The translations under genes were made by a program, and so were the position numbers. The notes under the pieces are model-generated. The model was not told the origin of the DNA. It did not search any database and was given only the letters and a program-made list of their open reading frames with translations. DNA of 64,000 nucleotides from Halobacterium sp. DL1 (GTDB lineage: Archaea > Halobacteriota > Halobacteria > Halobacteriales > Halobacteriaceae), in contig CP007060.1 of assembly GCA_000230955.3 (NCBI GenBank), positions 1,922,001 to 1,986,000 on the forward strand, written 5' to 3'. Positions 1-64,000 of this stretch are shown piece by piece (the stretch's first letter is position 1; the number at the start of each line of letters is the position of its first letter).

Positions 1-1
1 G

Positions 2-196
2 GCCGACCTCCTCTACTTCGGGCTGGTCGGCTCCCGGGCGCCGTACGTCGTCTCGTTCGTCGTGCTGACCGCGGCGGCCGCACTCCACTTCGTGGCAGTC
101 TGGCTGTTCGTCCGCGACTTCGTCGACATCGAACCCGGGTCCATCAGCATCGAGACAAGTGACGTCGAGGGGGGATTCGCCGATGACGCCGAGTGA
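2..196 (+). CDS. C-terminal end of a membrane transporter (partial, probably MFS)
   Basis: Only the last 64 codons are in the window; the gene begins upstream. The readable part has one strong membrane helix (about residues 14-38 of the fragment) followed by a short acidic cytoplasmic tail ending GGFADDAE. A final helix plus an acidic tail fits the last transmembrane segment of a major-facilitator-type permease, but no diagnostic loop is present, so the family is a guess. The stop codon overlaps the start of the next gene by 14 bp, which suggests co-transcription. Confidence 0.55.
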   Translation, partial: ADLLYFGLVGSRAPYVVSFVVLTAAAALHFVAVWLFVRDFVDIEPGSISIETSDVEGGFADDAE

Positions 197-731
197 GGGC
201 GAACTCCGTCCGGAGACACCGGGGGAACTCGACGGCGTCGCGGCGGGCGAGCAGGCGCTCGTCGCGCTCCCGGGGACGAAGTTCAAGTACGAGATGCTCC
301 CCGAACGCGCCTTCGAGAACCTCCTGGTGGTGTCCATTGGCCGGAGTCCGACGCAGATAGAGCGGGCCCTCGAACAGCGCGGCGTCCCCACGCGGAACGT
401 CGGCGTCGTCCCCATCACCGGGTCGTCCGTCAACTACGAGGGACCGATGTGGACGTCGAACCGCGTGAGTCCGATGGACTTCACGGGTATCAGCATCGAG
501 TTCAACCGCGGGTTCGGCCACCTGAAACCCGGTACCGGGTGGGTGCTCGTGGACAGCGTGAGCATCCTGTTGATGTACGCGGAGGTGAACCGGGTCTACC
601 GCCTGCTGGACTCCATCGTCGGCACGTGTCGCACCCGCGACGTCACTGGCGTGTACACCGTCGACGGCAACGCGGTGACGCCGGAGACGCTGAACCGGTT
701 CCGGGGGCTGTTCGACGAGTTCGTGGAGTGA
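183..731 (+). CDS. DUF7504-like haloarchaeal protein (RecA-like fold suspected)
   Basis: A 182-residue soluble protein. It has alternating hydrophobic strands (NLLVVSIGRSP near residue 43, WVLVDSVSILLMY near 125) and a conserved-looking VNYEGPMWTS segment. This is the general appearance of the DUF7504 proteins common in haloarchaea, which are thought to have a RecA/KaiC-like core without a full Walker A motif; none is visible here. The ATG at 183 is preferred over one at 159 because it starts just inside the end of the upstream transporter gene. Function unknown; the family assignment is from memory of its pattern. Confidence 0.6.
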   Translation: MTPSEGELRPETPGELDGVAAGEQALVALPGTKFKYEMLPERAFENLLVVSIGRSPTQIERALEQRGVPTRNVGVVPITGSSVNYEGPMWTSNRVSPMDFTGISIEFNRGFGHLKPGTGWVLVDSVSILLMYAEVNRVYRLLDSIVGTCRTRDVTGVYTVDGNAVTPETLNRFRGLFDEFVE

Positions 732-743
732 CGGGCGCCGACG

Positions 744-1217
744 CTACGCGAACTGCACCCACACCATCACGGCGAGGATGGCGACAGTGAGCACGAGTTG
801 CATCGCAGAGGACGCGAGCACGCCGACCGTGGCGTACGCTGCGCGGCGCGCGCTCTCCTCGACGTCCCGGTCCTCGTACAGTTCGAGTGCGAAGACGGTG
901 CCCGCCACGCCGACGAGCAGACCGATGGGGCCGGTCGGAATCATCAACGCGAACCCGACGATTCCCGCGGCGATGGCGGTCTTCGTGTCGGTCCCGCCGG
1001 CGCGGGCCCCGACGAACCCCGCGAGCCAGTCGACGGCCACGGCGAGCAGCGCGACGAGTACGAGACCGGCGAGCAACAGCGGGCCCGGTCGGCCGGTCTG
1101 CCACCAGTAGACGAGGACACCGGCGAGCGAGAGGAGACCACTTGGCAGCAGCGGGAGCACACTCCCGACGACGCCGAGGGCCAGCAACACGAACGCGAGC
1201 GCGACGAGCACCTCCAT
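744..1217 (-). CDS. DUF456 family integral membrane protein
   Basis: A 157-residue protein made almost entirely of hydrophobic helices, with glycine-rich turns and the IPTGPIGLLVG segment typical of DUF456 (PF04306). There are about four to five membrane spans. Function is not established for the family. It lies downstream of tmcA on the same strand with a 24-bp gap, so it is probably the second gene of that transcription unit, and it converges on the DUF7504-like gene with only 12 bp between the stops. Confidence 0.8.
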   Translation of the reverse strand: MEVLVALAFVLLALGVVGSVLPLLPSGLLSLAGVLVYWWQTGRPGPLLLAGLVLVALLAVAVDWLAGFVGARAGGTDTKTAIAAGIVGFALMIPTGPIGLLVGVAGTVFALELYEDRDVEESARRAAYATVGVLASSAMQLVLTVAILAVMVWVQFA

Positions 1218-1241
1218 GTCCGCTCGTTCGGCCGTCTGCCC

Positions 1242-3476
1242 CTAATCCTCGTCGGTGAATCGGGCCAGTTCGGCGCGCGCCGCGTCGTCGCCGTACGCGA
1301 CGACGAGCGGCCGGAGCGCGTCGCCGAGGGCGCGCATCGCCTGCCCCGTCGAGTGGAAGCCGAGTTCCGCGACGACGTCGCTCCACGGGCGGGCCTGCAG
1401 GAGTTTTCGTACGAGCAGGCGCTCCTCGCTTGCGGAGAGCAGGGCGGCGTCGCCGGCGACGAGGTGGTAGCGGGCGAGGCGCCGGAACGGTCCGGGGTCG
1501 ACGCTGTACATCCCGGGACCGTGCGCGGCGCCCGCGACGACCCGCCACTCGTCGGCCGAGAGGTCGAGGCCGGGGTCGGCGTCGCACGCACGCAGCGCCG
1601 CTCGCGCGACGTCCGTGTCGAGGTCCCGCAGTGGGTCGGAGAGCACGCTCGCGCTCCGCCGGGCGAACCAGGCCGCGTGGCGGTCGTGGAGCGCGCGGCC
1701 GGCGTCGGTGAGCGGTGCGAGCATCACCGCGGAGTACTCGCCGCTGGTGTCGTTGCGCGTCGTCGAGAGGTGGACCGTCGAGTAGCCGTTGTCGGCCCAG
1801 AACGACAGCAGTTCCGGGGTGGCGCCGTAGCCCACGCCGAGCCAGTCTGCTTCACCCTCGAACTCCCCGCGGACCGCCGAGAGGAGCCGCGAACCGAGGC
1901 CGCGCTCGCGGACCGCGTGGTGGGTGGCGATGCGCATCACGCGCCAGCCGACGGGGACGGCGGCGTCCTCGTCGCGCAACTGGCTGGTGAGCACATCCGG
2001 AATCATGTTCCCCTTGACGCGTTCGCCCTCGTACATCGCCGTCCGCAGGCCGGTGTCGAGGCCGCCTTCGCGGGCGAGCAGCGCGACGCTCACGACGTGG
2101 CCGTCGTGGACGAGCGCGCGGACGGCGAGGTTCGGGGCGTCCAGCAGGCGCGCGAGGTCGTTCGGCTCGGTCCTGTAGTGGGCGTAGACGAGCAGGCCGA
2201 ACGTCTCCCGGAGCAGGTGGTCGTCCGCGAGCAGTGCCTCTGGAGAGAACGCTTCGTACGCCGCGTCGTCGACTGAGGCGTCGGTGACGAGCGGGTCGAC
2301 GGCGGGCCGCGCGTCGAGCAGGAGCGCGCGGAACGCCCACGTCTCTACCGGGTCGCCCGCAGCGTACCGGATGGGGTCGACGAGCGCCACCTCCGTCACC
2401 TCGTGGGCGCTGTCGTCGAGTCGGTCCCGGAACCGGACGTCGAAGCCGCGGCCCGCACCCTCGTAGCCGTGGACCGTGGTCGTGAACGCGAGTCGCTCGC
2501 AGTCGAGCAGCGCTTCGAGCAGTCGGACCGGAATGGCTGCCGCTTCGTCGGCGAACACCGCGTCCGGGTCGCCCGGAAGTTCGGCCGCTACTGGGGGTTT
2601 CTCGAACCTGATTCGTCCGCCCGAATCGGTTTCGATGGTGTCGCCATCACCCCGGAGGGCGTCGAGTTCGCCGAGCAGTTCCCGGGCACGGGCGAACAGT
2701 TCGTCCGTGCTCCGGCGACCCGGGGCGGTGACGAGCACGTCCATCCCGTCGCGGGCGAGGCAGGCGGCTGCGAGGCCCGCGACGCTGGATTTGCCGCGGC
2801 CGCGGTCGGCCTCCGCGACGACGGCTGCCGGGACCTCGGCGAGTTCTTCGAAAGTCGTCAGAGCGCTCATCTGGTCGCCCGTGAGGCAGGCCTCGTACGC
2901 TTCACGGGGGAAGGCTGCGGCGTCGGGCGGGTCCGGACGTGGTTCGGCGAGCTGGGGGGCGGGGTCGGTCAGTCCGTCGCGTTCGAGCCGGTTCTCGTCC
3001 ACGTCGTAGATGGCGATACCGGGATGTGCGCGCAGTGTGGCGACGAGGCGTCGTCGGAAGTTCCCCGCGACGTCGTCGACGCCGAACGGCGGCACCGCCA
3101 GCCCCTCGTCGAAGGCGTCGCGGCGCTCCGGCCAGTCGTCGAGTGCGGGGGCGAGGAGTACGAGGAGGCCGCCGCCGTCCACTGCGCCGACGACGCGGCC
3201 GAGCGCGTTCGGGCGGCAGTCCGGGTGGGCGTCGAAGACGACGGCGCTCCGTGTGGTGCCCAGCAGGCGGTCGGCGTTCCGCGGGGCCACCTGCTCGCAG
3301 GCGAGGGCGTCCCGCGTCGACACCAGGGTCGTGCCCCCGAGCGGAATCGGGAGTTCCTCGAGGAGCGTGCTGGCGGCGTCCAGGCCCGCCTCGCGGTCGC
3401 CGGCGAGGACGAGCAGGCGTCGCTCGTCGGCCGACCGGGCCTCCCGGAGCAGTGCCCGCGCAGCGTCGACGTTCAT
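1242..3476 (-). CDS. tmcA: tRNA(Met) cytidine acetyltransferase TmcA
   Basis: A 744-residue enzyme that uses acetyl-CoA and ATP to N4-acetylate a cytidine, classically C34 of elongator tRNA-Met; archaeal relatives can act on further RNAs. Seen directly: an N-terminal domain (1-180), a RecA-like helicase module with Walker A EADRGRGKSS at 222-231 and Walker B-like DEAA at 310-313, a GNAT domain with acetyl-CoA motif RERGLGSRLL near 523-532, and a C-terminal RNA-binding tail. The order and length match the TmcA/NAT10 family. The gene is divergent from the ribosomal operon and followed by DUF456. Confidence 0.95.
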   Translation of the reverse strand: MNVDAARALLREARSADERRLLVLAGDREAGLDAASTLLEELPIPLGGTTLVSTRDALACEQVAPRNADRLLGTTRSAVVFDAHPDCRPNALGRVVGAVDGGGLLVLLAPALDDWPERRDAFDEGLAVPPFGVDDVAGNFRRRLVATLRAHPGIAIYDVDENRLERDGLTDPAPQLAEPRPDPPDAAAFPREAYEACLTGDQMSALTTFEELAEVPAAVVAEADRGRGKSSVAGLAAACLARDGMDVLVTAPGRRSTDELFARARELLGELDALRGDGDTIETDSGGRIRFEKPPVAAELPGDPDAVFADEAAAIPVRLLEALLDCERLAFTTTVHGYEGAGRGFDVRFRDRLDDSAHEVTEVALVDPIRYAAGDPVETWAFRALLLDARPAVDPLVTDASVDDAAYEAFSPEALLADDHLLRETFGLLVYAHYRTEPNDLARLLDAPNLAVRALVHDGHVVSVALLAREGGLDTGLRTAMYEGERVKGNMIPDVLTSQLRDEDAAVPVGWRVMRIATHHAVRERGLGSRLLSAVRGEFEGEADWLGVGYGATPELLSFWADNGYSTVHLSTTRNDTSGEYSAVMLAPLTDAGRALHDRHAAWFARRSASVLSDPLRDLDTDVARAALRACDADPGLDLSADEWRVVAGAAHGPGMYSVDPGPFRRLARYHLVAGDAALLSASEERLLVRKLLQARPWSDVVAELGFHSTGQAMRALGDALRPLVVAYGDDAARAELARFTDED

Positions 3477-3551
3477 CGACCCCTGCTTCGGGGAGGCGGG
3501 GGAAGGGCGTTTCGTCCGGCGTGTCTCGCCGTCGCACGGCGACGTGCTTTG

Positions 3552-3565
3552 AAAGCGCTTTTAAC
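3552..3565 (+). promoter_or_regulatory. TATA-like promoter element upstream of rpl7ae
   Basis: CTTTTAAC (3558-3565) lies about 116 bp before the L7Ae start, with the short palindrome AAAGCGCTTT overlapping it. Its distance implies a 5' leader of roughly 90 nt, which is long for a haloarchaeon. No other AT-rich box lies closer to the start codon. Confidence 0.5.
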
Positions 3566-3611
3566 TGAGGGACCCGGATGAGTAGGATACAGCCTGTGGA
3601 GGGTCGATGAT

Positions 3612-3649
3612 GCTCCTAGCCGTCAGGGATTCCGAACCGGCAGGGGAGC
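3612..3649 (+). promoter_or_regulatory. Leader hairpin of the L7Ae operon mRNA
   Basis: The predicted leader folds into an interrupted stem: GCTCC (3612-3616) with GGAGC (3645-3649), and GCCG (3619-3622) with CGGC (3638-3641), separated by an asymmetric purine-rich internal loop (UA opposite AGG). The sequence GATGATG, resembling a C box, precedes it. L7Ae is known to bind kink-turns and autoregulate through its own leader in some archaea. A canonical kink-turn is not clear here, so the role is inferred. Confidence 0.35.
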
Positions 3650-3680
3650 GCAAGCCCGTCCGCGGGAAGGTGAACAACAT

Positions 3681-4043
3681 ATGCCAGTGTACGTTGACTA
3701 CGACGTTCCAGCCGACCTCCAGGAGCGAGCCCTCGAAGCGCTCGAAGTGGCTCGTGACACAGGAACAGTAAAGAAGGGAACCAACGAGACGACCAAGGCC
3801 GTCGAGCGCGGCAACGCCTCGCTCGTCTACGTCGCCGAGGACGTCTCTCCCGAAGAGATCGTGATGCACCTGCCCGAACTCGCCGACGAGAAGGGCATCG
3901 GCGTGACGTTCGTCGAGACGCAGGACGAACTCGGCAACGCCGCCGGCCTCGAAGTCGGCAGCGCCGCCGCGGCCATCGTGGACGCCGGCGACGCCGAGGA
4001 CGACGTCGAGGACATCGCGCAGAAGATCGAGGACCTCCAGTAA
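3681..4043 (+). CDS. rpl7ae: Ribosomal protein L7Ae
   Basis: A 120-residue acidic L7Ae. Besides the large ribosomal subunit, this kink-turn-binding protein serves box C/D and H/ACA RNPs and archaeal RNase P. The family signature is clear: [14 protein letters not shown] (residues 32-45, the RNA-binding loop) and the [10 protein letters not shown] strand-turn. A Shine-Dalgarno-like GGAAGGTGA lies 7 nt before the ATG, unusual for mostly leaderless haloarchaea and consistent with the long leader. It is first in a tight operon with S28e, L24e and Ndk. Nop5 and fibrillarin, its box C/D partners, are encoded at 15.3-16.7 kb. Confidence 0.97.
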
Positions 4044-4049
4044 CCAGCA

Positions 4050-4274
4050 ATGAGTGCAGAGGAATCTGAAGAGGGCGCCACGCCCGCCGAAGTCATCGAA
4101 GTCGTCGGCAAGACCGGGATGCACGGCGAGGCGATGCAGGTGAAGTGCCGCATACAGGAGGGCTCGAACCAGGGCCGCATCATCACGCGGAACGTCCTGG
4201 GCCCCGTCCGAGTGGGGGACGTCCTCCAGCTCAAGGAAACCGCCCGCGAGGCGGACTCCATCGGTGGTCAGTAA
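4050..4274 (+). CDS. rps28e: Ribosomal protein S28e
   Basis: A 74-residue small-subunit protein with the compact OB-fold typical of S28e. The family pattern is visible: [13 protein letters not shown] (near 25-37), then [17 protein letters not shown] (near 46-62). The GTGMxG-VTQVR-like region and LGPVR-GDIL ending are the hallmarks. It starts 6 bp after the L7Ae stop, and its TAA overlaps the ATG of L24e by one base, so the three ribosomal genes are surely co-transcribed and probably translationally coupled. Confidence 0.96.
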
Positions 4275-4459
4275 TGGTTCAGACTCGAACGTGTGACTAC
4301 TGTGGCGCCGACATCGAGCCCGGTACGGGCACGATGTTCGTCCACAACGACGGGAGCACAGTGCACTTCTGTTCGTCGAAGTGCGAGAAGAACGCCGACC
4401 TCGGCCGCGAGCCACGCGACGTGGAGTGGACCGAGGAAGAACAGGAAGTCGAGGACTGA
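4274..4459 (+). CDS. rpl24e: Ribosomal protein L24e
   Basis: A 61-residue zinc-ribbon ribosomal protein of the large subunit. Four cysteines are in the expected arrangement: C7 and C10 (CDYC) and C33 and C37 (CSSKC). The [12 protein letters not shown] stretch between them is the typical L24e core. The C-terminus is rich in glutamate, as in halophiles. The chosen ATG overlaps the TAA of S28e by a single base. Third gene of the L7Ae operon. Confidence 0.96.
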
Positions 4460-4462
4460 CAG

Positions 4463-4945
4463 ATGAGCCACCACGACGAACGCACCTTCGTGATGGTCAA
4501 GCCCGACGGCGTCCAGCGCGGTCTCATCGGCGACGTCGTCTCCCGGCTCGAGGACAAGGGCCTGAAGATGGTGGGCGGCAAGTTCATGCAGATCGACGAG
4601 GAGCTCGCCCACGAGCACTACGCCGAGCACGAGGACAAGCCGTTCTTCGACGGGCTCGTCGAGTTCATCACCTCCGGACCCGTCTTCGCGATGGTCTGGG
4701 AGGGCGCGGACGCCACGCGGCAGGTCCGCCAGATGATGGGCGCGACGGACGCCCAGGAGGCCGCTCCGGGCACCATCCGCGGCGACTACGGCAACGACCT
4801 CGGCCACAACCTCATCCACGGGAGCGACCACGAGGACGAGGGCGCCAACGAGCGCGAGATCGGGCTCTTCTTCGACGAGGACGAACTCGTCGACTGGGAG
4901 CTCAGTACCGCCTCGTGGGTGTACGAGGACGCCGACGACCACTAG
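4463..4945 (+). CDS. ndk: Nucleoside diphosphate kinase
   Basis: A 160-residue enzyme that transfers the gamma phosphate of ATP to other NDPs through a phosphohistidine. Motifs: [12 protein letters not shown] near residues 9-20, and the active-site segment NLIHGSDH containing the catalytic histidine (H-G-S-D) near residue 116-119. Length is slightly longer than bacterial Ndk because of an acidic insertion (EDEGAN) after the active site. The start is 3 bp after the L24e stop. The order rpl7ae-rps28e-rpl24e-ndk is widely conserved in haloarchaea. Confidence 0.97.
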
Positions 4946-4989
4946 CGACGCCGACCTTTTTCGTCGCGCAGTTAGAACTTCGAGTAGCC

Positions 4990-5563
4990 ATGCAGTTCAG
5001 CGTCGACCAGGGCGACATCGCCGCACAGAAAGCGGACGCGCTCGTGAACGCCGCGGGGACGAGCCTCGAGATGGGGTCGGGCGTCGAGGGCGCACTCCGC
5101 CGGGGCGCCGGCCCCGAAATCAACGAGGAGGCGACGTCGAAGGGTCCAGTGGACCTCGGCGAGGTCGCGGTGACAGACGCCTACGACCTCGACGTTCGGA
5201 AATCGTGGAGCGATTTCCGCAGCCCATCAGAAATCAGGGATTTCTGAGGACGCGGAGTACGTCATTCACGCGGCCGCGATGCCCCACTACGGCGACGGAG
5301 AAGCCACCGCGGAGAGCATCAGAGCGGCCACCCGGAACGCCCTCGCGGCCGCCGACGAGCGTGGTTGTGAGTCACTCGTGATTCCGGCCCTCGGCTGTGG
5401 CGTCGCGGGGTTCGACCTGACTGAGGGGGCCCGCATCATCCCCGAGGAGATTCTGGAGTTCGACCCCGATTCGCTCCGTGACGTCCGCTTCATCGCCTAC
5501 GCCGACGACGAGTACGATACCGTCGGGCGCGTCGCGAGCGAGGTCCGCGAGCGCTCGGGCTAG
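4990..5563 (+). pseudogene. Macro-domain (ADP-ribose-binding) protein gene, disrupted by a palindromic insertion
   Basis: The 5' part encodes a macro domain start (VDQGDIAAQKADALVNAAG, then GSGVEGALRRGAG) and the 3' part its end (HAAAMPHYGDG, SLVIPALGCGVAGF). Macro domains bind ADP-ribose or hydrolyse its derivatives. The halves are in frames +1 and +2 because 58 bp (5195-5252) have been inserted after codon AYDLD; the inserted DNA is flanked by GACG on both sides and brings a TGA at 5245-5247. Deleting it restores an uninterrupted protein reading ...DLDAEYVIHAAAM. Either the gene is dead, or two fragments (4990-5247 and 5279-5563) are made. A sequencing artefact is unlikely, since the extra DNA is structured. 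Confidence 0.8.
5195..5252 (+). repeat. 58-bp double-palindrome insertion element
   Basis: Contains CGGAAATCG-tggag-CGATTTCCG (5197-5219) followed by AGAAATC-agg-GATTTCT (5229-5245): two consecutive perfect inverted repeats. It is flanked by the direct repeat GACG (5191-5194 and 5249-5252). The size, pairs of hairpins and lack of coding capacity resemble small palindromic repeat elements. I found no second copy in this window. Confidence 0.6.
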
Positions 5564-5595
5564 GGTTTCTTCCGGCGGCGGAGCGACCGCCCCGT

Positions 5596-5871
5596 ATGGA
5601 CTGTATCGTCTGCAACAAGACGGGGCCGATCTACCGGCTCGTCGACGGTGACGCGATCGGCATCTGCGAGCAGTGCGTCGCCGAGCACGTGCCCGCCGAC
5701 ATCGACAACGCGACGTGTCTCTACTGCGGCCAGCCGGGCGACTACGACCTCGTGGAGTTCGTCGGCGCCGTGACGGCCGCTGGCGAGGAGTCCCAGGAGG
5801 AGTACGAACGGGTGACTGACGACGTCGTCTGCAGGAGCCACCTAGAAAAACTGCGCCGGGAGGACGCCTGA
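5596..5871 (+). CDS. Small zinc-ribbon protein, function unknown
   Basis: A 91-residue protein with paired cysteines: CIVC at residues 3-6, CEQC near 34-37, CLYC near 50-53, and a late CRSH. The pattern suggests one or two structural zinc sites; the C-terminal half is acidic and helical. No enzyme motif is visible. It follows the broken macro-domain gene on the same strand with a 32-bp gap and converges on the methionine synthase operon (4 bp between stops). I do not recognise a named family with certainty. Confidence 0.7.
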   Translation: MDCIVCNKTGPIYRLVDGDAIGICEQCVAEHVPADIDNATCLYCGQPGDYDLVEFVGAVTAAGEESQEEYERVTDDVVCRSHLEKLRREDA

Positions 5872-5875
5872 GGCG

Positions 5876-6937
5876 TCAGTCGTCGGCGGGCGCGGCCGCC
5901 GAGACGTCGATGTTCCCCTCGTCGAGGTCGGCCTCGACGTTGCGGGCGGCGGTGACGAGGTTCGCCATCTTCTCGTAGGCGACCTCACGGGGGAGGAGTT
6001 TCACGCCGCAGTCAGGGCTGACGGTGAGCCGCTCGGGCGGCACGACCTCCAGGCCCTTCCGGATGTTCGCCTCGATCTGTTCGACGGATTCGACCTCGGC
6101 GACGTGGGCGTCGACGACGCCGAGCGCGAGATCCTTGGTGAAGTCGGGGTCCTTGAAGACGTCTAGCTGCTCGTAGTCGCCGTTGGCGAGTTCGAGGTCG
6201 AACTCGTCGACCGGGAACTCCAGAATCTCCGGGTAGATGCGGGAGTAGTCGCCGTAGCAGACGTGGAGACCGATGCGGACGTCCTCGGGAATCCCGTCGG
6301 CGATGCGTTCGAGGCAGCCGCCGACGATGGCGTGGTCGTCCGGCGTGGTCGCGAGGGCGGGTTCGTCGATCTGGATGTAGCGGGCGCCCGCCTCGACGAG
6401 TTTCTCGATCTCCTCGTTGACGAGGTCCGCGAGGTCGTAGGCGAGGGCCTCGTCGTCGTCGTAGGCCTCGTTGAAACTCCAGTTGGCGAGCGTGTACGGC
6501 CCCGTGATGGGGACCTTCACCGGGCGCTCGGCGACGCTCGCGGTGAACTCGTACTCGTCGACGAGCCACGACTCGTCGTACTCGACGTCGCTGACGACGC
6601 TGGGCTTGTCGAAGTAGTTGTGGCCCCACACCTTCACGGGGCCGTTGAACTCGTAGCCGTCGATGCGGTGGGCGAAGAACTCCACCATCTCGTTGCGCCG
6701 CATCTCGCCGTCCACGACGACGTCGAGGCCCGCGCGCTCGTGCTCCTCGGTGATGAGGCGAGCGGCGTCGTCGGTGGCTTCGGCCCACTCGTCGTCGCCG
6801 AAGTCGGCGTCCGGGTCCTCCCAGAGGTCCTTCGCGCGGTCGAGCCACTTCGGCTTCGGGTAGGAGCCGACGACGGTGGTCAGCAGGAAGTGGTCGTTCG
6901 CGTGGCCCTCGGGGCGGAACTGGTCGCGGTTGCTCAT
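5876..6937 (-). CDS. metE: Cobalamin-independent-type methionine synthase (MetE C-terminal domain, core MetE)
   Basis: A 353-residue (beta/alpha)8 enzyme equivalent to the catalytic C-terminal half of MetE; it methylates homocysteine to methionine. The zinc-ligand pattern is intact: H225-V-C227 (LHVCYGDY), an acidic residue near 248, and C310 in SPDCGVK; D191 in QIDEPAL matches the homocysteine-binding region. Archaeal core MetE proteins lack the folate-binding N-terminal half, so the methyl donor may be a methylcorrinoid or another carrier. It overlaps the upstream paralogue by 4 bp (ATGA), implying coupled expression of the two. Confidence 0.9.
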   Translation of the reverse strand: MSNRDQFRPEGHANDHFLLTTVVGSYPKPKWLDRAKDLWEDPDADFGDDEWAEATDDAARLITEEHERAGLDVVVDGEMRRNEMVEFFAHRIDGYEFNGPVKVWGHNYFDKPSVVSDVEYDESWLVDEYEFTASVAERPVKVPITGPYTLANWSFNEAYDDDEALAYDLADLVNEEIEKLVEAGARYIQIDEPALATTPDDHAIVGGCLERIADGIPEDVRIGLHVCYGDYSRIYPEILEFPVDEFDLELANGDYEQLDVFKDPDFTKDLALGVVDAHVAEVESVEQIEANIRKGLEVVPPERLTVSPDCGVKLLPREVAYEKMANLVTAARNVEADLDEGNIDVSAAAPADD

Positions 6938-7923
6938 GCTTCCACCTCCGGGGCGACGGCCTGCCCGAGCGCGGCGAGTTTCTCCTCGAAGCGGTTGACG
7001 GGCAGGTAGAACAGTTCGGTGTTCGACGTGACGTAGACGTCGTCGAAGTCGCCGGGGACGGCGTCCTGGAACCAGTCGATGCGTTCCCGGATGGTCTCCG
7101 GTGACTCGACGAGCGTGTTCTGGCCGTCGACGACGCCGAGGGCGACGGAGTCCTTGGTGCCGTACTCGGCCACGTTGTAGACGTTGTCGTCGTGGTTCGA
7201 GACGAGGTCGTAGCCAATTGCGTCGACGTCCGCGTCGAGCAGGTGGGCGTGGACCTTCTCCTCGAGGGCGCCCCAGTAGGAGTGGGCGACGACATCCGCG
7301 TCGGCGGCCCTGGCTACCTCGTCGATGGCTTCGCTGGCGCGCTCGTCGGCGCCCTCACCGGGCGGATTCGTCACGAGCGAGGGTTCGAGGACGAACACCG
7401 TCTCGACGGCATCCGGGAACGCCTCGACCTCGCCGGCGAGGAACTCCGCGACGGCGGCGAGGAACTCCTCGTCGTCGCCGTAGTGCTCGTCGGTCGCGAG
7501 GTCCGCCAGCGAGTACGGGCCGGGGACGACGGCCTGCAGGTCGTCGGTGAGGTCGGCCGCTGCGTCGAGGTCTGCGGCGATGTCCCCGGAGAAGTCCAGG
7601 TCGCCCTGCACGACGGGGTCGCGGTAGAAGTTGTTGTTGTCGTAGTAGCGGACGATGCCGCCGGCCTCCACGTTCTCGTGGACGGTGAGCGGGTGGGCGA
7701 GCATGTCGTCCCAGCGGGCCTGGCCTTCGACGACGCGGTCGAGGCCGGCGTCCTGCTGGGCGCCCACGAGTTCCTCGCGGACGTCGTCGTACGTGGATTC
7801 GATGGCGGGGTCCTCGTCGCCGCTGACGAGGTCGTGTTTCTGGTGGCCCTTCAGGTCCGACAGCCGCTCCTTGGCGTCGTCGGGGAGGGGGTAGAGGCCG
7901 AGAGTCGTGGCGATTCGGGTCAT
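6934..7923 (-). CDS. MetE-like paralogue lacking the catalytic zinc ligands
   Basis: A 329-residue TIM-barrel protein homologous to MetE and first gene of the pair. The fold markers are there (VPGPYSLADLA near 133-143, FVLEPSLVTNPP near 177-188), but the metal site is not: the HxC motif is replaced by AHSYWG (213-218) and the SPDCG segment by TSNTELFYLP (299-308). It therefore probably does not activate homocysteine itself. Known annotations call such genes methionine synthase too. It could bind the methyl donor and pair with the zinc-bearing partner, like the N-terminal half of full-length MetE; this is inference. Confidence 0.85.
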   Translation of the reverse strand: MTRIATTLGLYPLPDDAKERLSDLKGHQKHDLVSGDEDPAIESTYDDVREELVGAQQDAGLDRVVEGQARWDDMLAHPLTVHENVEAGGIVRYYDNNNFYRDPVVQGDLDFSGDIAADLDAAADLTDDLQAVVPGPYSLADLATDEHYGDDEEFLAAVAEFLAGEVEAFPDAVETVFVLEPSLVTNPPGEGADERASEAIDEVARAADADVVAHSYWGALEEKVHAHLLDADVDAIGYDLVSNHDDNVYNVAEYGTKDSVALGVVDGQNTLVESPETIRERIDWFQDAVPGDFDDVYVTSNTELFYLPVNRFEEKLAALGQAVAPEVEA

Positions 7924-7950
7924 CTACCCGACGGTATGCGATACCCGCGT

Positions 7951-7975
7951 TTAATATTTTCCATCAAGAAATATT
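7951..7975 (-). promoter_or_regulatory. TATA box and inverted repeat of the metE-pair operon
   Basis: An AT-rich block lies 28 bp before the start codon at 7923, placing a TATA element at 7951-7960 for leaderless transcription. It forms a perfect 7-bp inverted repeat AATATTT (7953-7959) / AAATATT (7969-7975) with a 9-bp spacer, well placed for a regulator that blocks TBP/TFB binding. Confidence 0.5.
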
Positions 7976-7983
7976 CCCGTAGG

Positions 7984-8559
7984 TTATTTCTTCAGCTTGA
8001 GGACGGTCAACGTCTCGAACGGGTAGGACTCCTCGCGGATGGCGGCCGCCGAGAACCCGGCGTCACCGGCGTACTCGACGACCTCCTCGACGCCCGTCAG
8101 CGTGCTCACGAGCAGCAGAACCACGCCGCCGGGGGCGAGCACGCGGCCGACCGCGTCGAGGAACGGTTCGACGACCTCGCGACCGCTCTCGCCGCCCGAC
8201 AGCGCGACCTCCATCCAGTCGTCGCGCTCGGCGGCATCGTCCCGGGGGAGGTAGGGCGGGTTGAACAGCACGGCGTCGAATGCGTCGTCGCGGAACGCCG
8301 AGAGCAGGTCGGCACGAACGACGGGGACGCCGCGGTCGAACGCCTGCCGGCAGGCGAACGGGTTGAGGTCCGACCCGACAACGCTGGCGCCCGTCTCGTC
8401 GGCGACGGTGGCGGCGACGTAGCCCGACCCGGTACCGACCTCGAGCACGCGGGCCCGCGCGTCGACGTCGTCGACGGCAGCTTCCGCGAGCAGCAGCGAG
8501 TCCTCGGCGGGCTGGTAGACCTCCGTCTCGGCGCCGCGGCGGTCCGCCAGGTCAGTCAT
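7984..8559 (-). CDS. HemK2/MTQ2-type protein glutamine methyltransferase
   Basis: A 191-residue SAM-dependent methyltransferase. SAM-binding motif EVGTGSGYVAA lies at 40-50 and the N/Q-methylation motif NPPY at 100-103 (LFNPPYLPRDD). This size and motif pair match the archaeal HemK2-MTQ2 relatives that methylate the GGQ glutamine of the release factor aRF1. It ends the L21e-Rpb4-KsgA operon, where its association is widely conserved; its start overlaps the end of the mscS gene by 8 bp. Confidence 0.88.
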   Translation of the reverse strand: MTDLADRRGAETEVYQPAEDSLLLAEAAVDDVDARARVLEVGTGSGYVAATVADETGASVVGSDLNPFACRQAFDRGVPVVRADLLSAFRDDAFDAVLFNPPYLPRDDAAERDDWMEVALSGGESGREVVEPFLDAVGRVLAPGGVVLLLVSTLTGVEEVVEYAGDAGFSAAAIREESYPFETLTVLKLKK

Positions 8560-9694
8560 CCTCGGGTTCCGGCGCGTCCACTTTCGACTGCGGGTTCGCG
8601 TCCGTCCGCGTCTCTTCCGGGGGTTGCTCTCGCACGCGGAAGCCGCCGGTCTCTGCGCGCCCCGAAACCTCCCGCTGCGGGAACGGGATCTTCACGCCCT
8701 CCTCGTCGAAGGCCGACTTCACCGACGTGATGACCGCGGTCTGGGCGCGCCAGCGGCGGCGGGCGCTCGGCTTGTCGATCCAGAACCGGAGGTCGAGCAG
8801 CACCGAGGAGGACTCGAACTCCCTGACGACGACCTGCGGGCGCGGTACGGTGAGGATGTCGTCGAGGTCGCTCATCGACTCCTTGGCGACCTCCCTCGCG
8901 AACTCGATGTCGTTGCTGTAGTCGACGCCGACCTCGACGTGGATGCGGAGGCGGCCCTTCCGCGAGCGGTTGACCACTTCGTTTGACCCGACGTAGTCGT
9001 TGGGGAGCATCACGTACTCGCCGTCGAACGTCTGGAGTCGCGTGTTGACGATGGTGATGTCGGTGACGATGCCGTCGTTGTCCCCGATCTTCACCCAGTC
9101 ACCGATCTCGAACGGTCGGGAGAACATCAACACGAGCCCCGCGATGACCGCGCCCAGCGTCTGCCGGGCGGCCATGCCGAGCACGATACCCGCGAACCCG
9201 GCCCCGATGAGCAGGCCGCCGAGCTGGATGCCCCAGAACCCGAGTATCACCACCAGCGCGAGTACGTAGACGGAGATCTGGAGGATTCGGTACGTGATCT
9301 CTGCCTGGTGGTCGGTGATGCCGTCGGTCCGCTTCATGAACCGCTCGACCGTGCGGTGGACGACGCCGGTACCGACGTAGACGGCCACGAAGAAGCCAAC
9401 CGTGACCATCACCCGGACGAGCGTCTGGGCGTGTCCTTCGAGGATGCTCAACTGCTCGGTGGCGGCGGCTTCGAGTCCCCAGACGACCACCACCACGCCA
9501 GCGGCGGCCGCGAGTGCGGCGAGCGACGCGAAGACGGCGACGACGCGGGTCACCCGCGACGGCCGCCGGTCGACCTCGCGGTGGGCCAGCGCGATGACGA
9601 GGAAGGGGACGGCGACCGCCACCGTCGACGCCACCAGCCGTTCGATGGAGGAGAGGTCGGTGAGCAACGCGTCCATCGCCGTCAGCCAGTTCAC
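8552..9694 (-). CDS. MscS-family mechanosensitive channel
   Basis: A 380-residue membrane protein with an N-terminal pair or trio of helices (from about residue 18), then the MscS pore helix (GLLIGAGFAGIVLGMAARQ), the beta domain with FEIGDWVKIGDNDGIVTDI, and a C-terminal alpha/beta domain ending in a long polar tail. It opens on hypo-osmotic shock to release solutes. It overlaps ksgA by 4 bp and the methyltransferase by 8 bp, so it sits fully inside a translation/RNA operon, which is an unusual place for an osmotic valve. Confidence 0.92.
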   Translation of the reverse strand: MNWLTAMDALLTDLSSIERLVASTVAVAVPFLVIALAHREVDRRPSRVTRVVAVFASLAALAAAAGVVVVVWGLEAAATEQLSILEGHAQTLVRVMVTVGFFVAVYVGTGVVHRTVERFMKRTDGITDHQAEITYRILQISVYVLALVVILGFWGIQLGGLLIGAGFAGIVLGMAARQTLGAVIAGLVLMFSRPFEIGDWVKIGDNDGIVTDITIVNTRLQTFDGEYVMLPNDYVGSNEVVNRSRKGRLRIHVEVGVDYSNDIEFAREVAKESMSDLDDILTVPRPQVVVREFESSSVLLDLRFWIDKPSARRRWRAQTAVITSVKSAFDEEGVKIPFPQREVSGRAETGGFRVREQPPEETRTDANPQSKVDAPEPEDD

Positions 9695-10530
9695 GACGAC
9701 CCACCTCGTTTGACGCCGAGAGCGACGTTCGCCAGCGCGGCGAACGCCGACGGCGAGAGGTTGCCGGGTCGCTGCCCGAGCACGTCCTCGTCGACGGCCG
9801 CGACGACCGCGTCCGGGTCCGAAAGCCCGGAGATGTGGCCGGTGTTGCGGATGGCGTTGCGCACCGTCTTGCGGCGCTGCGTGAACAGCGCCTTCACGAA
9901 GTCGAAGAAGAACGACTCGTCCTCGACCACGTAGTCGGGGTCACGGGGCGTCAGCCGCACCACCGCGCTCTGCACGCGGGGCTGGGGGTCGAACGCCTCC
10001 GGTGGGACCGTCTCGACCACCTCGACGTCCGCGTAGTGCTGGGTCGTCACAGAGAGGCGGCCGTAGTCGCTCGTTCCCGACTCGGCGGCCATCCGGTCCG
10101 CGAACTCCCGCTGGTACATCAACACCAGGGGCTGCCCGAGCGGGAGCAGTCGGAACGTCGTCTCGCTCGAGACGCCGTAGGGCAGGTTCGAGACAGAACA
10201 GCTGAACTCGGGGAGGTCGACCTTGAGGACGTCCCCCTCGAGAACGGTGAGCCGGTCGGCGGCTAGCTCGTCGGCGAACTCCTCGCGGAGGAACGCAGCG
10301 TAGTCCGCGTCGCGCTCGACGGCGGTCACGTGGTCGGCGACGGCGAGCAGGCGGTCGGTGAGGGCGCCGGTGCCCGCACCGATTTCCAGGACGTGCGAGC
10401 GGTCGAACCCCTCCGCGTACGTCGGAATCCGGTCGAGGACGCGGTCGTCGACCAGGAAATGCTGGTCGAACTCGGGGTTGGGACGACCGGCTCTGCGGAT
10501 CAGGGCATCCGGGTCCCGGGGGTCAGTCAT
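9691..10530 (-). CDS. ksgA: 16S rRNA (adenine-N6)-dimethyltransferase KsgA/Dim1
   Basis: A 279-residue methyltransferase that dimethylates the two adjacent adenosines in the 3'-terminal hairpin of 16S rRNA during small-subunit maturation. Motifs seen: QHFL (23-26), SAM motif LEIGAGTGALT (48-58), acidic E72 for the ribose, and catalytic SNLPYGVSS (114-122), the adenine-methylase NxPY variant. The C-terminal helical domain has the FTQRRKTVRNA signature. Conserved position after DUF655 in archaeal operons. Confidence 0.95.
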   Translation of the reverse strand: MTDPRDPDALIRRAGRPNPEFDQHFLVDDRVLDRIPTYAEGFDRSHVLEIGAGTGALTDRLLAVADHVTAVERDADYAAFLREEFADELAADRLTVLEGDVLKVDLPEFSCSVSNLPYGVSSETTFRLLPLGQPLVLMYQREFADRMAAESGTSDYGRLSVTTQHYADVEVVETVPPEAFDPQPRVQSAVVRLTPRDPDYVVEDESFFFDFVKALFTQRRKTVRNAIRNTGHISGLSDPDAVVAAVDEDVLGQRPGNLSPSAFAALANVALGVKRGGSS

Positions 10531-10567
10531 TGCCGGGTGTAACCCCCGGTGGTTCCTAAAGGCTCCC

Positions 10568-11137
10568 CTACGAGCGCGCGAAGTTGTGGTACTTCAGGTC
10601 GTCCTCCTGCATCTCGTCGAGGATCCGTTCGATGATGATCTCTCGCGGGCTGTGGAGGCCGTCGACGCGCTCCTCGAGGTCCGCGAAGCTCTCGAAGGGG
10701 CCGCTGCGCTTGCGCTCGTCGAGAATGTTGTCCCGGAGTTTGTCCCCGATGCCGGGCAGCAGGTTGAGCTGGTGGAGCCGGAGCGAAATCGGCTGGGCCT
10801 CGTTGTAGAAGTCGACGAACCGCTGTTCGTCCTCGTCGACGATGTCCTCGACGACGTAGTCCAGTTCCGAGCGGGCACCGTCCGAGAGGTCGCCGTAGTC
10901 CACCTCGCGGCCGCGCTTGATGCCCTCCTCGAAGTCCGGGCGGATCTTCACGCGGTCGAGGATGGAGATGTCTGCGTCCTCCGACAGATTCAGTTCGTAG
11001 AGCGTGAACCGGTCGACGGAGACCGCGTAGGCGAGAGATCCGTCGCTGTAGTCGCGGCCGCCGTCTGAGCGGCCGTGGGCGAGGTAATCGAGGACGACGG
11101 CGAGCTCCTCGTCGTCCGTCGAAGGCGTATCACTCAT
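10568..11137 (-). CDS. DUF655 family putative RNA-binding protein
   Basis: A 189-residue protein of archaeal family DUF655 (PF04919). The N-terminal half looks like an OB-type barrel (ISILDRVKIRP), and the C-terminal half has a helix-hairpin-helix element (LNLLPGIGDKLRDNIL, near residues 128-143) of the kind that binds nucleic acid. It is found next to rpoF and ksgA in many archaea, which suggests a ribosome or tRNA role, but no activity has been assigned to my knowledge. Confidence 0.88.
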   Translation of the reverse strand: MSDTPSTDDEELAVVLDYLAHGRSDGGRDYSDGSLAYAVSVDRFTLYELNLSEDADISILDRVKIRPDFEEGIKRGREVDYGDLSDGARSELDYVVEDIVDEDEQRFVDFYNEAQPISLRLHQLNLLPGIGDKLRDNILDERKRSGPFESFADLEERVDGLHSPREIIIERILDEMQEDDLKYHNFARS

Positions 11138-11178
11138 ACGAATGGGTACGCCTAGCCGACACTTAAACGGTCGGCAAC

Positions 11179-11538
11179 TCAGGCGTACTTCGCAACGACG
11201 TCGAGAATCTCGTCGAGTTCGTCGCCGTCGAGCGCGTAGCGCTCCTGGGCGAACACCGCGCGGAGTTCCGTGCGCGTCCGGGGGAGGAGGTCGACGATCT
11301 TGTACGCGACTGCCTCGTCGCCGATGCTCTCCAGTTCGAGGAGTTCGTCGACGAACTCCCGGGCCTCCTCGGGTTCGAGCACCGCGAACCGGTTGACGTG
11401 CTCGACGGCCCGTGCGAGTTCGAAGCGGAGCTCGCGGTTCTCGTCAAGCGCGCGCTCGGCCTCGACCTCCGAGAGCAGCTCCTTGGCCTCCGAGATGGTG
11501 AGGAACTCCTCGTCGAGGGTCTCCTTGAAGATCGTCAT
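11179..11538 (-). CDS. rpoF: RNA polymerase subunit Rpb4 (RpoF)
   Basis: A 119-residue subunit of the archaeal RNA polymerase stalk, which pairs with Rpb7/RpoE. Helical, acidic, with the Rpb4 core pattern: LTISEAKELLSEVEAER near 13-29 and an HRDC-like C-terminal part (DLLPRTRTELRAVFAQERY near 86-104). Located one base after L21e, consistent with the archaeal gene order rpl21e-rpoF-DUF655-ksgA. Confidence 0.93.
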   Translation of the reverse strand: MTIFKETLDEEFLTISEAKELLSEVEAERALDENRELRFELARAVEHVNRFAVLEPEEAREFVDELLELESIGDEAVAYKIVDLLPRTRTELRAVFAQERYALDGDELDEILDVVAKYA

Positions 11539-11539
11539 G

Positions 11540-11833
11540 TCAGTCGTCCTGCGCGCGGAGGTGTGCCGCCTTGGCGATGACGGTCTTGTCCTTGCCGCCG
11601 TCGTTGATTGCGACCTTGAACGCGCGTCCCTGCTTGCCGGTGACGGTGCCGGTGAGACCGTCGAAACGCGGGTGGAAACGCCCGTCGGAGACGCTGGGGT
11701 CGGTCTTCAGGTGGACCTTCTGGCCCTCGTCGAACTCGGCGATGGCGCGCTGGGGCGGGGAGGTCCCCCGGTCGCGGGGGCTGTTCGAGAGCTTCTTTCG
11801 GGTGCTGTTGAGGGGTCCGTTGGAACTCGGCAT
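11540..11833 (-). CDS. rpl21e: Ribosomal protein L21e
   Basis: A 97-residue large-subunit protein. Family signatures: a basic N-terminus [13 protein letters not shown] (11-23), [15 protein letters not shown] (28-42) and [21 protein letters not shown] (54-74), the SH3-like barrel. It heads a six-gene minus-strand operon that runs to 7984. Confidence 0.96.
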
Positions 11834-11865
11834 GGTCGTATGGAGTGGTGTACTGGCGTCGCGGT

Positions 11866-11873
11866 TATAAAAC
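11866..11873 (-). promoter_or_regulatory. TATA box of the rpl21e operon
   Basis: On the minus strand the sequence reads TTTTATAA, centred 36 bp before the L21e start codon. It is the only strong AT-rich box in the 109-bp divergent spacer between rpl21e and the gamma-synthase gene. Confidence 0.55.
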
Positions 11874-11942
11874 GCACGTTACGAAGCGGGTTCGTCTCCG
11901 GCAACGAACAGACCTAACTCGCGGGCCCACACACCTGCACCC

Positions 11943-13103
11943 ATGACTGACGACGAGGAACACATCGACACGCGAGCCATCCACGCCGGCCAGGAGCCCG
12001 ACGAGGACACGGGCGCGCTGATGACGCCCATCTTCGCGAACTCCACGTACGTCCAGGACGGGCCGGGCAACCACCGCGGCTACGAGTACAGCCGCACCGG
12101 CAACCCGACGCGGACGGACCTCGAGGAGAACCTCGCGAGCCTCGAGGGCGGGGAGTTCGGGCGCTGTTTCTCCTCGGGGATGGGCGCCATCAACACCGTC
12201 CTGAACCTCCTCGAGGCGGGCGACCACGTGGTCGCGGGCGACGACGTCTACGGCGGCACTCACCGCATCTTCACGCAGGTGTACGAGGAGTACGACGTCT
12301 CCTTCGACTTCGTCGACACCACCGACCACGACGCCGTGCGGGCGGCGATGGGCGAGGAAACGGAACTCGTCTGGGTCGAGACGCCGACGAACCCCCTGAT
12401 GAACGTCAACGACATCGGCGCGCTCGCGGAGATCGCCCACGAGTACGACGCGCTCTGCGCGGTCGACAACACGTTCGCCACGCCGTACCTCCAGCGTCCC
12501 CTGGAGTTCGGCGCGGACGTCGTCTGCCACAGTCTCACGAAGTACCTCGGCGGCCACTCGGACCTCGTCGCTGGCGCGCTCGTCACAAACGACGCGGACC
12601 TCGACGAACGCCTCGGCTTCTACCAGAATTCCGTCGGCGCCACGCCGTCGCCGTTCGACTGCTTCCTCGTGCTCCGCGGGACGAAGAGCCTGGGCGTACG
12701 GATGGACCGCCACTGCGAGAACGCCAGCGTTCTCGCCCACTGGCTCGACGGCCACGACCACGTCGACGAGGTGTACTACCCTGGTCTCGAGAGCCACCCG
12801 CACCACGACCTCGCTGCCGAGCAGATGGACGACTTCGGCGGGATGGTCTCCTTCGAACTCGACGCCACGCTCGAGGAGGCCAGCGAGTTCGTCGCCGCCA
12901 CGGAGGTGTTCACCCTCGCGGAGAGCCTCGGCGGCGTCGAGTCACTCATCGAACAGCCCGCGGCGATGACCCACGCCGCGATTCCGAAGGAGGAGCGCGA
13001 GGCCGCCGGACTCACGGACGGACTCATCCGCGCGAGCGTCGGCATCGAACACGTCGAAGACCTGGAGGCCGACCTCGAACAGGCGATGGACGCGACGCTC
13101 TGA
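11943..13103 (+). CDS. metB: PLP-dependent trans-sulfuration enzyme (cystathionine gamma-synthase type)
   Basis: A 386-residue Cys/Met-metabolism PLP enzyme. The PLP lysine is in [12 protein letters not shown] (near residue 200); [11 protein letters not shown] (near 46-56) and the FSSGMGAI turn bind the phosphate of the neighbouring subunit. Members replace an activated hydroxyl of homoserine or split cystathionine; synthase, lyase and sulfhydrylase activities cannot be told apart from sequence alone. The nearby MetE pair supports a methionine-pathway role. Monocistronic; divergent from rpl21e. Confidence 0.85.
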
Positions 13104-13136
13104 GGCGCTCAAACGCTCGTTTCACTCCCGAGAAAG

Positions 13137-13146
13137 CGTTTATCCC
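13137..13146 (+). promoter_or_regulatory. TATA-like box upstream of the 13167 lipoprotein gene
   Basis: GCGTTTATCC is placed 21-30 bp before the ATG, the usual spacing for a leaderless haloarchaeal transcript. Confidence 0.4.
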
Positions 13147-13166
13147 AGAGCCACGTTCGGACAGCT

Positions 13167-13778
13167 ATGGAGCGCCGAACCCTCCTCGGAACGCTCGCCG
13201 CGACGGCGTTCGCTGGCTGCACCGGCTACGCCACCGCACCCGTAGGTAAGGACACGACCACCGAAGACGAGACGACCACCGACGGCGGCTGGTTCCCGTA
13301 CCAGATTGAAGACGTACGGACCGACGACCCACCGGCCGACGACGTCACCATCGAGGTAACCGTAGAACGGCACTTCACCGTCGACCACCCGGCGATGCTC
13401 CGCGTCGCGTTCACGAACGAGGCCGACGAGGCACGCGAGTTCGCGTTCGGGTCGCTCGTCCCGTGGGACGGCCTCTTGGGCCAGCACGAGGACGGGACAA
13501 GTTCGCTCCTTCTGTCGCCGGGGGATTCAGTCGTTCCGGACGAACCCGACGAGAACTGCTGGCAGGCGACCGACGGCATCGCCCTCCCCGCGGTGATGCG
13601 GACCGAGACCCTCGACCCTGGCGGGACCGTCGCCGCTGACTTCAACGTGCTCGCTGCTCACGACAGCCACGACTGCATCCAGACCGGGAGCTACCGCTTC
13701 GAGGACGGGAACTACCTCGACGAGGGGTGGGGGTTCGACGTGCAAATCGTCGCCATCGTCGAGGAGGAGAACGAATAG
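13167..13778 (+). CDS. Secreted lipoprotein, function unknown
   Basis: A 203-residue exported protein. It starts MERRTLLGTLAATAF followed by the lipobox AGC, so cysteine 18 should be lipid-anchored after cleavage; the arginine pair with hydrophobic stretch could be read by the Tat pathway, common for haloarchaeal lipoproteins. Next comes a threonine/aspartate-rich linker, then a beta-rich domain with two cysteines (NCWQ, HDCIQ) that may form a disulfide. It stands alone between metB and the aEF-1beta region. No enzymatic motif recognised. Confidence 0.75.
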   Translation: MERRTLLGTLAATAFAGCTGYATAPVGKDTTTEDETTTDGGWFPYQIEDVRTDDPPADDVTIEVTVERHFTVDHPAMLRVAFTNEADEAREFAFGSLVPWDGLLGQHEDGTSSLLLSPGDSVVPDEPDENCWQATDGIALPAVMRTETLDPGGTVAADFNVLAAHDSHDCIQTGSYRFEDGNYLDEGWGFDVQIVAIVEEENE

Positions 13779-14032
13779 CGACACAGCCGGTGGTGACTAG
13801 CGGTCGCCGACCGAGCGGTTCGAAGAACCCGAGGGAGGCGATTTCCCGTCAACGCTGCGCGCTGACGACATCACGCTCGCTGTGCTCGCGTGACCACCGC
13901 GCGAGCGCAGTGAGCGCGGGTCGACGACTGAACGGAACGCTCGAAGAGCGTGAAGTGAAGGAGGAGTGCTTTTTCCGCAAGTTTTTGCCGAGCGGGGTGG
14001 CCTCCGGCCACCCCCGCAAAGCAGAGACGTGC
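13779..14032. other. Convergent spacer with T-runs and a strong hairpin
   Basis: No gene seen in these 254 bp. On the plus strand there are two T-tracts (13970-13974 and 13981-13986) suited to archaeal U-tract termination of the lipoprotein transcript, then a 9-bp perfect hairpin GGGGTGGCC-tcc-GGCCACCCC (13994-14014). The earlier part has short GAGCGNAGYGAGC-type palindromic words common in haloarchaeal spacers. Confidence 0.5.
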
Positions 14033-14299
14033 TTAAATGCGGCCGACTTCCTCGACGGCGACGGACTCGACGGTGTCGACGTTCGAGAACGCCTCCTCGA
14101 CGGCTTCCGTGCCGCCGGCGTCGTCGGGGACGATGACGGTGGTGAGCAGGGCGGTGAGGCCGAAGGCGACCTCCTCCTCCTCGGTGCCGTTGATCTTCGC
14201 GCCCTCGGGGAGGGACTCCGAGAGTCTCTCCCGGAGGTCATCGAGGTCGATCTCGGGGCTCTCGGGCATGACCTTGAGAATGGCGGCGACCTTCCCCAT
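14033..14299 (-). CDS. ef1b: Translation elongation factor aEF-1beta
   Basis: An 88-residue guanine nucleotide exchange factor for aEF-1alpha. [19 protein letters not shown] at the N-terminus and [19 protein letters not shown] in the middle match the ferredoxin-like EF-1beta exchange domain. The ATG at 14299 is chosen because it gives the standard length; an open frame upstream has no support. The gene directly follows the CPxCG zinc protein (2 bp apart), an arrangement conserved in haloarchaea. Confidence 0.94.
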
Positions 14300-14301
14300 G
14301 G

Positions 14302-14481
14302 TTACGGCCCTCGGAACCCGCAGTCGGGGCACTCGTAGAGGTTGCTCTGCTTGCGGCACTTCGAGCAGCGGTAGATCTGGAAGCCGCAGTCCGGGCATTT
14401 GAACGCGGCTGCGGTGGTGCCGGAGATGTTGATGCCACAGGAGACGCACTTTCGCGCCCGCTTGGCTTCGCTTTCGCTCAT
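14302..14481 (-). CDS. Small CPxCG zinc-finger protein (HVO_2753 family)
   Basis: A 59-residue protein built around four CxxC knuckles: CVSC (12-15), CPDC (29-32), CSKC (39-42) and CPDC (51-54), enough for two zinc sites. Length and motif order match the HVO_2753 family of haloarchaeal mini zinc proteins, reported to affect motility and biofilm formation in Haloferax. Similar archaeal proteins are annotated as RNA-binding zinc ribbons. It lies immediately before aEF-1beta in one transcript. Confidence 0.88.
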
Positions 14482-14575
14482 ACCCCGACTATGCGCCCGG
14501 ATGCATTTTAACCATTGTCTTTCGGCGTCGCCAGCGCGGATAGAACGAAATCCCACTGAGTGGCTTCGTGAGGGC

Positions 14576-15145
14576 TCAGCTCCCGGGAAGGATGTCACCC
14601 AGGGCGGCGCCGATGGCCATCGGGGCGAACGCGACGGCCACAGTACAGACCGCGACCCAGGGGTCGGCCCAGTCGACGCGGCCCCACCCCGTGAGGAGGA
14701 GGGTTGCGGTGACCGTGGAGACGCCGAGGACGCCCACGAGGCGACGCGGGACGAAGCCGAAGAACGGGTCCGAGACGCGGACGTCCTGGAAGCGGGCGAT
14801 GTAGAGCACGCCGTAGACGATGAGGACGGTGGCGACGAGGCTTCCCGCGAGGTTGAGGACGTGTTCGGCGACGAACGCGCCGGCTTCGTTGGTGCCCCCC
14901 TCGACGGCCATCGGGATGCCGAACAGCAGACTACCGAGGGCCGCTTCGGCGGTGTCGTGGCGGTCGAAGCCGTAGATGACCTGCCCGAAGGTCCGGCCCT
15001 CATCCTGCATTTCGCCGGCGAGTTCCTTGACCGCGTCCAGGCGGGCCTGGGCGTCCGGTTCGTCGACGATCTCGTCGAGATCCTCGAGTTCGTCGAAGAG
15101 GTCGGACATGTCCGGCGGGTCGTCCTCGTCGCGCGAACGGCTCAT
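14576..15145 (-). CDS. DUF2391 family membrane protein
   Basis: A 189-residue protein. The first 70 residues are acidic and soluble ([17 protein letters not shown]), followed by about four membrane helices, starting with [16 protein letters not shown] near 71. The TGWG and [17 protein letters not shown] segments at the end are typical of DUF2391 (PF09622 / TIGR02587-like). No function known. Divergent from nop5, with separate TATA-like boxes in a 111-bp spacer. Confidence 0.8.
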
Positions 15146-15226
15146 GGGCGGGCCGACGACCTGGAGTGTCTTAAACGGTCAGCCTGGGCGGCGAGCGGTC
15201 GAACGGTCGCGGTCGAGCGAGGTAGG

Positions 15227-15233
15227 TTTAAAC
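15227..15233 (+). promoter_or_regulatory. TATA box of nop5-flpA
   Basis: TTTAAAC lies 24-30 bp before the Nop5 ATG at 15257, so transcription should start at or within a few bases of the start codon. Confidence 0.55.
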
Positions 15234-15256
15234 GCGCGCGGCCGGAATCCCCGGGC

Positions 15257-16090
15257 ATGACCGCACAGGGATGGTTCGCCGGCGTCGACCCCGACGACGC
15301 GGCGGCCGCCGGCGACGCCGTCCGGACGGGCCGCGCCGACGCCCCCGAGGACTGGCCGGCGCTGGCCGTCGAAGCGGGCGCGGCCGGCGACGAGGACGAG
15401 TACTACGAGTTGCTCCACGACGCGACGCTCGCCGGGACGCGGGCGGCCGTCCGGGAGCGCGAGAGCGCCGACGACCAGCAGTTGATTCACGCCGTGCGCG
15501 CGATGGCCGACCTCGCGGAGGCGGCCAACGAAATCGCCGAGCGCGGCACGGAGTGGGCCGGCAGTGTCCTCGACGACGTCGGCAGCGGTGTCGACGGTGC
15601 ACGCGAGATGGCCAGCCGGGACCCCGCGACGCCGAGCGAGGAGCAGGCAATCTCGCTCTGTCGACGCGCTGCAGACCTCGGAGACGAACGGGACGCCGTG
15701 CGCTCGTACGTCGAACAGCAGGCGCCCGCGGTGGCGCCGAACCTCTCGACGCTCGCGGGCCCCGTGCTCGCGGCGCGCCTGATAGCGCTCGCTGGCGGCC
15801 TCGGGGAGCTCGCGAAGAAACCGAGCGGCACCCTCCAGGTGCTGGGCGCCGAGGACGCGCTGTTCGCCCACCTCCGCGGGCACGCTCCGTCCCCCAAACA
15901 CGGCGCCATCTACACCCACGACTACGTCCGGGGCACCCACCCCGAACAGCGCGGGTCCGCCGCCCGCGCACTCGCCGGGAAACTCACCATCGCAGCCCGC
16001 ATCGACCACTACTCGGGGGACAGCAGGCCCGACCTGCAGGCGGACCTCGACGAACGTATCGAGCGCATCCGTGCGCGTGATTCGTCGTGA
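15257..16090 (+). CDS. nop5: Nop5/Nop56/58 box C/D RNP scaffold
   Basis: A 277-residue scaffold of the box C/D 2'-O-methylation complex; it bridges L7Ae-bound guide RNA and fibrillarin. The central coiled coil is followed by the Nop domain: APNLSTLAGPVLAARLIALAGG near residues 158-179, KKPSGTLQVLGAEDALF near 186-202, and PKHGAIYTHDYVRG near 215-228. The N-terminal fibrillarin-binding domain is short, as in other haloarchaea. The end overlaps flpA by 4 bp (GTGA). Confidence 0.95.
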   Translation: MTAQGWFAGVDPDDAAAAGDAVRTGRADAPEDWPALAVEAGAAGDEDEYYELLHDATLAGTRAAVRERESADDQQLIHAVRAMADLAEAANEIAERGTEWAGSVLDDVGSGVDGAREMASRDPATPSEEQAISLCRRAADLGDERDAVRSYVEQQAPAVAPNLSTLAGPVLAARLIALAGGLGELAKKPSGTLQVLGAEDALFAHLRGHAPSPKHGAIYTHDYVRGTHPEQRGSAARALAGKLTIAARIDHYSGDSRPDLQADLDERIERIRARDSS

Positions 16091-16722
16091 CGCTGCCCGA
16101 CGGAGTCGAACGGCGGGAGTTCGGGGGAGAGAGCGACGACTCGCTGGCGACCCAGGGCGAACCGGTGTACGGCGAACCCGTCTCGGAAGGGTGGCGCCGC
16201 TGGAACCCCCACCGATCGAAACTCGGTGCGACGTTCGAGAAGAACGTCGACACCGGGCTCTCGGGTGGCGACGCGGTGCTCTACCTCGGTGCGGCGAACG
16301 GGACGACGGTGAGCCACGTCGCCGACTTCGCGGGGCCGACGTACGCCGTGGAGTTCGCGCCGCGGCCGACGCGTGACCTGCTCGCCGTCGCCGAGGACCG
16401 ACCCAACCTCTTCCCGTTGCTGAAGGACGCACGCAAGCCCGAGACGTACGCCCACGTCGTCGAATCCGGCCTCGACGCCATCGTCCAGGACGTCGCGACC
16501 CGTGGGCAGGCGGAGGTTGCGCTGTCGAACCGCCAGTTCCTGCGCGACGACGGGCGGTTCGTGGGCGCGGTGAAGGCCCGCAGCGAGGACGTGACCCGGG
16601 AGCCCGAGGCCGTCTTCGAGGACGTGCTCGACCGACTCCGGGACGGTTACGAAGTGCTGGCGACCGAGCGTCTCGAGCCGTACCACGACGACCACCTCGC
16701 TGTGGTGGCGGCGCCAAAGTAG
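16087..16722 (+). CDS. flpA: Fibrillarin-like rRNA/tRNA 2'-O-methyltransferase
   Basis: A 211-residue SAM methyltransferase that is the catalytic subunit of the box C/D RNP. Fibrillarin motifs: KLGATFEKNVDTGL near 41-54, SAM motif YLGAANGTTVSHVADF near 64-79, and YAVEFAPRPTRDLL near 87-100, then the acidic AIVQDVA. The GTG start within the GTGA overlap with nop5 implies translational coupling. L7Ae, the third protein, is in the 3.7-kb operon. Confidence 0.95.
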   Translation: MTLPDGVERREFGGESDDSLATQGEPVYGEPVSEGWRRWNPHRSKLGATFEKNVDTGLSGGDAVLYLGAANGTTVSHVADFAGPTYAVEFAPRPTRDLLAVAEDRPNLFPLLKDARKPETYAHVVESGLDAIVQDVATRGQAEVALSNRQFLRDDGRFVGAVKARSEDVTREPEAVFEDVLDRLRDGYEVLATERLEPYHDDHLAVVAAPK

Positions 16723-16761
16723 GGAGACGGAACTACCCCGAGGGCCCGCCGGTTCCAGAAC

Positions 16762-16769
16762 TATTTACG
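16762..16769 (+). promoter_or_regulatory. TATA box of gshA
   Basis: TATTTACG lies 26-33 bp before the GshA ATG, standard leaderless spacing. Confidence 0.5.
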
Positions 16770-16794
16770 CGCTCCGGGGAAAAGACCCGGCAGG

Positions 16795-17904
16795 ATGGAC
16801 GTGGGTTCGGCCGAGGAGTTCACCGAGATGGGGACCCTCGGCGTCGAGGAGGAGTTCTTCGTCGTCGACAGCGACGGCGTTCCGACGTCGGGAACCGACA
16901 CGCTGGTGTACGAGTCCGACCCACCCGAACTGCTGGCGGGGCGCCTCGACCACGAACTGTTCAAGTTCATCGTCGAGACGCAGACGCCGAAACTCGATGG
17001 CCCCGCGGGCGCCGCGGACGCCGTCAAGGAGGTGCGGGCCGCGCTGGTTGCGCACGCTGAGGACAACGGCTTCCGCATCGCCGCAGCGGGCCTCCACCCC
17101 GCCGCCTACTGGCGCGAGCACGAACACGCGGAGAAACCCCGCTACCGCTCGCAGCTCGAACGCATCCAGTACCCGCAACACCGGAACACGACCGCCGGCC
17201 TCCACGTCCACGTCGGCGTGGACGACGCGGACAAGGCGGTGTGGGTGGCCAACCAGCTGCGCTGGCACATGCCCGTGATGCTCGCGCTCGGCGCGAACTC
17301 GCCGTTCTGGAACGGCTTCGACACGGGGCTGGCGTCGGCTCGGGCGAAGGTGTTCGAGGCGCTGCCGAACACCGGGATGCCGACGGCGTTCGACTCCTAC
17401 GAGGAGTTCGACCGGTTCGAGACGCTGATGGTCGAGAACGACGCCATCGACGACCGGGGCGAACTGTGGTACGACGTGCGCCCTCACTCGGGACACGGCA
17501 CCGTCGAGGTGCGCGCGCCCGACGGGCAGACCGACCCGGAGACGGTGGCGGCGTTCGTGGAGTACACGCACGCGCTGGTGGTGGACTACGCGGAGCGCTT
17601 CGAGGACAGCGCAGACCCCGAACCACCGGTGGCGGTCGGCGCCGCCGATGGGCCGGCGGCGCTCCGCCGCGAGGTGCTCGACGAGAACAAGTGGCGCGCG
17701 ACCCGGCACGGGCACGACGCGTCGTTCGTCCGCCGAGACGCCAGCGGCAACGTCGACCTCGGCGAGGTGGTCGAGCGGGAGTGCGACCGCCTCGACGTGT
17801 CCGGTATCCGAAACGTTCTGGGGCGCGAATCTGGCGCACAGCGTCAACGTCGGCTACTCGCAGAATCCGGGGAAGCGGCGCTCTACGAGTCGCTCGTGCT
17901 GTAG
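16795..17904 (+). CDS. gshA: Glutamate-cysteine ligase (GCS2/YbdK type)
   Basis: A 369-residue ATP-dependent ligase joining glutamate and cysteine. Haloarchaea use gamma-glutamylcysteine as their main thiol. Signatures of the GCS2 family: [11 protein letters not shown] near 14-24, [17 protein letters not shown]-type metal/substrate segment near 132-147, [16 protein letters not shown] near 166-181 and a late [15 protein letters not shown] segment near 235-249. Monocistronic between flpA and an HTH gene. The C-terminal 30 residues include [11 protein letters not shown], as in homologues. Confidence 0.9.
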
Positions 17905-17930
17905 GCCGACGGGGGCCGCGGGGCGAAGGG

Positions 17931-17938
17931 TTTTTTAC
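17931..17938 (+). promoter_or_regulatory. T-rich box upstream of the winged-helix gene
   Basis: TTTTTTAC, 35-42 bp before the ATG at 17973. It could serve as promoter for that gene and also as a U-tract terminator for gshA just upstream. Confidence 0.4.
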
Positions 17939-17972
17939 CCGGCCGTCGCTTGTGTCCCGATTGAGACAACGC

Positions 17973-18455
17973 ATGTCCGAGGACGCAAGCGAGAACACAG
18001 ACGCGGAGGGCCGGTCCGCACGGGACCGATTAGGGGCGGAGAAAGAGCGCGCCGTCGCGGGGTTCGACAAGGGCATCGTCGACATCCTGTCGTGGGTCCT
18101 GGACACGGAGACGCGCGCCCGCATCTTCGTCTACCTCCGGCAACACCCCTGGAGCACCAGCGAGGAAGTCGCCGACGGCACGGGGCTCTACCCCTCGACC
18201 GTCCGCGAGGCGCTCGCGGAACTGGCCGGCGAGGACGTCGTCGACAGGCGCAAGCGCCAGAGCGAGGGCGCCGGCAACAACCCCTACGAGTACACCGCCA
18301 TCCCGCCGAGCGACCTCGTCGGCGGCGTCGCCGGCCGCGTCCAGGACGAACTCAACACCGTGTTCAACCTCGACGCCCACCTCGGGAACGGCGACAACAC
18401 GGACGCAGACGCGGAACCCGTCAACATCGAGGTCGAGGACAGGGAGAGCGCGTGA
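17973..18455 (+). CDS. Winged-helix transcriptional regulator
   Basis: A 160-residue DNA-binding protein. After a 30-residue acidic, disordered start, the winged helix runs from LSWVLDTETRARIFVYLRQ (near 40) through the recognition helix GLYPSTVREALAELAGED (near 71-88), then a wing with RRKRQSEGAGNNPYEYTAIPP (near 91-111). The C-terminal tail is acidic. The fold is ArsR/TrmB-like; no effector domain is present. Target genes unknown; it is placed between gshA and coaD. Confidence 0.82.
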   Translation: MSEDASENTDAEGRSARDRLGAEKERAVAGFDKGIVDILSWVLDTETRARIFVYLRQHPWSTSEEVADGTGLYPSTVREALAELAGEDVVDRRKRQSEGAGNNPYEYTAIPPSDLVGGVAGRVQDELNTVFNLDAHLGNGDNTDADAEPVNIEVEDRESA

Positions 18456-18494
18456 ACCCAAACTGCTAAACGACGCGGGGACCTCCGCGAGCGT

Positions 18495-18971
18495 ATGAAC
18501 GTCGCTCTCGGCGGGACGTTCGACCCGGTCCACGACGGCCACCGGAAACTGTTCGAGCGCGCGTTCGAACTCGGTGACGTCACCGTCGGGTTGACCAGCG
18601 ACGAGTTGTCGACGCAGACGCGACACGTCCAGCGGCCGGTACGCTCCTTCGAGGAGCGCGAGGCCGACCTGGAGGCGGAGCTCGCTGCTCTCGCCGGGGA
18701 GCACGGTCGGGAGTTCGAGGTTCGGACACTGGAGGAGCCGACGGGCATCGCCACCGAGGAGCGATTCGACGTGCTCGTGGTCTCTCCGGAGACGAAACAC
18801 GGCGGCGAGAAGATCAACGAGATCCGCGAGGAGCGGGGCTTCGACCCGCTGGAGATCGAGATCGTCGACCACGTCCGCGCCGAGGACGGCGACATCATCT
18901 CCTCGACCCGCATCGTCAACGGCGAGATAGACGAGCACGGCAATCTCACGCCAGAGCGCGAGGGCCGGTAG
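18495..18971 (+). CDS. coaD: Archaeal phosphopantetheine adenylyltransferase
   Basis: A 158-residue nucleotidyltransferase catalysing the dephospho-CoA-forming step of coenzyme A synthesis. GGTFDPVHDGHRKLFERAF (5-23) contains the HxGH motif; late ISSTRIVNGEID matches the ISSTxIR-type motif. The size and the TKHGGEKINEIREERGF segment point to the archaeal PPAT group rather than NMN or FAD cytidylyltransferases. It has its own TATA-like box (TGCTAAACG) 23-31 bp upstream. Confidence 0.9.
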   Translation: MNVALGGTFDPVHDGHRKLFERAFELGDVTVGLTSDELSTQTRHVQRPVRSFEEREADLEAELAALAGEHGREFEVRTLEEPTGIATEERFDVLVVSPETKHGGEKINEIREERGFDPLEIEIVDHVRAEDGDIISSTRIVNGEIDEHGNLTPEREGR

Positions 18972-19280
18972 CTACCAGGAGGGCGGTTCGAATCCCGCGT
19001 CCTCGAGAATCTCCTTCCAGCGCTGCTGAATCACCAGCCGAGAGACATCCGCGGCCTCTGCGACCGCGGTCTGGGAGCGCTGGTCGCCGGCGATGAGCGC
19101 GCCCGCGTAGACGCTGGCCGCGACTGCTGCCGGCTTCGAGCGCTCCTCGTTCGGCACCGCCGAGAGGAACAGGTCCTTGGCGGTAGCGCGAGCCTCCGCG
19201 TCGATGTCGAGGGCGTCCGCTACTGCCTCGAGTTCGTCCAGCCACGCTTGCTGGTCCACCTCGTCCCCCGCGCGGTACAT
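18972..19280 (-). CDS. TFB-like protein with a single cyclin repeat
   Basis: A 102-residue protein corresponding to one cyclin fold of archaeal TFB. It has the core pattern ARATAKDLFLSAVPNEERSKPAAVAASVYAGAL (given here as a region, residues 30-62) and the DNA-reading helix-turn-helix TAVAEAADVSRLVIQQRWKEIL (71-92), which resembles the second cyclin repeat of TFB. The zinc ribbon and B-reader are missing, so it cannot recruit polymerase as TFB does. It could act as a regulator or TBP-binding competitor. It converges on coaD with no gap. Confidence 0.82.
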   Translation of the reverse strand: MYRAGDEVDQQAWLDELEAVADALDIDAEARATAKDLFLSAVPNEERSKPAAVAASVYAGALIAGDQRSQTAVAEAADVSRLVIQQRWKEILEDAGFEPPSW

Positions 19281-19366
19281 ACCCGTTCGTTGGTCGTCAC
19301 GAACGTAAACCTTCGCCGGGCGCGGAGCGCAATTCTCATTTAGGTGCCTCCGATAGTCGGGAGTGC

Positions 19367-19450
19367 GCGCGGGTAGCCAAGCCAGGAAAAGGCGTAGCGC
19401 TTAGGACGCTATCCCGTAGGGGTCCGCCGGTTCAAATCCGGTCCCGCGCA
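19367..19450 (+). tRNA. tRNA-Leu (UAG)
   Basis: An 84-nt class II tRNA. Acceptor stem GCGCGGG (19367-19373) pairs with CCCGCGC (19443-19449), discriminator A. Anticodon loop CTTAGGA gives anticodon UAG between stems TAGCG and CGCTA. A long variable arm (TCCCGTAGGGGTCC) and T arm CCGG-TTCAAAT-CCGG are present. No intron; CCA is not encoded. Confidence 0.95.
19427..19448 (+). repeat. 22-bp direct repeat, copy 1 (tRNA-Leu T arm and acceptor end)
   Basis: CCGGTTCAAATCCGGTCCCG plus CG inside the tRNA gene is repeated exactly at 19589-19610. The arrangement matches the attachment-site duplication left by tRNA-targeting integrative elements. Confidence 0.7.
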
Positions 19451-19610
19451 CTGCGAGACGCGAACGGAGTGAGCGTCTCGGGAACCGTGAACGGCGAGCG
19501 GAGCGAGCCGTGAACGAGAGCGAACGAAGTGAGCGAAGAAGCAGGCGCGGATTTGAACCCTGGAAGACGAGCGACAGCGAGTCTTCCTCCGGTTCAAATC
19601 CGGTCCCGCG
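19451..19610 (+). repeat. Hairpin-rich spacer ending in a second copy of the tRNA-Leu 3' end
   Basis: No gene is seen. Inverted repeats follow one another: CGAGACGC/GCGTCTCG (19454-19480), ACGGC/GCCGT (19491-19511) and GGAAGAC/GTCTTCC (19562-19587). Their loops share words like GAACGGAGTGAGC. A reversed partial T-arm copy (GCGCGGATTTGAACC, near 19545) precedes the exact 22-bp repeat at 19589-19610. It looks like a remnant of integration or of repeated tRNA-end duplication. Confidence 0.6.
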
Positions 19611-19670
19611 TACGGTCTGTCCGAGTGAAACGAGAAAACGGAGGACGACGGTCCAGACAGGTCGACCGTC

Positions 19671-19964
19671 TCAGTCCAGGCTCTCCGTGGGGGCGGTTTC
19701 GAGCGAAACCGCACCGCCGGCGGTGACGTGCACCTCGAATCCGTGGTACGTGAACCGGACCGCGCCGGTGCCGAGGCTGTTGACGCTCGGTCGTGAGTGG
19801 AACAGGGAGTTGAGTGCGTCGGGGTCGACGACGTCGTAGAGTGGGTCGAGGTCGACGGCGTCGACGCCTGTCTCGGCGGCAACCGCGTCGACGATCTTTC
19901 GTGTAATCCGGTCGGATTCCGCTGCAGTGTGAGGAGATTCGATGCCGATTGTGGACTGTTCCAT
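19671..19964 (-). CDS. HalOD1 output-domain protein
   Basis: A 97-residue stand-alone HalOD1 domain, a haloarchaeal module usually linked to signal transduction. The family pattern: ITRKIVDAVAAETGVDAVDLDPLYDVVDPDAL as a region (residues 20-51), then a beta-hairpin RFTYHGFEVHVTAGGAVSL near 68-86. No receiver or sensor domain is attached. It lies just downstream of the two response-regulator genes on the same strand, 139 bp from the second, so may share their regulon but has its own promoter space. Confidence 0.85.
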   Translation of the reverse strand: MEQSTIGIESPHTAAESDRITRKIVDAVAAETGVDAVDLDPLYDVVDPDALNSLFHSRPSVNSLGTGAVRFTYHGFEVHVTAGGAVSLETAPTESLD

Positions 19965-20103
19965 CGTACTCTATCCAAATACACGGTAGAGAATATGGAT
20001 TTGGTCTCCGTACGAAGCCCCTCTCGCCGAGCGGGGCTATGAGTGTAGGGTCGCCGCCCTGAGAACCGTCGAAACGGTGGTTTCCGGCGCTCCGTCTCCA
20101 GGC

Positions 20104-22266
20104 CTACGACATGTCGTCGTCGAGCAGTTGGTGGAATATCTTCTGCTGGGCGGCCCGGAGGTGGGAGTTGAACGTCGGCTGTGCGATGTCCATCGTCCCC
20201 GCAATCTCGCTCGCGGTACGGGTCCGGGGCTCCTCGAAGTAGCCGCTGAAGTAGGCGATCTGGAGGGTCTCCAGCTGGCGGTCTGTGAGCGTATCGAACA
20301 TCCGACCGCGGAGTTCCAGCGGCGAGCGCTGGGGTTGCTGGTGGGTCCGCTGGGCGACCAGCTCCGAGCCCGGGTAGTGCTCCTGGAACATCTCGACGAA
20401 CTCGCGGACGGCCGCGTCGGCGGCCATCTCGACGACCACGGTGGCCGTTCCGTCTGCCATCTCGTAGGTGTGCAGCCGGCCGCCGTGGTCGAGCGTCGTC
20501 GCCGCGAGACTCTCGCTCGTCAGGTCCGCCTCGAAGAGGCAGACCGTCTCCTCGTCCTCGCCGGTCTCGGAGATGAGCGTGACCGTCGACGCCGGGAGCC
20601 GGTGTGTGAACTCGAGGCCCTCCTCGGCTTCGAAACCTCGCGTGGAGTAGAACCCGCGGACGCCGCCGTCGGGCCGGAGGACGATGCTCTCGAGGAAGAA
20701 CTCGGCGCCGAGCTCCTTGGCGACCTCGACGAGTCCCAGGTTCGAGTTCGTGACGTCGAAGGTGAGCCGACGGATCTGGCTGCTGAGCAGCGCTTTCTTC
20801 CGCTCGACGGCGTTGATGGCGTACGCGATGGTGTCGGCGAGCTCCGTCAGGACGGCCTGTTCCAGTTCGTCGAACACGCCGGGCTGGCCCGAGTAGATGT
20901 TGAGGATGCCGTACAGCGTGCCGTCGTATATCAGCGGGAGCGAGATTGAGGCGTGGTAGCCGTAGTTGAGCGCTTGCTGTCGCCACGACTCGAAGGCGCG
21001 GTTCTCCAGGATGCTGTTGACGACCTGGGGTTCCCTGGTGAGCACTGCCCTCCTCGCCGGCCCCTGCGCCTCCGCGTCCTCGGCAGTGCTGATGCTGATT
21101 TCGTCGAGGTAGCTCTCCCCGGAACCCGCGGACGCCCTGGGCGTGAGTTGCTCGGCCACCGTGTCGTGCTCGCCGATCCAGGCGAGTTCGTACGGGCCGG
21201 CGTCCGTCAGCTGCTCGCAGACGACCGACTCGATCTCCGCCCGCGTCGACGCCTGGACGAGCGCCTGGGCGATGTTCCGGATGATGTCGTTGACGCGGTT
21301 GAGTCGTTCGAGCGCCTCGGTCTGCTCCTGAAGGGTCTGTTCGCGCTCGTAGAGCTTTCGCTCGCGGTCCACCCGGTCCAGGGCCGACTCGAGGTTCCCC
21401 GCGACGGTCTCCGCGAACTCGAAGTTCGTCGCGCTGAACCCCGGCGACTCGGTCGCGCCCGCGACGAACACGCCGTGCTGGGTGAGCGGGAAGATGGCGA
21501 GCTCCGAAACCGAACCGTCGGTCGTTTCGTCCTCGGCCAGCGAGATGCGACGGTTCTCGTTCCCGACGAACGACTGCCAGCCGGCGCCATCCCCCCGCTC
21601 GAGGAGGCCGCTGGTCGCGAGCAGTTCCGCGGCCGCGTCCGTGGCCCGCGTCGGTTCGAGGACGCCCGTCTCCCCGTCGTACAGCGCGACGGCGGCGACG
21701 GGCAGACCGAGGAACTCCTCGGCCGCCTCGACCACGTACTCGCTCACCTCGGTGCCGGTCTGGGCGTCCATCAGGTCTCGGGTCAGCGTGTTGAGCGCCT
21801 CCAGTTGCTGGCGCCGACGTGTCTGCTCTCGCTCCTGGCGGTTGCGCTCGATTGCGTGGTGGATAGTGCGGACGAGCAGTTCGCTCTCCACCTCGTCTTT
21901 CACGAGGTAGTCCTGGGCGCCGTTCTTGATAGCCTCGATGCCGATCTGGTCGGTGCTGAGGCCCGTGAGCACGACGACCGGGAGGAACGTCGTCGCGTCG
22001 ATGACGGTGGCGAGCGTGTCGAGGCCCGTGCTGTCCGGGAGGCCGAGGTCGAGGAGCAGGACATCGATGTCGCCGGCCGAGAGCCTGTCGAGGCCGGCCG
22101 AGAGGCGCTCTTCACGGTGGACCGTCGCACCTCCGGCGACCGATTCGGTGGCGTCGACGCGCTGGAGCAGTTCACCGGCGTCCTGGAGCATCTCCTCGAT
22201 CAGCCGCGCGTCGCCCGGGTTGTCCTCGATGAGGAGGACGTCGAGTTCGTCCGTGCTCATCGTCAC
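20104..22266 (-). CDS. Response regulator with GAF domains and bacterio-opsin-activator HTH
   Basis: A 720-residue signalling protein. Domains in order: CheY-like receiver (8-125; acidic pocket E14/D15, phospho-acceptor D73 in [10 protein letters not shown]123), a coiled linker, a GAF domain (about 150-290), a second GAF-like region with [16 protein letters not shown] (about 320-470), a bat-type middle domain, and the HTH_10 domain from about residue 660 ([22 protein letters not shown]). Such proteins sense small ligands, redox or light and directly control transcription. Its start overlaps the stop of the upstream receiver gene by 4 bp. Confidence 0.9.
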
Positions 22267-22715
22267 TCGTCACCTGGCGGGAGCCGGACGACGGAGAGCC
22301 AGAACTGCTTGAACGACTTCACCACCTCGATGAACTCGCTGGGGTCGACGGGTTTCGTCAGGTACGCGTTCGCCTGCAGCTCGTAGGACTGTGCCACGTC
22401 CTCCTGGGCCTCTGAACTCGTGAGGACGATGACGGGGATGCGAGCGAGGTCCGGGTCGGCGCGCACCTCCGCGAGTACCTCGTCGCCGTTCTTCCGCGGC
22501 AGATTGAGGTCCAGCAACACGATGTCCGGAGTCGGCGCGTCCGCGTGCTCGCCCTCGTTGCGGAGGAACGCCAGCGCCTCGTCCCCGTCGTTGACGACGT
22601 GGAGGTCGTTGTATATCTGGCCGTTCTTGAACGCCTCCTGCGTGAGTCGCACGTCCCCCGGGTTGTCCTCGACGAGCAGGATGTCGACGTGCTCCTGAGG
22701 CGACTGCTCGGTCAC
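22263..22715 (-). CDS. Single-domain response regulator (CheY/Rcp1-like)
   Basis: A 150-residue receiver. D17 in [10 protein letters not shown], phospho-acceptor D69 in [12 protein letters not shown] and K121 in [11 protein letters not shown] are all in place, with the [15 protein letters not shown] segment typical of phytochrome-associated Rcp1-like regulators. A GTG start at 22715 is chosen because the receiver begins there; longer frames upstream are arginine-rich and unsupported. It is first in an operon with the GAF/HTH_10 protein. No histidine kinase is adjacent; the nearest is at 48.9-50.8 kb. Confidence 0.88.
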
Positions 22716-22915
22716 CACGACCACCTCTCCCCTGTCCCGGGGGTCGTCAGGTCGTCGACGACGGTGGCCACGACCGAGTCGCCCCGGTCGTCTCCCCCAG
22801 TGGTGTGCTTGCGCCACGCGGCTCCGGTTCTCGCCGCCGACCGGCGGACGGCGCACGGATTCACTCGGGTGGGCCTACTCATCTCGATACCCTACCTCGG
22901 CCACGTCCGTAAACT
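22716..22915. other. Upstream region of the response-regulator operon
   Basis: About 200 bp of GC-rich DNA without a convincing gene. It should contain the operon promoter; the only AT-rich stretch of note here is near 22880-22920, next to the inserted MITE. Confidence 0.4.
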
Positions 22916-22923
22916 CTTCACTC

Positions 22924-23140
22924 GGCTCTGTAGTTTCGCTAGGCGGCGCTACAATTGGTGAGAAATTGCTCCTGAACTGTCGGTAGATGGACTTATGCTC
23001 CGAATAGACCGCAGTCTCTTGATTTTCTCGAAATCCGATTGGAAGAACCGCCGGACAATGCTAAAAATCACGTGGTAAAATAGGGAATATACTGGCCAAA
23101 ATAGCCCAAATCGACTGCTGTCTAGCGAAACTACAGAGCC
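22924..23140. mobile_element. 217-bp MITE with 19-bp terminal inverted repeats
   Basis: The ends are perfect 19-bp inverted repeats: GGCTCTGTAGTTTCGCTAG at 22924-22942 and its reverse complement at 23122-23140. The element is flanked by an exact 8-bp direct repeat CTTCACTC (22916-22923 and 23141-23148), a target-site duplication. The interior is AT-rich compared with its surroundings and has no plausible transposase. This is a miniature inverted-repeat transposable element mobilised in trans by an 8-bp-duplicating transposase; the parent family cannot be named from here. Confidence 0.93.
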
Positions 23141-23258
23141 CTTCACTCTAAATCCGACGTGTAGGGCGGTCGGCGGTCGTTCCACTCTCGGGTTCGGCCG
23201 CCCCCGCCAGAATTCCTTTGCGCGTGGAAAGCGTCCGGACGACTAGCGGTGAGTTCCT

Positions 23259-23993
23259 ATGGTAACTACAACTCCGACTACCAAGACCGTCGACGCCATC
23301 GTCGCCGACTGGCCCGATTCCGGTCCAGGCAACCAGCTCCCGAGGGAGACCGCAGAGAAGATGCGCGAGAAGTACGGCGAACCCGACGAAGCCACGCCGA
23401 ACCGCCTGGTCTGGCACGACAACGGGCCGTGGAAACGGACCGAAGTCCACCGTAACGGACCGGAACACCGGTTCCCCGTCCCGCACGTCGACCACCTCTA
23501 CCAGTTCGTCGACTACCAGGTGCCGCCGGAGAAACACGACGACCTCGCGCGGTTCGACGGGAGCCTCCTGCTCCGCCGGACAGAGGGCGAGATGGGCGTC
23601 ACGTGCCACAGGGAGGAGGCGAACATCCTCGGACTGAACCTGGCACACGACGTCGTCGACGGCGACCGGACCGTCGAGGAGGCCCGCGAGGACTACGCGG
23701 CCATCAACGCGAAGCTGATGGCGGGCGGCTCGCCGGCGTACACACAGCGCTTCCAGTTCCCGCTCCCGAGCGACGACCAGCGCGACCCGGACGTGACGAT
23801 ACTCACCGAGGAGCTCAAGCGCCGACGCCGCGGGCTCGCGGTCGCCGGACTCGCGCTCGTCGGTCTCCTCTTCGTCCTCGCGCGACGACGCGGGGGACAG
23901 CAGGAGCAGTCGGGTTCCGGGAGGGCGGACGAACCCACCGAGGGCATCGAAACGTCCGGCGAAGCGAAGGGGCGGTTCCCCGGCCTGACGTAG
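23259..23993 (+). CDS. Conserved protein of unknown function with C-terminal membrane anchor
   Basis: A 244-residue protein. Residues 1-170 form a soluble domain with a striking conserved-looking core: ATPNRLVWHDNGPWKRTEV, PVPHVDHLYQFVDYQVPPEK, LARFDGSLLLRRTEGEM and NILGLNLAHDVVDG. A hydrophobic helix (LAVAGLALVGLLFVLA, near 192-207) and a disordered tail follow. I recall similar hypothetical proteins, with the WHDNGPWKR motif, from soil bacteria, which hints at transfer between domains; this needs a search. It is next to the MITE and to a YciE-like gene on the other strand. Confidence 0.75.
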   Translation: MVTTTPTTKTVDAIVADWPDSGPGNQLPRETAEKMREKYGEPDEATPNRLVWHDNGPWKRTEVHRNGPEHRFPVPHVDHLYQFVDYQVPPEKHDDLARFDGSLLLRRTEGEMGVTCHREEANILGLNLAHDVVDGDRTVEEAREDYAAINAKLMAGGSPAYTQRFQFPLPSDDQRDPDVTILTEELKRRRRGLAVAGLALVGLLFVLARRRGGQQEQSGSGRADEPTEGIETSGEAKGRFPGLT

Positions 23994-24064
23994 CACCGGT
24001 CACCGACGCGACTCGGCGGGTCGCGGGCCTCAGAGACGCCCACATCTCGGGACCGCGCCGGCCC

Positions 24065-24586
24065 TCAGCCGGTGAGCCTGGTCCACAGTGACTTCAGCCC
24101 CGACCCGTTCGACACCGCCTTCAGCTTCTTGAGGGCCTGCTGCTCCTCCTCGAGGTTCTCCGCCAGCGGGTCCGTCACGTCGTCGCCGAGGCCGGCCTTC
24201 TTCGCGGTCAGCAGCAGCGCCTCGTAGCTGGCGATTTCGAACCGCTCGGTCTCCATGCCGGCGCCGATGTAGTGGACGTCCCGCAGGTCGTCGACCGTGA
24301 CGCTCTCGTCGTACACGGCCTTCTCCTCGAGGAGCGCGTCGACGACGAGGTTCTCCCGCCGCGTGGGTTCCCTGCCGAGCGCCAAGAACGCAGCCTCCAC
24401 CCGTTCGACGTGCTCTTTGGTCTGCTCACGGTGCGTCTCGAACCCCTCGCTGAGCGTCTCGCTTTTGGCCATCTGGGACAGCTCGCCGAGGGGCTCGACG
24501 AGCTTCACCTCCATGTCGTAGACGGCCTCGAGTTCGTAGACGAACTGGTCCTCCAGATTCCGAATCCGCATCTGTGGTGCACTCAT
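24065..24586 (-). CDS. YciE-like ferritin-fold protein (DUF892)
   Basis: A 173-residue four-helix protein of the DUF892/YciE group (PF05974). The pattern starts LEDQFVYELEAVYDMEVKLVEPL (region 10-32); other helices carry HREQTKEHVERVEAAFLALG and HYIGAGMETERFEIASYEALL. Glutamates and histidines are placed for a diiron site, and relatives are linked to stress responses. The ATG at 24586 is preferred to one 30 nt upstream as it starts the conserved region. Bacterial homologues are common next to stress genes, like its neighbour at 23259. Confidence 0.82.
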   Translation of the reverse strand: MSAPQMRIRNLEDQFVYELEAVYDMEVKLVEPLGELSQMAKSETLSEGFETHREQTKEHVERVEAAFLALGREPTRRENLVVDALLEEKAVYDESVTVDDLRDVHYIGAGMETERFEIASYEALLLTAKKAGLGDDVTDPLAENLEEEQQALKKLKAVSNGSGLKSLWTRLTG

Positions 24587-24797
24587 GTCGTCAGGCCGGT
24601 TCGTGACTGCTGCCAAAACGACTGTGGGCCACGAACCGTCGCGGTGGGGTCGGCTACTCCACGGTTGGCCGCGTCTCCACCCCTGGTTGTGGACCTGTCC
24701 GAGTCAAGCGGGCGGCCCTGTCGGCATCCAGGCACGGTCGAATTCCGCCCGTCCGCGGCAGACAGTCGTCTGACAGCCCCGTGCCGGGGCCGCTAAC

Positions 24798-24806
24798 CTT
24801 TTTGCG
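24798..24806 (+). promoter_or_regulatory. TATA-like box of dacZ
   Basis: CTTTTTGCG lies 24-32 bp before the ATG. The preceding 200 bp (24587-24797) hold no gene that I can see. Confidence 0.4.
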
Positions 24807-24829
24807 GGCGCGGTGAGAGGCTTACGCAA

Positions 24830-25642
24830 ATGGCTCGGCCACCGGACCTCCTCGACGACATCCTCGACGGTATCGACGCGCTGTTGCTGTTCTCGCCGAA
24901 CGGTGCGTTCTACGAGCGCGCGGCCGGCGTGGAGGACACGAAGGTGGTTGTCGTCGACACGGAGAACGCGGTGGGCGCGCCCCGGTTCGTCGAACTGCCA
25001 GTGGAGTTCGACGACGTCCGCGAGCGCATCCGGTTCGGCGTCGAGGGAGCGCTCAGCGAGGGCGTGGTGTCCGACGGCGACGCCGTCGGCTGTGCGGCGC
25101 CGCTGTTCGGCGACGCCATCGACATGGTGACGCGAACGACCGCCAGCGAGGACGACCACTCGGGCATCTACAATCTGTTCGCGAACTCGCGGGGCGAACC
25201 GAGCGTCATCCGCGACGTCTTCGAGGTGGCCATCGAGCTCGGGAAGAAGGGGCAGAAGGGCAAGCCCGTCGGCGCGCTGTTCGTCGTCGGGGACGCCGGG
25301 AAGGTGATGAACAAGTCCCGACCGCTCTCGTACAACCCCTTCGAGAAGAGCCACGTCCACGTCGGGGACCCCATCGTCAACGTGATGCTCAAGGAGTTCT
25401 CGCGGCTGGACGGCGCGTTCGTCATCAGCGACTCCGGGAAGATCGTGAGCGCCTACCGCTACCTCGAACCGGGCGCCGAAGGGACGGACATCCCGAAGGG
25501 CCTCGGCGCGCGGCACATGGCGGCGGGCGCCATCACTCGGGACACGAGCGCCGTCGCCATCGTGCTCTCGGAGTCCGACGGACTCGTGCGTGCGTTCAAG
25601 AACGGGGAACTCGTCCTCGAACTCGACCCAGAGGAGTACTGA
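24830..25642 (+). CDS. dacZ: Diadenylate cyclase DacZ
   Basis: A 270-residue enzyme making cyclic di-AMP from two ATP. The C-terminal two thirds is a DisA_N/DAC domain with the catalytic DGA motif in RLDGAFVISDSGK (near residue 187-199) and the partner motif in GLGARHMAAGAITRD (near 225-239), where RHxAA replaces the bacterial RHRAA. The N-terminal part is the archaeal DacZ extension. c-di-AMP is essential and osmotically relevant in Haloferax. A mechanosensitive channel gene follows 1 bp after the stop, supporting an osmotic role. Confidence 0.93.
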   Translation: MARPPDLLDDILDGIDALLLFSPNGAFYERAAGVEDTKVVVVDTENAVGAPRFVELPVEFDDVRERIRFGVEGALSEGVVSDGDAVGCAAPLFGDAIDMVTRTTASEDDHSGIYNLFANSRGEPSVIRDVFEVAIELGKKGQKGKPVGALFVVGDAGKVMNKSRPLSYNPFEKSHVHVGDPIVNVMLKEFSRLDGAFVISDSGKIVSAYRYLEPGAEGTDIPKGLGARHMAAGAITRDTSAVAIVLSESDGLVRAFKNGELVLELDPEEY

Positions 25643-25643
25643 G

Positions 25644-26420
25644 ATGCCCCTCCAACTAGACTGGCTCCTGGACGCGGACTTCCGCTACCTGCTGGCGGTC
25701 GTGGTGCTGTTCACGGGCGTCGTGCTCGGCTACCTGGTCGGCCGCGTGAACGAGCGCATCCTGCTCGCGATGGGCGTCGACCAGACGGTCGAGGCGACGA
25801 GCGTCGAGCAGATGGCCCGCGAACTCGGGACGACGACTGTGTCGCTGACGGCCCGACTCACCTCGTGGATCATCTACGGAGTCTCTGTGCTCATCGCCCT
25901 CGAGGTCGCGCAGTTGACCGTGCGCGGCGCGGTGTGGTACCCCATCGTCACGTTCGTTCCGTCGCTGGTGCTCGCCGTCGTCGTCCTCCTGTTTGGCGTG
26001 CTGCTGAGCGACAAGGCCGAACTCGTCGTCAGCGAGCGTCTGCGGAGCGTGAAGGTCCCCGAAATAACGGTGCTGCCGAGGGTGGTCAAGTACAGCATCA
26101 TGTACGTCGCGGTGCTGGTCGCGCTCTCGCAGGTCGGCGTCCAGGTGACGGCGCTGGTCGTCCTGCTGTTCGCGTACGTCGGGGCGCTCGTCCTCTACAC
26201 CGCCATCGCCACCCGGCACCTGCTCACGTCGGCGGCGGCGGGCCTCTACCTCCTGTTGAACCAGCCCTACGGCATCGGTGACCGGGTCGCCATCGGCGAA
26301 CACGAGGGCATCGTCCAGGAGGTCGACGTCTTCGTCACCCGGATCGAGGGCGAGGGCCGGGAGTACGTGCTCCCGAACCACCTCGTCTTCCGGCGCGGCG
26401 TCGTGCTGGTGAGAGAATGA
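25644..26420 (+). CDS. MscS-like membrane channel protein
   Basis: A 258-residue protein with four to five membrane helices (starting near residues 12, 72, 100, 150, 170) and a truncated MscS beta domain: LLNQPYGIGDRVAIGEHEGIVQEV near 208-231 and EYVLPNHLVFRRG near 243-255. The C-terminal alpha/beta domain of full MscS is missing. The pairing with dacZ in one operon suggests that c-di-AMP and this channel belong to the same osmotic response; direct binding of c-di-AMP is not shown by the sequence. Confidence 0.85.
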   Translation: MPLQLDWLLDADFRYLLAVVVLFTGVVLGYLVGRVNERILLAMGVDQTVEATSVEQMARELGTTTVSLTARLTSWIIYGVSVLIALEVAQLTVRGAVWYPIVTFVPSLVLAVVVLLFGVLLSDKAELVVSERLRSVKVPEITVLPRVVKYSIMYVAVLVALSQVGVQVTALVVLLFAYVGALVLYTAIATRHLLTSAAAGLYLLLNQPYGIGDRVAIGEHEGIVQEVDVFVTRIEGEGREYVLPNHLVFRRGVVLVRE

Positions 26421-26983
26421 GCGCGGCGGAGTGGGCGTTCACCGTCGGGGGGTGGCTCGCGCTCACCGCCGCCGGCTACGCGGCCGTCTCGACCCACGGC
26501 ATGCGCTCGTGGGCGTCGTCGTCCGGGGGCCGGTGGGCGACGCGGTTTCTCGGCGTCTTCGCCGCCCTCCTGCTCGCGGTGAGTACGGGAGCGTTCTCCG
26601 TGTCGCCGCCGCTGGGCGTCTACCTCTTCGCCGTCGTCGGGGTAATCGCGTTCGCGGCCGCGGCTGTCGCGGCGGCCGGCGCGGCGGACGTCGCGCTCGT
26701 CGCCGTCGCCGACCGGCCGTCGTTCTGGCGGCGGGTGCGCGCGTTCTGGTACGCGGCGGCGGTCGGCTTCCGCGCCACACGGTACGCGCTCGTGCTGGGC
26801 TTCGTGGCGTTCGTCGTCGCCGCGGTGGCGGCCGGCGTGGCCGTCGACCCGCTCGTGAGCACTGTCGGAGCGCTGTCGGTTGGCGGCTTGCTGGCCTGCG
26901 TCACCGGGTTCGCGGCGGTAGGCATGTTCGTCCCGGGCAGCAGAAACGGGGCGGTCGCCGAGGACGTCGAGCGCGCGAGCTAG
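26417..26983 (+). CDS. Hydrophobic membrane protein of unknown function
   Basis: A 188-residue protein with about five membrane helices rich in Ala, Val and Gly. A polar stretch, ADRPSFWRRVRAFWY (near 97-111), sits between the third and fourth helix. It overlaps the MscS-like gene by 4 bp (ATGA), making it the third gene of the dacZ operon. The stop codon CTAG is shared with the convergent acyltransferase gene. No family recognised. Confidence 0.75.
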   Translation: MSAAEWAFTVGGWLALTAAGYAAVSTHGMRSWASSSGGRWATRFLGVFAALLLAVSTGAFSVSPPLGVYLFAVVGVIAFAAAAVAAAGAADVALVAVADRPSFWRRVRAFWYAAAVGFRATRYALVLGFVAFVVAAVAAGVAVDPLVSTVGALSVGGLLACVTGFAAVGMFVPGSRNGAVAEDVERAS

Positions 26984-27474
26984 TCCCGCTCGAGGGGTTC
27001 GGCGGGGACGCCGGCGACCGTGGCCCCCGCGGGCACGTCGTCGGCGACGAGGGAGTTCGCGGCGACCTGTGCGTCGTCACCGATTTCGACGCCCGGGAGG
27101 ACGACGGCGCCCGCACCAATCATCGCGCGGTCGCCGACGACGACCTCGCCGGTGCGGTACTCGTCCTGGAGGAACTCGTGGCAGAGCAGCGTCGCGTCGT
27201 AGCCGACGACGGCGTCCTCGCCGACGGTGACGAGTTCCGGCCAGAACACGTCCGGCGTCGATTCGAGGCCCCACGACGCGCCCACCCCGACGGTCACGCC
27301 GAGCCGCCGGAGCAGCACGTTCTTCGCGCGGAGACTCGGGCAGATGCGGGCGAGGACGATGACCACGTAGTTGAACGCGACGCGAAGCGGGTGCTTGGCG
27401 TCGGTCCAGTGGCGCAGCGAGTTCCCCGTTCCCTGCGTCGGGTGGCGGTCGAGGCGGTCGTGGCGCGACGGCAC
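26980..27474 (-). CDS. Hexapeptide-repeat acyltransferase
   Basis: A 164-residue left-handed beta-helix protein (LbetaH). Isoleucine-patch hexapeptides run through the C-terminal half: VTVGEDAVVGYDATL, GEVVVGDRAMIGAGAVVLPGV, EIGDDAQVAANSLV and the closing VPAGATVAGVPAEPL. The helix-forming N-terminus has WTDAKHPLRVAFNYVVIVLAR. It is likely to acetylate a sugar or amino-acid hydroxyl; the substrate cannot be read from sequence. A GTG at 27474 is preferred because upstream residues look non-conserved; an ATG at 27504 is the alternative. Confidence 0.8.
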   Translation of the reverse strand: MPSRHDRLDRHPTQGTGNSLRHWTDAKHPLRVAFNYVVIVLARICPSLRAKNVLLRRLGVTVGVGASWGLESTPDVFWPELVTVGEDAVVGYDATLLCHEFLQDEYRTGEVVVGDRAMIGAGAVVLPGVEIGDDAQVAANSLVADDVPAGATVAGVPAEPLERD

Positions 27475-27519
27475 GGCTCTGGATAGAACCGCCGGCGGCA
27501 TCAACCCACCTGTTTCGAC

Positions 27520-27571
27520 TATCGTCGAGAGTAGATTTTATTATCGTCGAAATCCACGCGTCAATCGACGA
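27520..27571 (+). promoter_or_regulatory. Direct and inverted repeats upstream of the small HTH gene
   Basis: TATCGTCGA occurs at 27520-27528 and 27542-27550 (22-bp period, two helix turns), and the inverted core TCGACGA occurs at 27565-27571, right at the start codon. An AT-rich box (TTTTATTATC) lies between the copies. This looks like an autoregulatory operator. Confidence 0.5.
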
Positions 27572-27781
27572 ATGAGTAATCGACAGCTTCCGACAACACT
27601 GGAGTCACCACGGGGGAAACTCGTCTACCTGTCGCTCGAGCGAGAGCGCGCCACCGTCTCGGAGCTACACGCGCGGCTGGGCGTCCCGCGAATCACGCTG
27701 TACAGCGTCCTGAAAACGCTCCAGAGCCGAGGGCTCGTCGACCGCGACGGGCGGGCCTACGTCACTGCTCGACCGGTGTAA
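27572..27781 (+). CDS. Small winged-helix regulator (MarR/TrmB-like)
   Basis: A 69-residue protein that is little more than one winged helix: SPRGKLVYLSLERERATVSELHARLGVPRITLYSVLKTLQSRGLVDRDGRAYV as a region (residues 11-63). GVPRITLYSVLKTLQSRGLV is a clear recognition helix and turn into the wing. No effector domain. The promoter repeats listed above suggest it represses itself. Its end overlaps the convergent HEWD-type gene by 20 bp. Confidence 0.8.
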   Translation: MSNRQLPTTLESPRGKLVYLSLERERATVSELHARLGVPRITLYSVLKTLQSRGLVDRDGRAYVTARPV

Positions 27782-27926
27782 ACGTCCCCGTCACGTCCCA
27801 CGCGTGGACGCAGAACACCTCTCCCGCGTCCTCGTCTACTCGCCACTGGGCGTCGGCGTCGTCCCACCGCTCCGAGCGGCCACAGCTGGTACAGGAGCGC
27901 TCGGTCGGCGCGCGAATCCGTGTCAT
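27762..27926 (-). CDS. HEWD-family small protein (HAWD variant)
   Basis: A 54-residue protein. A single CTSC pair lies at 12-15, then RSERWDDADAQWRV (17-30) and a closing CVHAWDVTGTF (39-49). The pattern C-x2-C...W-D...C-x-H-x-W-D-x-x-G-x-F is that of haloarchaeal HEWD-family mini proteins, with Ala replacing the Glu of HEWD. A zinc site from three Cys and one His is plausible. Function unknown. It partly overlaps the end of the small HTH gene on the other strand. Confidence 0.72.
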   Translation of the reverse strand: MTRIRAPTERSCTSCGRSERWDDADAQWRVDEDAGEVFCVHAWDVTGTFTPVEQ

Positions 27927-28003
27927 TGACCCCCACGAGACGGTGCACCCTCTTGAGGCCTGCGGTCCGAACAGTTAGGTTCCTGGCACGCCCGCTTCGA
28001 GGC

Positions 28004-28975
28004 GTGCAGTTCGGCATCATCTCCACGGCGAACATCGGCGACCTGGCTGTCGTCCCAGCCATTCGCGACTCCGAGCACGAGGTCCGCGCGGTGGCCTCCC
28101 GGGACGCCGACCGTGCCGCCGCCTTCGCCGACCGTCACGACATCCCGGAGCGCTACGACAGCTACGACGCGCTCCTCGGCGCCGACATCGACGCAGTGTA
28201 CAACCCCCTCCCGAACGCGCTCCACGCCAAGTGGACCTGCCGGGCGGCCGACGCCGGCCTCCACGTCCTCTGCGAGAAACCGCTCGCCACCGACGCCGAG
28301 GAGGCCGTCGAAGTCGTCCAGCACTGCCGCAACGCCGGCATCACGCTGATGGAGGCGTTCATGTACCGCTACCACCCCCGGACCGAGCGCGCTCTCGAGG
28401 TAGCAGCCGACCAACTCGGTGACCCTCGGCACGTCCACGCGGCGTTCAACTTCCCGATGCCCGCCAGCAAGGCGGACGTACGACTCGACCCGGAACTCGC
28501 GGGCGGCGCACTGATGGACGTTGGCTGTTACGCCGTCAGCGCCGCCCGGCAGTTCCTGGGCGAACCGGTCGCTGCGACCGCGAGCGTCCACGACGCCCGG
28601 GACTGCGGCGTCGACACGGAGCTGGCGGGCACCCTGCGGTTCGCTGACGGTGCCACCGCTACAGTCGAGGCGAATTTCGAGACGCGGAACTACCAGTGTT
28701 ACCGCGTGGAGGGCACCGAGGGCTGGCTGGAAGCGACGGACGCCTTCAACCCGACGAGCGACGGCGGCACGGTGCTGCGCTGGGGCATGGACGGGAAGAC
28801 AGTCGAGGAGACGTTCGACCCGACCGACCACTACCGCCTGGAGGTCCAGCATTTCGCCGACTGCGTCGAATCGGGAGCGACGCCGCGGACGGACGGCGAG
28901 GAGGCCATCGCGAACATGCGCGCCGTCGACGCGCTGTACGAGGCCGCGGCGACCGACGGCTCAGTCTCGCTCTGA
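28004..28975 (+). CDS. Gfo/Idh/MocA-family NAD(P)-dependent oxidoreductase
   Basis: A 323-residue sugar-type dehydrogenase. The Rossmann start is QFGIISTANIGDLAVVPAI; the EKP motif is in HVLCEKPLATDAEEA (near 91-105), and the catalytic-domain signature GGALMDVGCYAVSAARQFLGEP lies near 168-189. Closest families are the haloarchaeal xylose/glucose-oxidising Gfo6-type enzymes, but the substrate is unresolved. The GTG at 28004 is chosen because the Rossmann strand begins there; the frame is open further upstream without conserved residues. It overlaps the convergent helicase gene by 15 bp. Confidence 0.85.
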   Translation: MQFGIISTANIGDLAVVPAIRDSEHEVRAVASRDADRAAAFADRHDIPERYDSYDALLGADIDAVYNPLPNALHAKWTCRAADAGLHVLCEKPLATDAEEAVEVVQHCRNAGITLMEAFMYRYHPRTERALEVAADQLGDPRHVHAAFNFPMPASKADVRLDPELAGGALMDVGCYAVSAARQFLGEPVAATASVHDARDCGVDTELAGTLRFADGATATVEANFETRNYQCYRVEGTEGWLEATDAFNPTSDGGTVLRWGMDGKTVEETFDPTDHYRLEVQHFADCVESGATPRTDGEEAIANMRAVDALYEAAATDGSVSL

Positions 28976-31351
28976 CCAGAACGCGTCCAGCTGGTCGCCG
29001 AGGAACTCCGGGGTCATGCGGGTGAACTCCGCGCGCTCGCCCGGCCCGAGGTAGCCGTGGACCGAGTGGCGCGCGCCCTCCACGTAGCGCTGCCCGACGA
29101 GCGCACGAACGCCGACCTCCTCTGGCCCACGAATGACGCGCCCGATGGCCTGCCGCGCCCTGCGCACGGCGGGAACGGTAAGCGCGTACTCGAAGGCCTT
29201 GTCCTCGCCGAAGGCGTCCGCGTACGCCCGGCGGACCGCCCGCACGCGCGGTGACCCGACGTTGACGAGAGGGACGCCGACGACGGCGCACGCCGCGAGT
29301 TTCTCGCCGTCGTAGTCGACGCCCTCCGTCAGCGTCCCTCGCGTGCTGGTGACGAGGACCTTCCCGTCACCGCGGAAGAACTCCGCCTTCAGGTCGTCCG
29401 TCACTTCGTTCGAGGAGGACTCGTCGACGAGCACGTCCTTCTCGACGGCGTCGGCGAGGTAGTCGCCGGCCCACGCCGCCTCCCGGTAGTTCGGCATACA
29501 GACGAGGACGTTCCCGGGCGAGCGCGCGATGGTGCGGAGGACGTAGCGGTACTCCTCGCGCGTCCGGTTGTCGTTCTCGCGCGTCGGGTCGCCGCGGTTG
29601 CGGGCCGTGAACGGCGTCGCGTCCACGAGGAAACTCGCGCGGTTCTCGCGGGGGAATCGGAGGTCGTAGCGGCGCTCGACGACCGGGCGGGCTTCGGCGG
29701 TGCCGGCGCCCGCTTCGAGGCGGTCCAGCCCGGTGACCTCGCGGAAGACGTCGAGCGGTTCGAGGGTCGCGCTCATCAGCACGCCGCCGCCGAGTCCCGC
29801 GAACGTCTCGCGGAGCGCCCGCGCCGGCATACAGTTGTACGTCACGAGCGCTGGCGTGTACGCCTCCGCCCACGCGGCACCCGCGCGGCCCGAGTCCTTG
29901 GGGACGTGTTCGAGTTCGATCTCCCGGAAGTAGGTGGCGTGGTCGCGCTCCCACCACCGCTGGAGGGTGACCCCGACCGCGCCGCAAACCGCCGAGCGGT
30001 CGCCGTCGTCCTCAAGGATGGCCTCGACGGCGGTGCCGACGTCCGCCAGCGACCGCCAGAGGTCGCCGGTGTACCCCTGCTTCTCGGCCCACCGCGTGAG
30101 GTCGTCCGGTTCGTCCGTCTCGGGGTCCCTGAGCGGGACCTCGTGGTCGTACTCCGGGAGGTTGCGGGCGCTGTTCGGGTCGTGGCCCTCCTCGGCGAGG
30201 TACTCCGCGACCCGGTCGTCCAGCCAGTCGAGGACGTCCCCGAGGAACTCGACGGTGGCCTCCACGGCGTCCATCGAGAGGTCGTAGCTGCTGAGGTGGT
30301 CGGCGACCTGCTGGCGGTTCGACTCGCTCTGCCTGGCCTCCGTCAGCAGCGTCCGCACGTCGTTCCTGGCGCGGGCGAGCGTGTGGCGGCCCACCCTGTC
30401 CGAGAGCAGGTCCCGCACGCGCTCCTCCAGGCGGTGGGCTTCGTCGACCACGACGAACGTCTGCTCGTCGAGGAGGTGTTCGGTGAGCCCGCGCGTCTTC
30501 GGGTCGAAGAGGTGGTTGTAGTTCCCGATGACGACGTCCGCGTGGTCGAGCAGCACCTGCTGGACGCGGTGGGGACAGGTGCCGTACTCGACGCTCTCCG
30601 GGAGCACCTCCTCGCTCGTGACGACGTTGTGTCGACCGGCGTCGAAGCCCACCGGCGACCCCTTGTTGCGCCCGTACCAGTCGGCCTCGAACGGGCAGAA
30701 CAGCGGCGGGTCGCCCTCCGAGAGGTCCTCGGGGGCCGTGGGCTGGTGCTGGACGTACGGCGAGTCCACGCCCGCCGTCGCGAGCGGCGCCTGCGAGAGG
30801 TTGTGGTCGACGTCCGCGCGGGCCGAGCGCGCCAGTTCGCGCCCCGTCGCGGGGTCCCACCACGGTTCGTCGAGGGCCTCGGCCGCCCGCAGTTCCACGA
30901 GTTCGCGGGCGTCCTGTCCGTCGAAACTGTCGCCGTCGCCCTCCACGAGTCCCGCTGTCGACTCGCGGAGGTCCTCGCAGCGGTCGTGGACGCTCGCGTC
31001 CCGGGGGAACGCGTCCTCCCGACCGTACGGACAGAGGTCGCGCTTCCCGACGAGTGCGACGCCGTCGAGGGGGTCCTCCATCCCCGCGTTCATCGTCCGG
31101 AGGTCGGCGACGAACTGCTCCAGTTGCTGTTTCACCGGCGTGACGACCAGCACGCGGCTGTACTGGTCGCCGTTCCGCACGAGGTGGGCGGCCGCGGTGA
31201 GCGCGGCCATCGTCTTCCCGGTGCCACAGGGCCCCTCCATCGCGAGGTAGCCGCCCTGCTCCCCGGCGTCGATGGCGGATTCGATGGCGTCGGCTTGCTG
31301 GTCGTACGGCGCGTCGAATCCGAAGAACTCGCGCCACGGCTCGTCGGCCAT
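28961..31351 (-). CDS. XPD/Rad3-type (DinG-like) ATP-dependent DNA helicase
   Basis: A 796-residue SF2 5'-3' helicase. Walker A EGPCGTGKTMAAL is near residues 38-50 and the DEAH box VVVDEAHRLEERV near 301-313. Four cysteines in the first half (DLCPYG, DRCEDL, LFCPFE, TCPHRV) are spaced as in the XPD iron-sulfur domain. Motif V/VI: TSTRGTLTEGVDYDG and QAIGRVIRGPEEVG. These helicases work in DNA repair; archaea often have several. Adjacent to DUF5784, on the same strand but with a 72-bp gap. Confidence 0.93.
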   Translation of the reverse strand: MADEPWREFFGFDAPYDQQADAIESAIDAGEQGGYLAMEGPCGTGKTMAALTAAAHLVRNGDQYSRVLVVTPVKQQLEQFVADLRTMNAGMEDPLDGVALVGKRDLCPYGREDAFPRDASVHDRCEDLRESTAGLVEGDGDSFDGQDARELVELRAAEALDEPWWDPATGRELARSARADVDHNLSQAPLATAGVDSPYVQHQPTAPEDLSEGDPPLFCPFEADWYGRNKGSPVGFDAGRHNVVTSEEVLPESVEYGTCPHRVQQVLLDHADVVIGNYNHLFDPKTRGLTEHLLDEQTFVVVDEAHRLEERVRDLLSDRVGRHTLARARNDVRTLLTEARQSESNRQQVADHLSSYDLSMDAVEATVEFLGDVLDWLDDRVAEYLAEEGHDPNSARNLPEYDHEVPLRDPETDEPDDLTRWAEKQGYTGDLWRSLADVGTAVEAILEDDGDRSAVCGAVGVTLQRWWERDHATYFREIELEHVPKDSGRAGAAWAEAYTPALVTYNCMPARALRETFAGLGGGVLMSATLEPLDVFREVTGLDRLEAGAGTAEARPVVERRYDLRFPRENRASFLVDATPFTARNRGDPTRENDNRTREEYRYVLRTIARSPGNVLVCMPNYREAAWAGDYLADAVEKDVLVDESSSNEVTDDLKAEFFRGDGKVLVTSTRGTLTEGVDYDGEKLAACAVVGVPLVNVGSPRVRAVRRAYADAFGEDKAFEYALTVPAVRRARQAIGRVIRGPEEVGVRALVGQRYVEGARHSVHGYLGPGERAEFTRMTPEFLGDQLDAFWSERD

Positions 31352-31423
31352 TCGCTAGTCGGTGGGTCGTCACGTCGTAAGAACCTGCGGAATCGGGGTG
31401 ACCGAACGCGGGTCGGCTCCCCG

Positions 31424-32428
31424 TCAGTGGGAGTCCAACTGCGGCAGGTCGAGCGGAACCGAGCCCTTCGTGTACCCCTGGACGGTTCCGTCCGGGCGCA
31501 CGCGGAAGACGACGGCGGGCCGGTGGTGGACCTCCGGCTGTTCGCCGAGGATGCGGCGCCACTCGTCGTCCGGGAACGACGAGCAGTCCACGAAGAGGAC
31601 GGCGCCGCCGCCGTGGGCGTCGAGTTGGCCGCTGGTCTTCGTCTGGGCGGTGTCCTTGACCGCCGCAACCGGCGTGTGGGCGGCGCGCTTGTTCGTCGGA
31701 ACGGGCCGAGTTACCTCGACGAGAACGCCCTGTTCGCCCGGTCGGTCCGCGCGGTAGTCCAAGGAGTGCCCGGTCGTCACCTCTATCTCGGGGGTGACCT
31801 CGTAGCCCGCCTCGTGGAGCAGCCACGCCGCGTTGAACTCGCCCATCGCGCCGTTCGCGCGCGCCACGTCGAGGTACTCGGAGGTGCCGAGCTTGCCCGC
31901 CATCACGTGGCGGTGCTCGTCGAAGATCCCTGTCTCGAGGAACGACTCGTAGAACGCCAGCGCCTCGTCGGCGGTGGCGTCCGGGAAGCCCCCGGCGTGG
32001 TCTTTGAAGAACGCCCGCGTCGTCTCACGGCCGTCCTTCGAGCAGAAGACGGCCAGGAAGAACCACGAGACGTAGGGGTATTCCGCGAGCCACGGCGCCT
32101 CCTCGTGGAGTTCCGCGAGGAGTTCGCGCTCGGCCCAGCGGGTCACCTCGTAGGGCGCCTCGGCGAACGACTGCTTGTCCGTCCGCCACAGCACCTGCGG
32201 CGTCTCGGTGTTGCCGACCCACCACGCGCCCTGGTCGTCCCAGGCGAACAGCGCGGTGTCGCCGTTGTCCATGTCGAACCTGCGTGCCTCGTACCCTGGC
32301 GGCGGGCTGAACCACGGCGACGACATCGTCGCGCCGAGGTTCTGGTCCAAATCCTCGAAAATCCGGGCGGTGACGCGGTCGCTGTTCCACGTCTCGTGTG
32401 ACCGCCGGAAGCGGAGGGGTTTGGCCAC
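31424..32428 (-). CDS. DUF5784 family haloarchaeal protein
   Basis: A 334-residue protein restricted, as far as I know, to haloarchaea. It begins AKPLRFRRSHETWNSDRV and has FDMDNGDTALFAWDD near 51-65. The C-terminal half carries GEFNAAWLLHEAGYEVTPEIEVTTGHSLDYRAD, with E..D and GVLVEVTRP strands that resemble a PD-(D/E)xK nuclease core (E-x-D/H...D...E-x-T); this is my inference. A GTG at 32428 is used as start. If nuclease-like, its neighbour helicase would fit a DNA-processing role. Confidence 0.8.
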   Translation of the reverse strand: MAKPLRFRRSHETWNSDRVTARIFEDLDQNLGATMSSPWFSPPPGYEARRFDMDNGDTALFAWDDQGAWWVGNTETPQVLWRTDKQSFAEAPYEVTRWAERELLAELHEEAPWLAEYPYVSWFFLAVFCSKDGRETTRAFFKDHAGGFPDATADEALAFYESFLETGIFDEHRHVMAGKLGTSEYLDVARANGAMGEFNAAWLLHEAGYEVTPEIEVTTGHSLDYRADRPGEQGVLVEVTRPVPTNKRAAHTPVAAVKDTAQTKTSGQLDAHGGGAVLFVDCSSFPDDEWRRILGEQPEVHHRPAVVFRVRPDGTVQGYTKGSVPLDLPQLDSH

Positions 32429-32472
32429 GAGCGGTCTACTCAGGGGGAACTGATACGTCTGTCGTCGCGCAC

Positions 32473-32703
32473 TTAGACCGGTTCCAGTTCGTCGGACCGG
32501 TAGGGCAGCGCGTCCCACCCGTACTCGTCGAACCGGACGACGTACCACGTGCCGGCGTCGGTCTCCCGGACGTCCGTCACGACGCCCGCGTCGCCGTAAT
32601 GCTCGTGGTGGTCGTAGCCGTACACCGCTAGCTTCGCCTTCTGTGGGTCCTGGCGCGCGACCCGGACTGGCACCCCCCGACGGAGTCGTTCGCTTCGTGC
32701 CAT
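32473..32703 (-). CDS. Small SH3-like haloarchaeal protein
   Basis: A 76-residue protein with a basic start (RSERLRRGVPVRVARQD) and a beta-rich remainder: YGDAGVVTDVRETDAGTWYVVRFDEYGWDALPYRSDEL (given as the region 36-73). The VVTDV...WYVVRFDEY...LPYRSDEL pattern looks like a five-stranded SH3/KOW-type barrel. The ATG at 32703 is favoured over one 48 nt upstream. Function unknown; it lies between DUF5784 and a tRNA gene. Confidence 0.7.
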   Translation of the reverse strand: MARSERLRRGVPVRVARQDPQKAKLAVYGYDHHEHYGDAGVVTDVRETDAGTWYVVRFDEYGWDALPYRSDELEPV

Positions 32704-32750
32704 GTGTAAACGTACCACGCGCTCCGTATTCGTTCTTTCGCCGATTCGCA

Positions 32751-32760
32751 ACGCCTAAAC
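32751..32760 (+). promoter_or_regulatory. TATA-like box of tRNA-Leu(CAA)
   Basis: GCCTAAACGC lies 28-37 bp before the tRNA 5' end. Confidence 0.4.
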
Positions 32761-32787
32761 GCGCTTCTGTCCGACCTACGAACGCGT

Positions 32788-32872
32788 GCGAGGGTAGCCA
32801 AGCTCGGCCAACGGCGACGGACTCAAGATCCGTTCTCGTAGGAGTTCGAGGGTTCGAATCCCTTCCCTCGCA
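32788..32872 (+). tRNA. tRNA-Leu (CAA)
   Basis: An 85-nt class II tRNA. Acceptor GCGAGGG (32788-32794) pairs with CCCTCGC (32865-32871), discriminator A. Anticodon loop CTCAAGA gives CAA, with stem ACGGA/TCCGT; variable arm TCTCGTAGGAGTTC; T arm GAGGG-TTCGAAT-CCCTT. No intron or encoded CCA. Confidence 0.95.
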
Positions 32873-32877
32873 TCGCC

Positions 32878-32935
32878 GGCACACGCCACGTGTGCCGCGG
32901 GATGCGGGAAGTCCGCGAGGCGGACTTCCCTCGCA
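32878..32935 (+). repeat. Hairpins and a short copy of the tRNA 3' end after tRNA-Leu(CAA)
   Basis: GGCACACG/CGTGTGCC (32878-32896) and an 11-bp perfect stem GGGAAGTCCGC/GCGGACTTCCC with loop GAG (32906-32930) follow the tRNA. The tRNA 3' end TTCCCTCGCA (32863-32872) recurs at 32926-32935. The second hairpin probably terminates the tRNA or the convergent SLC13 transcript. Confidence 0.55.
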
Positions 32936-32960
32936 AAAACGCTTTCCTGTGAGTTCTGGT

Positions 32961-34820
32961 CTACAGTCCCCACATCACTGCGACACCGACCGTCGTGACG
33001 ACAGCGAGCAGCAACTGGAGGGGCGCACCGACCTTCAGGAAGTCGCCGAACCGGTAGCCACCCGGCCCGTACACCATCAGGTTCGTCTGGTAGCCGATGG
33101 GCGTCATGAACGACGTCGCCGAGGCGAACATCACGACCAGCAGGAACGCGAACTGGTTGGCGCCGAGCTGGACGGCCGCGTCGACGGCGACCGGAATCAT
33201 CAGGACGATGGTCGCCACCGGCGTGATGACGTTCGCGAGGAGCCCGGTCAACACGGAGGTGAGGAGGAGGACGCCGAGCAGCGGTAGCACTGCGTCGGCC
33301 GCGACGAGTCCCTCCGCGATGACCGCGGCGCCACCGGTCGCCTCCATCGCTAGACCGAGCGGAATCACGCCCGCGAGCAGGAAGATGACGTTCCAGGACA
33401 CCGCGTCGTAGGCGTCTGCCGGCCTGAGACAGCCCGTGACGACCATCGCGAACACGCCGCCGAACGCCGCGATGACGATTGGTGCCACGTCCAGGGCCGC
33501 GACGGCGACGACGGCGGCCATGATGGCGACGGCGAACGGCGTCTTCGGGGAGAGCGGCGCGACCTCGGCGGGGTCCGCCTCGAGGAGTCGGTCGTAGGCG
33601 CGCTCGTCGGCGACGTAGAGGTCGCCGTTGTCGTTGAAGTACTCGATGGACTCCTGGGGCATCCGGGTCAACAGCAGGTCACCCGCCTCCAGCGTCACGT
33701 CTTCGAGGTCCGTTCGCAGGAGGTCGCCGCCGCTGCGGATGGCGAGCATGGTCGCCCGCTGGAACTCCTCGATCCTGGTCTCCGCTACCGTCTCGCCGAC
33801 GTACTTCGAGCCCTCGCCGACGATGGCCTTCGTGAGTTCGAAGTCGGTCGGTGCGTCGTCGAATGTCGCCTCCGTCACCTCCTCGCGGGTGAGCTGCCGG
33901 AGGTCGTTGGCCCCCTGGAACTGGTTGACCGCCTGTAGCGTCCCGTTGACGACGAGCACGTCGCCGGCCTCGATCGGGATGTCCGAGTACGGCGCCGGGT
34001 ACACCTCGCCGTTGCGGTGCAACTGGAGCACCACCACGCCCGCAGTGTCACCGTTCTCGAACTCGTCGACGGTAGTTCCGACGACCGGGGAGTCGGCCCT
34101 GACCTCGACCTGAGCAAGGTGGTCCTCGAGGTCGAACTCCTCGACGAGGTCGGCGTCGACCGGAATCCGGCCGGGCGTGAGTCGCCGCCCGACGGTCATC
34201 AGGTACGCGAGTCCGATCACGAGGACGACCACGCCGAGTGGCGTGAACTCGAACATCCCGATGCCGGTCCGTCCGTCGACGAGCACCCGGGCGAAGTCGC
34301 TCGCGAGGAGGTTCGTCGACGTGCCGATGAGCGTGAGCGTTCCGCCGAGTATCGCCGCGTAGGACAGCGGCAAGAGGAGTTTCGAGGGCGATAGCTTGCT
34401 CTGCTCGGCCAGGTCCGATATCATCGGGATGAACACGGCCACGACCGGTGTGTTGTTGATGAACCCGGCGATGGGGCCCGTCGTCCCGATGGTGGCAGCG
34501 AGGGCGCGCGTCTCGCTGCCGTTCGTCAGGTCCGCGAGGTAGACGCCCAGTCGCTGCACGAGACCGGTCTGCTGGATGCCCGCGCTCAGCATGTACATTC
34601 CGACGATCGTCACCGTCGCGGGGTTGGCGAACCCCGAGATAGCGTCCCGCGGAGTGATTCCGACGTCGATACCGAACACCGGTTGCATCGAGGCCAGCGC
34701 CACGATGACGCCCATCGCGGTGACGTCGTTGGGGATGAGTTCGGAGACGAAGAGAACCAGCGCGACACCGATGAGTCCGAAGACGACGACCGCTGGCGTC
34801 GACAGACCGGCAACAGACAT
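32961..34820 (-). CDS. SLC13-family permease with TrkA-C domains
   Basis: A 619-residue anion or dicarboxylate transporter. Two sets of membrane helices (residues 8-190 and 415-619) flank a cytoplasmic block with two TrkA_C (RCK-C) regulatory domains (about 225-385), each ending in a VLVVNG or LLLTRM strand. Signature segments NNTPVVAVFIPM near 119-130 and TSFMTPIGYQTNLMVYGPGGY near 573-593 are typical of the group. The substrate could be sulfate, citrate-like acids or others. Its promoter (minus-strand TATA at 34841-34849) lies in the divergent spacer with the flavin reductase. Confidence 0.88.
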   Translation of the reverse strand: MSVAGLSTPAVVVFGLIGVALVLFVSELIPNDVTAMGVIVALASMQPVFGIDVGITPRDAISGFANPATVTIVGMYMLSAGIQQTGLVQRLGVYLADLTNGSETRALAATIGTTGPIAGFINNTPVVAVFIPMISDLAEQSKLSPSKLLLPLSYAAILGGTLTLIGTSTNLLASDFARVLVDGRTGIGMFEFTPLGVVVLVIGLAYLMTVGRRLTPGRIPVDADLVEEFDLEDHLAQVEVRADSPVVGTTVDEFENGDTAGVVVLQLHRNGEVYPAPYSDIPIEAGDVLVVNGTLQAVNQFQGANDLRQLTREEVTEATFDDAPTDFELTKAIVGEGSKYVGETVAETRIEEFQRATMLAIRSGGDLLRTDLEDVTLEAGDLLLTRMPQESIEYFNDNGDLYVADERAYDRLLEADPAEVAPLSPKTPFAVAIMAAVVAVAALDVAPIVIAAFGGVFAMVVTGCLRPADAYDAVSWNVIFLLAGVIPLGLAMEATGGAAVIAEGLVAADAVLPLLGVLLLTSVLTGLLANVITPVATIVLMIPVAVDAAVQLGANQFAFLLVVMFASATSFMTPIGYQTNLMVYGPGGYRFGDFLKVGAPLQLLLAVVTTVGVAVMWGL

Positions 34821-34983
34821 ACTGCTGGGTCACAGGTGGGATACATAACGCGTGCGGTTCCACGGTGTGTCGTCGTTGAGTCGGTCAATCAGCGACCGAG
34901 CCGACGTCGCGCCGCCGGTGTCTCCGGCCCTGTTCACCACTCGATACCGAACATTGAGATAGCTCGAGCCACTCCACTGGGCC

Positions 34984-36015
34984 GTGACTATCCGTGAACA
35001 CGCGTCCCAGCACGGACACGCGCAGTCGCTGCCGCTGATATCGAAGTCCGCCACCGTCACCGAGGTGGAGGCGCTGGACCGCCCCCGGAAGGACGAGATA
35101 CGGTCTAGACTCCGCGAGTTGGGGTCCGAGTACGGGTTCGCGGACGCCGTCGCCGACCAGGGTCCCCTCGACTGGGACGGCGTCTTCGAAGCGGCTACGC
35201 GGGCCGACCGGCGGCTCGCACCGCGAATCGGCGCGCTGCGCGACCGCTTCGAGCGCGCGCACCCGGCGCTCGTTCGCATCGTCTTCGAGACCGACGAACC
35301 GTTCGAGTTCGCGGCTGGCCAGTACCTCTCCATCCGGTACGGGAACCGGACCAGGGCGTACTCCATCGCGAGTTCGCCGACCCGAGAGGACACCGAACTC
35401 TGCATCCGTCGCGTCCCCGACGGGCGCCTCTCGACGCGGCTCTGTGAGGAACTATCGGTCGGTGACGAGATTACCGTCCGCGGCCCCCACGGCCACCTCC
35501 TCCTCGAGGACGTCTCCGAGCGCGACCTCGTGTTCCTCGCGACCGGCACCGGCGTCGCGCCGATGAAGAGCATGATCGACTACGTCTTCGAGGCGGGCCG
35601 CGACGAACACCGGGGCGAACCCCGCGACGTCTGGCTGTTCCTCGGCGCAGCCTGGGAGGACGACCTGCCGTACCACGACGCCTTCTCCGACCTGGCCATG
35701 GAACACGAGAACTTCCACTACGTTCCCTGCCTCTCCCGGGAGCCCTGGCTCACCGACTGGGACGGCGAGACGGAGTACATCCAGGACGCGTTGCTGAAGT
35801 ACGTCGACGAGCGCGCGCTCGCTGACGCCGCGTTCGGCAGACACATGGCCGGAATGCTCGCCGAGCGCCCAACGACCACCGTCGACGCGCGCATCGACCC
35901 CGAGGCCGTCGAGGTGTACGCCTGCGGCATCAACGCGATGGTGTACAGCCTCGAAACCGCCGTGCGTCGCCTCGGCGTCCCCCAGCGCTACGTCCACTGC
36001 GAGGGGTACGGGTAG
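34984..36015 (+). CDS. FAD/NAD(P)-binding oxidoreductase (ferredoxin-reductase fold)
   Basis: A 343-residue flavoprotein. An 85-residue N-terminal extension of unknown role precedes the FNR fold: FAD site RTRAYSIASSPT near 121-132, phosphate loop GPHGHLLL near 166-173, NAD(P) site LATGTGVAPMKSM near 183-195, and the C-terminal YACGINAMV near 311-319. Such reductases pass electrons between NAD(P)H and a ferredoxin, flavodoxin or oxygenase partner. A GTG start at 34984 gives the full length; later starts in the extension cannot be excluded. Confidence 0.8.
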   Translation: MTIREHASQHGHAQSLPLISKSATVTEVEALDRPRKDEIRSRLRELGSEYGFADAVADQGPLDWDGVFEAATRADRRLAPRIGALRDRFERAHPALVRIVFETDEPFEFAAGQYLSIRYGNRTRAYSIASSPTREDTELCIRRVPDGRLSTRLCEELSVGDEITVRGPHGHLLLEDVSERDLVFLATGTGVAPMKSMIDYVFEAGRDEHRGEPRDVWLFLGAAWEDDLPYHDAFSDLAMEHENFHYVPCLSREPWLTDWDGETEYIQDALLKYVDERALADAAFGRHMAGMLAERPTTTVDARIDPEAVEVYACGINAMVYSLETAVRRLGVPQRYVHCEGYG

Positions 36016-36066
36016 TGACAGCACGCCAACCGACGGCTCTTTGAGCGACAGGACCGACCTGCCGGT

Positions 36067-36861
36067 ATGAGCGAGGAGTACGCGAACGTCGCGGAGCGCG
36101 CCGCCCGCGAGGGCAGCGAGGTGGCGCTCGCGGCGTTCCGCACCGACATCGACGTGGAGACGAAGTCGGGCAAGACGGACGTCGTGACCCAGGCCGACCG
36201 CAGCGCCCAGCGCCGCGTCATCGAGGTCATCCGCGAGACGCACGTCGAGGACGCAATCGTCGGCGAGGAGGACGACGAACTCAAGACCGTCCCCGAGTCG
36301 GGCGCGGCGTGGGTCATCGACCCCATCGACGGGACGAACAACTTCGTCAGGGACACCCAGGTCTGGGCGACGTCCGTCGCGGCCGTCGAGGACGGCGAGT
36401 GTCTCGCCGCGGCGAACGTCATGCCCGCGCTCGGCGACGTCTACGTCGCCGACGACGAGGGCGTCACGCTGAACGGTGAATCCGTCACCGTCAGCGAGAA
36501 GACGGACCCGGAGACGTTCGTCGTCGCGCCGACCATCTGGTGGGACTTCGACCACCGCGACGAGTACGCAAACGCCTGTCGCGCCATCGTCGAGCGTTTC
36601 GGGGACATGCGGCGGTACGGCTGCGCGCAGGCCGTCCTCTCGATGGTCGCCAGCGGCCAGCTCGAGGCCGCCGTGACGAACGTCGACGTGAACGCCTGGG
36701 ACAGCGTCGCGGGCGTCCACATGGTCCGACAGGCCGGCGGCGTGGTCACGGACGTGCACGGCGACCGGTGGGTGCCGGGCTGCGCCGGCCTCGTGGCGTC
36801 GAACGGCGAGGCCCACGATGCGGTGCTCGCTGCCGCCCAGGAGATACGGCCGGAAGGGTAA
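36067..36861 (+). CDS. suhB: Inositol monophosphatase family phosphatase
   Basis: A 264-residue Mg-dependent phosphatase of the IMPase/FBPase IV family. The metal-binding motifs are EEDDE (near 65), WVIDPIDGTNNFVRD (near 80-94) and the closing NAWDSVAGVHMV (near 212-223). In archaea these enzymes act on inositol-1-phosphate, fructose-1,6-bisphosphate, or both. Located 51 bp after the flavin reductase on the same strand, then the Lrp gene after 32 bp. Confidence 0.88.
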   Translation: MSEEYANVAERAAREGSEVALAAFRTDIDVETKSGKTDVVTQADRSAQRRVIEVIRETHVEDAIVGEEDDELKTVPESGAAWVIDPIDGTNNFVRDTQVWATSVAAVEDGECLAAANVMPALGDVYVADDEGVTLNGESVTVSEKTDPETFVVAPTIWWDFDHRDEYANACRAIVERFGDMRRYGCAQAVLSMVASGQLEAAVTNVDVNAWDSVAGVHMVRQAGGVVTDVHGDRWVPGCAGLVASNGEAHDAVLAAAQEIRPEG

Positions 36862-36893
36862 CCGTATTGAGGGTTCGCCCCACGTCTACAGGT

Positions 36894-37343
36894 ATGGAAC
36901 TCGACGACACGGACCGCGCCATTCTCCGCGCGCTCCAGGCGAACGCGCGCAAGCCGTTCAGCGAGATTGCCCGCGAGATAGAGATGTCCAGCGCGACCGT
37001 CCACGACCGCGTAAACCGCATGGAAGAGGCGGGCATCATCCGCGGCTACCACGCCGACGTGGACCCGAAGGCCGCCGGCTTCGGCACCTCCGCCATCGTG
37101 GGGCTGCGCGTCGAGCAGGGCCGCGAGGACGAGACCCTCGACCGGCTCGCCGAGATCGACGGCGTCCAGGAGGTGAACCTGACCACCGGCGAGTGGGACA
37201 TCATCCTCCGCGTCGTCGCGGAGAACACGGACTCGCTGCGCGAACTCATGTTCGAACGCATCGCCAACATGGACGGGTTCGCGCGCTCCCAGACGATGGT
37301 CGTCCTCGGCACCGAGTACGAATCCAAGGAACTCCCCCTCTGA
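36894..37343 (+). CDS. Lrp/AsnC-family transcriptional regulator
   Basis: A 149-residue regulator. The N-terminal HTH is LDDTDRAILRALQANARKPFSEIAREIEMSSATVHDRVNRMEEAGII as a region (residues 3-49), followed by a RAM/AsnC ligand domain with GFGTSAIVGLRVEQG and TGEWDIILRVVAENTDSL. The size is that of a standard Lrp dimer subunit. Ligand, usually an amino acid, is unknown. It follows the IMPase gene with a 32-bp gap. Confidence 0.92.
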   Translation: MELDDTDRAILRALQANARKPFSEIAREIEMSSATVHDRVNRMEEAGIIRGYHADVDPKAAGFGTSAIVGLRVEQGREDETLDRLAEIDGVQEVNLTTGEWDIILRVVAENTDSLRELMFERIANMDGFARSQTMVVLGTEYESKELPL

Positions 37344-37371
37344 GCGGCCGCCCGGCGGTCCGAGACCGCAA

Positions 37372-37380
37372 CCATAAAAC
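37372..37380 (+). promoter_or_regulatory. TATA box of the DUF63 gene
   Basis: CCATAAAAC, 24-32 bp before the ATG at 37404. Confidence 0.5.
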
Positions 37381-37403
37381 CCTCACCGCCCGCGTCTCGC
37401 AAC

Positions 37404-38543
37404 ATGAGCTTCCCCGAAACCGACCGCGAACGGACGTGGACCGCGGTCGTCGGCCTGGCCCTGGTCGCCCTCGTCGTCGGCTCTCTCCTGCTCCGGGATA
37501 CCGTCTACGGCGGCTTCATCTGGCACTACTTCTGGGGGCCAGTGTACGCCGACGCGCAGGGCGCGCAATGTGCCGTCTGGAACGGCGGTAACGTCGAGTT
37601 GCTGTCCAGCACCGCGGCGTGTGCGGCCGCGACCGAGCCGGTCGCCTACCCAGGCTACACGCTGATCTCCGAGGCCGGCTACGCGGTCACGCTGCTCGCG
37701 TCGCTGATCGGTGTCTCCTTCCTGCTCGACCACATGCGGGTCGCCGAGAAGACGAAGTTCCTCTACGCGCTGTTCCCGTTCGTCCTGTTCGGTGGCGCGC
37801 TCCGCGTCGTCGAGGACGCCAACAACGCCGCCGAACTGTTCGGGAACACCGAACCGTTCCTCGACTACCCGCTGAACGCGCTCATCATCAGTCCCGTCAT
37901 CTACTTCGTGATGTTCGCCATTACGCTCGTGGTGCTCGTCGCCGCCGTCTACCTCGCACGCCGAACAGACATCGCAGAGGACTACTACCGGCCGCTGGCG
38001 GCTGCAGGGACCGTCCTGCTCGTGGCGAACATCCTCGGGCTCGGCTACCTCGCGGCGACCCGCGACTATGTCTCGTTCATCCCCGTGTTCACCGTACTCA
38101 CGCTGGGGCTCGCCACGGTCATCACGGCCCCCGTCTGGTGGGTCGTCCGTCGGTCGCTCCCGACCGTGTACAGCGGTACCGAGAACGTCGGTGCCCTGAT
38201 CCTCTGGGGGCACGCCGTCGACGGTGTCGCGAACGTCCTCGGCCTCGACTGGGGCGCCGAACTCGGGTACCCGAGAGGTGACCTCGGCTCCAAACACCCG
38301 CTCAACCAGTACATCGTCGACTTCACGCACAGTGTCCTCCCCGAGTCGGTCATCCACTACACCGGTGACACGTGGCCGTTCATCGTCGTGAAGGTCCTCG
38401 CCGTCCTCCTCGTGCTCTCGCTGTTCGACGAGGAACTCAGAGAGGAGGCCCCGCGGTACTTCACGCTCATGCTCGTCGCCGTCCTCGCGGTCGGCCTCGG
38501 TCCCGGCACGCGGGACATGCTGCGCGCGACGTTCGGCATCTAG
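37404..38543 (+). CDS. DUF63 family integral membrane protein
   Basis: A 379-residue membrane protein with about eight to nine helices, an archaeal family of unknown function (PF01889). Family marks: GFIWHYFWGPVYADAQG near residues 35-51, LFGGALRVVEDANNA near 130-144, LILWGHAVDGVANVLGLDWG near 265-284, and a late LDWGAELGYPRGDLGSKHPLNQYIVD block. The loops are rich in conserved polar residues (H, D, E), suggesting transport or enzymatic work in the membrane. Confidence 0.9.
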   Translation: MSFPETDRERTWTAVVGLALVALVVGSLLLRDTVYGGFIWHYFWGPVYADAQGAQCAVWNGGNVELLSSTAACAAATEPVAYPGYTLISEAGYAVTLLASLIGVSFLLDHMRVAEKTKFLYALFPFVLFGGALRVVEDANNAAELFGNTEPFLDYPLNALIISPVIYFVMFAITLVVLVAAVYLARRTDIAEDYYRPLAAAGTVLLVANILGLGYLAATRDYVSFIPVFTVLTLGLATVITAPVWWVVRRSLPTVYSGTENVGALILWGHAVDGVANVLGLDWGAELGYPRGDLGSKHPLNQYIVDFTHSVLPESVIHYTGDTWPFIVVKVLAVLLVLSLFDEELREEAPRYFTLMLVAVLAVGLGPGTRDMLRATFGI

Positions 38544-38856
38544 AGACGGACTTTTCCAGCGGGAGGGCGCCAGTGGCCCCCTCCCCTGCAAAAACGTGCG
38601 GGAAAACCACTCCACCTTCGGTTCGTTCGCTCCGCTCACTCCCCTCAATCGTCGGCCTCCGCTCCCTCCGGTCACGGAGTGAACCGCTTCGCTCGGGACC
38701 TCCGGACAACTTGTTCGCGGATGCCAGTCACTACCCGCTGCGTAGGTTCAAATAGCAGGCCGGGACCACCCCGGCGTGTGACCTGACAGTCGGCCGGTGC
38801 GTGCGAATCCGGAACGGCGGCACCACGCGCCGGCCTAGTCCCGCCGCCTGCTCGCC
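38544..38856. other. 313-bp convergent spacer with strong hairpins, no gene seen
   Basis: Between the ends of the DUF63 and elp3 genes. GGGAGGG...CCCTCCC just after DUF63 (38569-38586) and a nearly perfect 12-bp stem, GGCCGGTGCGTG / CACGCGCCGGCC (38792-38803 with 38824-38835, one G-U pair, 20-nt loop), stand out. Part of the middle (38630-38710) is T/C-rich with GGTTCGTTCGCTCCGCTCACT-like haloarchaeal spacer words. It may hold terminators or a small structured RNA. Confidence 0.45.
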
Positions 38857-40506
38857 CTATCGGAGCCGTTTGCTGACGTACGGCCCGTCCTGGCGGTAGC
38901 CGAGTTTCTCCTTGTAGTACTGCCGGGCGCCGATTCCCGAGATGACCGAGAGCTTCTCGAAGCCGGCGTCGGCGGCCATCTCCTCGGCGCGCTCCATCAA
39001 GCGGCGGCCGTAGCCCTGGTGCTGGTGCTGGCCGTCGGCGGTGTCGTCACCGACCCCCACCTCGCCGCCGTAGACGTGGAGTTCGCGAAGCAGTGCGGCG
39101 TTGTCCAGTTCCTGGCGCACCGGCTCGTTCGGGAAGCGGAGGCGCGCGAAGCCGACGAGCAGGTCGCGGTCGAAGTCCTCGAAGCTGAGGAAGTGTTCCG
39201 TGCCGCCCGCGGCGTCGTAGGTCAGCACGTCGAGTTCGACGTTCTGGGGGTCCTCGTCGTTCATCCCGGCCTCGCGGCAGCGGATGCACTCGCAGGTGTA
39301 GCCGTGTTCGTCCATCCGCTGACGGGCGAGCTGCCGGAGGTTCGACTTCCAGACGCCCGCGTCGATGTGGTCGGCGGGAATGTCCCGCTGGACGCGCTGG
39401 AGGCGCGTGTACCGGGGGATCATATCCTTGATCTCCGCGACCAGGTCGGCGGCCTCCTCGTTCCGCAGCGGCTGGAACTCCTCGTTGCGCCACATGTCGT
39501 ACGTGACGGTATCGCGGACGACCAGCGTTGGGTAGATCTTGAGGTAGTCCGGCTTCCACTTCTCGTCCTCGAAGATCCGCCGGAAGTCCTCGAGGCACAT
39601 CTCCTTCGTCATCCCGGGCTGACCGGGCATCATGTGGAACCCGACCTTGAACGCCGCGTCGCGGAGGCGCCGGTTGGCGTCAATCGAGGCCTGCACGCCG
39701 TGCCCGCGGTGCATCTCGCGGTTGATTCGCTCGTAGGTCGTCTGCACCCCAACCTCGACCTTCGTGCCGCCGAGGTCCAGCATCCGGTCGACCTGCTCGG
39801 GGTCACACCAATCGGGCTTCGTCTCGAACGTCGTGCCGATGTTCCGGATGTCGCCGTGTTCGTTCTCGGCGATGACGTCCTCGAGGTAGCTGAACTCGTA
39901 CTTCTCGGGGTCCTGCGCGAACGACTCGCCCTCGGCTGGCTGCGGGTCGGCGTCGAGGTCGTAGTCGTTCATCGCCTCGAGCGCGCGCTTCACGAACCAC
40001 TCCTGATAGTCGTGGCTCCGCGCGGTCATCGTCCCGCCCATCAAGATGAGTTCGACCTTGTCCACGGGGTGGCCGATTTCGCGGAGCTGGTGGAGCCGCA
40101 ACGTCACTTGGCCATACGGGTCGTAGTCGTTCTGCACGCCGCGGGCGGCCGCCGGCTCGTGGCCCGTGTACGACTGGCTGGACGAGAACTCCGAAGCGGG
40201 CCCGCCCGGGCAGTAGAGGCACTTCCCGTGCGGGCACATGTGCGGACTCGTCATGATGGCGACGGGCGTTACGCCCGACGCCGTCCGGACGGGCTTGCGC
40301 TGGAGGACCTCCTCCAGTTCCTCGCGGCGGCCGTCGGGCGCGAAGTCCAGCAGCTCGGAGTGCTTGGGCACCTTCGCCGCGGAGTGCTCCGAGCAGGCCT
40401 CCAGTTTCGCGCTCTCGACGTCGTCTCTGCCCACGTCACCCTCGAGGATGCGCTCGACGAGCGCCTCGCAGGCCGCCGTGAACGCGCCGTCGGCGTCGCT
40501 ACTCAT
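38857..40506 (-). CDS. elp3: Archaeal Elp3: radical SAM/acetyltransferase for tRNA U34
   Basis: A 549-residue enzyme installing carboxymethyl-type groups on C5 of tRNA wobble uridine using SAM radical chemistry and acetyl-CoA. The iron-sulfur motif is C91-x4-C96-x2-C99 (MCPHGKCLYCPGG). The C-terminal GNAT domain has QGYGRRLMERAEEMA near residue 500 and ends with ISGIGARQYYKEKLGYRQDGPYVSK (region). Archaea do this with Elp3 alone. The following gene upstream on the same strand is the RecJ-like protein, 50 bp away. Confidence 0.95.
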   Translation of the reverse strand: MSSDADGAFTAACEALVERILEGDVGRDDVESAKLEACSEHSAAKVPKHSELLDFAPDGRREELEEVLQRKPVRTASGVTPVAIMTSPHMCPHGKCLYCPGGPASEFSSSQSYTGHEPAAARGVQNDYDPYGQVTLRLHQLREIGHPVDKVELILMGGTMTARSHDYQEWFVKRALEAMNDYDLDADPQPAEGESFAQDPEKYEFSYLEDVIAENEHGDIRNIGTTFETKPDWCDPEQVDRMLDLGGTKVEVGVQTTYERINREMHRGHGVQASIDANRRLRDAAFKVGFHMMPGQPGMTKEMCLEDFRRIFEDEKWKPDYLKIYPTLVVRDTVTYDMWRNEEFQPLRNEEAADLVAEIKDMIPRYTRLQRVQRDIPADHIDAGVWKSNLRQLARQRMDEHGYTCECIRCREAGMNDEDPQNVELDVLTYDAAGGTEHFLSFEDFDRDLLVGFARLRFPNEPVRQELDNAALLRELHVYGGEVGVGDDTADGQHQHQGYGRRLMERAEEMAADAGFEKLSVISGIGARQYYKEKLGYRQDGPYVSKRLR

Positions 40507-40556
40507 TGCGCGAAGGAAGCAGTCGAGAGCGAAAAAGCGTGTCGTTGCCGTGCTGC

Positions 40557-42686
40557 CTACGCGAGCTGGTCGGCGATGGCGGAGACGACGCTGTCGACGA
40601 CGGCGTCCTGCTCGCCGGAGAGGAACTCGATGCGGCCGTCGCGGGCGCCGCGGGTGAGGACGCCGGCCTCGGGGAGTTCGTCCGAGATTCGGTCGCCGAC
40701 AGCACGCACGTCAACCGAGTCGTCGCTGCGGACGCGGAGTTCGTCGCCGCTGACGCCGACGAGCACGTCCGCGCGGTCGTTTCGACGGTGGAGGGCGTCG
40801 AGCAGCAGGTCGACCGGCGGGAAGTCGTACTGGTGGGTGTAGTCGTCGACGTCGAGCACCTCGAAGGTGACGCCGTTCTCGCCGCGCACCCGGAGGTGGG
40901 GTTCGGCGGTCGTGAGTTCCGTGTCGAGGCGCTCGCGGAACTGCGCGGAGACGTGCGTGATGAGCGAGTCGTCGGCCTCGCCCCACAGCAGGTCGCTGAT
41001 GAGTTCGCGCTTGTCCTCGTAGGACTGGTAGAACGCCTCCAGTGCGATGGCGTCCCGGAGGTTCTCCAGGGTCTCGCGGCTGTACTCCGTCGAGTCCGCG
41101 AGGTCGGCGTACGCCGCCGGCGGCTCCTCCCAGTAGGCGACCGCGGGGAGATGGTAGAGGTCCTCGCGCACGTCGTCGTTGACGAACGCGGCGAGCTGCG
41201 CGCCCAGCGCCCCCGTGTTGACCGGTGCTTCGCCGGCGTCGGTCGGGCTGACGAGGACGTCCGCGCCCGCGGCGTCGTCGGTGTAGCCGCCGTCGACGGC
41301 GACGGTGTCGACGTCGTACATGTCGAGCAGGTCGATGGCGTCCGTGGACTCGCTGGTGGAGCCGGCGCCGACGAGCACGAACAGCGGGTGCTTCTCGTCG
41401 TGGCGCTCGGCGGCCTCGAGCAGGTCCGTCACGTCGCCCGTCGCGTCGTCGATGGTGTAGAACGCGTCGTCGAGCGGTCGGCGGTCGACGTAGTGGTACT
41501 CGGCGTCCGCCCGGGCGTGCTTCTCGCGGATGATCGGGAGGAGCGCGCGCTCGAGAGCGGTGCCGGCGACGTACCCCTCGACGGTGGTGGTGTGGCGCAC
41601 GATGACCGGACGGGAGTCGACGACGGCGCGGCGGATGGCCGTCGCGGCGTCCACGAGGTCGTCGTGGATGGCCTCGACCGCGGGGTCGTCGGCGAGCAGT
41701 TCGGTGACTTCGGGGCTCGCCTCCTCGGTCAGCGCGTCCTCCATCCGGGTGGAGACGTCGTCGGCCGCCTGGCCGTCGAGGATGGTGAGTTCCTCGGTCT
41801 CGACCTGCAGTTCGCCGCGGCGTCGTTCGACGTCACCGACGATGCGGACGACGTCGCCCGCGTCGGCCTCGGGGTAGGCGCGCACGCCCGCTTCGACGAA
41901 CGCGGCGCAGTCGACGCTGCCGGTCTCGTCGGCGAGTTCGAACACCGTCGGGCCGCTCGTCTGGCGCGCGCTCTCTATCTCGCCCTCGACGCTGACGCGC
42001 TCGTCGACGTGGTCGGCGAGGGCCGCGATGGAGACGCGGTCGGGGGTGTCATCGGCAGTAGGTTCGTCGGCACTCTCCGCTGCGTCCGGCGTCGGCGCGT
42101 CCTCCGCGGGTTCGCTCTCGGTGGCGTCGTCGTCCTCCGCGAACTCGAACTCGTTGCCGTCGTCGGCGACCGGCGTCCCGCCGTCGGCCGTCTCGGTCTC
42201 GGAGTCGGCGTCCGTTCCGGTCGCGCTGGTCGACTCGTCGGTTTCCGCCGACTCGGTTGCGTCGGCGGTCTCTTCGTCGGTGTCGCCGTCGTCCTCGGGG
42301 AGTTCGGCGTTCGAGTCGGCGCTCGGGTCGTCGACGAGGTGGCCCCGGAAGTCCCGCTCGGTCTGCCGGATGGACCAGCCGAGGTCGACGTTGCCGTTGT
42401 CGTGGACGCCCGTCACCTGGACGTACACTTCGTCGCCGGCGTCCCAGCCGAGGGACTCGACGCGGCCGGGCACTTCGCTGCGGTGGAGCAGTCCGGTGAC
42501 GCTGTCACCGATGTCGACGAAGACGCCGAACTCGGCGAAGCCGTCGACGCTACCGCGGTAGAAGCGGCCAGAACTCAACTGGTTGGGGGACCGTCCTCGG
42601 AACTCGAACGCGACGTCTTCTTCGTGCGTGTCACAGATGCGGCCGTCCGTGGAGGCGCCGCAGACAATACATGAACCCATTTGCAT
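40557..42686 (-). CDS. RecJ-like DHH-family protein with S1 and OB domains, catalytic motif degenerate
   Basis: A 709-residue multi-domain protein: a zinc knuckle (C6, C9, C18, H21), an S1 RNA-binding domain (38-108), a very acidic linker (118-216), an OB-fold (217-305), then a DHH-type phosphoesterase region. In active DHH enzymes the first motif contains HxDxDG; here it reads RHTTTVEGY (364-372), and no DHH triad is visible, so the metal site seems lost. Haloarchaea encode several RecJ/GAN paralogues, some linked to the CMG replication helicase; this one may bind nucleic acid without cutting. Confidence 0.82.
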   Translation of the reverse strand: MQMGSCIVCGASTDGRICDTHEEDVAFEFRGRSPNQLSSGRFYRGSVDGFAEFGVFVDIGDSVTGLLHRSEVPGRVESLGWDAGDEVYVQVTGVHDNGNVDLGWSIRQTERDFRGHLVDDPSADSNAELPEDDGDTDEETADATESAETDESTSATGTDADSETETADGGTPVADDGNEFEFAEDDDATESEPAEDAPTPDAAESADEPTADDTPDRVSIAALADHVDERVSVEGEIESARQTSGPTVFELADETGSVDCAAFVEAGVRAYPEADAGDVVRIVGDVERRRGELQVETEELTILDGQAADDVSTRMEDALTEEASPEVTELLADDPAVEAIHDDLVDAATAIRRAVVDSRPVIVRHTTTVEGYVAGTALERALLPIIREKHARADAEYHYVDRRPLDDAFYTIDDATGDVTDLLEAAERHDEKHPLFVLVGAGSTSESTDAIDLLDMYDVDTVAVDGGYTDDAAGADVLVSPTDAGEAPVNTGALGAQLAAFVNDDVREDLYHLPAVAYWEEPPAAYADLADSTEYSRETLENLRDAIALEAFYQSYEDKRELISDLLWGEADDSLITHVSAQFRERLDTELTTAEPHLRVRGENGVTFEVLDVDDYTHQYDFPPVDLLLDALHRRNDRADVLVGVSGDELRVRSDDSVDVRAVGDRISDELPEAGVLTRGARDGRIEFLSGEQDAVVDSVVSAIADQLA

Positions 42687-42736
42687 GGAGAAAGCGGTCG
42701 CTCCCGTAAACGATTATCGAAAGTCCGGCGCGCGTG

Positions 42737-43021
42737 TCACTCGAACACTGGGCTGTCGTCTTCCAGCGACTCGACGTCCGAGACGACCTCGCGGACGTCT
42801 TCCGGGAACAGCGCGACCTGCACCTCGTTGCCCGACTCGTCCTCGAAGACGAGTTTTACGCGCTTGTCGCCGAACTCGCGGGCCCGGGCGTCGTCGACGT
42901 CAAACAGTTTCACGTCCGCGCGTTTGTTCGACGGCCCGACGTTCTTGATGGCGCCGTCTTTCAGTTCGATCATGAACTCGGAGAGGTTGACGTTGAGCAC
43001 GCCCGCCGGTTCGAGGCCCAC
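42737..43021 (-). CDS. Conserved haloarchaeal small protein
   Basis: A 94-residue acidic protein with beta-strand character: LNVNLSEFMIELKDGAIKNVGPSNKRADVKLFDVDD (as a region, residues 9-44), then RVKLVFEDESGNEVQVALFPEDVREV. It reads like a small two-domain beta fold. It begins 3 bp after the Yip1 gene stop on the same strand, so the two are likely co-transcribed. I do not recognise the family. Confidence 0.7.
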   Translation of the reverse strand: MGLEPAGVLNVNLSEFMIELKDGAIKNVGPSNKRADVKLFDVDDARAREFGDKRVKLVFEDESGNEVQVALFPEDVREVVSDVESLEDDSPVFE

Positions 43022-43024
43022 CGA

Positions 43025-43633
43025 CTAAAGTGCGAGTGCGGGAGCGGCGAGGCCCGCGAGTTCGGCGGCCGCGGCGAACCCGCCGAACCCGGAGCCGAAC
43101 GCGAGCGCGCCGGGGAGGACGGCGGCGATGAACGCCCGCGGCAGCGAGAGGTCGTGGACGACGCTCGTCCCGAGGACGAGCAGGCCGAACGCCCAGAGCG
43201 CGCAAACGACAGTGACGGCCGGGACGGAGACGCCGACGAACGCGCAGGGGGCGGCGGCGTACGCCAGCACCTGGACCGTCTCGCTCACCCCGCCGCGGTC
43301 GGACGCGAGCACGACGAGCGCCAGCGTCTCGAGCGCGGAGAGCGCGTGGATGGCCGCCGGCGCAACCAGCAGCACCGCCAGCGCGACGGTGAGCGCCGCC
43401 GCGAGCCACCGCGCCGTCGGGAACTGGAGCGCCGCGCCGGGATTGACCGCCATCCGGGTCGCCTCCTCGACGAGCACGACGGCCATCCCGAAGACGAGCC
43501 CGGGGGCCTGGTCGCCCGGCGAAACGGCCTCCTCGAAGAACGTCCGCGGGTTCACGAGCACCTGCGTGAACGACTTGGCGAGCCCCACCAGCCCGCGCTC
43601 GCGGCCGCCCTCGGGTTCGACCCAGGTGGTCAT
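43025..43633 (-). CDS. Yip1-family membrane protein
   Basis: A 202-residue membrane protein with the Yip1 layout: a cytoplasmic start including FTQVLVNPRTFFEEAVSPGDQAPGLVFG and five helices after it, with TVQVLAYAAAPCAFVGV near 121-137, the typical Y-A-x-P pattern of the family. Role in archaea unknown, often membrane or lipid related. It begins just 1 bp after the thymidine kinase gene and precedes the 94-residue gene. Confidence 0.82.
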   Translation of the reverse strand: MTTWVEPEGGRERGLVGLAKSFTQVLVNPRTFFEEAVSPGDQAPGLVFGMAVVLVEEATRMAVNPGAALQFPTARWLAAALTVALAVLLVAPAAIHALSALETLALVVLASDRGGVSETVQVLAYAAAPCAFVGVSVPAVTVVCALWAFGLLVLGTSVVHDLSLPRAFIAAVLPGALAFGSGFGGFAAAAELAGLAAPALAL

Positions 43634-43634
43634 C

Positions 43635-44222
43635 TCAGGCGCGTTCGACGACGTGACAGTTCCGGCAGCGCGCCTCGTAGGACTCCTCGGCGCCCACCAT
43701 GATGGTCGGGTCGTCGTAGTGGGCGGGGTCGCCCTCGATGAGCCGCTGGTTCCTGGTCGCGGGCTCCCCGCACTGCGTGCAGATTGCCCGGAACTTCTCG
43801 ACGTACTCCGCGACGGCCATCAGCTGCGGGATGGGGTCGAAGGGCTCCCCGCGGAACGTCTGGTCGGTGCCCGAGACGACGACGCGCCGGCCGTCCGCCG
43901 CGAGTTCCTGGCAGACCGCGACGAGGTCGCCGGGAAAGAAGTTCGCCTCGTCGATGGCGACGACCTGCTCGCCGTTCAGGTCGTCTGGAATCGCCTCGAC
44001 GCCGTCGGCGGTCGTCTCCACGACCGTCGCCTCCCACGTCCGCCCGGCGTGGGAGCCGAGGGTGGCTTCGCCGTAGCGGTCGTCGATGGCGGGCGTGAAC
44101 GCCGCGACCTCCTGGCCCGCGATCTCCGCGCGCCGCAACCGTCGCAGTAGCTCCTCCGTCTTCCCGGAGAACATCGACCCCGTGATGACCTCGACCCACC
44201 CGGAGTTCGTGATGGCGTGCAT
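43635..44222 (-). CDS. tdk: Thymidine kinase (type II)
   Basis: A 195-residue enzyme phosphorylating thymidine for dTMP salvage. P-loop TGSMFSGKTEELLRRL near residues 15-30, Walker B-like VVAIDEANFFPGD near 88-100, and a C-terminal zinc site with ICTQCGEP and RCRNCHVV. Length and motifs match the human TK1/bacterial Tdk group. First gene of a set with Yip1 and the 94-residue protein. Confidence 0.95.
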   Translation of the reverse strand: MHAITNSGWVEVITGSMFSGKTEELLRRLRRAEIAGQEVAAFTPAIDDRYGEATLGSHAGRTWEATVVETTADGVEAIPDDLNGEQVVAIDEANFFPGDLVAVCQELAADGRRVVVSGTDQTFRGEPFDPIPQLMAVAEYVEKFRAICTQCGEPATRNQRLIEGDPAHYDDPTIMVGAEESYEARCRNCHVVERA

Positions 44223-44262
44223 GCCCGAAGCCGGTGCGGGCCGACGGCAAAACGCTTGCTCT

Positions 44263-44838
44263 TCAGTCGCCGCCGACGTTCTGCTCGCTCTCGAAGGAGT
44301 GGGGTTCGGGCTCGATGTTGGCGTACTGCACGACCCGGTCGCCGAGCTGTGCCACGCGGTCTTCGAGTTTCTCGTCGGTGAACTCGCCGTCCGAGACGCG
44401 GGAGGAGGCGTTGGGCACCGCGGCCTGGTAGGGGAGCACCCAGGCGTCGAGCGCGCGCATCACCGAGCGCAGGTGGTCGAGCGCGGAGATGGGGAAACTC
44501 CCGCCGGCCACGCAGAGCAGGCCGACAGTCTTCCCCTCGAACTCGTCGAAGCCGCAGTAGTCGAGGGCGGTCTTCAGCGGCGAGGAGTAGCTGCCGTGGT
44601 ACATCGGCGTGGCGAGCACGACGGCGTCGGCCTCCAGCACCCGCCGTTTGAGTTCGGGAGCGTCTCCCGCGTCCCGCTGGTCGGGGTCGAACAGTGGGAG
44701 GTCGAGTTCCCGGAGGTCGACCAGGTCCGTCTCGGCGCCGCGGTCGGCGGCGGCGTCGAGCGCCCGCTGGAGGGCGATCCTGGAGACGCTGGCGTCGCGG
44801 AGACTGCCACAGATGCCGACGACGGAGGTGTCTGCCAT
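44263..44838 (-). CDS. NADPH-dependent FMN reductase-like flavoprotein
   Basis: A 191-residue flavodoxin-fold protein. The FMN phosphate loop is GICGSLRDASVSRIAL near residues 8-23, and the second flavin segment ATPMYHGSYSSPLKTALDYCG lies near 77-97. These NADPH:FMN or azo/quinone reductases use bound FMN. A GGSFP loop (near 113-117) completes the site. The ATG at 44838 is chosen as the fold begins there. Divergent from the UspA gene with a 70-bp spacer. Confidence 0.88.
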   Translation of the reverse strand: MADTSVVGICGSLRDASVSRIALQRALDAAADRGAETDLVDLRELDLPLFDPDQRDAGDAPELKRRVLEADAVVLATPMYHGSYSSPLKTALDYCGFDEFEGKTVGLLCVAGGSFPISALDHLRSVMRALDAWVLPYQAAVPNASSRVSDGEFTDEKLEDRVAQLGDRVVQYANIEPEPHSFESEQNVGGD

Positions 44839-44908
44839 ACTCGGGGAATCAGTTGCCGCCATCAAAAGGCTACCCGTATTTATTGCCCGGGCAGTCGAAC
44901 TCCGGGGC

Positions 44909-45343
44909 GTGTACGACGCGATTCTACTCCCCACGGACGGCAGCGACGCGGCGACGGCGGCGGTGGCCAACGCCATCGACCTCGCAACGCAGTACGACGC
45001 TACGCTCCACGTCCTCTACGTGGCGGACACGACGGAGTACAGCACCGTGACCTTCGAGGACGACGTGGTCGACCCCCTCGAACAGGAGGGCAAGCGCATC
45101 GTCGACGACATCGTCGCGCAGGCGGAAGCCCGGGACGTCGAGGCACTCGGTGTCGTGATGCAGGGCGGCGTCTACGAGACGCTCCTGCAGTACGCCGACG
45201 AGCAGGCGATCGACGTCATCGTGATGGGGACCCACGGCCGCCGCGGCCTCGGACGGGCGCTCCTCGGCAGCGTCACCGAGCGCGTGGTCAGAACCGCCGA
45301 CGTCCCGGTGATGACGGTGCGCGAACAGACCGACGAGGAGTGA
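44909..45343 (+). CDS. Universal stress protein (UspA family)
   Basis: A 144-residue Usp domain. It begins with AILLPTDGSDAATAAVANAI and ends with VIVMGTHGRRGLGRALLGSVTERVVRTADVPVMTV, which carries the ATP-binding G-x2-G-x9-G-S/T pattern. A GTG start at 44909 opens the domain directly. UspA proteins are abundant in haloarchaea and respond to various stresses; the specific role is open. Confidence 0.93.
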   Translation: MYDAILLPTDGSDAATAAVANAIDLATQYDATLHVLYVADTTEYSTVTFEDDVVDPLEQEGKRIVDDIVAQAEARDVEALGVVMQGGVYETLLQYADEQAIDVIVMGTHGRRGLGRALLGSVTERVVRTADVPVMTVREQTDEE

Positions 45344-45357
45344 CTGCAGGATTCAGG

Positions 45358-45557
45358 TTATGCGCTCCCACCGTCCCGCCGGAACTTGTCGGCGTCGTCG
45401 GTCACGTACGCCTCGATTCCGCGGGGCGGCCGCCCGAGCAGGAGTTCGACGTCCCCGTGACGCGGTCGGCGAGGCCGAGGCGCGCCGTCGTGTAGATGCC
45501 GTTCATCAACAACACGTAGCCGAGCGGGTGGCCCCGGGAGCGCATCCAGTCGACCGT
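45358..45557 (-). pseudogene. C-terminal remnant of an NmrA-type NAD(P)H-binding protein, frameshifted
   Basis: On the minus strand the fragments TVDWMRSRGHPLGYVLLMNG and GIYTTARLGLADRVTG continue, after a missing base near the C-run at 45453-45456, into DVELLLGRPPRGIEAYVTDD. The joint reads VTGDVELLLGRPPRG, the ending expected of NmrA/NAD(P)H-binding proteins (E-L-L-G-R-P-P-R). The N-terminal two thirds is absent, so this is a decayed gene end. Confidence 0.65.
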
Positions 45558-45558
45558 C

Positions 45559-45690
45559 CTGGAGTTGCTAGAGCGGGCGGCCTACGACGAGGTGCCGCCC
45601 CGCGTGGAGTACACGCTGACGCCGAAGGCCGAGTCGCTGTTCCCGGTGTTCGGCCACCTCCACCACTGGGCCATCGAGCACGAACTGTAG
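45559..45690 (+). pseudogene. C-terminal remnant of an HxlR-type HTH regulator
   Basis: The plus-strand frame ending at the TAG 45688-45690 reads LERAAYDEVPPRVEYTLTPK and then AESLFPVFGHLHHWAIEHEL. VPPRVEYTLT is the wing of HxlR regulators. The HTH itself is missing. HxlR genes are often divergent neighbours of NmrA-type reductases, so both remnants probably come from one ancestral pair, fused after an internal deletion near 45550. Confidence 0.65.
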
Positions 45691-45712
45691 CGGCGGACGG
45701 TAGACGTCCCGT

Positions 45713-46720
45713 TCAGATGCCCTGGACGGTCTCGATGACCCCCACCGATTCGAGGGTCATCCAGAGGAGGAACAGCACGTAGACCCCGAGCAGCGCGTAG
45801 GCTTCCAGGTCGGTGAGTTCGAGGCGGGTGCGGGTGAACACGATGAACAGCAGCGTCGCCAGCGCGAGGAACCCGAACGTGGGGATGGCCGCGAGGAAGT
45901 TGATGGTCGCGGTCCCCGCGAGCAGGACGCCGAGGGGGATGGCGACCAGGAGGTTGAACGTGTTGCTCCCGAGGACGTTCGTGAGGCTGGTGACGCTGTC
46001 GCCCTCCCGGGCGGCGCGGACACTGACCAGCGCGTCGGGGAGACTCGTTGCGGCCGCGAGTACGGTCAGCCCCCAGAGAAAACTCGGCGTGTCGAAGATG
46101 CGGCCGAAGTCCAGCGCGGACCGCACGAGGCCCTCGACACCGACCGCGATGACCGCGAGTGCGACCGCCAGCACCGCCCACTCGCGGGCCGGGCGGACGT
46201 CGACGACCTCCGGGGCGTCGTACTCGCTGGCGTCCTGCTGGTGGAGGAAGACGTAGATGCCGTAGGTCGCCAGCGGGAGGACGACCAGCGTCGGCGTCAG
46301 GACGGCGGCCTCGTTCGTCCCCCCGGGAACGTACGTCGCGCCGAGCGCGAACACGATGAACAGCACGAGGATGCTGATGACGTAGAACTGGGCGTCCTTG
46401 TGGACGATGTCCCGGGTGGACTCGAGTTCCTCGCTGTAGAGCGCCGACAGCGCGGGGATGACGAGCAGGTTGAAGATGGCGCTCCCCACGATGGCGCCGA
46501 CGCCGAGCGAGAACTCGCCGTGGACGACCGTGCTGATGACGACGGAACTGATCTCGGGGAAACTCGACCCGACCGCGACCACGATGGCGCCGTGGGCGGC
46601 GACCGGCAGCCCGTAGTGTCTGCTGAGGCGCTGGGCTGCCTGCTCGAAGTAGCCGCTCCCCACCCAGACCACGGCCGTCGCGACCACCGCGAGCGCGAGC
46701 GGAACGAGCAGCTCGCTCAT
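45713..46720 (-). CDS. CaCA-family sodium/calcium (cation/proton) exchanger
   Basis: A 335-residue antiporter with ten helices in two inverted halves. The alpha-1 repeat VAVGSSFPEISSVVIS (near 44-59) is followed by GAIVGSAIFNLLVIPAL, and the alpha-2 repeat has ATSLPDALVSVRAAREGDS (near 225) and NVLGSNTFNLLVAIPLG. These G-S-x-x-P-E/D segments bind the cations. The ATG at 46720 is favoured over one 24 nt upstream because the first helix starts there. Confidence 0.9.
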   Translation of the reverse strand: MSELLVPLALAVVATAVVWVGSGYFEQAAQRLSRHYGLPVAAHGAIVVAVGSSFPEISSVVISTVVHGEFSLGVGAIVGSAIFNLLVIPALSALYSEELESTRDIVHKDAQFYVISILVLFIVFALGATYVPGGTNEAAVLTPTLVVLPLATYGIYVFLHQQDASEYDAPEVVDVRPAREWAVLAVALAVIAVGVEGLVRSALDFGRIFDTPSFLWGLTVLAAATSLPDALVSVRAAREGDSVTSLTNVLGSNTFNLLVAIPLGVLLAGTATINFLAAIPTFGFLALATLLFIVFTRTRLELTDLEAYALLGVYVLFLLWMTLESVGVIETVQGI

Positions 46721-46757
46721 GGAGTGGGGGTTCTCGGAGGACACTGATAGGCGTGGC

Positions 46758-47681
46758 TCATCGGCGGAGCCGCGCGACGGGTTCCCCGTCGCGCTCGTTC
46801 ACCTCGACCAGTCCGTCCGCTTCGAGGTCCGCGAGCAGGTCCCGGAGCCACACCTGGCCGCCGTCGCCCTCTGGCGTGTAGTCGACGCGCACCCGGGGAC
46901 CGAGTTCGTCGAGCACGAGGTCGCCGTGTTCGCGGAGCGCGCCGACGACGCGGCCCCGCTTCTGGCGCCGACTCCCCTCGAACGTGGACTGCTGGGGGAC
47001 GTCGGGCGCGGAGAAGTCGCCCGAGGCGTACGCCCCGCACCACTCGCGCCACGGGCAGTCAGCCGCGTCGCACTTCGGCGTCTTCCCGCAGGCCACCCCA
47101 CCCAGTTCCATGACGGCGTTGTTCCAGACGCGGGACTCCCCCTCGGGCATGAGTTCGTTCGCGGCTTCCTCGAACGCCGAGTCGTCGTCGGGCACGTCGA
47201 AGGCGCGGTAGAGCACGCGCTTGACGTTCGTGTCCACGACGGCGTCCCCGTTGTCGAACGCGAACGACGCGACGGCGTTGGCGGTGTAGGGCCCGACGCC
47301 CATGAGTTCCGAGAGTTCGCCGGGCGTCTCTGGGAACTCGCCGGCGTAGTCGGTCTCGACCTGCTGGGCTGCCTCGTGTAGGTACTTCGCGCGGTTGTTG
47401 TACCCGAGGCTGTTCGCGGACCAGAACCCCACGACGTCGGCGCGGTCGGCGGCCGCCAGGTCGGCGGTCGTCGGCCACCGCTCGAGGAACGCCGCCCACG
47501 CCTCCTCGACGCGGGAGAGCTGGGTCTGCTGGCTCATCACCTCGGAGACGAGGATCTCGTAGGGGTCGGTCGTCTCCCGCCACGGGAACGCGCGGTGGTC
47601 GGCCTCGTACCACGAGACGAGCGCGTCGCGCACGGCGTCGACGTCCCCCGGGAGCGCCCACGCTCCCTCGCCGTCAGTCAT
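46758..47681 (-). CDS. mutY: A/G-specific adenine DNA glycosylase MutY
   Basis: A 307-residue repair enzyme removing adenine opposite 8-oxoguanine. Features: catalytic-site segment SEVMSQQTQ with Glu47, helix-hairpin-helix LMGVGPYTANAVASF (127-141), the catalytic Asp150 in VVDTNVKRV, and a [4Fe-4S] cluster set of cysteines at 198, 204, 209 and 215. The Cys spacing C-x5-C-x4-C-x5-C differs slightly from the usual C-x6-C-x2-C-x5-C. The C-terminal 8-oxoG recognition part is short. Confidence 0.92.
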   Translation of the reverse strand: MTDGEGAWALPGDVDAVRDALVSWYEADHRAFPWRETTDPYEILVSEVMSQQTQLSRVEEAWAAFLERWPTTADLAAADRADVVGFWSANSLGYNNRAKYLHEAAQQVETDYAGEFPETPGELSELMGVGPYTANAVASFAFDNGDAVVDTNVKRVLYRAFDVPDDDSAFEEAANELMPEGESRVWNNAVMELGGVACGKTPKCDAADCPWREWCGAYASGDFSAPDVPQQSTFEGSRRQKRGRVVGALREHGDLVLDELGPRVRVDYTPEGDGGQVWLRDLLADLEADGLVEVNERDGEPVARLRR

Positions 47682-47790
47682 GCCCACGGCTTCGAGGCTG
47701 TGGCGCTTAGGGGTGGTGGTTCGGGCCGGCGTCGCGCGCCGATAGAACAGCCACGGTAGTTAAGCCTCAGCCGACAGAACGTCGACACGT

Positions 47791-48537
47791 ATGCAGCGAC
47801 GAACACTCGCCACACTGTGCGTCGCCGCCCTCCTCGTCACCGCCGGCTGCGCCGGACTCACGGGGAACGGCGGTGGCGCGAGTGACGCCGAACAGGTCAA
47901 AGACGACGCTGTGGCCGCGATGCAGGACGTCGACACCTACCGCATGGAGATGGAGATGAACATCACCGCGAACGACCGGACACTCTCGATGTCCCAGGAC
48001 GGGGTGTTCGACCACGAAGCGAAGCAGGCACGCCTGAACATGACCGCCTACGGCACCGAGGCGGTGGTGTACATGGACGGCGACATGATGTACGTGAATG
48101 CGGGCAGCCGCTGGCAGACCCGGGACCTCTCCGGGCAGGACCCCTGGGAGTCCGGTAACGGCATCACCCAGCAGCAGAACGTCCTCGAGTCCGGCGACGT
48201 CTCGGTCGAGGGCACAGAGACCGTCGACGGCGTCGAGACGACCGTACTCGCCGTCGACCCCGACCTGAGCGAACTGAAGGCGCTGATCGCCCAGCAGCAA
48301 GCCCAGAGCCTCGAGGGCGTCACCATCGACGACGCCACCTACCGACTCTACGTCGCGACGGACAGCAACCTCCCGCGGAAGATGGAGATGGCGATGGAGA
48401 TGTCCGTCGACGACCAGTCCACCGAAGTGGAGATGACCACGCGGTTCTCGGACTACGGTGAGCCCGTCAACGTCACTATCCCCGAAGAAGCGACCGCCGG
48501 CTCGGTGGACTTCGCGGCCGCGGGCGTCGCGGCGTGA
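47791..48537 (+). CDS. Lipoprotein with LolA/LppX-like fold
   Basis: A 248-residue exported protein: signal peptide MQRRTLATLCVAALLVTAG with lipobox AGC giving lipidated Cys near 20. After a glycine-rich linker the beta-rich body has YRMEMEMNITAND and DGVFDHEAKQARLNMTAYG, then VDGVETTVLAVDPDLSEL and RLYVATDSNLPRKMEMAME. The repeating pattern is that of LolA/LppX/DUF6612-type half-barrels which hold lipids. Methionine-rich strands are unusual. Monocistronic. Confidence 0.78.
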   Translation: MQRRTLATLCVAALLVTAGCAGLTGNGGGASDAEQVKDDAVAAMQDVDTYRMEMEMNITANDRTLSMSQDGVFDHEAKQARLNMTAYGTEAVVYMDGDMMYVNAGSRWQTRDLSGQDPWESGNGITQQQNVLESGDVSVEGTETVDGVETTVLAVDPDLSELKALIAQQQAQSLEGVTIDDATYRLYVATDSNLPRKMEMAMEMSVDDQSTEVEMTTRFSDYGEPVNVTIPEEATAGSVDFAAAGVAA

Positions 48538-48580
48538 GGACACGGGAAGGCCTATCCCCTCGCCGTGAGTCGCATCGAAC

Positions 48581-48895
48581 ATGAGCCTGGACGACCTCGA
48601 AACCGACGTCGAACTGTCCGTCGACGACCTCGACGACTACGAGTTCCTCGACCGCGAGAGCCGACAAGAGCTGGCGATGCTGACCGCCGCGCTGGATACG
48701 GACACGGACGAACTGCTCCGGCGCGCGGTCCACCAGCTGTTCCAGTCGACGGCCGAATCCGGCCGCCTCGACTTCCACCTGCGCTCGACGTACGACGTCA
48801 CCTACGACGAGTACCTCTCCGGGATGACGTACGGCGAGATGACGGGTGCCGGCCAGTTCGCGGGCGGCGACGACGACCGACGCTACCAGTTCTGA
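48581..48895 (+). CDS. Small acidic protein of unknown function
   Basis: A 104-residue, highly acidic protein. A helical start (LDDLETDVELSVDDLDDYEF) is followed by ELLRRAVHQLFQSTAESGRLDFHLRSTYDVTYDEYLSGMTYGEM as a region (54-98), which has regular Tyr/Asp spacing, and a glycine-rich tail. It is probably a small regulatory or DNA-associated protein; no family recognised. It has a promoter-like gap of 43 bp after the lipoprotein gene. Confidence 0.7.
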   Translation: MSLDDLETDVELSVDDLDDYEFLDRESRQELAMLTAALDTDTDELLRRAVHQLFQSTAESGRLDFHLRSTYDVTYDEYLSGMTYGEMTGAGQFAGGDDDRRYQF

Positions 48896-48939
48896 GTGCA
48901 CTGCGGGCGACGCCCGCACTCGTTGCGCCGAACGTCGGA

Positions 48940-50787
48940 TTACGCTTCTTCGACGCCCGTGAACTCGAAGCGGGCGCCGCCAGACTCGCCGTTCGCCAGC
49001 GACACCGTCCACCCGTGAGCCTCCGCGACGTCCGTGACGATGCTCAATCCGAAGCCGGTGCCGCTGGCGGCCGTCGAGTACCCGGCGTCGAAGACGTCCT
49101 CGTGCTCCCCAGCGGGGATGCCCGGACCGTCGTCTTCGACGTAGAATCCGTCGTCGAGCGTTCCGACGGTCACAGTGACGTCAGGCCCGGCGTGTTCCAC
49201 CGAATTCCGGAAGAGGTTCACGAGCAACTGCCGGAGCCGATCCGCGTCGGCCCGAATCGTCACGTCGGCGTCGACGACGAGCGATGCGTTCGCCGTCTCG
49301 ACGGTCTCCCACGCGTTTCGAACGGCGTCGTCCAGACCTGTCGGCGCGACTTCCTCGACGCCCTCCCCGGCGCGCGCCATCGACAGGAGGTCGTCGACGA
49401 GCGCCTCCATCCTGTCGATGGTGTCGCGGCACTGCTGGAAGTGCTCCGCGTCGCCCGTCTCCTCGGCGAGTTCGAGGTAGCCGTCGAGCACGTTCAGCGG
49501 GTTCCTGAGGTCGTGTGAGACGATGGACGCGAACTGGTCGAGTTTCTCGTTCTGGTCCTCGAGGCGCTTCCGGGTGTGCCGACGCGTCAGTTCGTAGCCC
49601 ACCCACTGACTCAGCAGTTCGACGAGCGTCACCTCCCACTCGGAGAACGCCGTCTCCCGTGGCTCCTCCCCGTAGAAGCAGAACGTCCCGTGCACATCGC
49701 CGTCGACGAACACCGGCGCGCCCAGGTAACAGGAGATTCCCCACTCCGCGTAGCCCGCTTTCTCCGTCAGTTCCGGCGCGTCCCGGGCAATGTCCGCCAT
49801 CACGAGCGTCTGCTCCTCGGCAGCGGTCCGCTCGCAGTTCGTCGCCGACAGCGGCGCGGTGTCCCCTGGCTCTGTATCTCCGGTCCCCCGAACCGCCTGG
49901 AACTCGTAGACTTCCCCGTCGATTCGGGAGAGCGCGCCCGAGGACGCCCCGAGCGCCTCGATACCGAGGTCGAGGAGCGCGTTCACCTGCTCCTCGAAGG
50001 ACCGCTCGGTGTCTGAGGTGATGTCGTGGACCTCCCGGAGGGTCTCTTCTCGCTCCCGGAGCGCGTCCTCCTGTTCGTGGCGCTCGGTGACGTCCCGGAA
50101 GTAGACAGAGAGGCCGGTCGGCGACGGGTAGGCGCGGACCGCCAGCCACGCGTCGAGCGGGTCGTAGTACGCTTCGAAGGAGACCGGCTCCTGGCTCGCC
50201 AGCGCCTCGTGGTACTGCTCGTAGAACACGGTGTCGACGGCGTCCGGTATCGCCTCCCACAGCGTCAACCCCTCCAGGCTCCCGTCGGGCGGGTCGGCCA
50301 TCGCCGCGGTGAGCACTTCGCTGGCCTGGTCGTTGACGTACGTCAGCCGCCACTCCTCGTCCAGGGCGAAGAAGGCGTCTGTCATCCGGTCGAGTATCCC
50401 CTGCCGGTCGTCGGTCACATGCTTCTCTGCGGGCAGTTCGCGCGTCACGACGACGAATCGGTCGGCCTCGCCCGCGGCCACCGACGACACTCGTAACTCG
50501 ACGGCGACACCCTCCCCGCGTGCGGCCGCGAGCACCGCCTCGGGGAGTGTGTCGGTCCCGTCGTCCGCGGCGTCCCGGAGGCGGTCGACGGAGACGCCCT
50601 CCAGGAGTTCCGACAGCGTCGCCCCCGCGAACTCCTCGTCGCCGTAGCCCGTGGCATCGCTCGCGGCGGCGTTCCAGTACTGGACGACGCCCGCCGCGTC
50701 GAAGACGAACACCGGGTCGGATACCGCGTCGAGTGTAGCGGTAGCCGTAGCAGCGTCGAGCGTCGGGGAGAGAGAATCATCGGACAT
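48940..50787 (-). CDS. PAS-PAS-GAF sensor histidine kinase
   Basis: A 615-residue soluble kinase: PAS 1 (about 15-115), PAS 2 (about 128-235), coiled link, GAF (about 262-400), HisKA-like helix with phospho-accepting His425 in IVSHDLRNPLNVLDGY, and the HATPase_c domain with N-box NLFRNSVEHA (N528), G1 VEDDGPGIP (550-558) and G2 SGTGFGLSIV (575-584). No transmembrane helix, so it senses a cytoplasmic signal. No receiver is adjacent; the orphan receivers at 20.1-22.7 kb are possible partners only by inference. Confidence 0.93.
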   Translation of the reverse strand: MSDDSLSPTLDAATATATLDAVSDPVFVFDAAGVVQYWNAAASDATGYGDEEFAGATLSELLEGVSVDRLRDAADDGTDTLPEAVLAAARGEGVAVELRVSSVAAGEADRFVVVTRELPAEKHVTDDRQGILDRMTDAFFALDEEWRLTYVNDQASEVLTAAMADPPDGSLEGLTLWEAIPDAVDTVFYEQYHEALASQEPVSFEAYYDPLDAWLAVRAYPSPTGLSVYFRDVTERHEQEDALREREETLREVHDITSDTERSFEEQVNALLDLGIEALGASSGALSRIDGEVYEFQAVRGTGDTEPGDTAPLSATNCERTAAEEQTLVMADIARDAPELTEKAGYAEWGISCYLGAPVFVDGDVHGTFCFYGEEPRETAFSEWEVTLVELLSQWVGYELTRRHTRKRLEDQNEKLDQFASIVSHDLRNPLNVLDGYLELAEETGDAEHFQQCRDTIDRMEALVDDLLSMARAGEGVEEVAPTGLDDAVRNAWETVETANASLVVDADVTIRADADRLRQLLVNLFRNSVEHAGPDVTVTVGTLDDGFYVEDDGPGIPAGEHEDVFDAGYSTAASGTGFGLSIVTDVAEAHGWTVSLANGESGGARFEFTGVEEA

Positions 50788-50960
50788 CGTGTAGTCGGCT
50801 CTGTCGCGACAGAACCACCGTGGCCGTATAGGTGTGTGTTACCGTCGCGTGACATCCCCAAGCGGACCGGCGCTCGCGAAGGCCGGCTACCGCGCCATCA
50901 GTTCCGCCACGCGAAGCGGAAGCCGACCGGCTTAAATCCCGGCTGCCCCGAGAACGACGT

Positions 50961-51377
50961 ATGCGACAGCGAACCCGACGCGACGTGATGCGCGCGACCG
51001 GTGCCGCGGGACTGTCGGTGGCGGTCGCCGGCTGTCTCGGTCTCGGCAGCGGGAGCAGCGGAGACGTCGACGCCCTCGACGCACCCGACGGAACGGCGGT
51101 GGTGGAGGTCGGGCCGGACGGCTCGAACACCTTCACTCCGGACTCGCTGACCGTCTCGCCCGGGACGCCGGTGCGCTTCGTCTGGCTCTCCGGCGGCCAC
51201 AACGTCGCCGTAGCCAGCCAGCCGACCGACGCCGACTGGAGGGGCCACGACCCACTGGAGAGCCGGGGCTTCTCTCACGAACACACCTTCGGGGTGCCAG
51301 GCCGCTACGAGTACGTCTGCACGCCCCACCAGCAGTTCGGGATGCGCGGCGAGGTCGTCGTCGAGACCGAAGGATAG
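50961..51377 (+). CDS. Halocyanin-like blue copper protein
   Basis: A 138-residue type I copper protein. The N-terminus has a Tat-like RRDVMRAT motif then a hydrophobic run and lipobox AGC (Cys near 25), so it is membrane-anchored outside the cell. The plastocyanin core FTPDSLTVSPGTPVRFVWLSGGHNVAV contains the first His ligand (GGHN), and YEYVCTPHQQFGMRG supplies Cys, His and Met. Halocyanins carry single electrons for respiratory chains. 173 bp separate it from the divergent kinase. Confidence 0.92.
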   Translation: MRQRTRRDVMRATGAAGLSVAVAGCLGLGSGSSGDVDALDAPDGTAVVEVGPDGSNTFTPDSLTVSPGTPVRFVWLSGGHNVAVASQPTDADWRGHDPLESRGFSHEHTFGVPGRYEYVCTPHQQFGMRGEVVVETEG

Positions 51378-51429
51378 TGGAGCCACCGGGCGAGCGCGGG
51401 CCGGCGGACGCAGCGACAGGGGACGCGTT

Positions 51430-52806
51430 TTAGGAGACGTTCTCGGTGTTGACCTTCGAGGTGCCGGCGTGGCGGACCTCGCGGTCGGTGAGCGCGTCGA
51501 GGAAGACGCCGAGCGCGACGTCGATCTCCCGCTCCGTGACGTCGAGTGGCGGGAGCAGTCGGACGGTCTGGTAGCCACAGCCGAGCAGGAGCAGTCCGCG
51601 CTCCAGGCACGCCTTCACCACCGCGTCGCGGCGCTCCTTCGTGTCGAGTTCGACGCCGATCATGAGGCCGTTACCCCGCACGTCGGTGACGAAGTCGGGC
51701 GCGTCGTCAGCCAGCACCTCCTTCACCTGACGGCCGCGCTCCTGCACGTTGTCGAGGACGCCGTCGCTCGTGATGGCGTCGATGGTGGCCACACCCTGCG
51801 CGGCCGCGAGGATGTCGCCCGCCCCCCACGTCGAGGAGAGCCGCCCGGTCTCCTCGGGGAAGAGGTCCTCGTTGGCGACCGTGGCACCGACGCGGAGGCC
51901 CTTCGCGGACGTGATGACGTCCGGGTCGAGGGAGGTGTGGTCGACGCCCCACAGCTCGCCCGTGCGGCCGAGGCCGGACTGGATCTCGTCGGCGACGACC
52001 GGGATGTCGTAGGTCTGCTGGATGTCGACGACGTCGTCGATGAACGACTCGCTCGGGACGCGGTAGCCGCCCTCGCCCTGCTGGGGTTCGAGGATGAGGT
52101 AGGCGACCTCCTCGGGGTCGATGACGCCGCGCTGGGGGTGGAGTTTGTCCGCGAGGACGTTGCCGCCGGGACCGTTCGTCTCCCAGCCGCAGTCGCAGTC
52201 GCCCTCGCAGGCGCAGTACGGCGCGGAGACGACGCCGCCAATCTCCGGGTAGCCCTTTCGGTGGACGGTCTTCGAGCGGTTGAGCGAGAGCGCACCGAGC
52301 GTCCGCCCGTGGAACGCGCCGTCGAACGTGAACGCGCGGTGGCCGCCCTGCGCATAACAGATCTTGATGGCGTTCTCGACGGCCTCGGCGCCCGTGTTCG
52401 AGAGGAAGACGGTGTCGAGGTCGTACTGCTCGGTGATGTCCGTGAGGCGGTGGAGGAGCTGCGTGGAGGTGTCGACGTCGGGGTCCTCGGGCGGCCAGCC
52501 GCCGCTCGCGTAGAAGTCCTGGCCCGCGATCTTCGAGGGGTCGACGAGGTCGAACTCGTCGAGGCGGTCCATGATCTTCGGGTTGTTGTAGCCGAACGGC
52601 GCTGCCGCGACGTGGCTCGTGAAGTCCATCAGGACGTTCCCGTCGACGTCCCTGCAGAACGGGCCGTCGGCGTCCTCGGTGATATCCCAGACGAACTCGT
52701 AGACGTACGTGCTCGGGGCCGCGTGTTCGTGGTGGTAGTCCACCCACTGCGCTGCTTTCTCTCCCGGCAGACTTCGGACGCTCGGCTCGGCAGTGTCCCG
52801 GTCCAT
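51430..52806 (-). CDS. Class III PLP-dependent aminotransferase
   Basis: A 458-residue fold-type I enzyme. The PLP-binding signature includes NTGAEAVENAIKICYAQ near residue 132-148, FDGAFHGRTLGALSL near 155-169, VADEIQSGLGRTGELWGVD near 263-281, and the Schiff-base lysine in TSAKGLRVG near 293-301. Related to 4-aminobutyrate, acetylornithine and similar aminotransferases, but substrate uncertain. A cysteine-rich insertion PYCACEGDCDCGWE (near 183-196) holds four Cys in eight residues. ATG at 52806 gives the usual N-terminus. Confidence 0.85.
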   Translation of the reverse strand: MDRDTAEPSVRSLPGEKAAQWVDYHHEHAAPSTYVYEFVWDITEDADGPFCRDVDGNVLMDFTSHVAAAPFGYNNPKIMDRLDEFDLVDPSKIAGQDFYASGGWPPEDPDVDTSTQLLHRLTDITEQYDLDTVFLSNTGAEAVENAIKICYAQGGHRAFTFDGAFHGRTLGALSLNRSKTVHRKGYPEIGGVVSAPYCACEGDCDCGWETNGPGGNVLADKLHPQRGVIDPEEVAYLILEPQQGEGGYRVPSESFIDDVVDIQQTYDIPVVADEIQSGLGRTGELWGVDHTSLDPDVITSAKGLRVGATVANEDLFPEETGRLSSTWGAGDILAAAQGVATIDAITSDGVLDNVQERGRQVKEVLADDAPDFVTDVRGNGLMIGVELDTKERRDAVVKACLERGLLLLGCGYQTVRLLPPLDVTEREIDVALGVFLDALTDREVRHAGTSKVNTENVS

Positions 52807-52861
52807 GATACGTTTTGGCGGGCCCCCTAGTAAAAGGCGTTCGTTCCGGTCGCGGCAACTG

Positions 52862-54193
52862 TTACGCGGCGACGACGACCGACGCGACACCGCCCGCAGC
52901 AAGCAGAGCGGTACTGTAGGCGGCGACCCGCCACGCGAACCCGCGGTTGGAACTCGTCGCCGTGAGTGCTACCTTGACCCCGATGGAACTCGCCGTCGTG
53001 AGCAACACCGCGATGGTGGCCGACTGGGCTGTGATTGCGCCCGTCCGGTAGAGGACGACGGCGGACGTGGTCGCGCCCGCACTCGACACCAGCCCGGAGA
53101 CGATGGCGGTGACGTAGAGCCCGGTCGACCCGAACTGCGTCTGGGCGAGGCCGCCCGCAACGACGACGACCAGGAACATCGCGCCGAAGGCGAGCGCGTT
53201 GCGCATCGAGAACGGGCTCTCGAGGTCCATCTCCACGCTGGTCGACCAGTCCGCGGAGACGGCAGCCACGAGGATGCTCCCCGCGACGATGACAAGCAAC
53301 GGCACCATCCCGCGTAGCAGCACGCCCGTCGAGAGCGTGAACACGACGACGATGAGGAGGTTACGCAGCGCCATCGCGGCGTTCGCCAGCAGCACACCCG
53401 CGACGGCGTACGCCGCCGCGTCGCGCTCCTGGCTCACGTGGTCGAGCATCGTCCCGACGACGGCCGTCGAGGAGGCGAGGCCGCCGAAGAAGCCCGTGAC
53501 GGCGACGCCGCGGCCGCCGTACGTCTTCACGATGACGTAGTTGAGGATGCCGATGCCGGCGACGAAGACGACCATCAGCCAGACGACCCGCGGCTCTATC
53601 TCGACGGCGTAGACGCCGGAGCCGAGCTGGACGGAGCCCGGTGGTAGGACGGGGTAGATGACGAACGCGAGGATGGCGAACTCGGTCGTCGAGCGCAGTT
53701 CCTCCCGGGAGAGGTCCCACGCGAACCCGTGGAGCTCCCGCTTGAACACGAGCAGGATGCTGCTGGTGACCGCCACGACGGTGGCCGGCAGCACCGCGCC
53801 GAGCGCGACGAGCACGCCGACGCCGTAGGCGAGGAGGATGCTCACCGCGGTGGTGAGGTGGAGCCCCTCCTCCTCGTCCTGGAGCCCCGACAGCATCAGG
53901 ACGCCGGCGAGGACGATGACGAACAGCGCGCCCGCCCCCGAGAGGTACGGCGGACAGACCGCCACGTCCGCGGTGCAGCGCTCGGTGTCCACCATGGTGA
54001 AGATGGTGCCGAGGACGCTGACCAGCGCGAACGTCCGGATGCCCGCTGCCTTCTGGGACCACTCGCGTTCGAGGCCGAGAAACAGCCCGAGCGCGACGGA
54101 GAGCGCGATGCGGACGATGCGGCTGTCCAGGGGGGCGTTCGCGACCGCGTCGGCGGCGGGAGACACCCCCGAACGTTCCGGTCGACCGGACAA
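52862..54193 (-). CDS. MgtC/SapB-DUF4010 membrane protein
   Basis: A 443-residue protein with about twelve helices. The N-terminal MgtC/SapB unit shows IALSVALGLFLGLEREWSQKAAGIRTFALVSVLGT (a region near 27-61, the classical signature with G-L-E-R-E and R-T-F). The second half is the DUF4010 unit (GFFGGLASSTAVVGTMLDH near 215-233). Archaeal homologues might be Mg2+- or proton-linked, but function is not shown. Divergent or terminal gene with no near partner. Confidence 0.87.
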   Translation of the reverse strand: MSGRPERSGVSPAADAVANAPLDSRIVRIALSVALGLFLGLEREWSQKAAGIRTFALVSVLGTIFTMVDTERCTADVAVCPPYLSGAGALFVIVLAGVLMLSGLQDEEEGLHLTTAVSILLAYGVGVLVALGAVLPATVVAVTSSILLVFKRELHGFAWDLSREELRSTTEFAILAFVIYPVLPPGSVQLGSGVYAVEIEPRVVWLMVVFVAGIGILNYVIVKTYGGRGVAVTGFFGGLASSTAVVGTMLDHVSQERDAAAYAVAGVLLANAAMALRNLLIVVVFTLSTGVLLRGMVPLLVIVAGSILVAAVSADWSTSVEMDLESPFSMRNALAFGAMFLVVVVAGGLAQTQFGSTGLYVTAIVSGLVSSAGATTSAVVLYRTGAITAQSATIAVLLTTASSIGVKVALTATSSNRGFAWRVAAYSTALLAAGGVASVVVAA

Positions 54194-54282
54194 AAGTCTA
54201 GTGGCACTAATGTGGCGGACGGGCGGTTGTCGCCGAGTCGGGACGGCCAGACGAGTCAGTCAGCCGCCAACGACGACGTGGA

Positions 54283-54531
54283 CTACCGCCGTTCGAGTCG
54301 CGTCCCGTCGCGCGGGCAGTAGTCGAAGTCGGGGTCGCGTGTGCTGAACCCGCACTCCGGGCAGGTCCATGTCGACGGCTCGCTGGTGTCGCCACGACTC
54401 CGGAAGAGGAACGGGACGAACGGGACGGCGAGGAAGAACAGCGCCACGTCGAAGACGTACCAGATGACCGCACTGACCAGCAGACTGAGGACGACGCCCG
54501 CGACCGCGGTGGCGAGGCGGGCGGAGACCAC
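54283..54531 (-). CDS. Membrane protein with C-terminal zinc ribbon
   Basis: An 82-residue protein: two hydrophobic helices (residues 5-28 and 28-43), a short linker, and a zinc ribbon WTCPECGFSTRDPDFDYCPRDG (region 55-76) with cysteines 57, 60 and 72 and a fourth ligand possibly Asp or His. The GTG start at 54531 sits 3 bp after the PadR stop (54534), so it is the PadR operon's second gene and a candidate target of it. Function unknown. Confidence 0.72.
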   Translation of the reverse strand: MVSARLATAVAGVVLSLLVSAVIWYVFDVALFFLAVPFVPFLFRSRGDTSEPSTWTCPECGFSTRDPDFDYCPRDGTRLERR

Positions 54532-54533
54532 GG

Positions 54534-54812
54534 CTACTCGAGGTCGACGTACTGGGCCTCCCACTCGCGGCGCGCGTCGAGTTCGCGGCGGCCGCGGCGG
54601 GTGAGCGTGTAGTAGTTCGTTCGCTGGTCGAGCTGGCCCTTGTCGACGAGCCCTTTGTCGACGAGCGTGTCGAGGTTCGGGTAGAGCCGGCCGTGGTGGA
54701 TCTCGGATTCGTAGTACTCCTCGAGTTCCTCCTTGATGGCGAGTCCGTGGGGCTCCTCGAGCCCGGCGACGACGTACAGCAAGTCCCGTTGAAACCCTGT
54801 CAAGTCGTGCAT
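54534..54812 (-). CDS. PadR-family transcriptional regulator
   Basis: A 92-residue winged helix: FQRDLLYVVAGLEEPHGLAIKEELEEYY (region 7-34), recognition segment HHGRLYPNLDTLVDKGLVDKGQ (39-60), then the wing LDQRTNYYTLTRRGRRELDARREWE. The GRLYPNLDTLVDKGL pattern is the PadR hallmark. ATG at 54812 gives the compact length. A near-perfect 16-bp palindrome lies 14-29 bp upstream. Confidence 0.92.
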   Translation of the reverse strand: MHDLTGFQRDLLYVVAGLEEPHGLAIKEELEEYYESEIHHGRLYPNLDTLVDKGLVDKGQLDQRTNYYTLTRRGRRELDARREWEAQYVDLE

Positions 54813-54825
54813 ATGTTTCGTACTC

Positions 54826-54841
54826 GGTAGAAATTTCCACC
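54826..54841 (-). promoter_or_regulatory. Palindromic operator of the padR gene
   Basis: GGTAGAAATTTCCACC is a 16-bp near-perfect palindrome (one mismatched pair) centred about 21 bp before the PadR start codon, where TBP/TFB or polymerase would sit. The placement suggests auto-repression by PadR. Confidence 0.6.
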
Positions 54842-54954
54842 GCGAAAACATAAGCGTGGTGGGTCGAAACCGACCTCGGCAGCCGGAACGGCGGATTTCG
54901 TCTAGTGACATGTCCGTCGTCGCACTTATGCGCTAGACGGCCGTATCCCGGAGT

Positions 54955-55242
54955 ATGCCCGAAGAGGTACTCTTCGAGAGCGAGCACAGTCAGTCGCGCT
55001 CCGAGGTGGCGGCCTACCTGCGTACCGTGGCGGACAGACTCGACGGCGACGCGACGCTGACGCTCGCCGACGGCGACCAGTCGGTCGACATCGAACCGCC
55101 CGCGACGGTGGCGTTCGAGGTGAAAGTCGAGCGCGAAACCGGGTCCGGGCCGGACGAACTCAGCCTGGAGTTGGAACTGGAGTGGGACGACACCGACGAA
55201 GCAAGTGGCGACGAACAGACGGACGGGCTCGACATCTCCTGA
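54955..55242 (+). CDS. Amphi-Trp domain protein
   Basis: A 95-residue protein. Pattern: EEVLFESEHSQSRSEVAAYLRTVADRLDGDATLTLADGDQSVDIEPP as a region (3-49), ending with strands LSLELELEWDD. The E-L-E-W ending is characteristic of the amphi-Trp family, named for an amphipathic helix and the tryptophan. The role is unknown. It is transcribed away from padR with a TATA-like CACTTATGC upstream. Confidence 0.8.
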   Translation: MPEEVLFESEHSQSRSEVAAYLRTVADRLDGDATLTLADGDQSVDIEPPATVAFEVKVERETGSGPDELSLELELEWDDTDEASGDEQTDGLDIS

Positions 55243-55248
55243 GCGGGT

Positions 55249-55405
55249 CGGGAGCGACCGGGGCCGCTCCCGCGTGACAGTACTGACGGCAGTCCTGGCT
55301 GCCGATTGTAGTGCAACGGAAAAGGATGCGGAGCCGGAACGTCCGGCCCCGCAGCCGCCCTGAATTGGTCCCCGCTGACGCTTCGGCCCTCCAAAGCGAA
55401 GCGTC
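55249..55405. ncRNA. Candidate structured RNA: four strong hairpins in a convergent spacer
   Basis: Four perfect stems occur in order: CGGGAGCG/CGCTCCCG (55249-55272), CGGCAG/CTGCCG (55287-55304), GCCGGA/TCCGGC (55333-55347) and GACGCTTCG/CGAAGCGTC (55377-55405). The region lies between the ends of two convergent genes and has no open frame of interest. It could be 3' UTR terminator structure or an independent RNA. Confidence 0.35.
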
Positions 55406-55461
55406 ACCTGTGTCAAGACGCGGCACGATAATAAAACTATCCCCCGCCCCGATTTGTGCCG

Positions 55462-55608
55462 CTACATGTGTTCTTCCTCTAACACCCAGCCGAGGGCGCG
55501 CCGGTAGTAGGTGAACATCTCCCGGACGCCCTCGTGGTTCATCTCCTCGGACTCCAGTTCCTCGACCAGAAACTCGTACTGCTCGCGGACTTCCTCCTCG
55601 TCTCTCAT
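55462..55608 (-). CDS. Very small acidic protein (48 residues)
   Basis: A 48-residue protein: RDEEEVREQYEFLVEELESE (2-21), then EMNHEGVREMFTYYRRALGW and VLEEEHM. It is helical and amphipathic; the two aromatic-rich segments suggest a helical hairpin. Codon use matches its neighbours and it fills the gap before the citrate-synthase-like gene, divergent from it. Its function is unknown. Confidence 0.65.
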   Translation of the reverse strand: MRDEEEVREQYEFLVEELESEEMNHEGVREMFTYYRRALGWVLEEEHM

Positions 55609-55688
55609 GCTCTCGCCTACCGGCTACAGGCGTATGAATATCGGTGGCGACGAGTAGATTCAAGAGGAGCCCACTGGAACTCGTTGAC

Positions 55689-56822
55689 ATGACAGACGAC
55701 CTGCAGCGCGGCCTGGAAGGCGTCACCGTCGCAGAGACGCGGCTCTCCAGCATCGACGGCGAGAACGGCGTGCTCGTCATCGGGGGATTCTCGCTCGACG
55801 AACTCGCGCCCAACGCCACCTTCGAGGAGACGCTGTTCCTCCTCTACGAGGACCGCCTCCCGACCGAAGCGGAACTCGAGGCGTTCCGCTCGGACCTGGC
55901 CGCCAGCCGGCGCGTCCACCCCGACGCCGTCGACACCGTCGTCGACGCCGCCGAACGTGGCCTCCCCGCGATGGACGCCGTCCGCATGGGAATCGCCGCG
56001 GCGCCCCTCACCCGGGACGGCGAGGAGGACCCGCAGACCGACGCGAAACTCGCCGTCGCCCAACTCCCCACTGTCGCCGCCGCGTACTGGCGCGCCCGGG
56101 AGGGCGAGGACCCCGTCGAACCCCGCGAGGACCTCGGCCACGCCGCCAACTACCTCTACATGCTTGACGGCGAGGAGGCGAGCGAGGAACGCGTCCGCGG
56201 CCTCGAGACGTACCTCAACTCCGTCGTCGACCACGGGCTGAACGCCTCGACGTTCACCGCTCGAACCATCGTCTCGACGGAGTCCGACGTCGTCTCCGCG
56301 GTGACGGGTGCGGTCGGCGCGCTGAAGGGGCCACTCCACGGCGGCGCGCCCGGCCCCGTCCTCGACATGCTGCGGGACGCGCAGGCGGCCGACGACCCGG
56401 CGGGCCTCGTCCGGGACATCCTCGACTCGGGTGAGCGCGTGATGGGGTTCGGCCACCGCGTCTACGACGTCCGCGACCCCCGGGCGGCCGTCCTCCAGTC
56501 GGCCGCCGAATCGTTCTACGAGGGCCGTGATGAGCGCGCGTTCTTCGAGGCCGCCCGCGAGTTCGAGGACGCCGCTGTCGACGTGCTCGCCGAGCACAGG
56601 CCGGACCTCCGCCTGGAGACGAACGTCGAGTTCTACACCGCCGTCCTGCTGAACGGCGTCGGCGTCCCGAAGGAACTGTTCACGCCGACGTTCGCCGTCG
56701 CACGCGCCGGTGGCTGGACGGCCCACTGTCTCGAACAACTGGAGGACAACCGGCTCATCCGCCCCCGGGCGGCCTACGTCGGCGAGACGGACCGGGAGTG
56801 GACGCCACTCGGCCAGCGGTAA
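55689..56822 (+). CDS. Citrate synthase-like enzyme
   Basis: A 377-residue member of the citrate/methylcitrate synthase family. Histidines expected at the active site are present: H217 in GPLHGGAPGP and H256 in GFGHRVYD. The catalytic aspartate position (NxDxY in most members) is a glutamate here: NVEFYTA with E314. It could be a citrate synthase of the CitA-like group or a methylcitrate synthase. The ATG at 55689 gives the standard N-terminus (GLEGVTVAETRLSSIDGENG). Monocistronic. Confidence 0.85.
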   Translation: MTDDLQRGLEGVTVAETRLSSIDGENGVLVIGGFSLDELAPNATFEETLFLLYEDRLPTEAELEAFRSDLAASRRVHPDAVDTVVDAAERGLPAMDAVRMGIAAAPLTRDGEEDPQTDAKLAVAQLPTVAAAYWRAREGEDPVEPREDLGHAANYLYMLDGEEASEERVRGLETYLNSVVDHGLNASTFTARTIVSTESDVVSAVTGAVGALKGPLHGGAPGPVLDMLRDAQAADDPAGLVRDILDSGERVMGFGHRVYDVRDPRAAVLQSAAESFYEGRDERAFFEAAREFEDAAVDVLAEHRPDLRLETNVEFYTAVLLNGVGVPKELFTPTFAVARAGGWTAHCLEQLEDNRLIRPRAAYVGETDREWTPLGQR

Positions 56823-56869
56823 TCCGTTACTGTAGTCGACTGGTGCGCAGAGAACGGGCGTCCCTGGAC

Positions 56870-57097
56870 TTAGCTCGGGACGACGTCCTCGCACCCGATC
56901 TTCGTGCGGGCGTTGACGAGACCGGGGCCCGCACGGTCGAGCGACACCCCGTCAGACGCCTCGACTGACTTGTCGAAGCCGTGGCTGGGGCTGTCACAGG
57001 CCGGATTCTCGTCGGAGGGCGCTGCGGAGACAGTACCCGCACCAGCGACGACTAGCAACAGCACAGACACCACGGCGACGACTCGTGTCGTATTCAT
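56870..57097 (-). CDS. Small secreted protein with two cysteines
   Basis: A 75-residue protein: signal peptide MNTTRVVAVVSVLLLVVAGAG-TVSA cleaved near A27, leaving about 49 residues with ENPACDSPSH and ARTKIGCEDVV, so a disulfide is possible. No lipobox cysteine. The mature part is short and polar. It lies between the citrate-synthase-like gene (convergent) and the HalOD1 pair. Function unknown. Confidence 0.65.
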   Translation of the reverse strand: MNTTRVVAVVSVLLLVVAGAGTVSAAPSDENPACDSPSHGFDKSVEASDGVSLDRAGPGLVNARTKIGCEDVVPS

Positions 57098-57214
57098 ACC
57101 GACAGATTCGCCGGCCACGAAGTTAAGCATTGGCCGACGGCCGTTCCACCTCTACTGCGGCCTCACGCGCCGGACGAGCGTGCGGTCGAGGGGGAGGGCC
57201 GCGGCATCGACCAG

Positions 57215-57553
57215 TCACTGGTCACCGGACTCTCCGTCCGCTGTCCCACGGATGGCCTGCTGCACGGCGATAGTTCCCCCGCTGCCGATGGTCGCTCGAA
57301 CGCCGAGGGTATCCACAGTCACCTCGACGGAGTGGTCGCCGTTCCGTGACTCGATGATGGTGTCCAGCGCGCCAAGGTCGACGGCGTCGCCGACCGGGTC
57401 GAGCGAGAGGGGGTCCGTGCCCTTGGCCGCGGCGATTGCCTCCACGAGGGCGAGACTCGGTGCCTCGCGCTCGACATCGAAGGTGGAGTGGTGTGTCTTC
57501 GTATCGACGAACGGCGTCGGGTCGGAGACGTCGTCGGCGTCGGTCACTGTCAC
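57215..57553 (-). CDS. HalOD1 output-domain protein
   Basis: A 112-residue stand-alone HalOD1 domain. The pattern SLALVEAIAAAKGTDPLSLDPVGDAVDLGALDTII (region 33-67), followed by the strands SVEVTVDTLGVRATIGSGGTIAV, matches the family. It overlaps the upstream HalOD1 gene by 4 bp (ATGA), so the two make a translationally coupled pair. A Halobacteria-specific fold related to signal output; partner unknown. Confidence 0.82.
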   Translation of the reverse strand: MTVTDADDVSDPTPFVDTKTHHSTFDVEREAPSLALVEAIAAAKGTDPLSLDPVGDAVDLGALDTIIESRNGDHSVEVTVDTLGVRATIGSGGTIAVQQAIRGTADGESGDQ

Positions 57554-57882
57554 ACCTGTGCTGCTGGCACACGGTGGTCGGAATCCCTGAGCGGAGCGAA
57601 CCGTATCCGGCCGTCGCTCCCGACTGTCACGCGGTGGCCGTGGAACTCGAAGGAGAGGGTGGCGCTCTCGTCGGCACCGCGAACGTGCCTGTCGAGAGCG
57701 TCGGGGTCGACGGTGTGCGCGAGTGGCCGCATCTCCCTGGGGTCGTCATCAGTGAGCGAGCTGAGCGAGAGGACTAGAGTCGTGGTGACGTCCAACGCGC
57801 TGTCGCCGTCGTGGTGTACTTCGTAGGTCTCCGTGCGGGGGTCGTACGACGGGTGAACGGCATCCGCGTGAGTAGAAACCAT
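57550..57882 (-). CDS. HalOD1 output-domain protein
   Basis: A 110-residue HalOD1 protein: RTETYEVHHDGDSALDVTTTLVLSLSSLTDDDP (16-48), REMRPLAHTVDPDALDRHV, and the hairpin LSFEFHGHRVTVGSDGRIRF near 75-94. It is the first gene of the pair. The 260 bp upstream to 58142 contain no gene. Confidence 0.8.
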   Translation of the reverse strand: MVSTHADAVHPSYDPRTETYEVHHDGDSALDVTTTLVLSLSSLTDDDPREMRPLAHTVDPDALDRHVRGADESATLSFEFHGHRVTVGSDGRIRFAPLRDSDHRVPAAQV

Positions 57883-58142
57883 GGTCGGTCGGAGAGTTAT
57901 AGACCACTGACTGACTTGTATTCACCGTTTCACTGGTGGAAGGGAAACCCGGTCGTGGGACCGTGGCCAACGATGACCACTGTCCGATGACTGTCTCCGT
58001 TGCCCACTGCGTGGGACGTGGGCCAGACGTGGGACGGCTGATCGTTGGAAGCGCGCTGCTCGGTCGCAGAGGTCGGACGGCTGGGGACAGAAGCGGGCCG
58101 CGTCACAGCGACAGCGGGGAGAAATTGGGCTGCCAGTCAGCG
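57883..58142. other. 260-bp spacer without a visible gene
   Basis: Lies between the HalOD1 pair and the HTH gene. It contains the promoter region of the HalOD1 pair: an AT-rich block at 57890-57925. No repeat or RNA signature stands out. Confidence 0.4.
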
Positions 58143-59036
58143 CTACAGCGTCACGGATTCGGCGTCGGAGAGGTGTCGAGCGTAGAGGCCCTCGGCCCAC
58201 TCGACGGCTGCCGGGTCGCGGCACTCGACGAAGATCTCGGCGTTGCCGTTGTCGTTGTGGGCGGCCATCCCGACCCGCCCGTCGGCGATGAACAGTTCGA
58301 AGGGGAGGCCGGTGTGCGCGTAGACGTCGAAGTTGCCCGTCGAGATGGTCTCGTAGGCCTTCTCGGGGTACTCCGAGAGCATGATGTCGATGAGCTCCTC
58401 GTCGAATATGGCGTCGATCTCCATCCCGTCCATCATCTCGCGGTAACCGACGTCGACGTAGACGGGAGAGAGGACCGTCGAGAGCATTCGGAGCCGGTCG
58501 GACTGTTCGATGAACTCGATAATCCGGTGGATGGTGGTGTGTGGCTGCCGGGCCTTCCGGCGCACGACCATCGCGTCGGTGAAGTGTTCGACCGGCACCG
58601 ACACCGCCTGCCGGTCGACGGAGTTGAGGAACTGGTCGAGCGAGAGCGCGGTCGCCGTCCGGGTGTCGAACGTCTCGGCGCCACGGGAGACGATGGTCCC
58701 GACGCTCGTGAGGCGGTACTCGTCGCCCGACGCCTCGACCAGCCCGTGGTCCGTCAGCGAGTTGAGCGCGCGGTGGAGGGTCGACCGCGAAACGTCGACG
58801 TCGTCGAGGATGTCGCCGGGGCTCGCCGGCCCGGAGCGCAGTGCCTGCAGGAGCGGGCGCCGCCGGACCACCTCCAGGAGGAACTCCTGGCTTCGCTCCT
58901 CTGCACTCTCCAAACCGTTCCGCGACGCGTTCGCCAGTCCCTCCTGCGGGCTGCTGTCCTCGCGGCCGTCCTCGAAGACGTCCGTTCCGCCGTCGGTGAG
59001 CGCATCGACTTCGTGGACTGCTGGTTCATCCGTCAT
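58143..59036 (-). CDS. Large HTH regulator with C-terminal ligand-type domain (TrmB-like layout)
   Basis: A 297-residue regulator. Residues 50-110 form a winged helix: RSQEFLLEVVRRRPLLQAL, GPASPGDILDDVDVSRSTLHRALNSLTDHGLVEA as a region (69-102). The rest is a mixed alpha/beta domain with IIEFIEQSDRLRMLSTVLSPVYVD and GRVGMAAHNDNGNAEIFVECRDP, the layout of haloarchaeal TrmB/HTH-DUF1724-like regulators. Its start overlaps the terpene-synthase-like gene's stop by 4 bp (ATGA), making it the third gene of that operon and probably its regulator. Confidence 0.82.
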   Translation of the reverse strand: MTDEPAVHEVDALTDGGTDVFEDGREDSSPQEGLANASRNGLESAEERSQEFLLEVVRRRPLLQALRSGPASPGDILDDVDVSRSTLHRALNSLTDHGLVEASGDEYRLTSVGTIVSRGAETFDTRTATALSLDQFLNSVDRQAVSVPVEHFTDAMVVRRKARQPHTTIHRIIEFIEQSDRLRMLSTVLSPVYVDVGYREMMDGMEIDAIFDEELIDIMLSEYPEKAYETISTGNFDVYAHTGLPFELFIADGRVGMAAHNDNGNAEIFVECRDPAAVEWAEGLYARHLSDAESVTL

Positions 59037-60052
59037 TTGAGACCCCTCGTCATCAGGTGGTACTCCATCACGGTCTCGATCCCGTCGAGGTACGACCCGA
59101 CGTCGACGGAGTCGAACGCTCCCTCGAACTCTCTCGCGGCGGCGAGTTCCTCGCTCCACTGGCGGAGGAACAGGTCCTCGACGTCGTGCTCGTGGATGGT
59201 TCGGCGTATCTCGGCGACCTCGTGTTCACCCCCGTCTTCCCGGGACGCGGCCAGCTGGTCGGCCGAAACGATGCCCGACTCGAGCGCGTGCGCTACGATT
59301 CCCGACGTGAAGTCGCCCTCGGCGACCTCCCGCTCCCAGGTGGTCACCCAGTTGCCGATGCGGACCATCCGCTGTGCCCGCTCGAGCACCCGACGGAGCG
59401 CGGACAGGTCCGAGCGGTCGAACGACGGCGACAGCGTGAGGTCGACGTCGGCGAACCCGTACAGCATCATGTTGTGGGCGTCGTACGTCTGGAGCTCCGA
59501 TTCTGTGATGGCGTCGAGGTGCTGGTTCGCGAGGTAGGAGTACTCCATCGCAGTGACGACCTGCCTGAGGTCGAACCGGACGACGTCGTCGAACTCGGCG
59601 GCCCGCGGGCCCGCCCGGAGTCCGGCCGAGAACTCGTCCCAGACGTCGCTCGCGAACGCGAGGACATCGGTGTCGACGCCGTCGCGGTCGTAGTCGACGA
59701 CCCGGTGGTCGAACGGCAGCTTCGCGGCCTCGTCGAACGTGGCCCAGTCCTGTTGCTTCTCGGCGACGTCGTCGAGGACGCTGACGAACATGAGCCCGAG
59801 CAGTTTCGTGTTCTGGGCCCGCTCGCGGTGCTCCGGGGCGACACACGAGAGCGTGAACTCCGGGAAGAGGTGGTGGGCCCACTTCCAGAGGAACTGGTCT
59901 CGGTCGCCGACGACCGTGTCGTACGCCTCGACCAGCGGCAGCGTCTGTTCGGGGAGCTGGTGGTTCTGGATCTGCTCGAGGGGCGCTCGCAGCTCCGCGA
60001 CCTTGTGTGGCTGCGGCTGGCCGTCCGTCGATGTGCTGTCTCTGATTGTCAT
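59033..60052 (-). CDS. Divergent class I terpene-synthase-like protein
   Basis: A 339-residue, almost all-helical protein. Two motifs suit a class I terpenoid synthase: the aspartate-rich SVLDDVAEKQQD (91-102, D94/D95) and RIGNWVTTWEREVAEGD (231-247), whose N234-x3-T238-x3-E242 fits the NSE metal triad except for W235 in place of D. The spacing is 140 residues, as in bacterial sesquiterpene synthases. The usual diphosphate-sensing Arg (about 46 residues before NSE) and C-terminal RY pair are not recognisable. Substrate is unknown; it may be a synthase, a prenyl-binding homologue, or another alpha-helical family. It sits between two regulators in one operon. Confidence 0.55.
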   Translation of the reverse strand: MTIRDSTSTDGQPQPHKVAELRAPLEQIQNHQLPEQTLPLVEAYDTVVGDRDQFLWKWAHHLFPEFTLSCVAPEHRERAQNTKLLGLMFVSVLDDVAEKQQDWATFDEAAKLPFDHRVVDYDRDGVDTDVLAFASDVWDEFSAGLRAGPRAAEFDDVVRFDLRQVVTAMEYSYLANQHLDAITESELQTYDAHNMMLYGFADVDLTLSPSFDRSDLSALRRVLERAQRMVRIGNWVTTWEREVAEGDFTSGIVAHALESGIVSADQLAASREDGGEHEVAEIRRTIHEHDVEDLFLRQWSEELAAAREFEGAFDSVDVGSYLDGIETVMEYHLMTRGLK

Positions 60053-60059
60053 CGTGGTA

Positions 60060-60458
60060 TCACTCGGTCGCTCCGTCGCCCGTCTCAGTCGGCCCGAGGA
60101 ACGACTCCAGGCGCTCGGACCCGTGGTACTCGACAGTCCCCTCCTCGAGGCCGTAGAACAGGAGGCCCGCGTCGGCCAGTTTCGGGAGGTGGACGTGGTG
60201 GAGGTTGGTCGCCACGCGCTGGCGATGAGTCCCCGGTCCGGAGTCTGGACACTCGCTCTCGACGACGACGGCGACGAGGTCGTCGAAGTCGACGGTGATG
60301 CCTGGTCGAGTCGCGAGGAACGACACGACGGTGCGTCGGCGCCCGCTCGCGAGCAGGCGGTGACGTTCGTCCCGCGGAATCTCACCCTGCTGGGGTGTCT
60401 GGTGGCTGTCGTTGCGGAATGCGGCAGTATCCCGCTCCGTGGGACTCTCGTCACTCAT
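60060..60458 (-). CDS. DUF7344-type winged-helix regulator
   Basis: A 132-residue protein. Helix 1: RDERHRLLASGRRRTVVSFLATR (29-51), then GITVDFDDLVAVVVESE, and the arginine-rich recognition helix HRQRVATNLHHVHLPKLADAGLLFYG (78-103), with a wing and polar tail. H-x-R-x-x-x-x-L-H-H-x-x-L-P-K-L is the typical DUF7344 pattern of haloarchaea. It is the first gene of the operon; its stop is 7 bp before the terpene-synthase-like ATG. Confidence 0.85.
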   Translation of the reverse strand: MSDESPTERDTAAFRNDSHQTPQQGEIPRDERHRLLASGRRRTVVSFLATRPGITVDFDDLVAVVVESECPDSGPGTHRQRVATNLHHVHLPKLADAGLLFYGLEEGTVEYHGSERLESFLGPTETGDGATE

Positions 60459-60485
60459 GCGAGTGCGCCCACGCCGTTGGCGGGG

Positions 60486-60493
60486 TTAAGCTT
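60486..60493 (-). promoter_or_regulatory. TATA-like box of the terpene-synthase-like operon
   Basis: On the minus strand AAGCTTAA is 28-35 bp before the start codon at 60458, standard for a leaderless transcript. Confidence 0.5.
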
Positions 60494-60499
60494 TGTCTG

Positions 60500-60549
60500 T
60501 AGGAGAGTCCTAATTCTGCCCCCTGTGCCTCTAGGACGCCCCTACCTAG
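60500..60549 (-). promoter_or_regulatory. Candidate operators upstream of the terpene-synthase-like operon
   Basis: TAGGA-gag-TCCTA (60500-60512) is a perfect palindrome immediately upstream of the TATA/BRE position, fit for an activator. A second inverted repeat, CTAGG-N9-CCTAG, lies at 60531-60549, and CTAGG recurs at 60578-60582. Two regulators are encoded in the operon itself. Confidence 0.5.
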
Positions 60550-60597
60550 CGTTTCCGCCCAGTAGATTGAACCCTGTCTAGGCTGACGTAGTGGTCG

Positions 60598-61509
60598 TCA
60601 CTTCCGGTCCAGTCGGCTGAGACCGTGCCAGATGGCGTTGACAATCCGGTCCTCGCCCTCGCCGTCCGCGTCGTCCCACCCGCGGGCGAGCGCGTCCTCC
60701 AGAGCGTCGAGGTCGTGGTTCTCGAAGTTGTTCATCCCGCGGAAGTCCTCGAGGGCGTCGCGGGCGTCCTCGCCAAACTCGGTAGTCATCTCGCCGTCGT
60801 AGAAGCCGAGGGACGCGAGCGTGCGCTGGACGTCTTCGGCGGTGTTACCGTCGAGTTCGGCGAACTCCTCGGGGCTCTCGCGCTCCAGGAGAGTGATGTC
60901 GTAGATGCGGAAGACGCGTTCGAGTTCCGCGATTGGCGCGTCGTGGTCGTCGACGCGGACGTCGATCCAGCGGTCGTTCTTCCCGTCGTAGCCGCCCGCC
61001 GGTTTGGCGACGTACAGCGCCGCGCTCTGCTCTCCGCGCTGGTCGCCGCCCGCCTCGTTGCCCGCGTAGAGGGCGGCGATGAGCTTCTCCGGGAGGCCGC
61101 CCGCTGTCTCCTCGAAGGCGTCGGCCATCGCGTCGACGGTCTCGCGGTTCTCCAGGATGTTCCCCTGGACGGTGTAGTTCTCGCCCTGGCGGTCGCTCGC
61201 GTGGTCGAAACAGTCCTCGCCCGTGAACGCCGCGGCGGAGCCGTCCTGTCCGATTACTCCGACCTGACGCTGTGGAGCTTCGTCGTCCTCGCTCGTGAGT
61301 TCCTCGACCACTTCAGCGGCGGTGTGGCCCTCGCGGAGCAAGTCGAGACCGTCCGGGCCGTAGGCGACGTTCGCGAAACTCTGCGTGGCGACGGCACCGG
61401 CGTCCGCGCTGACGAACGGGACGACGGCGCCGACGCCGACGAACTTCGACTGCACGGCGATGCCCACGGCCTCGGTCTCCGGGTCGCGGGCGGCGATGGA
61501 GAACGTCAT
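60598..61509 (-). CDS. DUF1028 protein with peptidoglycan-binding-like tail
   Basis: A 303-residue protein. Residues 1-220 are the DUF1028 Ntn-hydrolase-like fold: TFSIAARDPETEAVGIAVQSKFVGVGAVVPFV (region 2-33) with the FSIAARDP start, then DGSAAAFTGEDCFDHAS, HTVQGN-like NYTVQGNILE and ALYAGNEAGGDQRGEQSAALYV (region 155-176). The C-terminal part (GFYDGEMTTEFGEDARDALEDFRGMNNFE) is like a PG-binding-1 helical repeat. Proposed as heterocyclic amide hydrolases in bacteria; not verified for archaea. Confidence 0.86.
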   Translation of the reverse strand: MTFSIAARDPETEAVGIAVQSKFVGVGAVVPFVSADAGAVATQSFANVAYGPDGLDLLREGHTAAEVVEELTSEDDEAPQRQVGVIGQDGSAAAFTGEDCFDHASDRQGENYTVQGNILENRETVDAMADAFEETAGGLPEKLIAALYAGNEAGGDQRGEQSAALYVAKPAGGYDGKNDRWIDVRVDDHDAPIAELERVFRIYDITLLERESPEEFAELDGNTAEDVQRTLASLGFYDGEMTTEFGEDARDALEDFRGMNNFENHDLDALEDALARGWDDADGEGEDRIVNAIWHGLSRLDRK

Positions 61510-61540
61510 GGGCGACGGGTCGCCCGCCGCGGCCAAAAGC

Positions 61541-62002
61541 CTACGGCTCGTCCACCCCCGTTGCCGCCACCTTCTGCGCCGTCAGGGGCTGTCTGCTCGA
61601 CAGGTCGCAGGCGAACGCGGGGTGCTCGACGAGGTGCCACAGCACCATGTGCCGGCGGCCTGCGGTGAGCCCGCTCCCCGAGAGGTCCTCGGCGATGAAC
61701 TCCGCGGGGAGCCTGTCGAACAGCCGCCGCAGGCAGCCGAAGGTGTCGAACACCTTGCGGTTGCCCGTGGAGTCGGCGCCCCGGCGCTCCACGACGTAGC
61801 TGCCGTCCGCGCGGTGTTCGCCGGTGGTGTTCAGGAACACCTCCCGGGACGTCAGTGCGTCTTCGAGGGAGTCCCGTAGCTGGTCGGCGTCCTCCCGCGA
61901 GAGAACCAGTTCGTCGCCGTCGACAGAGAGTACGACCCGGTCGCCGCGTCGCTCAGCCCTTGGGTCAGGCGAGCGGTCGGATTTCTCGACCAGCCGCGTC
62001 AC
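61541..62002 (-). CDS. Haloarchaeal conserved hypothetical protein
   Basis: A 153-residue protein with RGDRVVLSVDGDELVLSREDADQLRDSLEDALTSREVFLNTTGEHR as a leading region (18-63), then GSYVVERRGADSTGNRKVFDTF and a Leu/Arg-rich helix CLRRLFDRLPAEFIAEDLSGSGLTAGRRHMVLWHLVEHPAF. The final part (GRRHMVLWHLVEHPAFACD) is likely a helix-turn-helix-like helical bundle. Two cysteines (FGCL, FACDL). I do not recognise the family with certainty. Its 31-bp spacing from DUF1028 suggests co-transcription. Confidence 0.7.
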   Translation of the reverse strand: MTRLVEKSDRSPDPRAERRGDRVVLSVDGDELVLSREDADQLRDSLEDALTSREVFLNTTGEHRADGSYVVERRGADSTGNRKVFDTFGCLRRLFDRLPAEFIAEDLSGSGLTAGRRHMVLWHLVEHPAFACDLSSRQPLTAQKVAATGVDEP

Positions 62003-62183
62003 CGCGGCTTACTCTATCCTCGGCGGCCGGAGTCGTGAGGTTCTGACTCGGCATCGTACCCACTGGTTCCCGGGAATCGTACATAAGTCCGGCGGTGGTA
62101 CAGATTCGTCCTGCCGGCGGCAGTCGATTCGGGGGACGGCGGTCGGCCAAACGACTTTCCGGTAGTCGGTCGAACGTGAAGGT

Positions 62184-62456
62184 ATGAGTGAGGAGAGCAG
62201 CCCCGAGGTCGTTCGCCGGAAACTGGACCCGGAGCGAGGGGAGCCGAACGTCCAGGTCGCCGAAATCGTCGCCGACATCAAGGACACGGAGCCGGCCGAA
62301 CTGGAGAACATGTACGGCTGCATCGACCATACAATCGACCACATCTTCTCGAACCCGCCGTCGTCCGAGGCGGACGTCGAGGTCAGGTTCAGCTACGAGG
62401 GCTGTCGAATCACGGTCGAACAGAACGGGGAGGCGACGTTTGTGAACACCCGGTAA
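62184..62456 (+). CDS. HalOD1 output-domain protein
   Basis: A 90-residue protein with HalOD1 features: NVQVAEIVADIKDTEPAELENMYGCIDHTIDHIF as a region (22-55), then the strands VEVRFSYEGCRITVEQNGEATFV. One of four HalOD1 genes in the window and the only one on the plus strand. Transcribed alone with an 180-bp upstream gap in which an AT-poor promoter must lie. Confidence 0.8.
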   Translation: MSEESSPEVVRRKLDPERGEPNVQVAEIVADIKDTEPAELENMYGCIDHTIDHIFSNPPSSEADVEVRFSYEGCRITVEQNGEATFVNTR

Positions 62457-62477
62457 CGCTGTCTCGGTGGTCCGGCG

Positions 62478-63026
62478 CTACTGGAATCCGCGTCCCACGG
62501 CGTCCTCGTCGACCAGGTCGTCTAACTCCTTGTCCAGGAGTTCGTCGGCGTCCGCGAACTCGTCGGCGAGGTCGTCCATCCGGTCCGGGCGGCCGTACGG
62601 GTCGTAGTCCATCGGGCCGAACGCCGGACTGTCCAGCGCGCCCATGACGTCCTCGAAGAACGCGTCGGGCGTAGTCGGCGCGTCCGCGTGCGCCTGCACG
62701 ACCTGTTCGAGTTCGCTCACCTTCTCTTCTGCTTCGTCCTCGTCCTCGATGGCCTGCTGGACCGCGAACCGTCCGGCGTCGTCGTCCGGGAGGAAGTCCG
62801 CGAGGCCGTCGTCGACCTTCCGCGCGACGCGCGCCCCAACCCCGCGCACCTCGAAGGGGTTCTTCGCGTACGTCTTCAGGTGGTAGACGCCCTGCGAGGG
62901 GTGGCCGAGGTAGAAGTCCTCGCCGACCCCCGAGGCGCGGTCGCCAGCCACCGCTCGCCAGTCGTCGGGGTCGGCGCCCGAATCCACCACGTCAGAGACG
63001 ATGTCCTCCCAGTCCCGTATTCGCAT
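62478..63026 (-). CDS. Acidic haloarchaeal conserved protein
   Basis: A 182-residue, strongly acidic protein. It begins RIRDWEDIVSDVVDSGADPDDWRAVAGDRASGVGEDFYLGHPSQGVYHLKTYAKNPFEVRGVGARVARKVD as a region (2-72), with a well-ordered core, followed by acidic helices rich in Asp/Glu. The YHLKTYAKNPFEVRGVG stretch looks conserved. Function unknown; convergent with the HalOD1 gene (21 bp between stops). Confidence 0.72.
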   Translation of the reverse strand: MRIRDWEDIVSDVVDSGADPDDWRAVAGDRASGVGEDFYLGHPSQGVYHLKTYAKNPFEVRGVGARVARKVDDGLADFLPDDDAGRFAVQQAIEDEDEAEEKVSELEQVVQAHADAPTTPDAFFEDVMGALDSPAFGPMDYDPYGRPDRMDDLADEFADADELLDKELDDLVDEDAVGRGFQ

Positions 63027-63311
63027 CGTGTCTCTGTACTCACGGCGTAGCCTTAAGCGGTCGCTTCGTCAGTCTTCGTTGCCTAAACTGGGTCTGGAGG
63101 TGTTGTCGTCGCAGTTTACTCTCGAAAGCCCTCGCCCTTTCAATCCACCAGGCTTACTGGAAACGCAGTCCGGGAGGGACTGAAAGAGGCCGCGTTCTGG
63201 GAGTCAACGCAGTCTACAAATTCGCCCACGCCAGACACAGCGACGGACGAAACGAGAACTCACGCTACTAGGAGCGACACCGTTATTCGCCGTCCCTCCC
63301 ACACCTCCTCC
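63027..63311. other. 285-bp spacer with a lone CRISPR-repeat-like hairpin
   Basis: Divergent gene space, no coding frame. A near-perfect CRISPR-repeat-shaped element is present: CAGTCC-gggag-GGACTG followed by AAAG (63166-63186), a stem-loop with a GAAAG-type 3' tail. A weak inverted partner CTTTCAATCC lies at 63137-63146. No repeated array is visible. AT-rich DNA just before 63312 may hold the promoter of the nuclease gene. Confidence 0.4.
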
Positions 63312-64000
63312 GTGAACGTACGGGGCGAGGTCACCGACGTCGGAGACGTACGGTCGGTGAGCACGCAGTACGGCGAGCGCGACATCCTGGAAGTGCGCGT
63401 GCGCCAACCGACCGAGGCGGAGTCTGTCCAGGTCACCCTCTGGGGGAAGTGGACGGAGACCGCCGACTACCTCGACCCGGGAATGGAACTGCTCCTGACC
63501 GAGGCGGAGGAGCGCGAGTGGAACGGCGAGACGCAGTACGCGACGTCGAAGGAGTCCTACGTCGTGGTCGAACCGGACTTCCTCGTGGACGTGACGAACA
63601 TCCGGTCGTTCGTGCAGTGTCCGCGGCTCTACTACCTGAACAAGCTCTCGGGGCTCCCGCTGAAGTACCCGGTGACGAAGGGGACAATCGTCCACGAGGT
63701 GTTCGGGGACCTCCTACGGGGCCGCGACCTCGACGACGCCATCGAGGAGCGCGTCGACGAGGCGGGCCTCGAACTGGGACTGCTCGGCCGGGACCGCGCG
63801 GAGGTCGAGGCGGACGTGCGCGCGAACGCGTCGGCCATCGAGGGGTGGCTGAAGCAGGGCCACTTCGCGGGCGACGGTGGAACGGAAGCAGACGACGACT
63901 GGCAGGCTGGCGACGACTGGCGCTCGGAGTACACCCTCATCTCCGAGACGTTCGGCATCAAGGGACGCTGTGACGCCATCCGGCGCGGGATGCCCGTCGA
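63312..64000 (+). CDS. Dna2/Cas4-type nuclease-helicase (N-terminal part, partial)
   Basis: The first 229 codons of a gene leaving the window. An OB-fold (residues 1-85: VNVRGEVTDVGDVRSVST, QVTLWGKWTETADYL) is followed by a RecB/Cas4-like nuclease domain that starts DVTNIRSFVQCPRLYYLNKLSG (near 97), where the conserved C-P-R-L-Y-Y is the first cysteine of an iron-sulfur nuclease. KYPVTKGTIVHEVFGDLLRG carries the H/E motif and GIKGRCDAI the D motif of PD-(D/E)xK. In haloarchaea such an N-terminus belongs to Dna2-like ATPases with a P-loop helicase part further on. GTG start. Confidence 0.75.
   Translation, partial: MNVRGEVTDVGDVRSVSTQYGERDILEVRVRQPTEAESVQVTLWGKWTETADYLDPGMELLLTEAEEREWNGETQYATSKESYVVVEPDFLVDVTNIRSFVQCPRLYYLNKLSGLPLKYPVTKGTIVHEVFGDLLRGRDLDDAIEERVDEAGLELGLLGRDRAEVEADVRANASAIEGWLKQGHFAGDGGTEADDDWQAGDDWRSEYTLISETFGIKGRCDAIRRGMPV

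Follow-up and report, generated by a model that had tools for sequence, protein, structure and literature searches.

A 217-bp MITE in Halobacterium sp. DL1, its probable mobilising IS and a CRISPR spacer that matches it

Between a response-regulator gene and a gene that starts at nucleotide 23259, the Halobacterium sp. DL1 window (the whole 64-kb stretch of DNA analysed here) carries a short segment bounded by inverted repeats. A sequence-only reading had taken it for a recently inserted MITE. This raises the questions of whether the segment is a mobile element, what could have moved it, whether it affected the genes beside it, and how far it has travelled among the haloarchaea.

The element and its probable mobiliser in the host genome

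The MITE occupies 217 bp (22924–23140, plus strand). It is bounded on the left by a 19-bp terminal inverted repeat, GGCTCTGTAGTTTCGCTAG (22924–22942, plus strand), and on the right by the exact reverse complement of this sequence (23122–23140, minus strand); directly outside lie the two copies of an 8-bp target duplication, CTTCACTC, at 22916–22923 and 23141–23148. The size of the element, the identity of its repeats and the intactness of the duplication are thus as first described. When extended past the exact 19 bp, the inverted repeat reaches 35 nt at 80%. The 19-mer end, searched with up to 3 mismatches, was found at only two places in the window and at none in 100 shuffles; apart from the two ends, the window has no exact inverted pair of 19-mers spaced within 3 kb. 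The element had also been called AT-rich and devoid of coding capacity. The former is correct by comparison with the window (53% A+T and 47% G+C in the MITE vs 32% and 68%), and the latter is correct too: four small frames overlap the MITE, and both of those longer than 27 codons run out of it. Indels among the MITE and its relatives are of 1–2 bases, not multiples of three.

The host genome (3.16 Mb, 2 contigs) contains a second, identical copy of the MITE at G000:C1:515787–516003, in the opposite orientation and with an 8-bp duplication of its own, CTATTGTT, which differs from CTTCACTC. The same ends bound three identical 926-bp IS, at C1:560929, C1:718077 and C1:2467280, with the 8-bp duplications GATTCTTA, AAAATTTC and TACACCTG, respectively. 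This IS, of which GGCTCTGTAGTTTCGCTAG forms the first 19 bp, encodes an intact 273-aa transposase matching the IS5 family model of NCBIfam (NF033579; 2.8e-72, 243.6 bits with a cutoff of 140) and PF01609 (3.1e-22), which places it among the IS5-family (DDE) transposases. Such a transposase gene beside the same ends is what the sequence-only reading had proposed to look for. A search of the whole genome for the 15-bp end, allowing up to 2 mismatches, gave 11 sites (3 with the reversed control pattern); ten are exact and are the ends of the two MITEs and three IS, and the eleventh has 2 mismatches.

The element shows the features of the MITE class: it is short, has terminal inverted repeats, is non-coding and lacks a transposase of its own, has its ends and duplication length in common with an autonomous element, and occurs in several copies at different sites. 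Its original identification as a MITE is supported by the second identical copy and by the IS with the same ends in the same genome, and the claim that the insertion is recent by the identity of the two MITE copies and of the three IS copies.

In our view the MITE is a non-autonomous DNA transposon moved in trans by the resident 926-bp IS5-family transposase, a reading to which we give a probability of about 0.94. The transposase would recognise the shared ends in trans and move the 217-bp MITE; its staggered cut in the target, 8 bp wide, would then give rise to the duplication. At the window locus the MITE would have landed intergenically, just upstream of a putative response-regulator promoter, the core of which would be left in place and the sequence upstream of the core replaced by the MITE. 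That the resident transposase was the actual mover we infer from the shared ends, the equal duplication length, the intact gene, the identical copies and two element-free sites in relatives. With the MITE and its probable mobilising IS in one Halobacterium genome, and element-free sites in relatives, mobilisation in trans becomes testable.

The left MITE end agrees with the corresponding IS end over 23 bp (96%) and the right end over its outermost 33 bp (85%). The non-coding interior (22943–23121, plus strand) gave no match to the 926-bp IS beyond these ends in a sequence search with an E limit of 0.01; since it is not part of the IS, the MITE did not arise from the IS by simple deletion. An interior without a match to the IS would also suit a vanished sister IS as mobiliser, the MITE then being a relic that was moved earlier by another, now lost IS from the same group and that the resident IS does not recognise. 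Such a history would fit the right MITE end, which carries CTAG as the left end of the IS does, while the right end of the IS has GTAT. We consider this unlikely, however: MITE and IS both appear recent in the genome, to judge from their identical copies, both give 8-bp duplications, and no other element with these ends was found in the genome.

The IS to which we ascribe mobilisation presumably belongs to the ISH1 subgroup (ISfinder) of the IS5 family. Elements of this subgroup make 8-bp target duplications, a feature that the 926-bp IS has in common with them. Plasmid places labelled ISH28 or ISH19 match at 67.5–69.3% over 75–85% of the IS, its ends lying outside the matches.

Comparable elements have been described in other archaea. 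The MITEs of Haloquadratum walsbyi are, in the available part of the source, likewise short and mostly non-coding, draw their transposase in trans from a full transposon to which they are unrelated save for the terminal bases, and have an equal duplication length (PMC3119063); the window MITE is likened to these families by description, not by sequence. In Sulfolobus islandicus the non-autonomous elements SMN1 and SM3A are also ascribed to named IS transposases, again in the available part of the source, but they measure 320 and 164 bp instead of 217 bp and are linked to other IS elements (PMC3718332).

Insertion sites in relatives and the neighbouring genes

A conserved, non-mobile element should be present at the same site in all relatives, yet the full element occurs in only one of the 13 same-genus genomes, the window's own. 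In one of the others, G012, the alignment of the left flank ends with one copy of CTTCACTC, and there is no MITE. Homology with G012 resumes at about window position 24067; G012 lacks the stretch that holds the 23259 gene and has about 110 bp in place of 22924–24066 of the window. The empty site predicted for a relative is therefore seen in G012 for the left flank, whereas the right flank has no counterpart in that genome. Since G012 lacks this flank, 23259 gene included, the event at this locus may have extended beyond the MITE. The ORF in question (23259–23993) encodes 244 aa without a Pfam or NCBIfam match, and its product was found in just one of 292 haloarchaeal genomes, again the window's own, so that the right flank is not comparable between species.

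For the second copy, the corresponding site in G009, of the same genus, gave a 2103-bp alignment (75%, 7 gap positions) that runs uninterrupted across the insertion point and contains no MITE. On these alignments the second copy is a cleaner element-free case than the window site. It splits an ORF, the downstream part of which (531 aa) hits PF09848, the Schlafen group 3 helicase domain (1.4e-110), and for this reason the helicase gene is probably inactivated; possibly it is a broken defence gene. The split gene lies at 1497–3611 of L015 (G000:C1 about 515496–517610), and its neighbours are a MazG-like gene and an ATPase with a weak BrxD-like match. Its relative in G009 (L093 1860–3617, no MITE) has, by eye, an apparent frame change near the C-terminal part in the assembly.

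The response-regulator gene (22263–22715 from its putative start, minus strand; PF00072, 2.1e-20, the ORF being scanned as 22269–22730) is located downstream of the window insertion. On the minus strand the MITE is followed by the duplication, here reading GAGTGAAG, directly downstream of this by a putative TATA-like core promoter element, AGTTTACGG (22907–22915, minus strand), and then by an ATG at 22882. In haloarchaeal promoters a TATA-like box lies some 26 bp ahead of the start, and AGTTTACGG looks like a putative core promoter for a transcript that would include the response-regulator gene. A short ORF (22712–22882, minus strand) lies between the putative promoter and this gene; its start and the motif NPC-VR are common to G012 (MSVLSQANPCVVR).

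By parting the core promoter from its upstream sequence, the insertion may have altered the expression of the response-regulator gene, an effect compatible with a trans-mobilised MITE. The region from the duplication to the ATG is largely conserved in G012, where the stretch GAGTGAAGAGTTTAC, which directly adjoins the insertion, is identical, and the ATG at 22882 is present in both genomes. The core promoter is intact, however, no activator site is known, and the promoter motif common to the window and G012 was absent from the 14 other loci scanned. We regard altered expression as doubtful, and the regulatory effect of the MITE at this locus may be nil.

Related elements in other haloarchaea

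An exact 19-mer scan of genome contigs returned 31 stretches. Pairing of the ends at the foreign loci (L016–L049) gave 21 rows, which represent 18 distinct elements (four rows being one element): two MITEs of 216–217 bp and 16 longer elements of 319–926 bp. Perfect 8-bp duplications flank 10 of the 18; that of L030 cannot be judged because L030 begins at a contig end. Relatives of the MITE, 215–217 bp long, 77–78% identical and with intact 8-bp duplications of their own, are found in Natrinema pallidum, Haladaptatus salinisoli and archaeon DL31. The last of these (215 bp; duplication AAAATATG, by eye) is on plasmid phalar01, and with that of Haladaptatus salinisoli makes two of the three other full-length members plasmid-borne.

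In a class-wide search, 7 of 391 genomes matched the MITE at 1e-5. Apart from the window's own, G042 matches over the full length (78%) and G070 over about 148 bp, in what looks like a decayed copy; the match in G085 is a CRISPR spacer, and in G218, G259 and G343 the 33-bp end only is matched. A second class-wide search, with the Natrinema copy as query, added only one place, in G087, where 25 bp of an end are matched. In Halobacteriales archaeon YIM A00010, 51 bp (L043 4328–4378) are 88% identical to one MITE end, with no paired second end. Neither a phage collection nor viral contigs, the latter searched for the exact 19-bp end, gave a match, and hence no virus carrier was seen.

The persistence of 215–217 bp at 77–78% identity, together with the strong folding of a single strand of the whole element (z −5.89), could suggest a domesticated regulatory element or a structured RNA gene instead of a mobile element. 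The fold strength derives from the terminal repeats, however, the interior alone (22950–23114; z 0.30) folding no better than shuffles; in RNAalifold, run on four sequences, the covariation term was slightly unfavourable (+0.69), and an Rfam search of the region found no match. Moreover, the element occupies a different site in each genome, each time with its own target duplication. A regulatory or RNA function in place of mobility is thus very improbable, and in its simple form this reading is refuted by the second copy and the sites without the element.

The duplications of MITEs and IS have a target bias in common: of 32 bases at positions 2 and 7, 30 are A or T. These bases come from 16 octamers (5 own and 11 foreign), elements with perfect duplications alone being counted. 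The bias was tested against the A+T content of the window (32%), and the resulting p value is too small because the other four own-genome insertions have flanks with a higher A+T content (46–55%).

A CRISPR spacer matching the element

The window MITE itself is an ordinary, known sort of element; the part worth following is a CRISPR spacer against it. Spacer 51 of G085, 37 nt long, matches the MITE along its whole length (23090–23126, minus strand) with 1 mismatch, and the target is preceded by TTC (23129–23127). The spacer is located at 10885–10921 of L094 (G085:C2:1583000–1602900). Its type I-B array comprises 70 spacers and 71 repeats and lies just downstream of a set of cas genes (cas8b, cas7, cas5b, cas3, cas4 and cas1b), which NCBIfam names as type I-B or generic.

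Among the 391 haloarchaeal genomes G085 is the only one with a spacer matching the MITE, and a pattern search found the sequence in three of them: as the spacer in G085 and within MITEs in G000 and G042. Against spacer 51 the other three MITEs show 5–7 mismatches, and the 926-bp IS does not match it within 9, so that the spacer is closest to the window's MITE variant. Under a crude uniform-base model the chance expectation of the match is about 1e-9. G085 has no MITE match besides spacer 51, and its matches to the IS are partial only.

From the sequence match we infer a past encounter between an ancestor of G085 and DNA with the window's MITE. A plasmid is a plausible carrier, given the plasmid location of two of the three other full-length members, but no carrier of any kind was seen. 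Since it covers the terminal-repeat boundary, the spacer would guard against plasmid, virus or chromosomal DNA bringing in the MITE family. That a haloarchaeal type I-B system acquired functional immunity against the MITE itself is possible, at rather less than even odds. If true, MITEs would pass from genus to genus at a rate sufficient for adaptive immunity to sample them. The spacer suggests that adaptive immunity encounters such small passive elements when they cross from one haloarchaeal genus to another, perhaps on plasmids.

Within the literature searched, parts of papers included, no published spacer against a MITE was found, which is no proof of absence in print; archaeal spacers matching transposase genes have been reported (PMC3285040, available part). 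The TTC before the MITE target is identical to the PAM of 91 of 97 spacers acquired by Haloarcula hispanica, as given in the available part of that study (PMC3936756), although the PAM of G085 itself may differ.

Follow-up and report, generated by a model that had tools for sequence, protein, structure and literature searches.

An accessory operon of Halobacterium sp. DL1 encoding a divergent class I terpene synthase-like protein and its putative regulators

The window, by which is meant the whole 64,000-nt stretch of DNA that was analysed, comes from Halobacterium sp. DL1 (assembly GCA_000230955.3, contig CP007060.1, positions 1,922,001-1,986,000 of the forward strand). It contains a minus-strand operon of three genes, in which the gene of a DUF7344 protein is followed after a 7-bp gap by that of a 339-residue protein, which in turn overlaps the gene of a winged-helix regulator by the four nucleotides ATGA (Table 1). 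A preliminary description, made from the sequence alone, had correctly reported this tight layout and the DUF7344 identity of the first gene product, but its assignment of the third product as TrmB-like failed: this protein scores above the cut-offs for HVO_A0261_N (PF25213, E 5.4e-23, 81.1 bits) and FilR1_middle (PF08350, E 1.7e-30, 106.2 bits), and its match to TrmB is below the Pfam cut-off. The extent of the unit had also been understated, as the module to which the operon belongs spans approximately 56823-60597 and includes two HalOD1 genes. Of the palindromes said to lie near the promoter, one imperfect and poorly conserved inverted repeat was confirmed.

Table 1. Features of the operon and of the accessory module around it (positions in the window)
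Feature	Position	Strand	Basis
DUF7344 protein, 132 aa (operon gene 1)	60060..60458	-	Pfam PF24035, E 2.8e-16
Class I terpene synthase-like protein, 339 aa (operon gene 2)	59033..60052	-	AlphaFold2 fold, fold matches, hhalign, motif conservation
HVO_A0261_N winged-helix and FilR1_middle regulator, 297 aa (operon gene 3)	58143..59036	-	PF25213, PF08350
HalOD1 protein, 110 aa, signal-transduction output domain (accessory module)	57550..57882	-	PF18545, E 7.2e-17
Second HalOD1 protein, 110 aa	57215..57547	-	PF18545, E 1.2e-13
Small ORF, 86 aa, signal-peptide-like N-terminus, two Cys (inside module)	56870..57130	-	Relatives in G010, L080
Inverted repeat, 14-nt arms, 86%, 19-nt spacer, upstream of operon (candidate operator)	60499..60545		
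Accessory module, 3.8 kb, between citrate synthase and DUF1028 genes	56823..60597		blastn against genus members

The module consists of the DUF7344, synthase and regulator genes, the two HalOD1 genes and the 86-residue, secreted-looking ORF. In blastn comparisons with members of the genus, one genome (G010) keeps collinearity with the window across this region, and in place of positions 56823-60597 two others have only about 40 bp (G007) or about 1 kb (G005), so that a sister genome is without the 3.8-kb module. Thus, the module is a unit that has been gained or lost within the genus, the direction of the change being unsettled. Its GC fraction (0.66) is close to that of its flanks (0.67-0.68), so that composition gives no mark of foreign origin. 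The small ORF, which has 64% identity to its relative in G010 and a weak match (E 5.5e-4) at another cassette locus (L080), may encode a small secreted protein of the module. No genes for tailoring enzymes or prenyl synthases were found within the module of the window; the genome encodes two polyprenyl synthases, which are inferred to supply substrate to the synthase. The flanking DUF1028 gene also encodes a peptidoglycan-binding domain, and just past it and a DUF7528 gene lies a third stand-alone HalOD1 gene (62184-62456, E 5e-18).

The AlphaFold2 model of the 339-residue protein, built on a 16-row alignment (pLDDT 89.3, pTM 0.87), has the all-alpha fold of class I terpenoid synthases. The top 50 rows of the VIA-align comparison are all terpene synthases with Z scores of 20-22, including the pimarane-type diterpene synthase Sat1646 (Z 22.0) and taxadiene synthase (Z 21.7, rmsd 3.0 Å over 263 residues), and Foldseek returned terpene synthases and also farnesyl diphosphate synthases. 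A profile of 55 relatives was aligned by hhalign with terpene synthases of Chloroflexota at a probability of 95.5 (E 1.4e-8), and the two metal motifs coincided in this alignment. The evidence from sequence comparison of the protein by itself is weak: it scores 12.6 bits against Terpene_syn_C_2 (PF19086), below the gathering cut-off of 23.7, and this family is matched by 10 of 16 relatives at E<=1 (best 2.4e-6). There was no match to the prenyl diphosphate synthases of PF00348 or to any family of NCBIfam. The PDB, searched by sequence with phmmer and with a profile, also gave no match, so the family link rests on the fold and on profile-profile comparison. A PF19086 search of the genome from which the window was taken, run without a positive control, found nothing at E 1e-3. 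Taken with the motif evidence, the protein is probably a member of a new archaeal branch of class I terpene synthases, for which activity, substrate and product are inferred only.

The aspartate-rich motif of the protein is D94-D95-V-A-E98, a complete DDxxE, and the ligands of its NSE motif are N234, T238 and E242. The NSE metal ligands of class I terpene synthases are N, S or T, and E. In an alignment of 65 sequences, D95, N234 and E242 are each present in 65/65, D94 in 63/65 (replaced once by E and once by N) and T238 in 64/65 (replaced once by S), and residue 98 is E or D in 65/65. The 16-row alignment, in which an anammox bacterium is represented at 22% and a Chloroflexaceae MAG at 27%, has D94, D95, N234, T238 and E242 without exception. 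This conservation among 65 relatives shows that the two motifs are not due to chance. Their spacing of 140 residues compares with 138-145 in most of the bacterial terpene synthases fetched for comparison. The second site, N/T/E, is not the second DDxxD of prenyl diphosphate synthases. The D that is usual at NSE +1, a position that is not a ligand and at which D is not required for membership, is absent from the window protein; W235 is found there, as it is in 65/65 sequences. Since this position is not a ligand, the metal triad is intact. R241 occupies NSE +7, a position usually taken by K or R, and is kept in the relatives. W58, D204, W235, W239 and D247 are also invariant in the 65-sequence alignment and mark a separate family.

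Two features that are common, not universal, in class I terpene synthases are absent from the protein. Q188 is found where a pyrophosphate-sensor Arg would lie, 46 residues before the NSE motif, and there is no conserved Arg at this position in the family; there is also no C-terminal RY pair, the protein ending in MTRGLK. Diphosphate binding must therefore differ; the basic residues conserved across the archaeal family are R51, K83, R220, R231 and R241. The -46 Arg was found in 11/18 bacterial sequences used for comparison, the same 11 having an RY pair approximately 84-94 residues after the NSE Asn, and the remaining sequences, which belong to other branches, likewise lack this Arg. Bacterial enzymes without the sensor, or with RF for RY, are known still to convert FPP at low yield (PMC10509563).

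The terpene-synthase-like identity given to this protein in the preliminary description is thus supported by fold, profile and motif evidence: the fold matched class I terpene synthases and no other helical family, and homologues keep both motifs. The positions of D94-D95 and of N234/T238/E242, and the distance between them, were given correctly; the listing of D94-D95 by itself as the Asp-rich motif was correct only in part, E98 having been overlooked. The W reported in place of the second Asp/Asn of a metal triad is real and leaves the triad unbroken, and the diphosphate-sensing Arg and RY pair reported as not found are truly absent. The term "divergent" is upheld by these absences and by the score below the Pfam cut-off; "repurposed", the other term offered, is not needed because all of the metal ligands are conserved.

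The synthase gene is patchily distributed, being found in 54/195 haloarchaeal relatives and in only 2 of 13 members of the genus of the window, where the protein of G010 is 72% identical to that of the window. Identity to the window protein is no more than about 40% for many relatives and falls to 23-28% for some. Outside Halobacteriales, seven of ten tested carriers have mcrA, and so these seven are methanogens; DDxxD and NxxxTxxxE are retained in the copies examined, and the ligands are conserved in most methanogen copies. The gene was also found in an anammox bacterium (L014) and in 1 of 251 genomes of Chloroflexota, on a MAG contig of 3.6 kb. Copies broken by stop codons (L030 and L036) or without the metal motifs (L116) were noted, and suggest that the gene is dispensable. 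In three methanogens (L112, L113 and L114) the synthase gene is near genes that, judged by eye only, resemble those of PHP-domain proteins and geranylgeranyl reductases.

Co-inheritance of the FilR1-type regulator with the synthase was evident from a search of the 195 genomes. The nine best relatives of the regulator, from nine different genomes, are each encoded within approximately 150 bp of a synthase gene, with scores that fall from 648 to 218 bits; an unlinked relative comes tenth at 185 bits. The same search yielded well over a hundred paralogues, with tens of candidates per genome. Genomes of several families repeat the order DUF7344-synthase-FilR1-HalOD1 (L046, L047, L048, L052 and L054), and the order synthase-FilR1-HalOD1 is found at L049 and L078; a HalOD1 gene is thus downstream at each of these loci (L046-L049, L052, L054 and L078), with a second copy at L046. 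The DUF7344 protein is inferred, with reasonable confidence, to be a regulator. The inverted repeat lies approximately 40-90 bp upstream of the first ATG of the operon and has the outer ends GTAGG...CCTAC; of the two relatives checked, the close relative G010 partly keeps these half-sites and G172 does not. It may be an operator, its conservation being weak. Control of this operon by its own regulators is inferred, as their target has not been demonstrated.

Signalling genes are also concentrated around the synthase genes of other genomes. Among 90 immediate-neighbour proteins there were 16 with PAS, 11 with HATPase_c, 9 with FilR1_middle and 7 with DUF7344 domains, compared with one HATPase_c and at most one of each of the others among 90 distant genes of the same loci ("at most" because the counts list only 25 families per set). 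The Fisher tests applied to these neighbours treat proteins as independent, which those of related loci are not. A signalling gene is within two genes of 27/44 synthases and of 13/143 control positions, a test that is partly circular because its query set was taken from synthase neighbours; gene calls in the relatives are our own. The dedicated regulation that the preliminary description had proposed for the operon is strengthened by these statistics and by the position of the regulator's closest relatives beside the synthase, and remains an inference as far as control is concerned.

In other lineages the gene beside the synthase encodes a PAS kinase, a Bat regulator, a KaiC protein or a cytochrome P450. 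In the anammox bacterium, and in three methanogens (L110, L111 and L117), a PAS kinase is encoded within two genes of the synthase. Across a 56-sequence tree, five changes of neighbour type were counted for FilR1, eight for kinases, two for KaiC and three for P450, so that different lineages appear to pair different sensors with the same enzyme. A P450 gene adjoins the synthase at L015, is between two synthases at L059 and is one gene away at L060; among the P450-bearing haloarchaeal relatives that were scored, each has only about 1-7 P450s. The presence of a P450 beside the synthase is taken, by inference, to support an oxidisable terpenoid product. P450 was rejected as a fixed tailoring partner, being found at only three loci, and a metallo-beta-lactamase neighbour was rejected as part of the system, being mainly a matter of synteny within one clade. 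The most cluster-like arrangement found (L059:7735-14228) has two synthase paralogues flanking the P450 gene, and a third copy is elsewhere in that genome. The Bat-type neighbours raised the possibility of a conserved association with rhodopsin or carotenoid genes; the two rhodopsin genes seen were both among the distant control genes.

The reading that we consider likely is that the locus encodes a regulated accessory terpene synthase. The module would be a horizontally patchy accessory unit that makes a terpene on demand, its middle gene encoding a single-domain class I terpene synthase. D94-D95-x-x-E98 together with N234/T238/E242 would bind three Mg2+ ions and remove diphosphate from a prenyl diphosphate, putatively FPP or GGPP from the cell's own prenyl synthases, and the resulting carbocation would then cyclise or be quenched to give a hydrocarbon or an alcohol. 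The DUF7344 and FilR1-type regulators, and probably the two HalOD1 proteins also, would couple expression to a signal. Catalysis, substrate, product, the action of the regulators and the signal are all inferred.

Several other explanations were weighed. An isoprenoid-diphosphate enzyme of class I fold that is not a cyclase (for example a prenyl elongase, a prenyltransferase, or a maker of linear alcohols or dienes by release of diphosphate) would be consistent with the farnesyl diphosphate synthases among the Foldseek matches, and loss of the pyrophosphate sensor and RY pair could weaken closure of the active site. This explanation is nevertheless unlikely, as the second motif is an NSE triad rather than the second DDxxD of prenyl synthases, the 50 best structural matches by Z score are exclusively terpene synthases, and the P450 partners at three loci suggest a released scaffold. 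It is much less probable that the protein has the terpene synthase fold without catalysis and now serves the adjoining signalling proteins as a regulatory or ligand-binding partner. Its strong association with signalling genes and the absence of substrate-anchoring residues would fit such a role, but the metal ligands are near-invariant in about 65 relatives, some of them only 23-28% identical, and R241 is retained; conservation of these ligands is not to be expected of a protein without catalysis.

That the operon is a coincidence, with unrelated regulators in a region where HTH and HalOD1 genes are plentiful, is similarly improbable. Haloarchaea do have many paralogues of these regulators, but all nine of the regulator's closest relatives in 195 genomes adjoin a synthase, and the four-gene order recurs in several families, with 4-bp overlaps. 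A bolder reading, also doubtful, is that the locus encodes an archaeal counterpart of the LuxI/LuxR pair that signals with a terpenoid, in which the product of the synthase would be sensed by the FilR1_middle regulator (elsewhere by the adjacent PAS kinase or Bat regulator), or in which control would be by density, light or redox state. If this were true, a common signalling language based on terpenes would extend from haloarchaea to methanogens and an anammox bacterium.

Archaeal membranes are built from isoprenoids. No characterised archaeal class I terpene synthase was found in the open-access PMC literature searched, and according to a survey of 2023 only halocin and the carotenoid bacterioruberin are archaeal secondary metabolites confidently linked to genes (PMC10105419). 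Nearly two thousand archaeal "terpene" clusters have been predicted (PMC12144867), the overlap of which with this synthase family is unchecked. The existence of a widespread synthase branch in both haloarchaea and methanogens would imply archaeal terpenes that have so far escaped notice. Because sensors recur beside the enzyme, its trigger is open to testing, and mechanistic insight would come from salt-tolerant synthases whose diphosphate-binding site is altered.

Among known systems, the FilI/FilR1 operon of Methanosaeta harundinacea (PMC3991700) has in common with the window a regulator with a PF08350 middle domain and an N-terminal winged helix, and also joins regulation to small-molecule synthesis, in that case of carboxyl-AHL; the REC domain and the kinase partner of FilR1 have no counterpart in the window regulator. 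The haloarchaeal "terpene" clusters called by antiSMASH are phytoene synthase and bacterioruberin clusters (PMC11364659), which likewise concern isoprenoid products, but their core gene crtB encodes a squalene/phytoene synthase and not a class I cyclase. The spiroviolene-related synthases of S. sclerotialus and S. catenulae (PMC10509563) tolerate loss of accessory residues with weak activity, a loss that the archaeal family shares; only one of the two features is missing from each of them, whereas in the archaeal family neither is present and the residue at NSE +1 is W. Class I terpene synthases are already known, best from plants, fungi and bacteria. Among the closest known systems are the bacterial enzymes of this class (PF19086), such as hydropyrene synthase, Sat1646, epi-isozizaene synthase and 10-epi-cubebol synthase. 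From these the window protein differs in its archaeal origin, its low identity (approximately 10-17%), its W for D at NSE +1 and its lack of the -46 Arg and RY pair, and five invariant residues (W58, D204, W235, W239 and D247) are the archaeal family's own; shared with them are the fold (Z approximately 20-22), the Asp-rich motif, the NSE ligands, the spacing of the motifs, the Arg or Lys at NSE +7 and the size of the protein.
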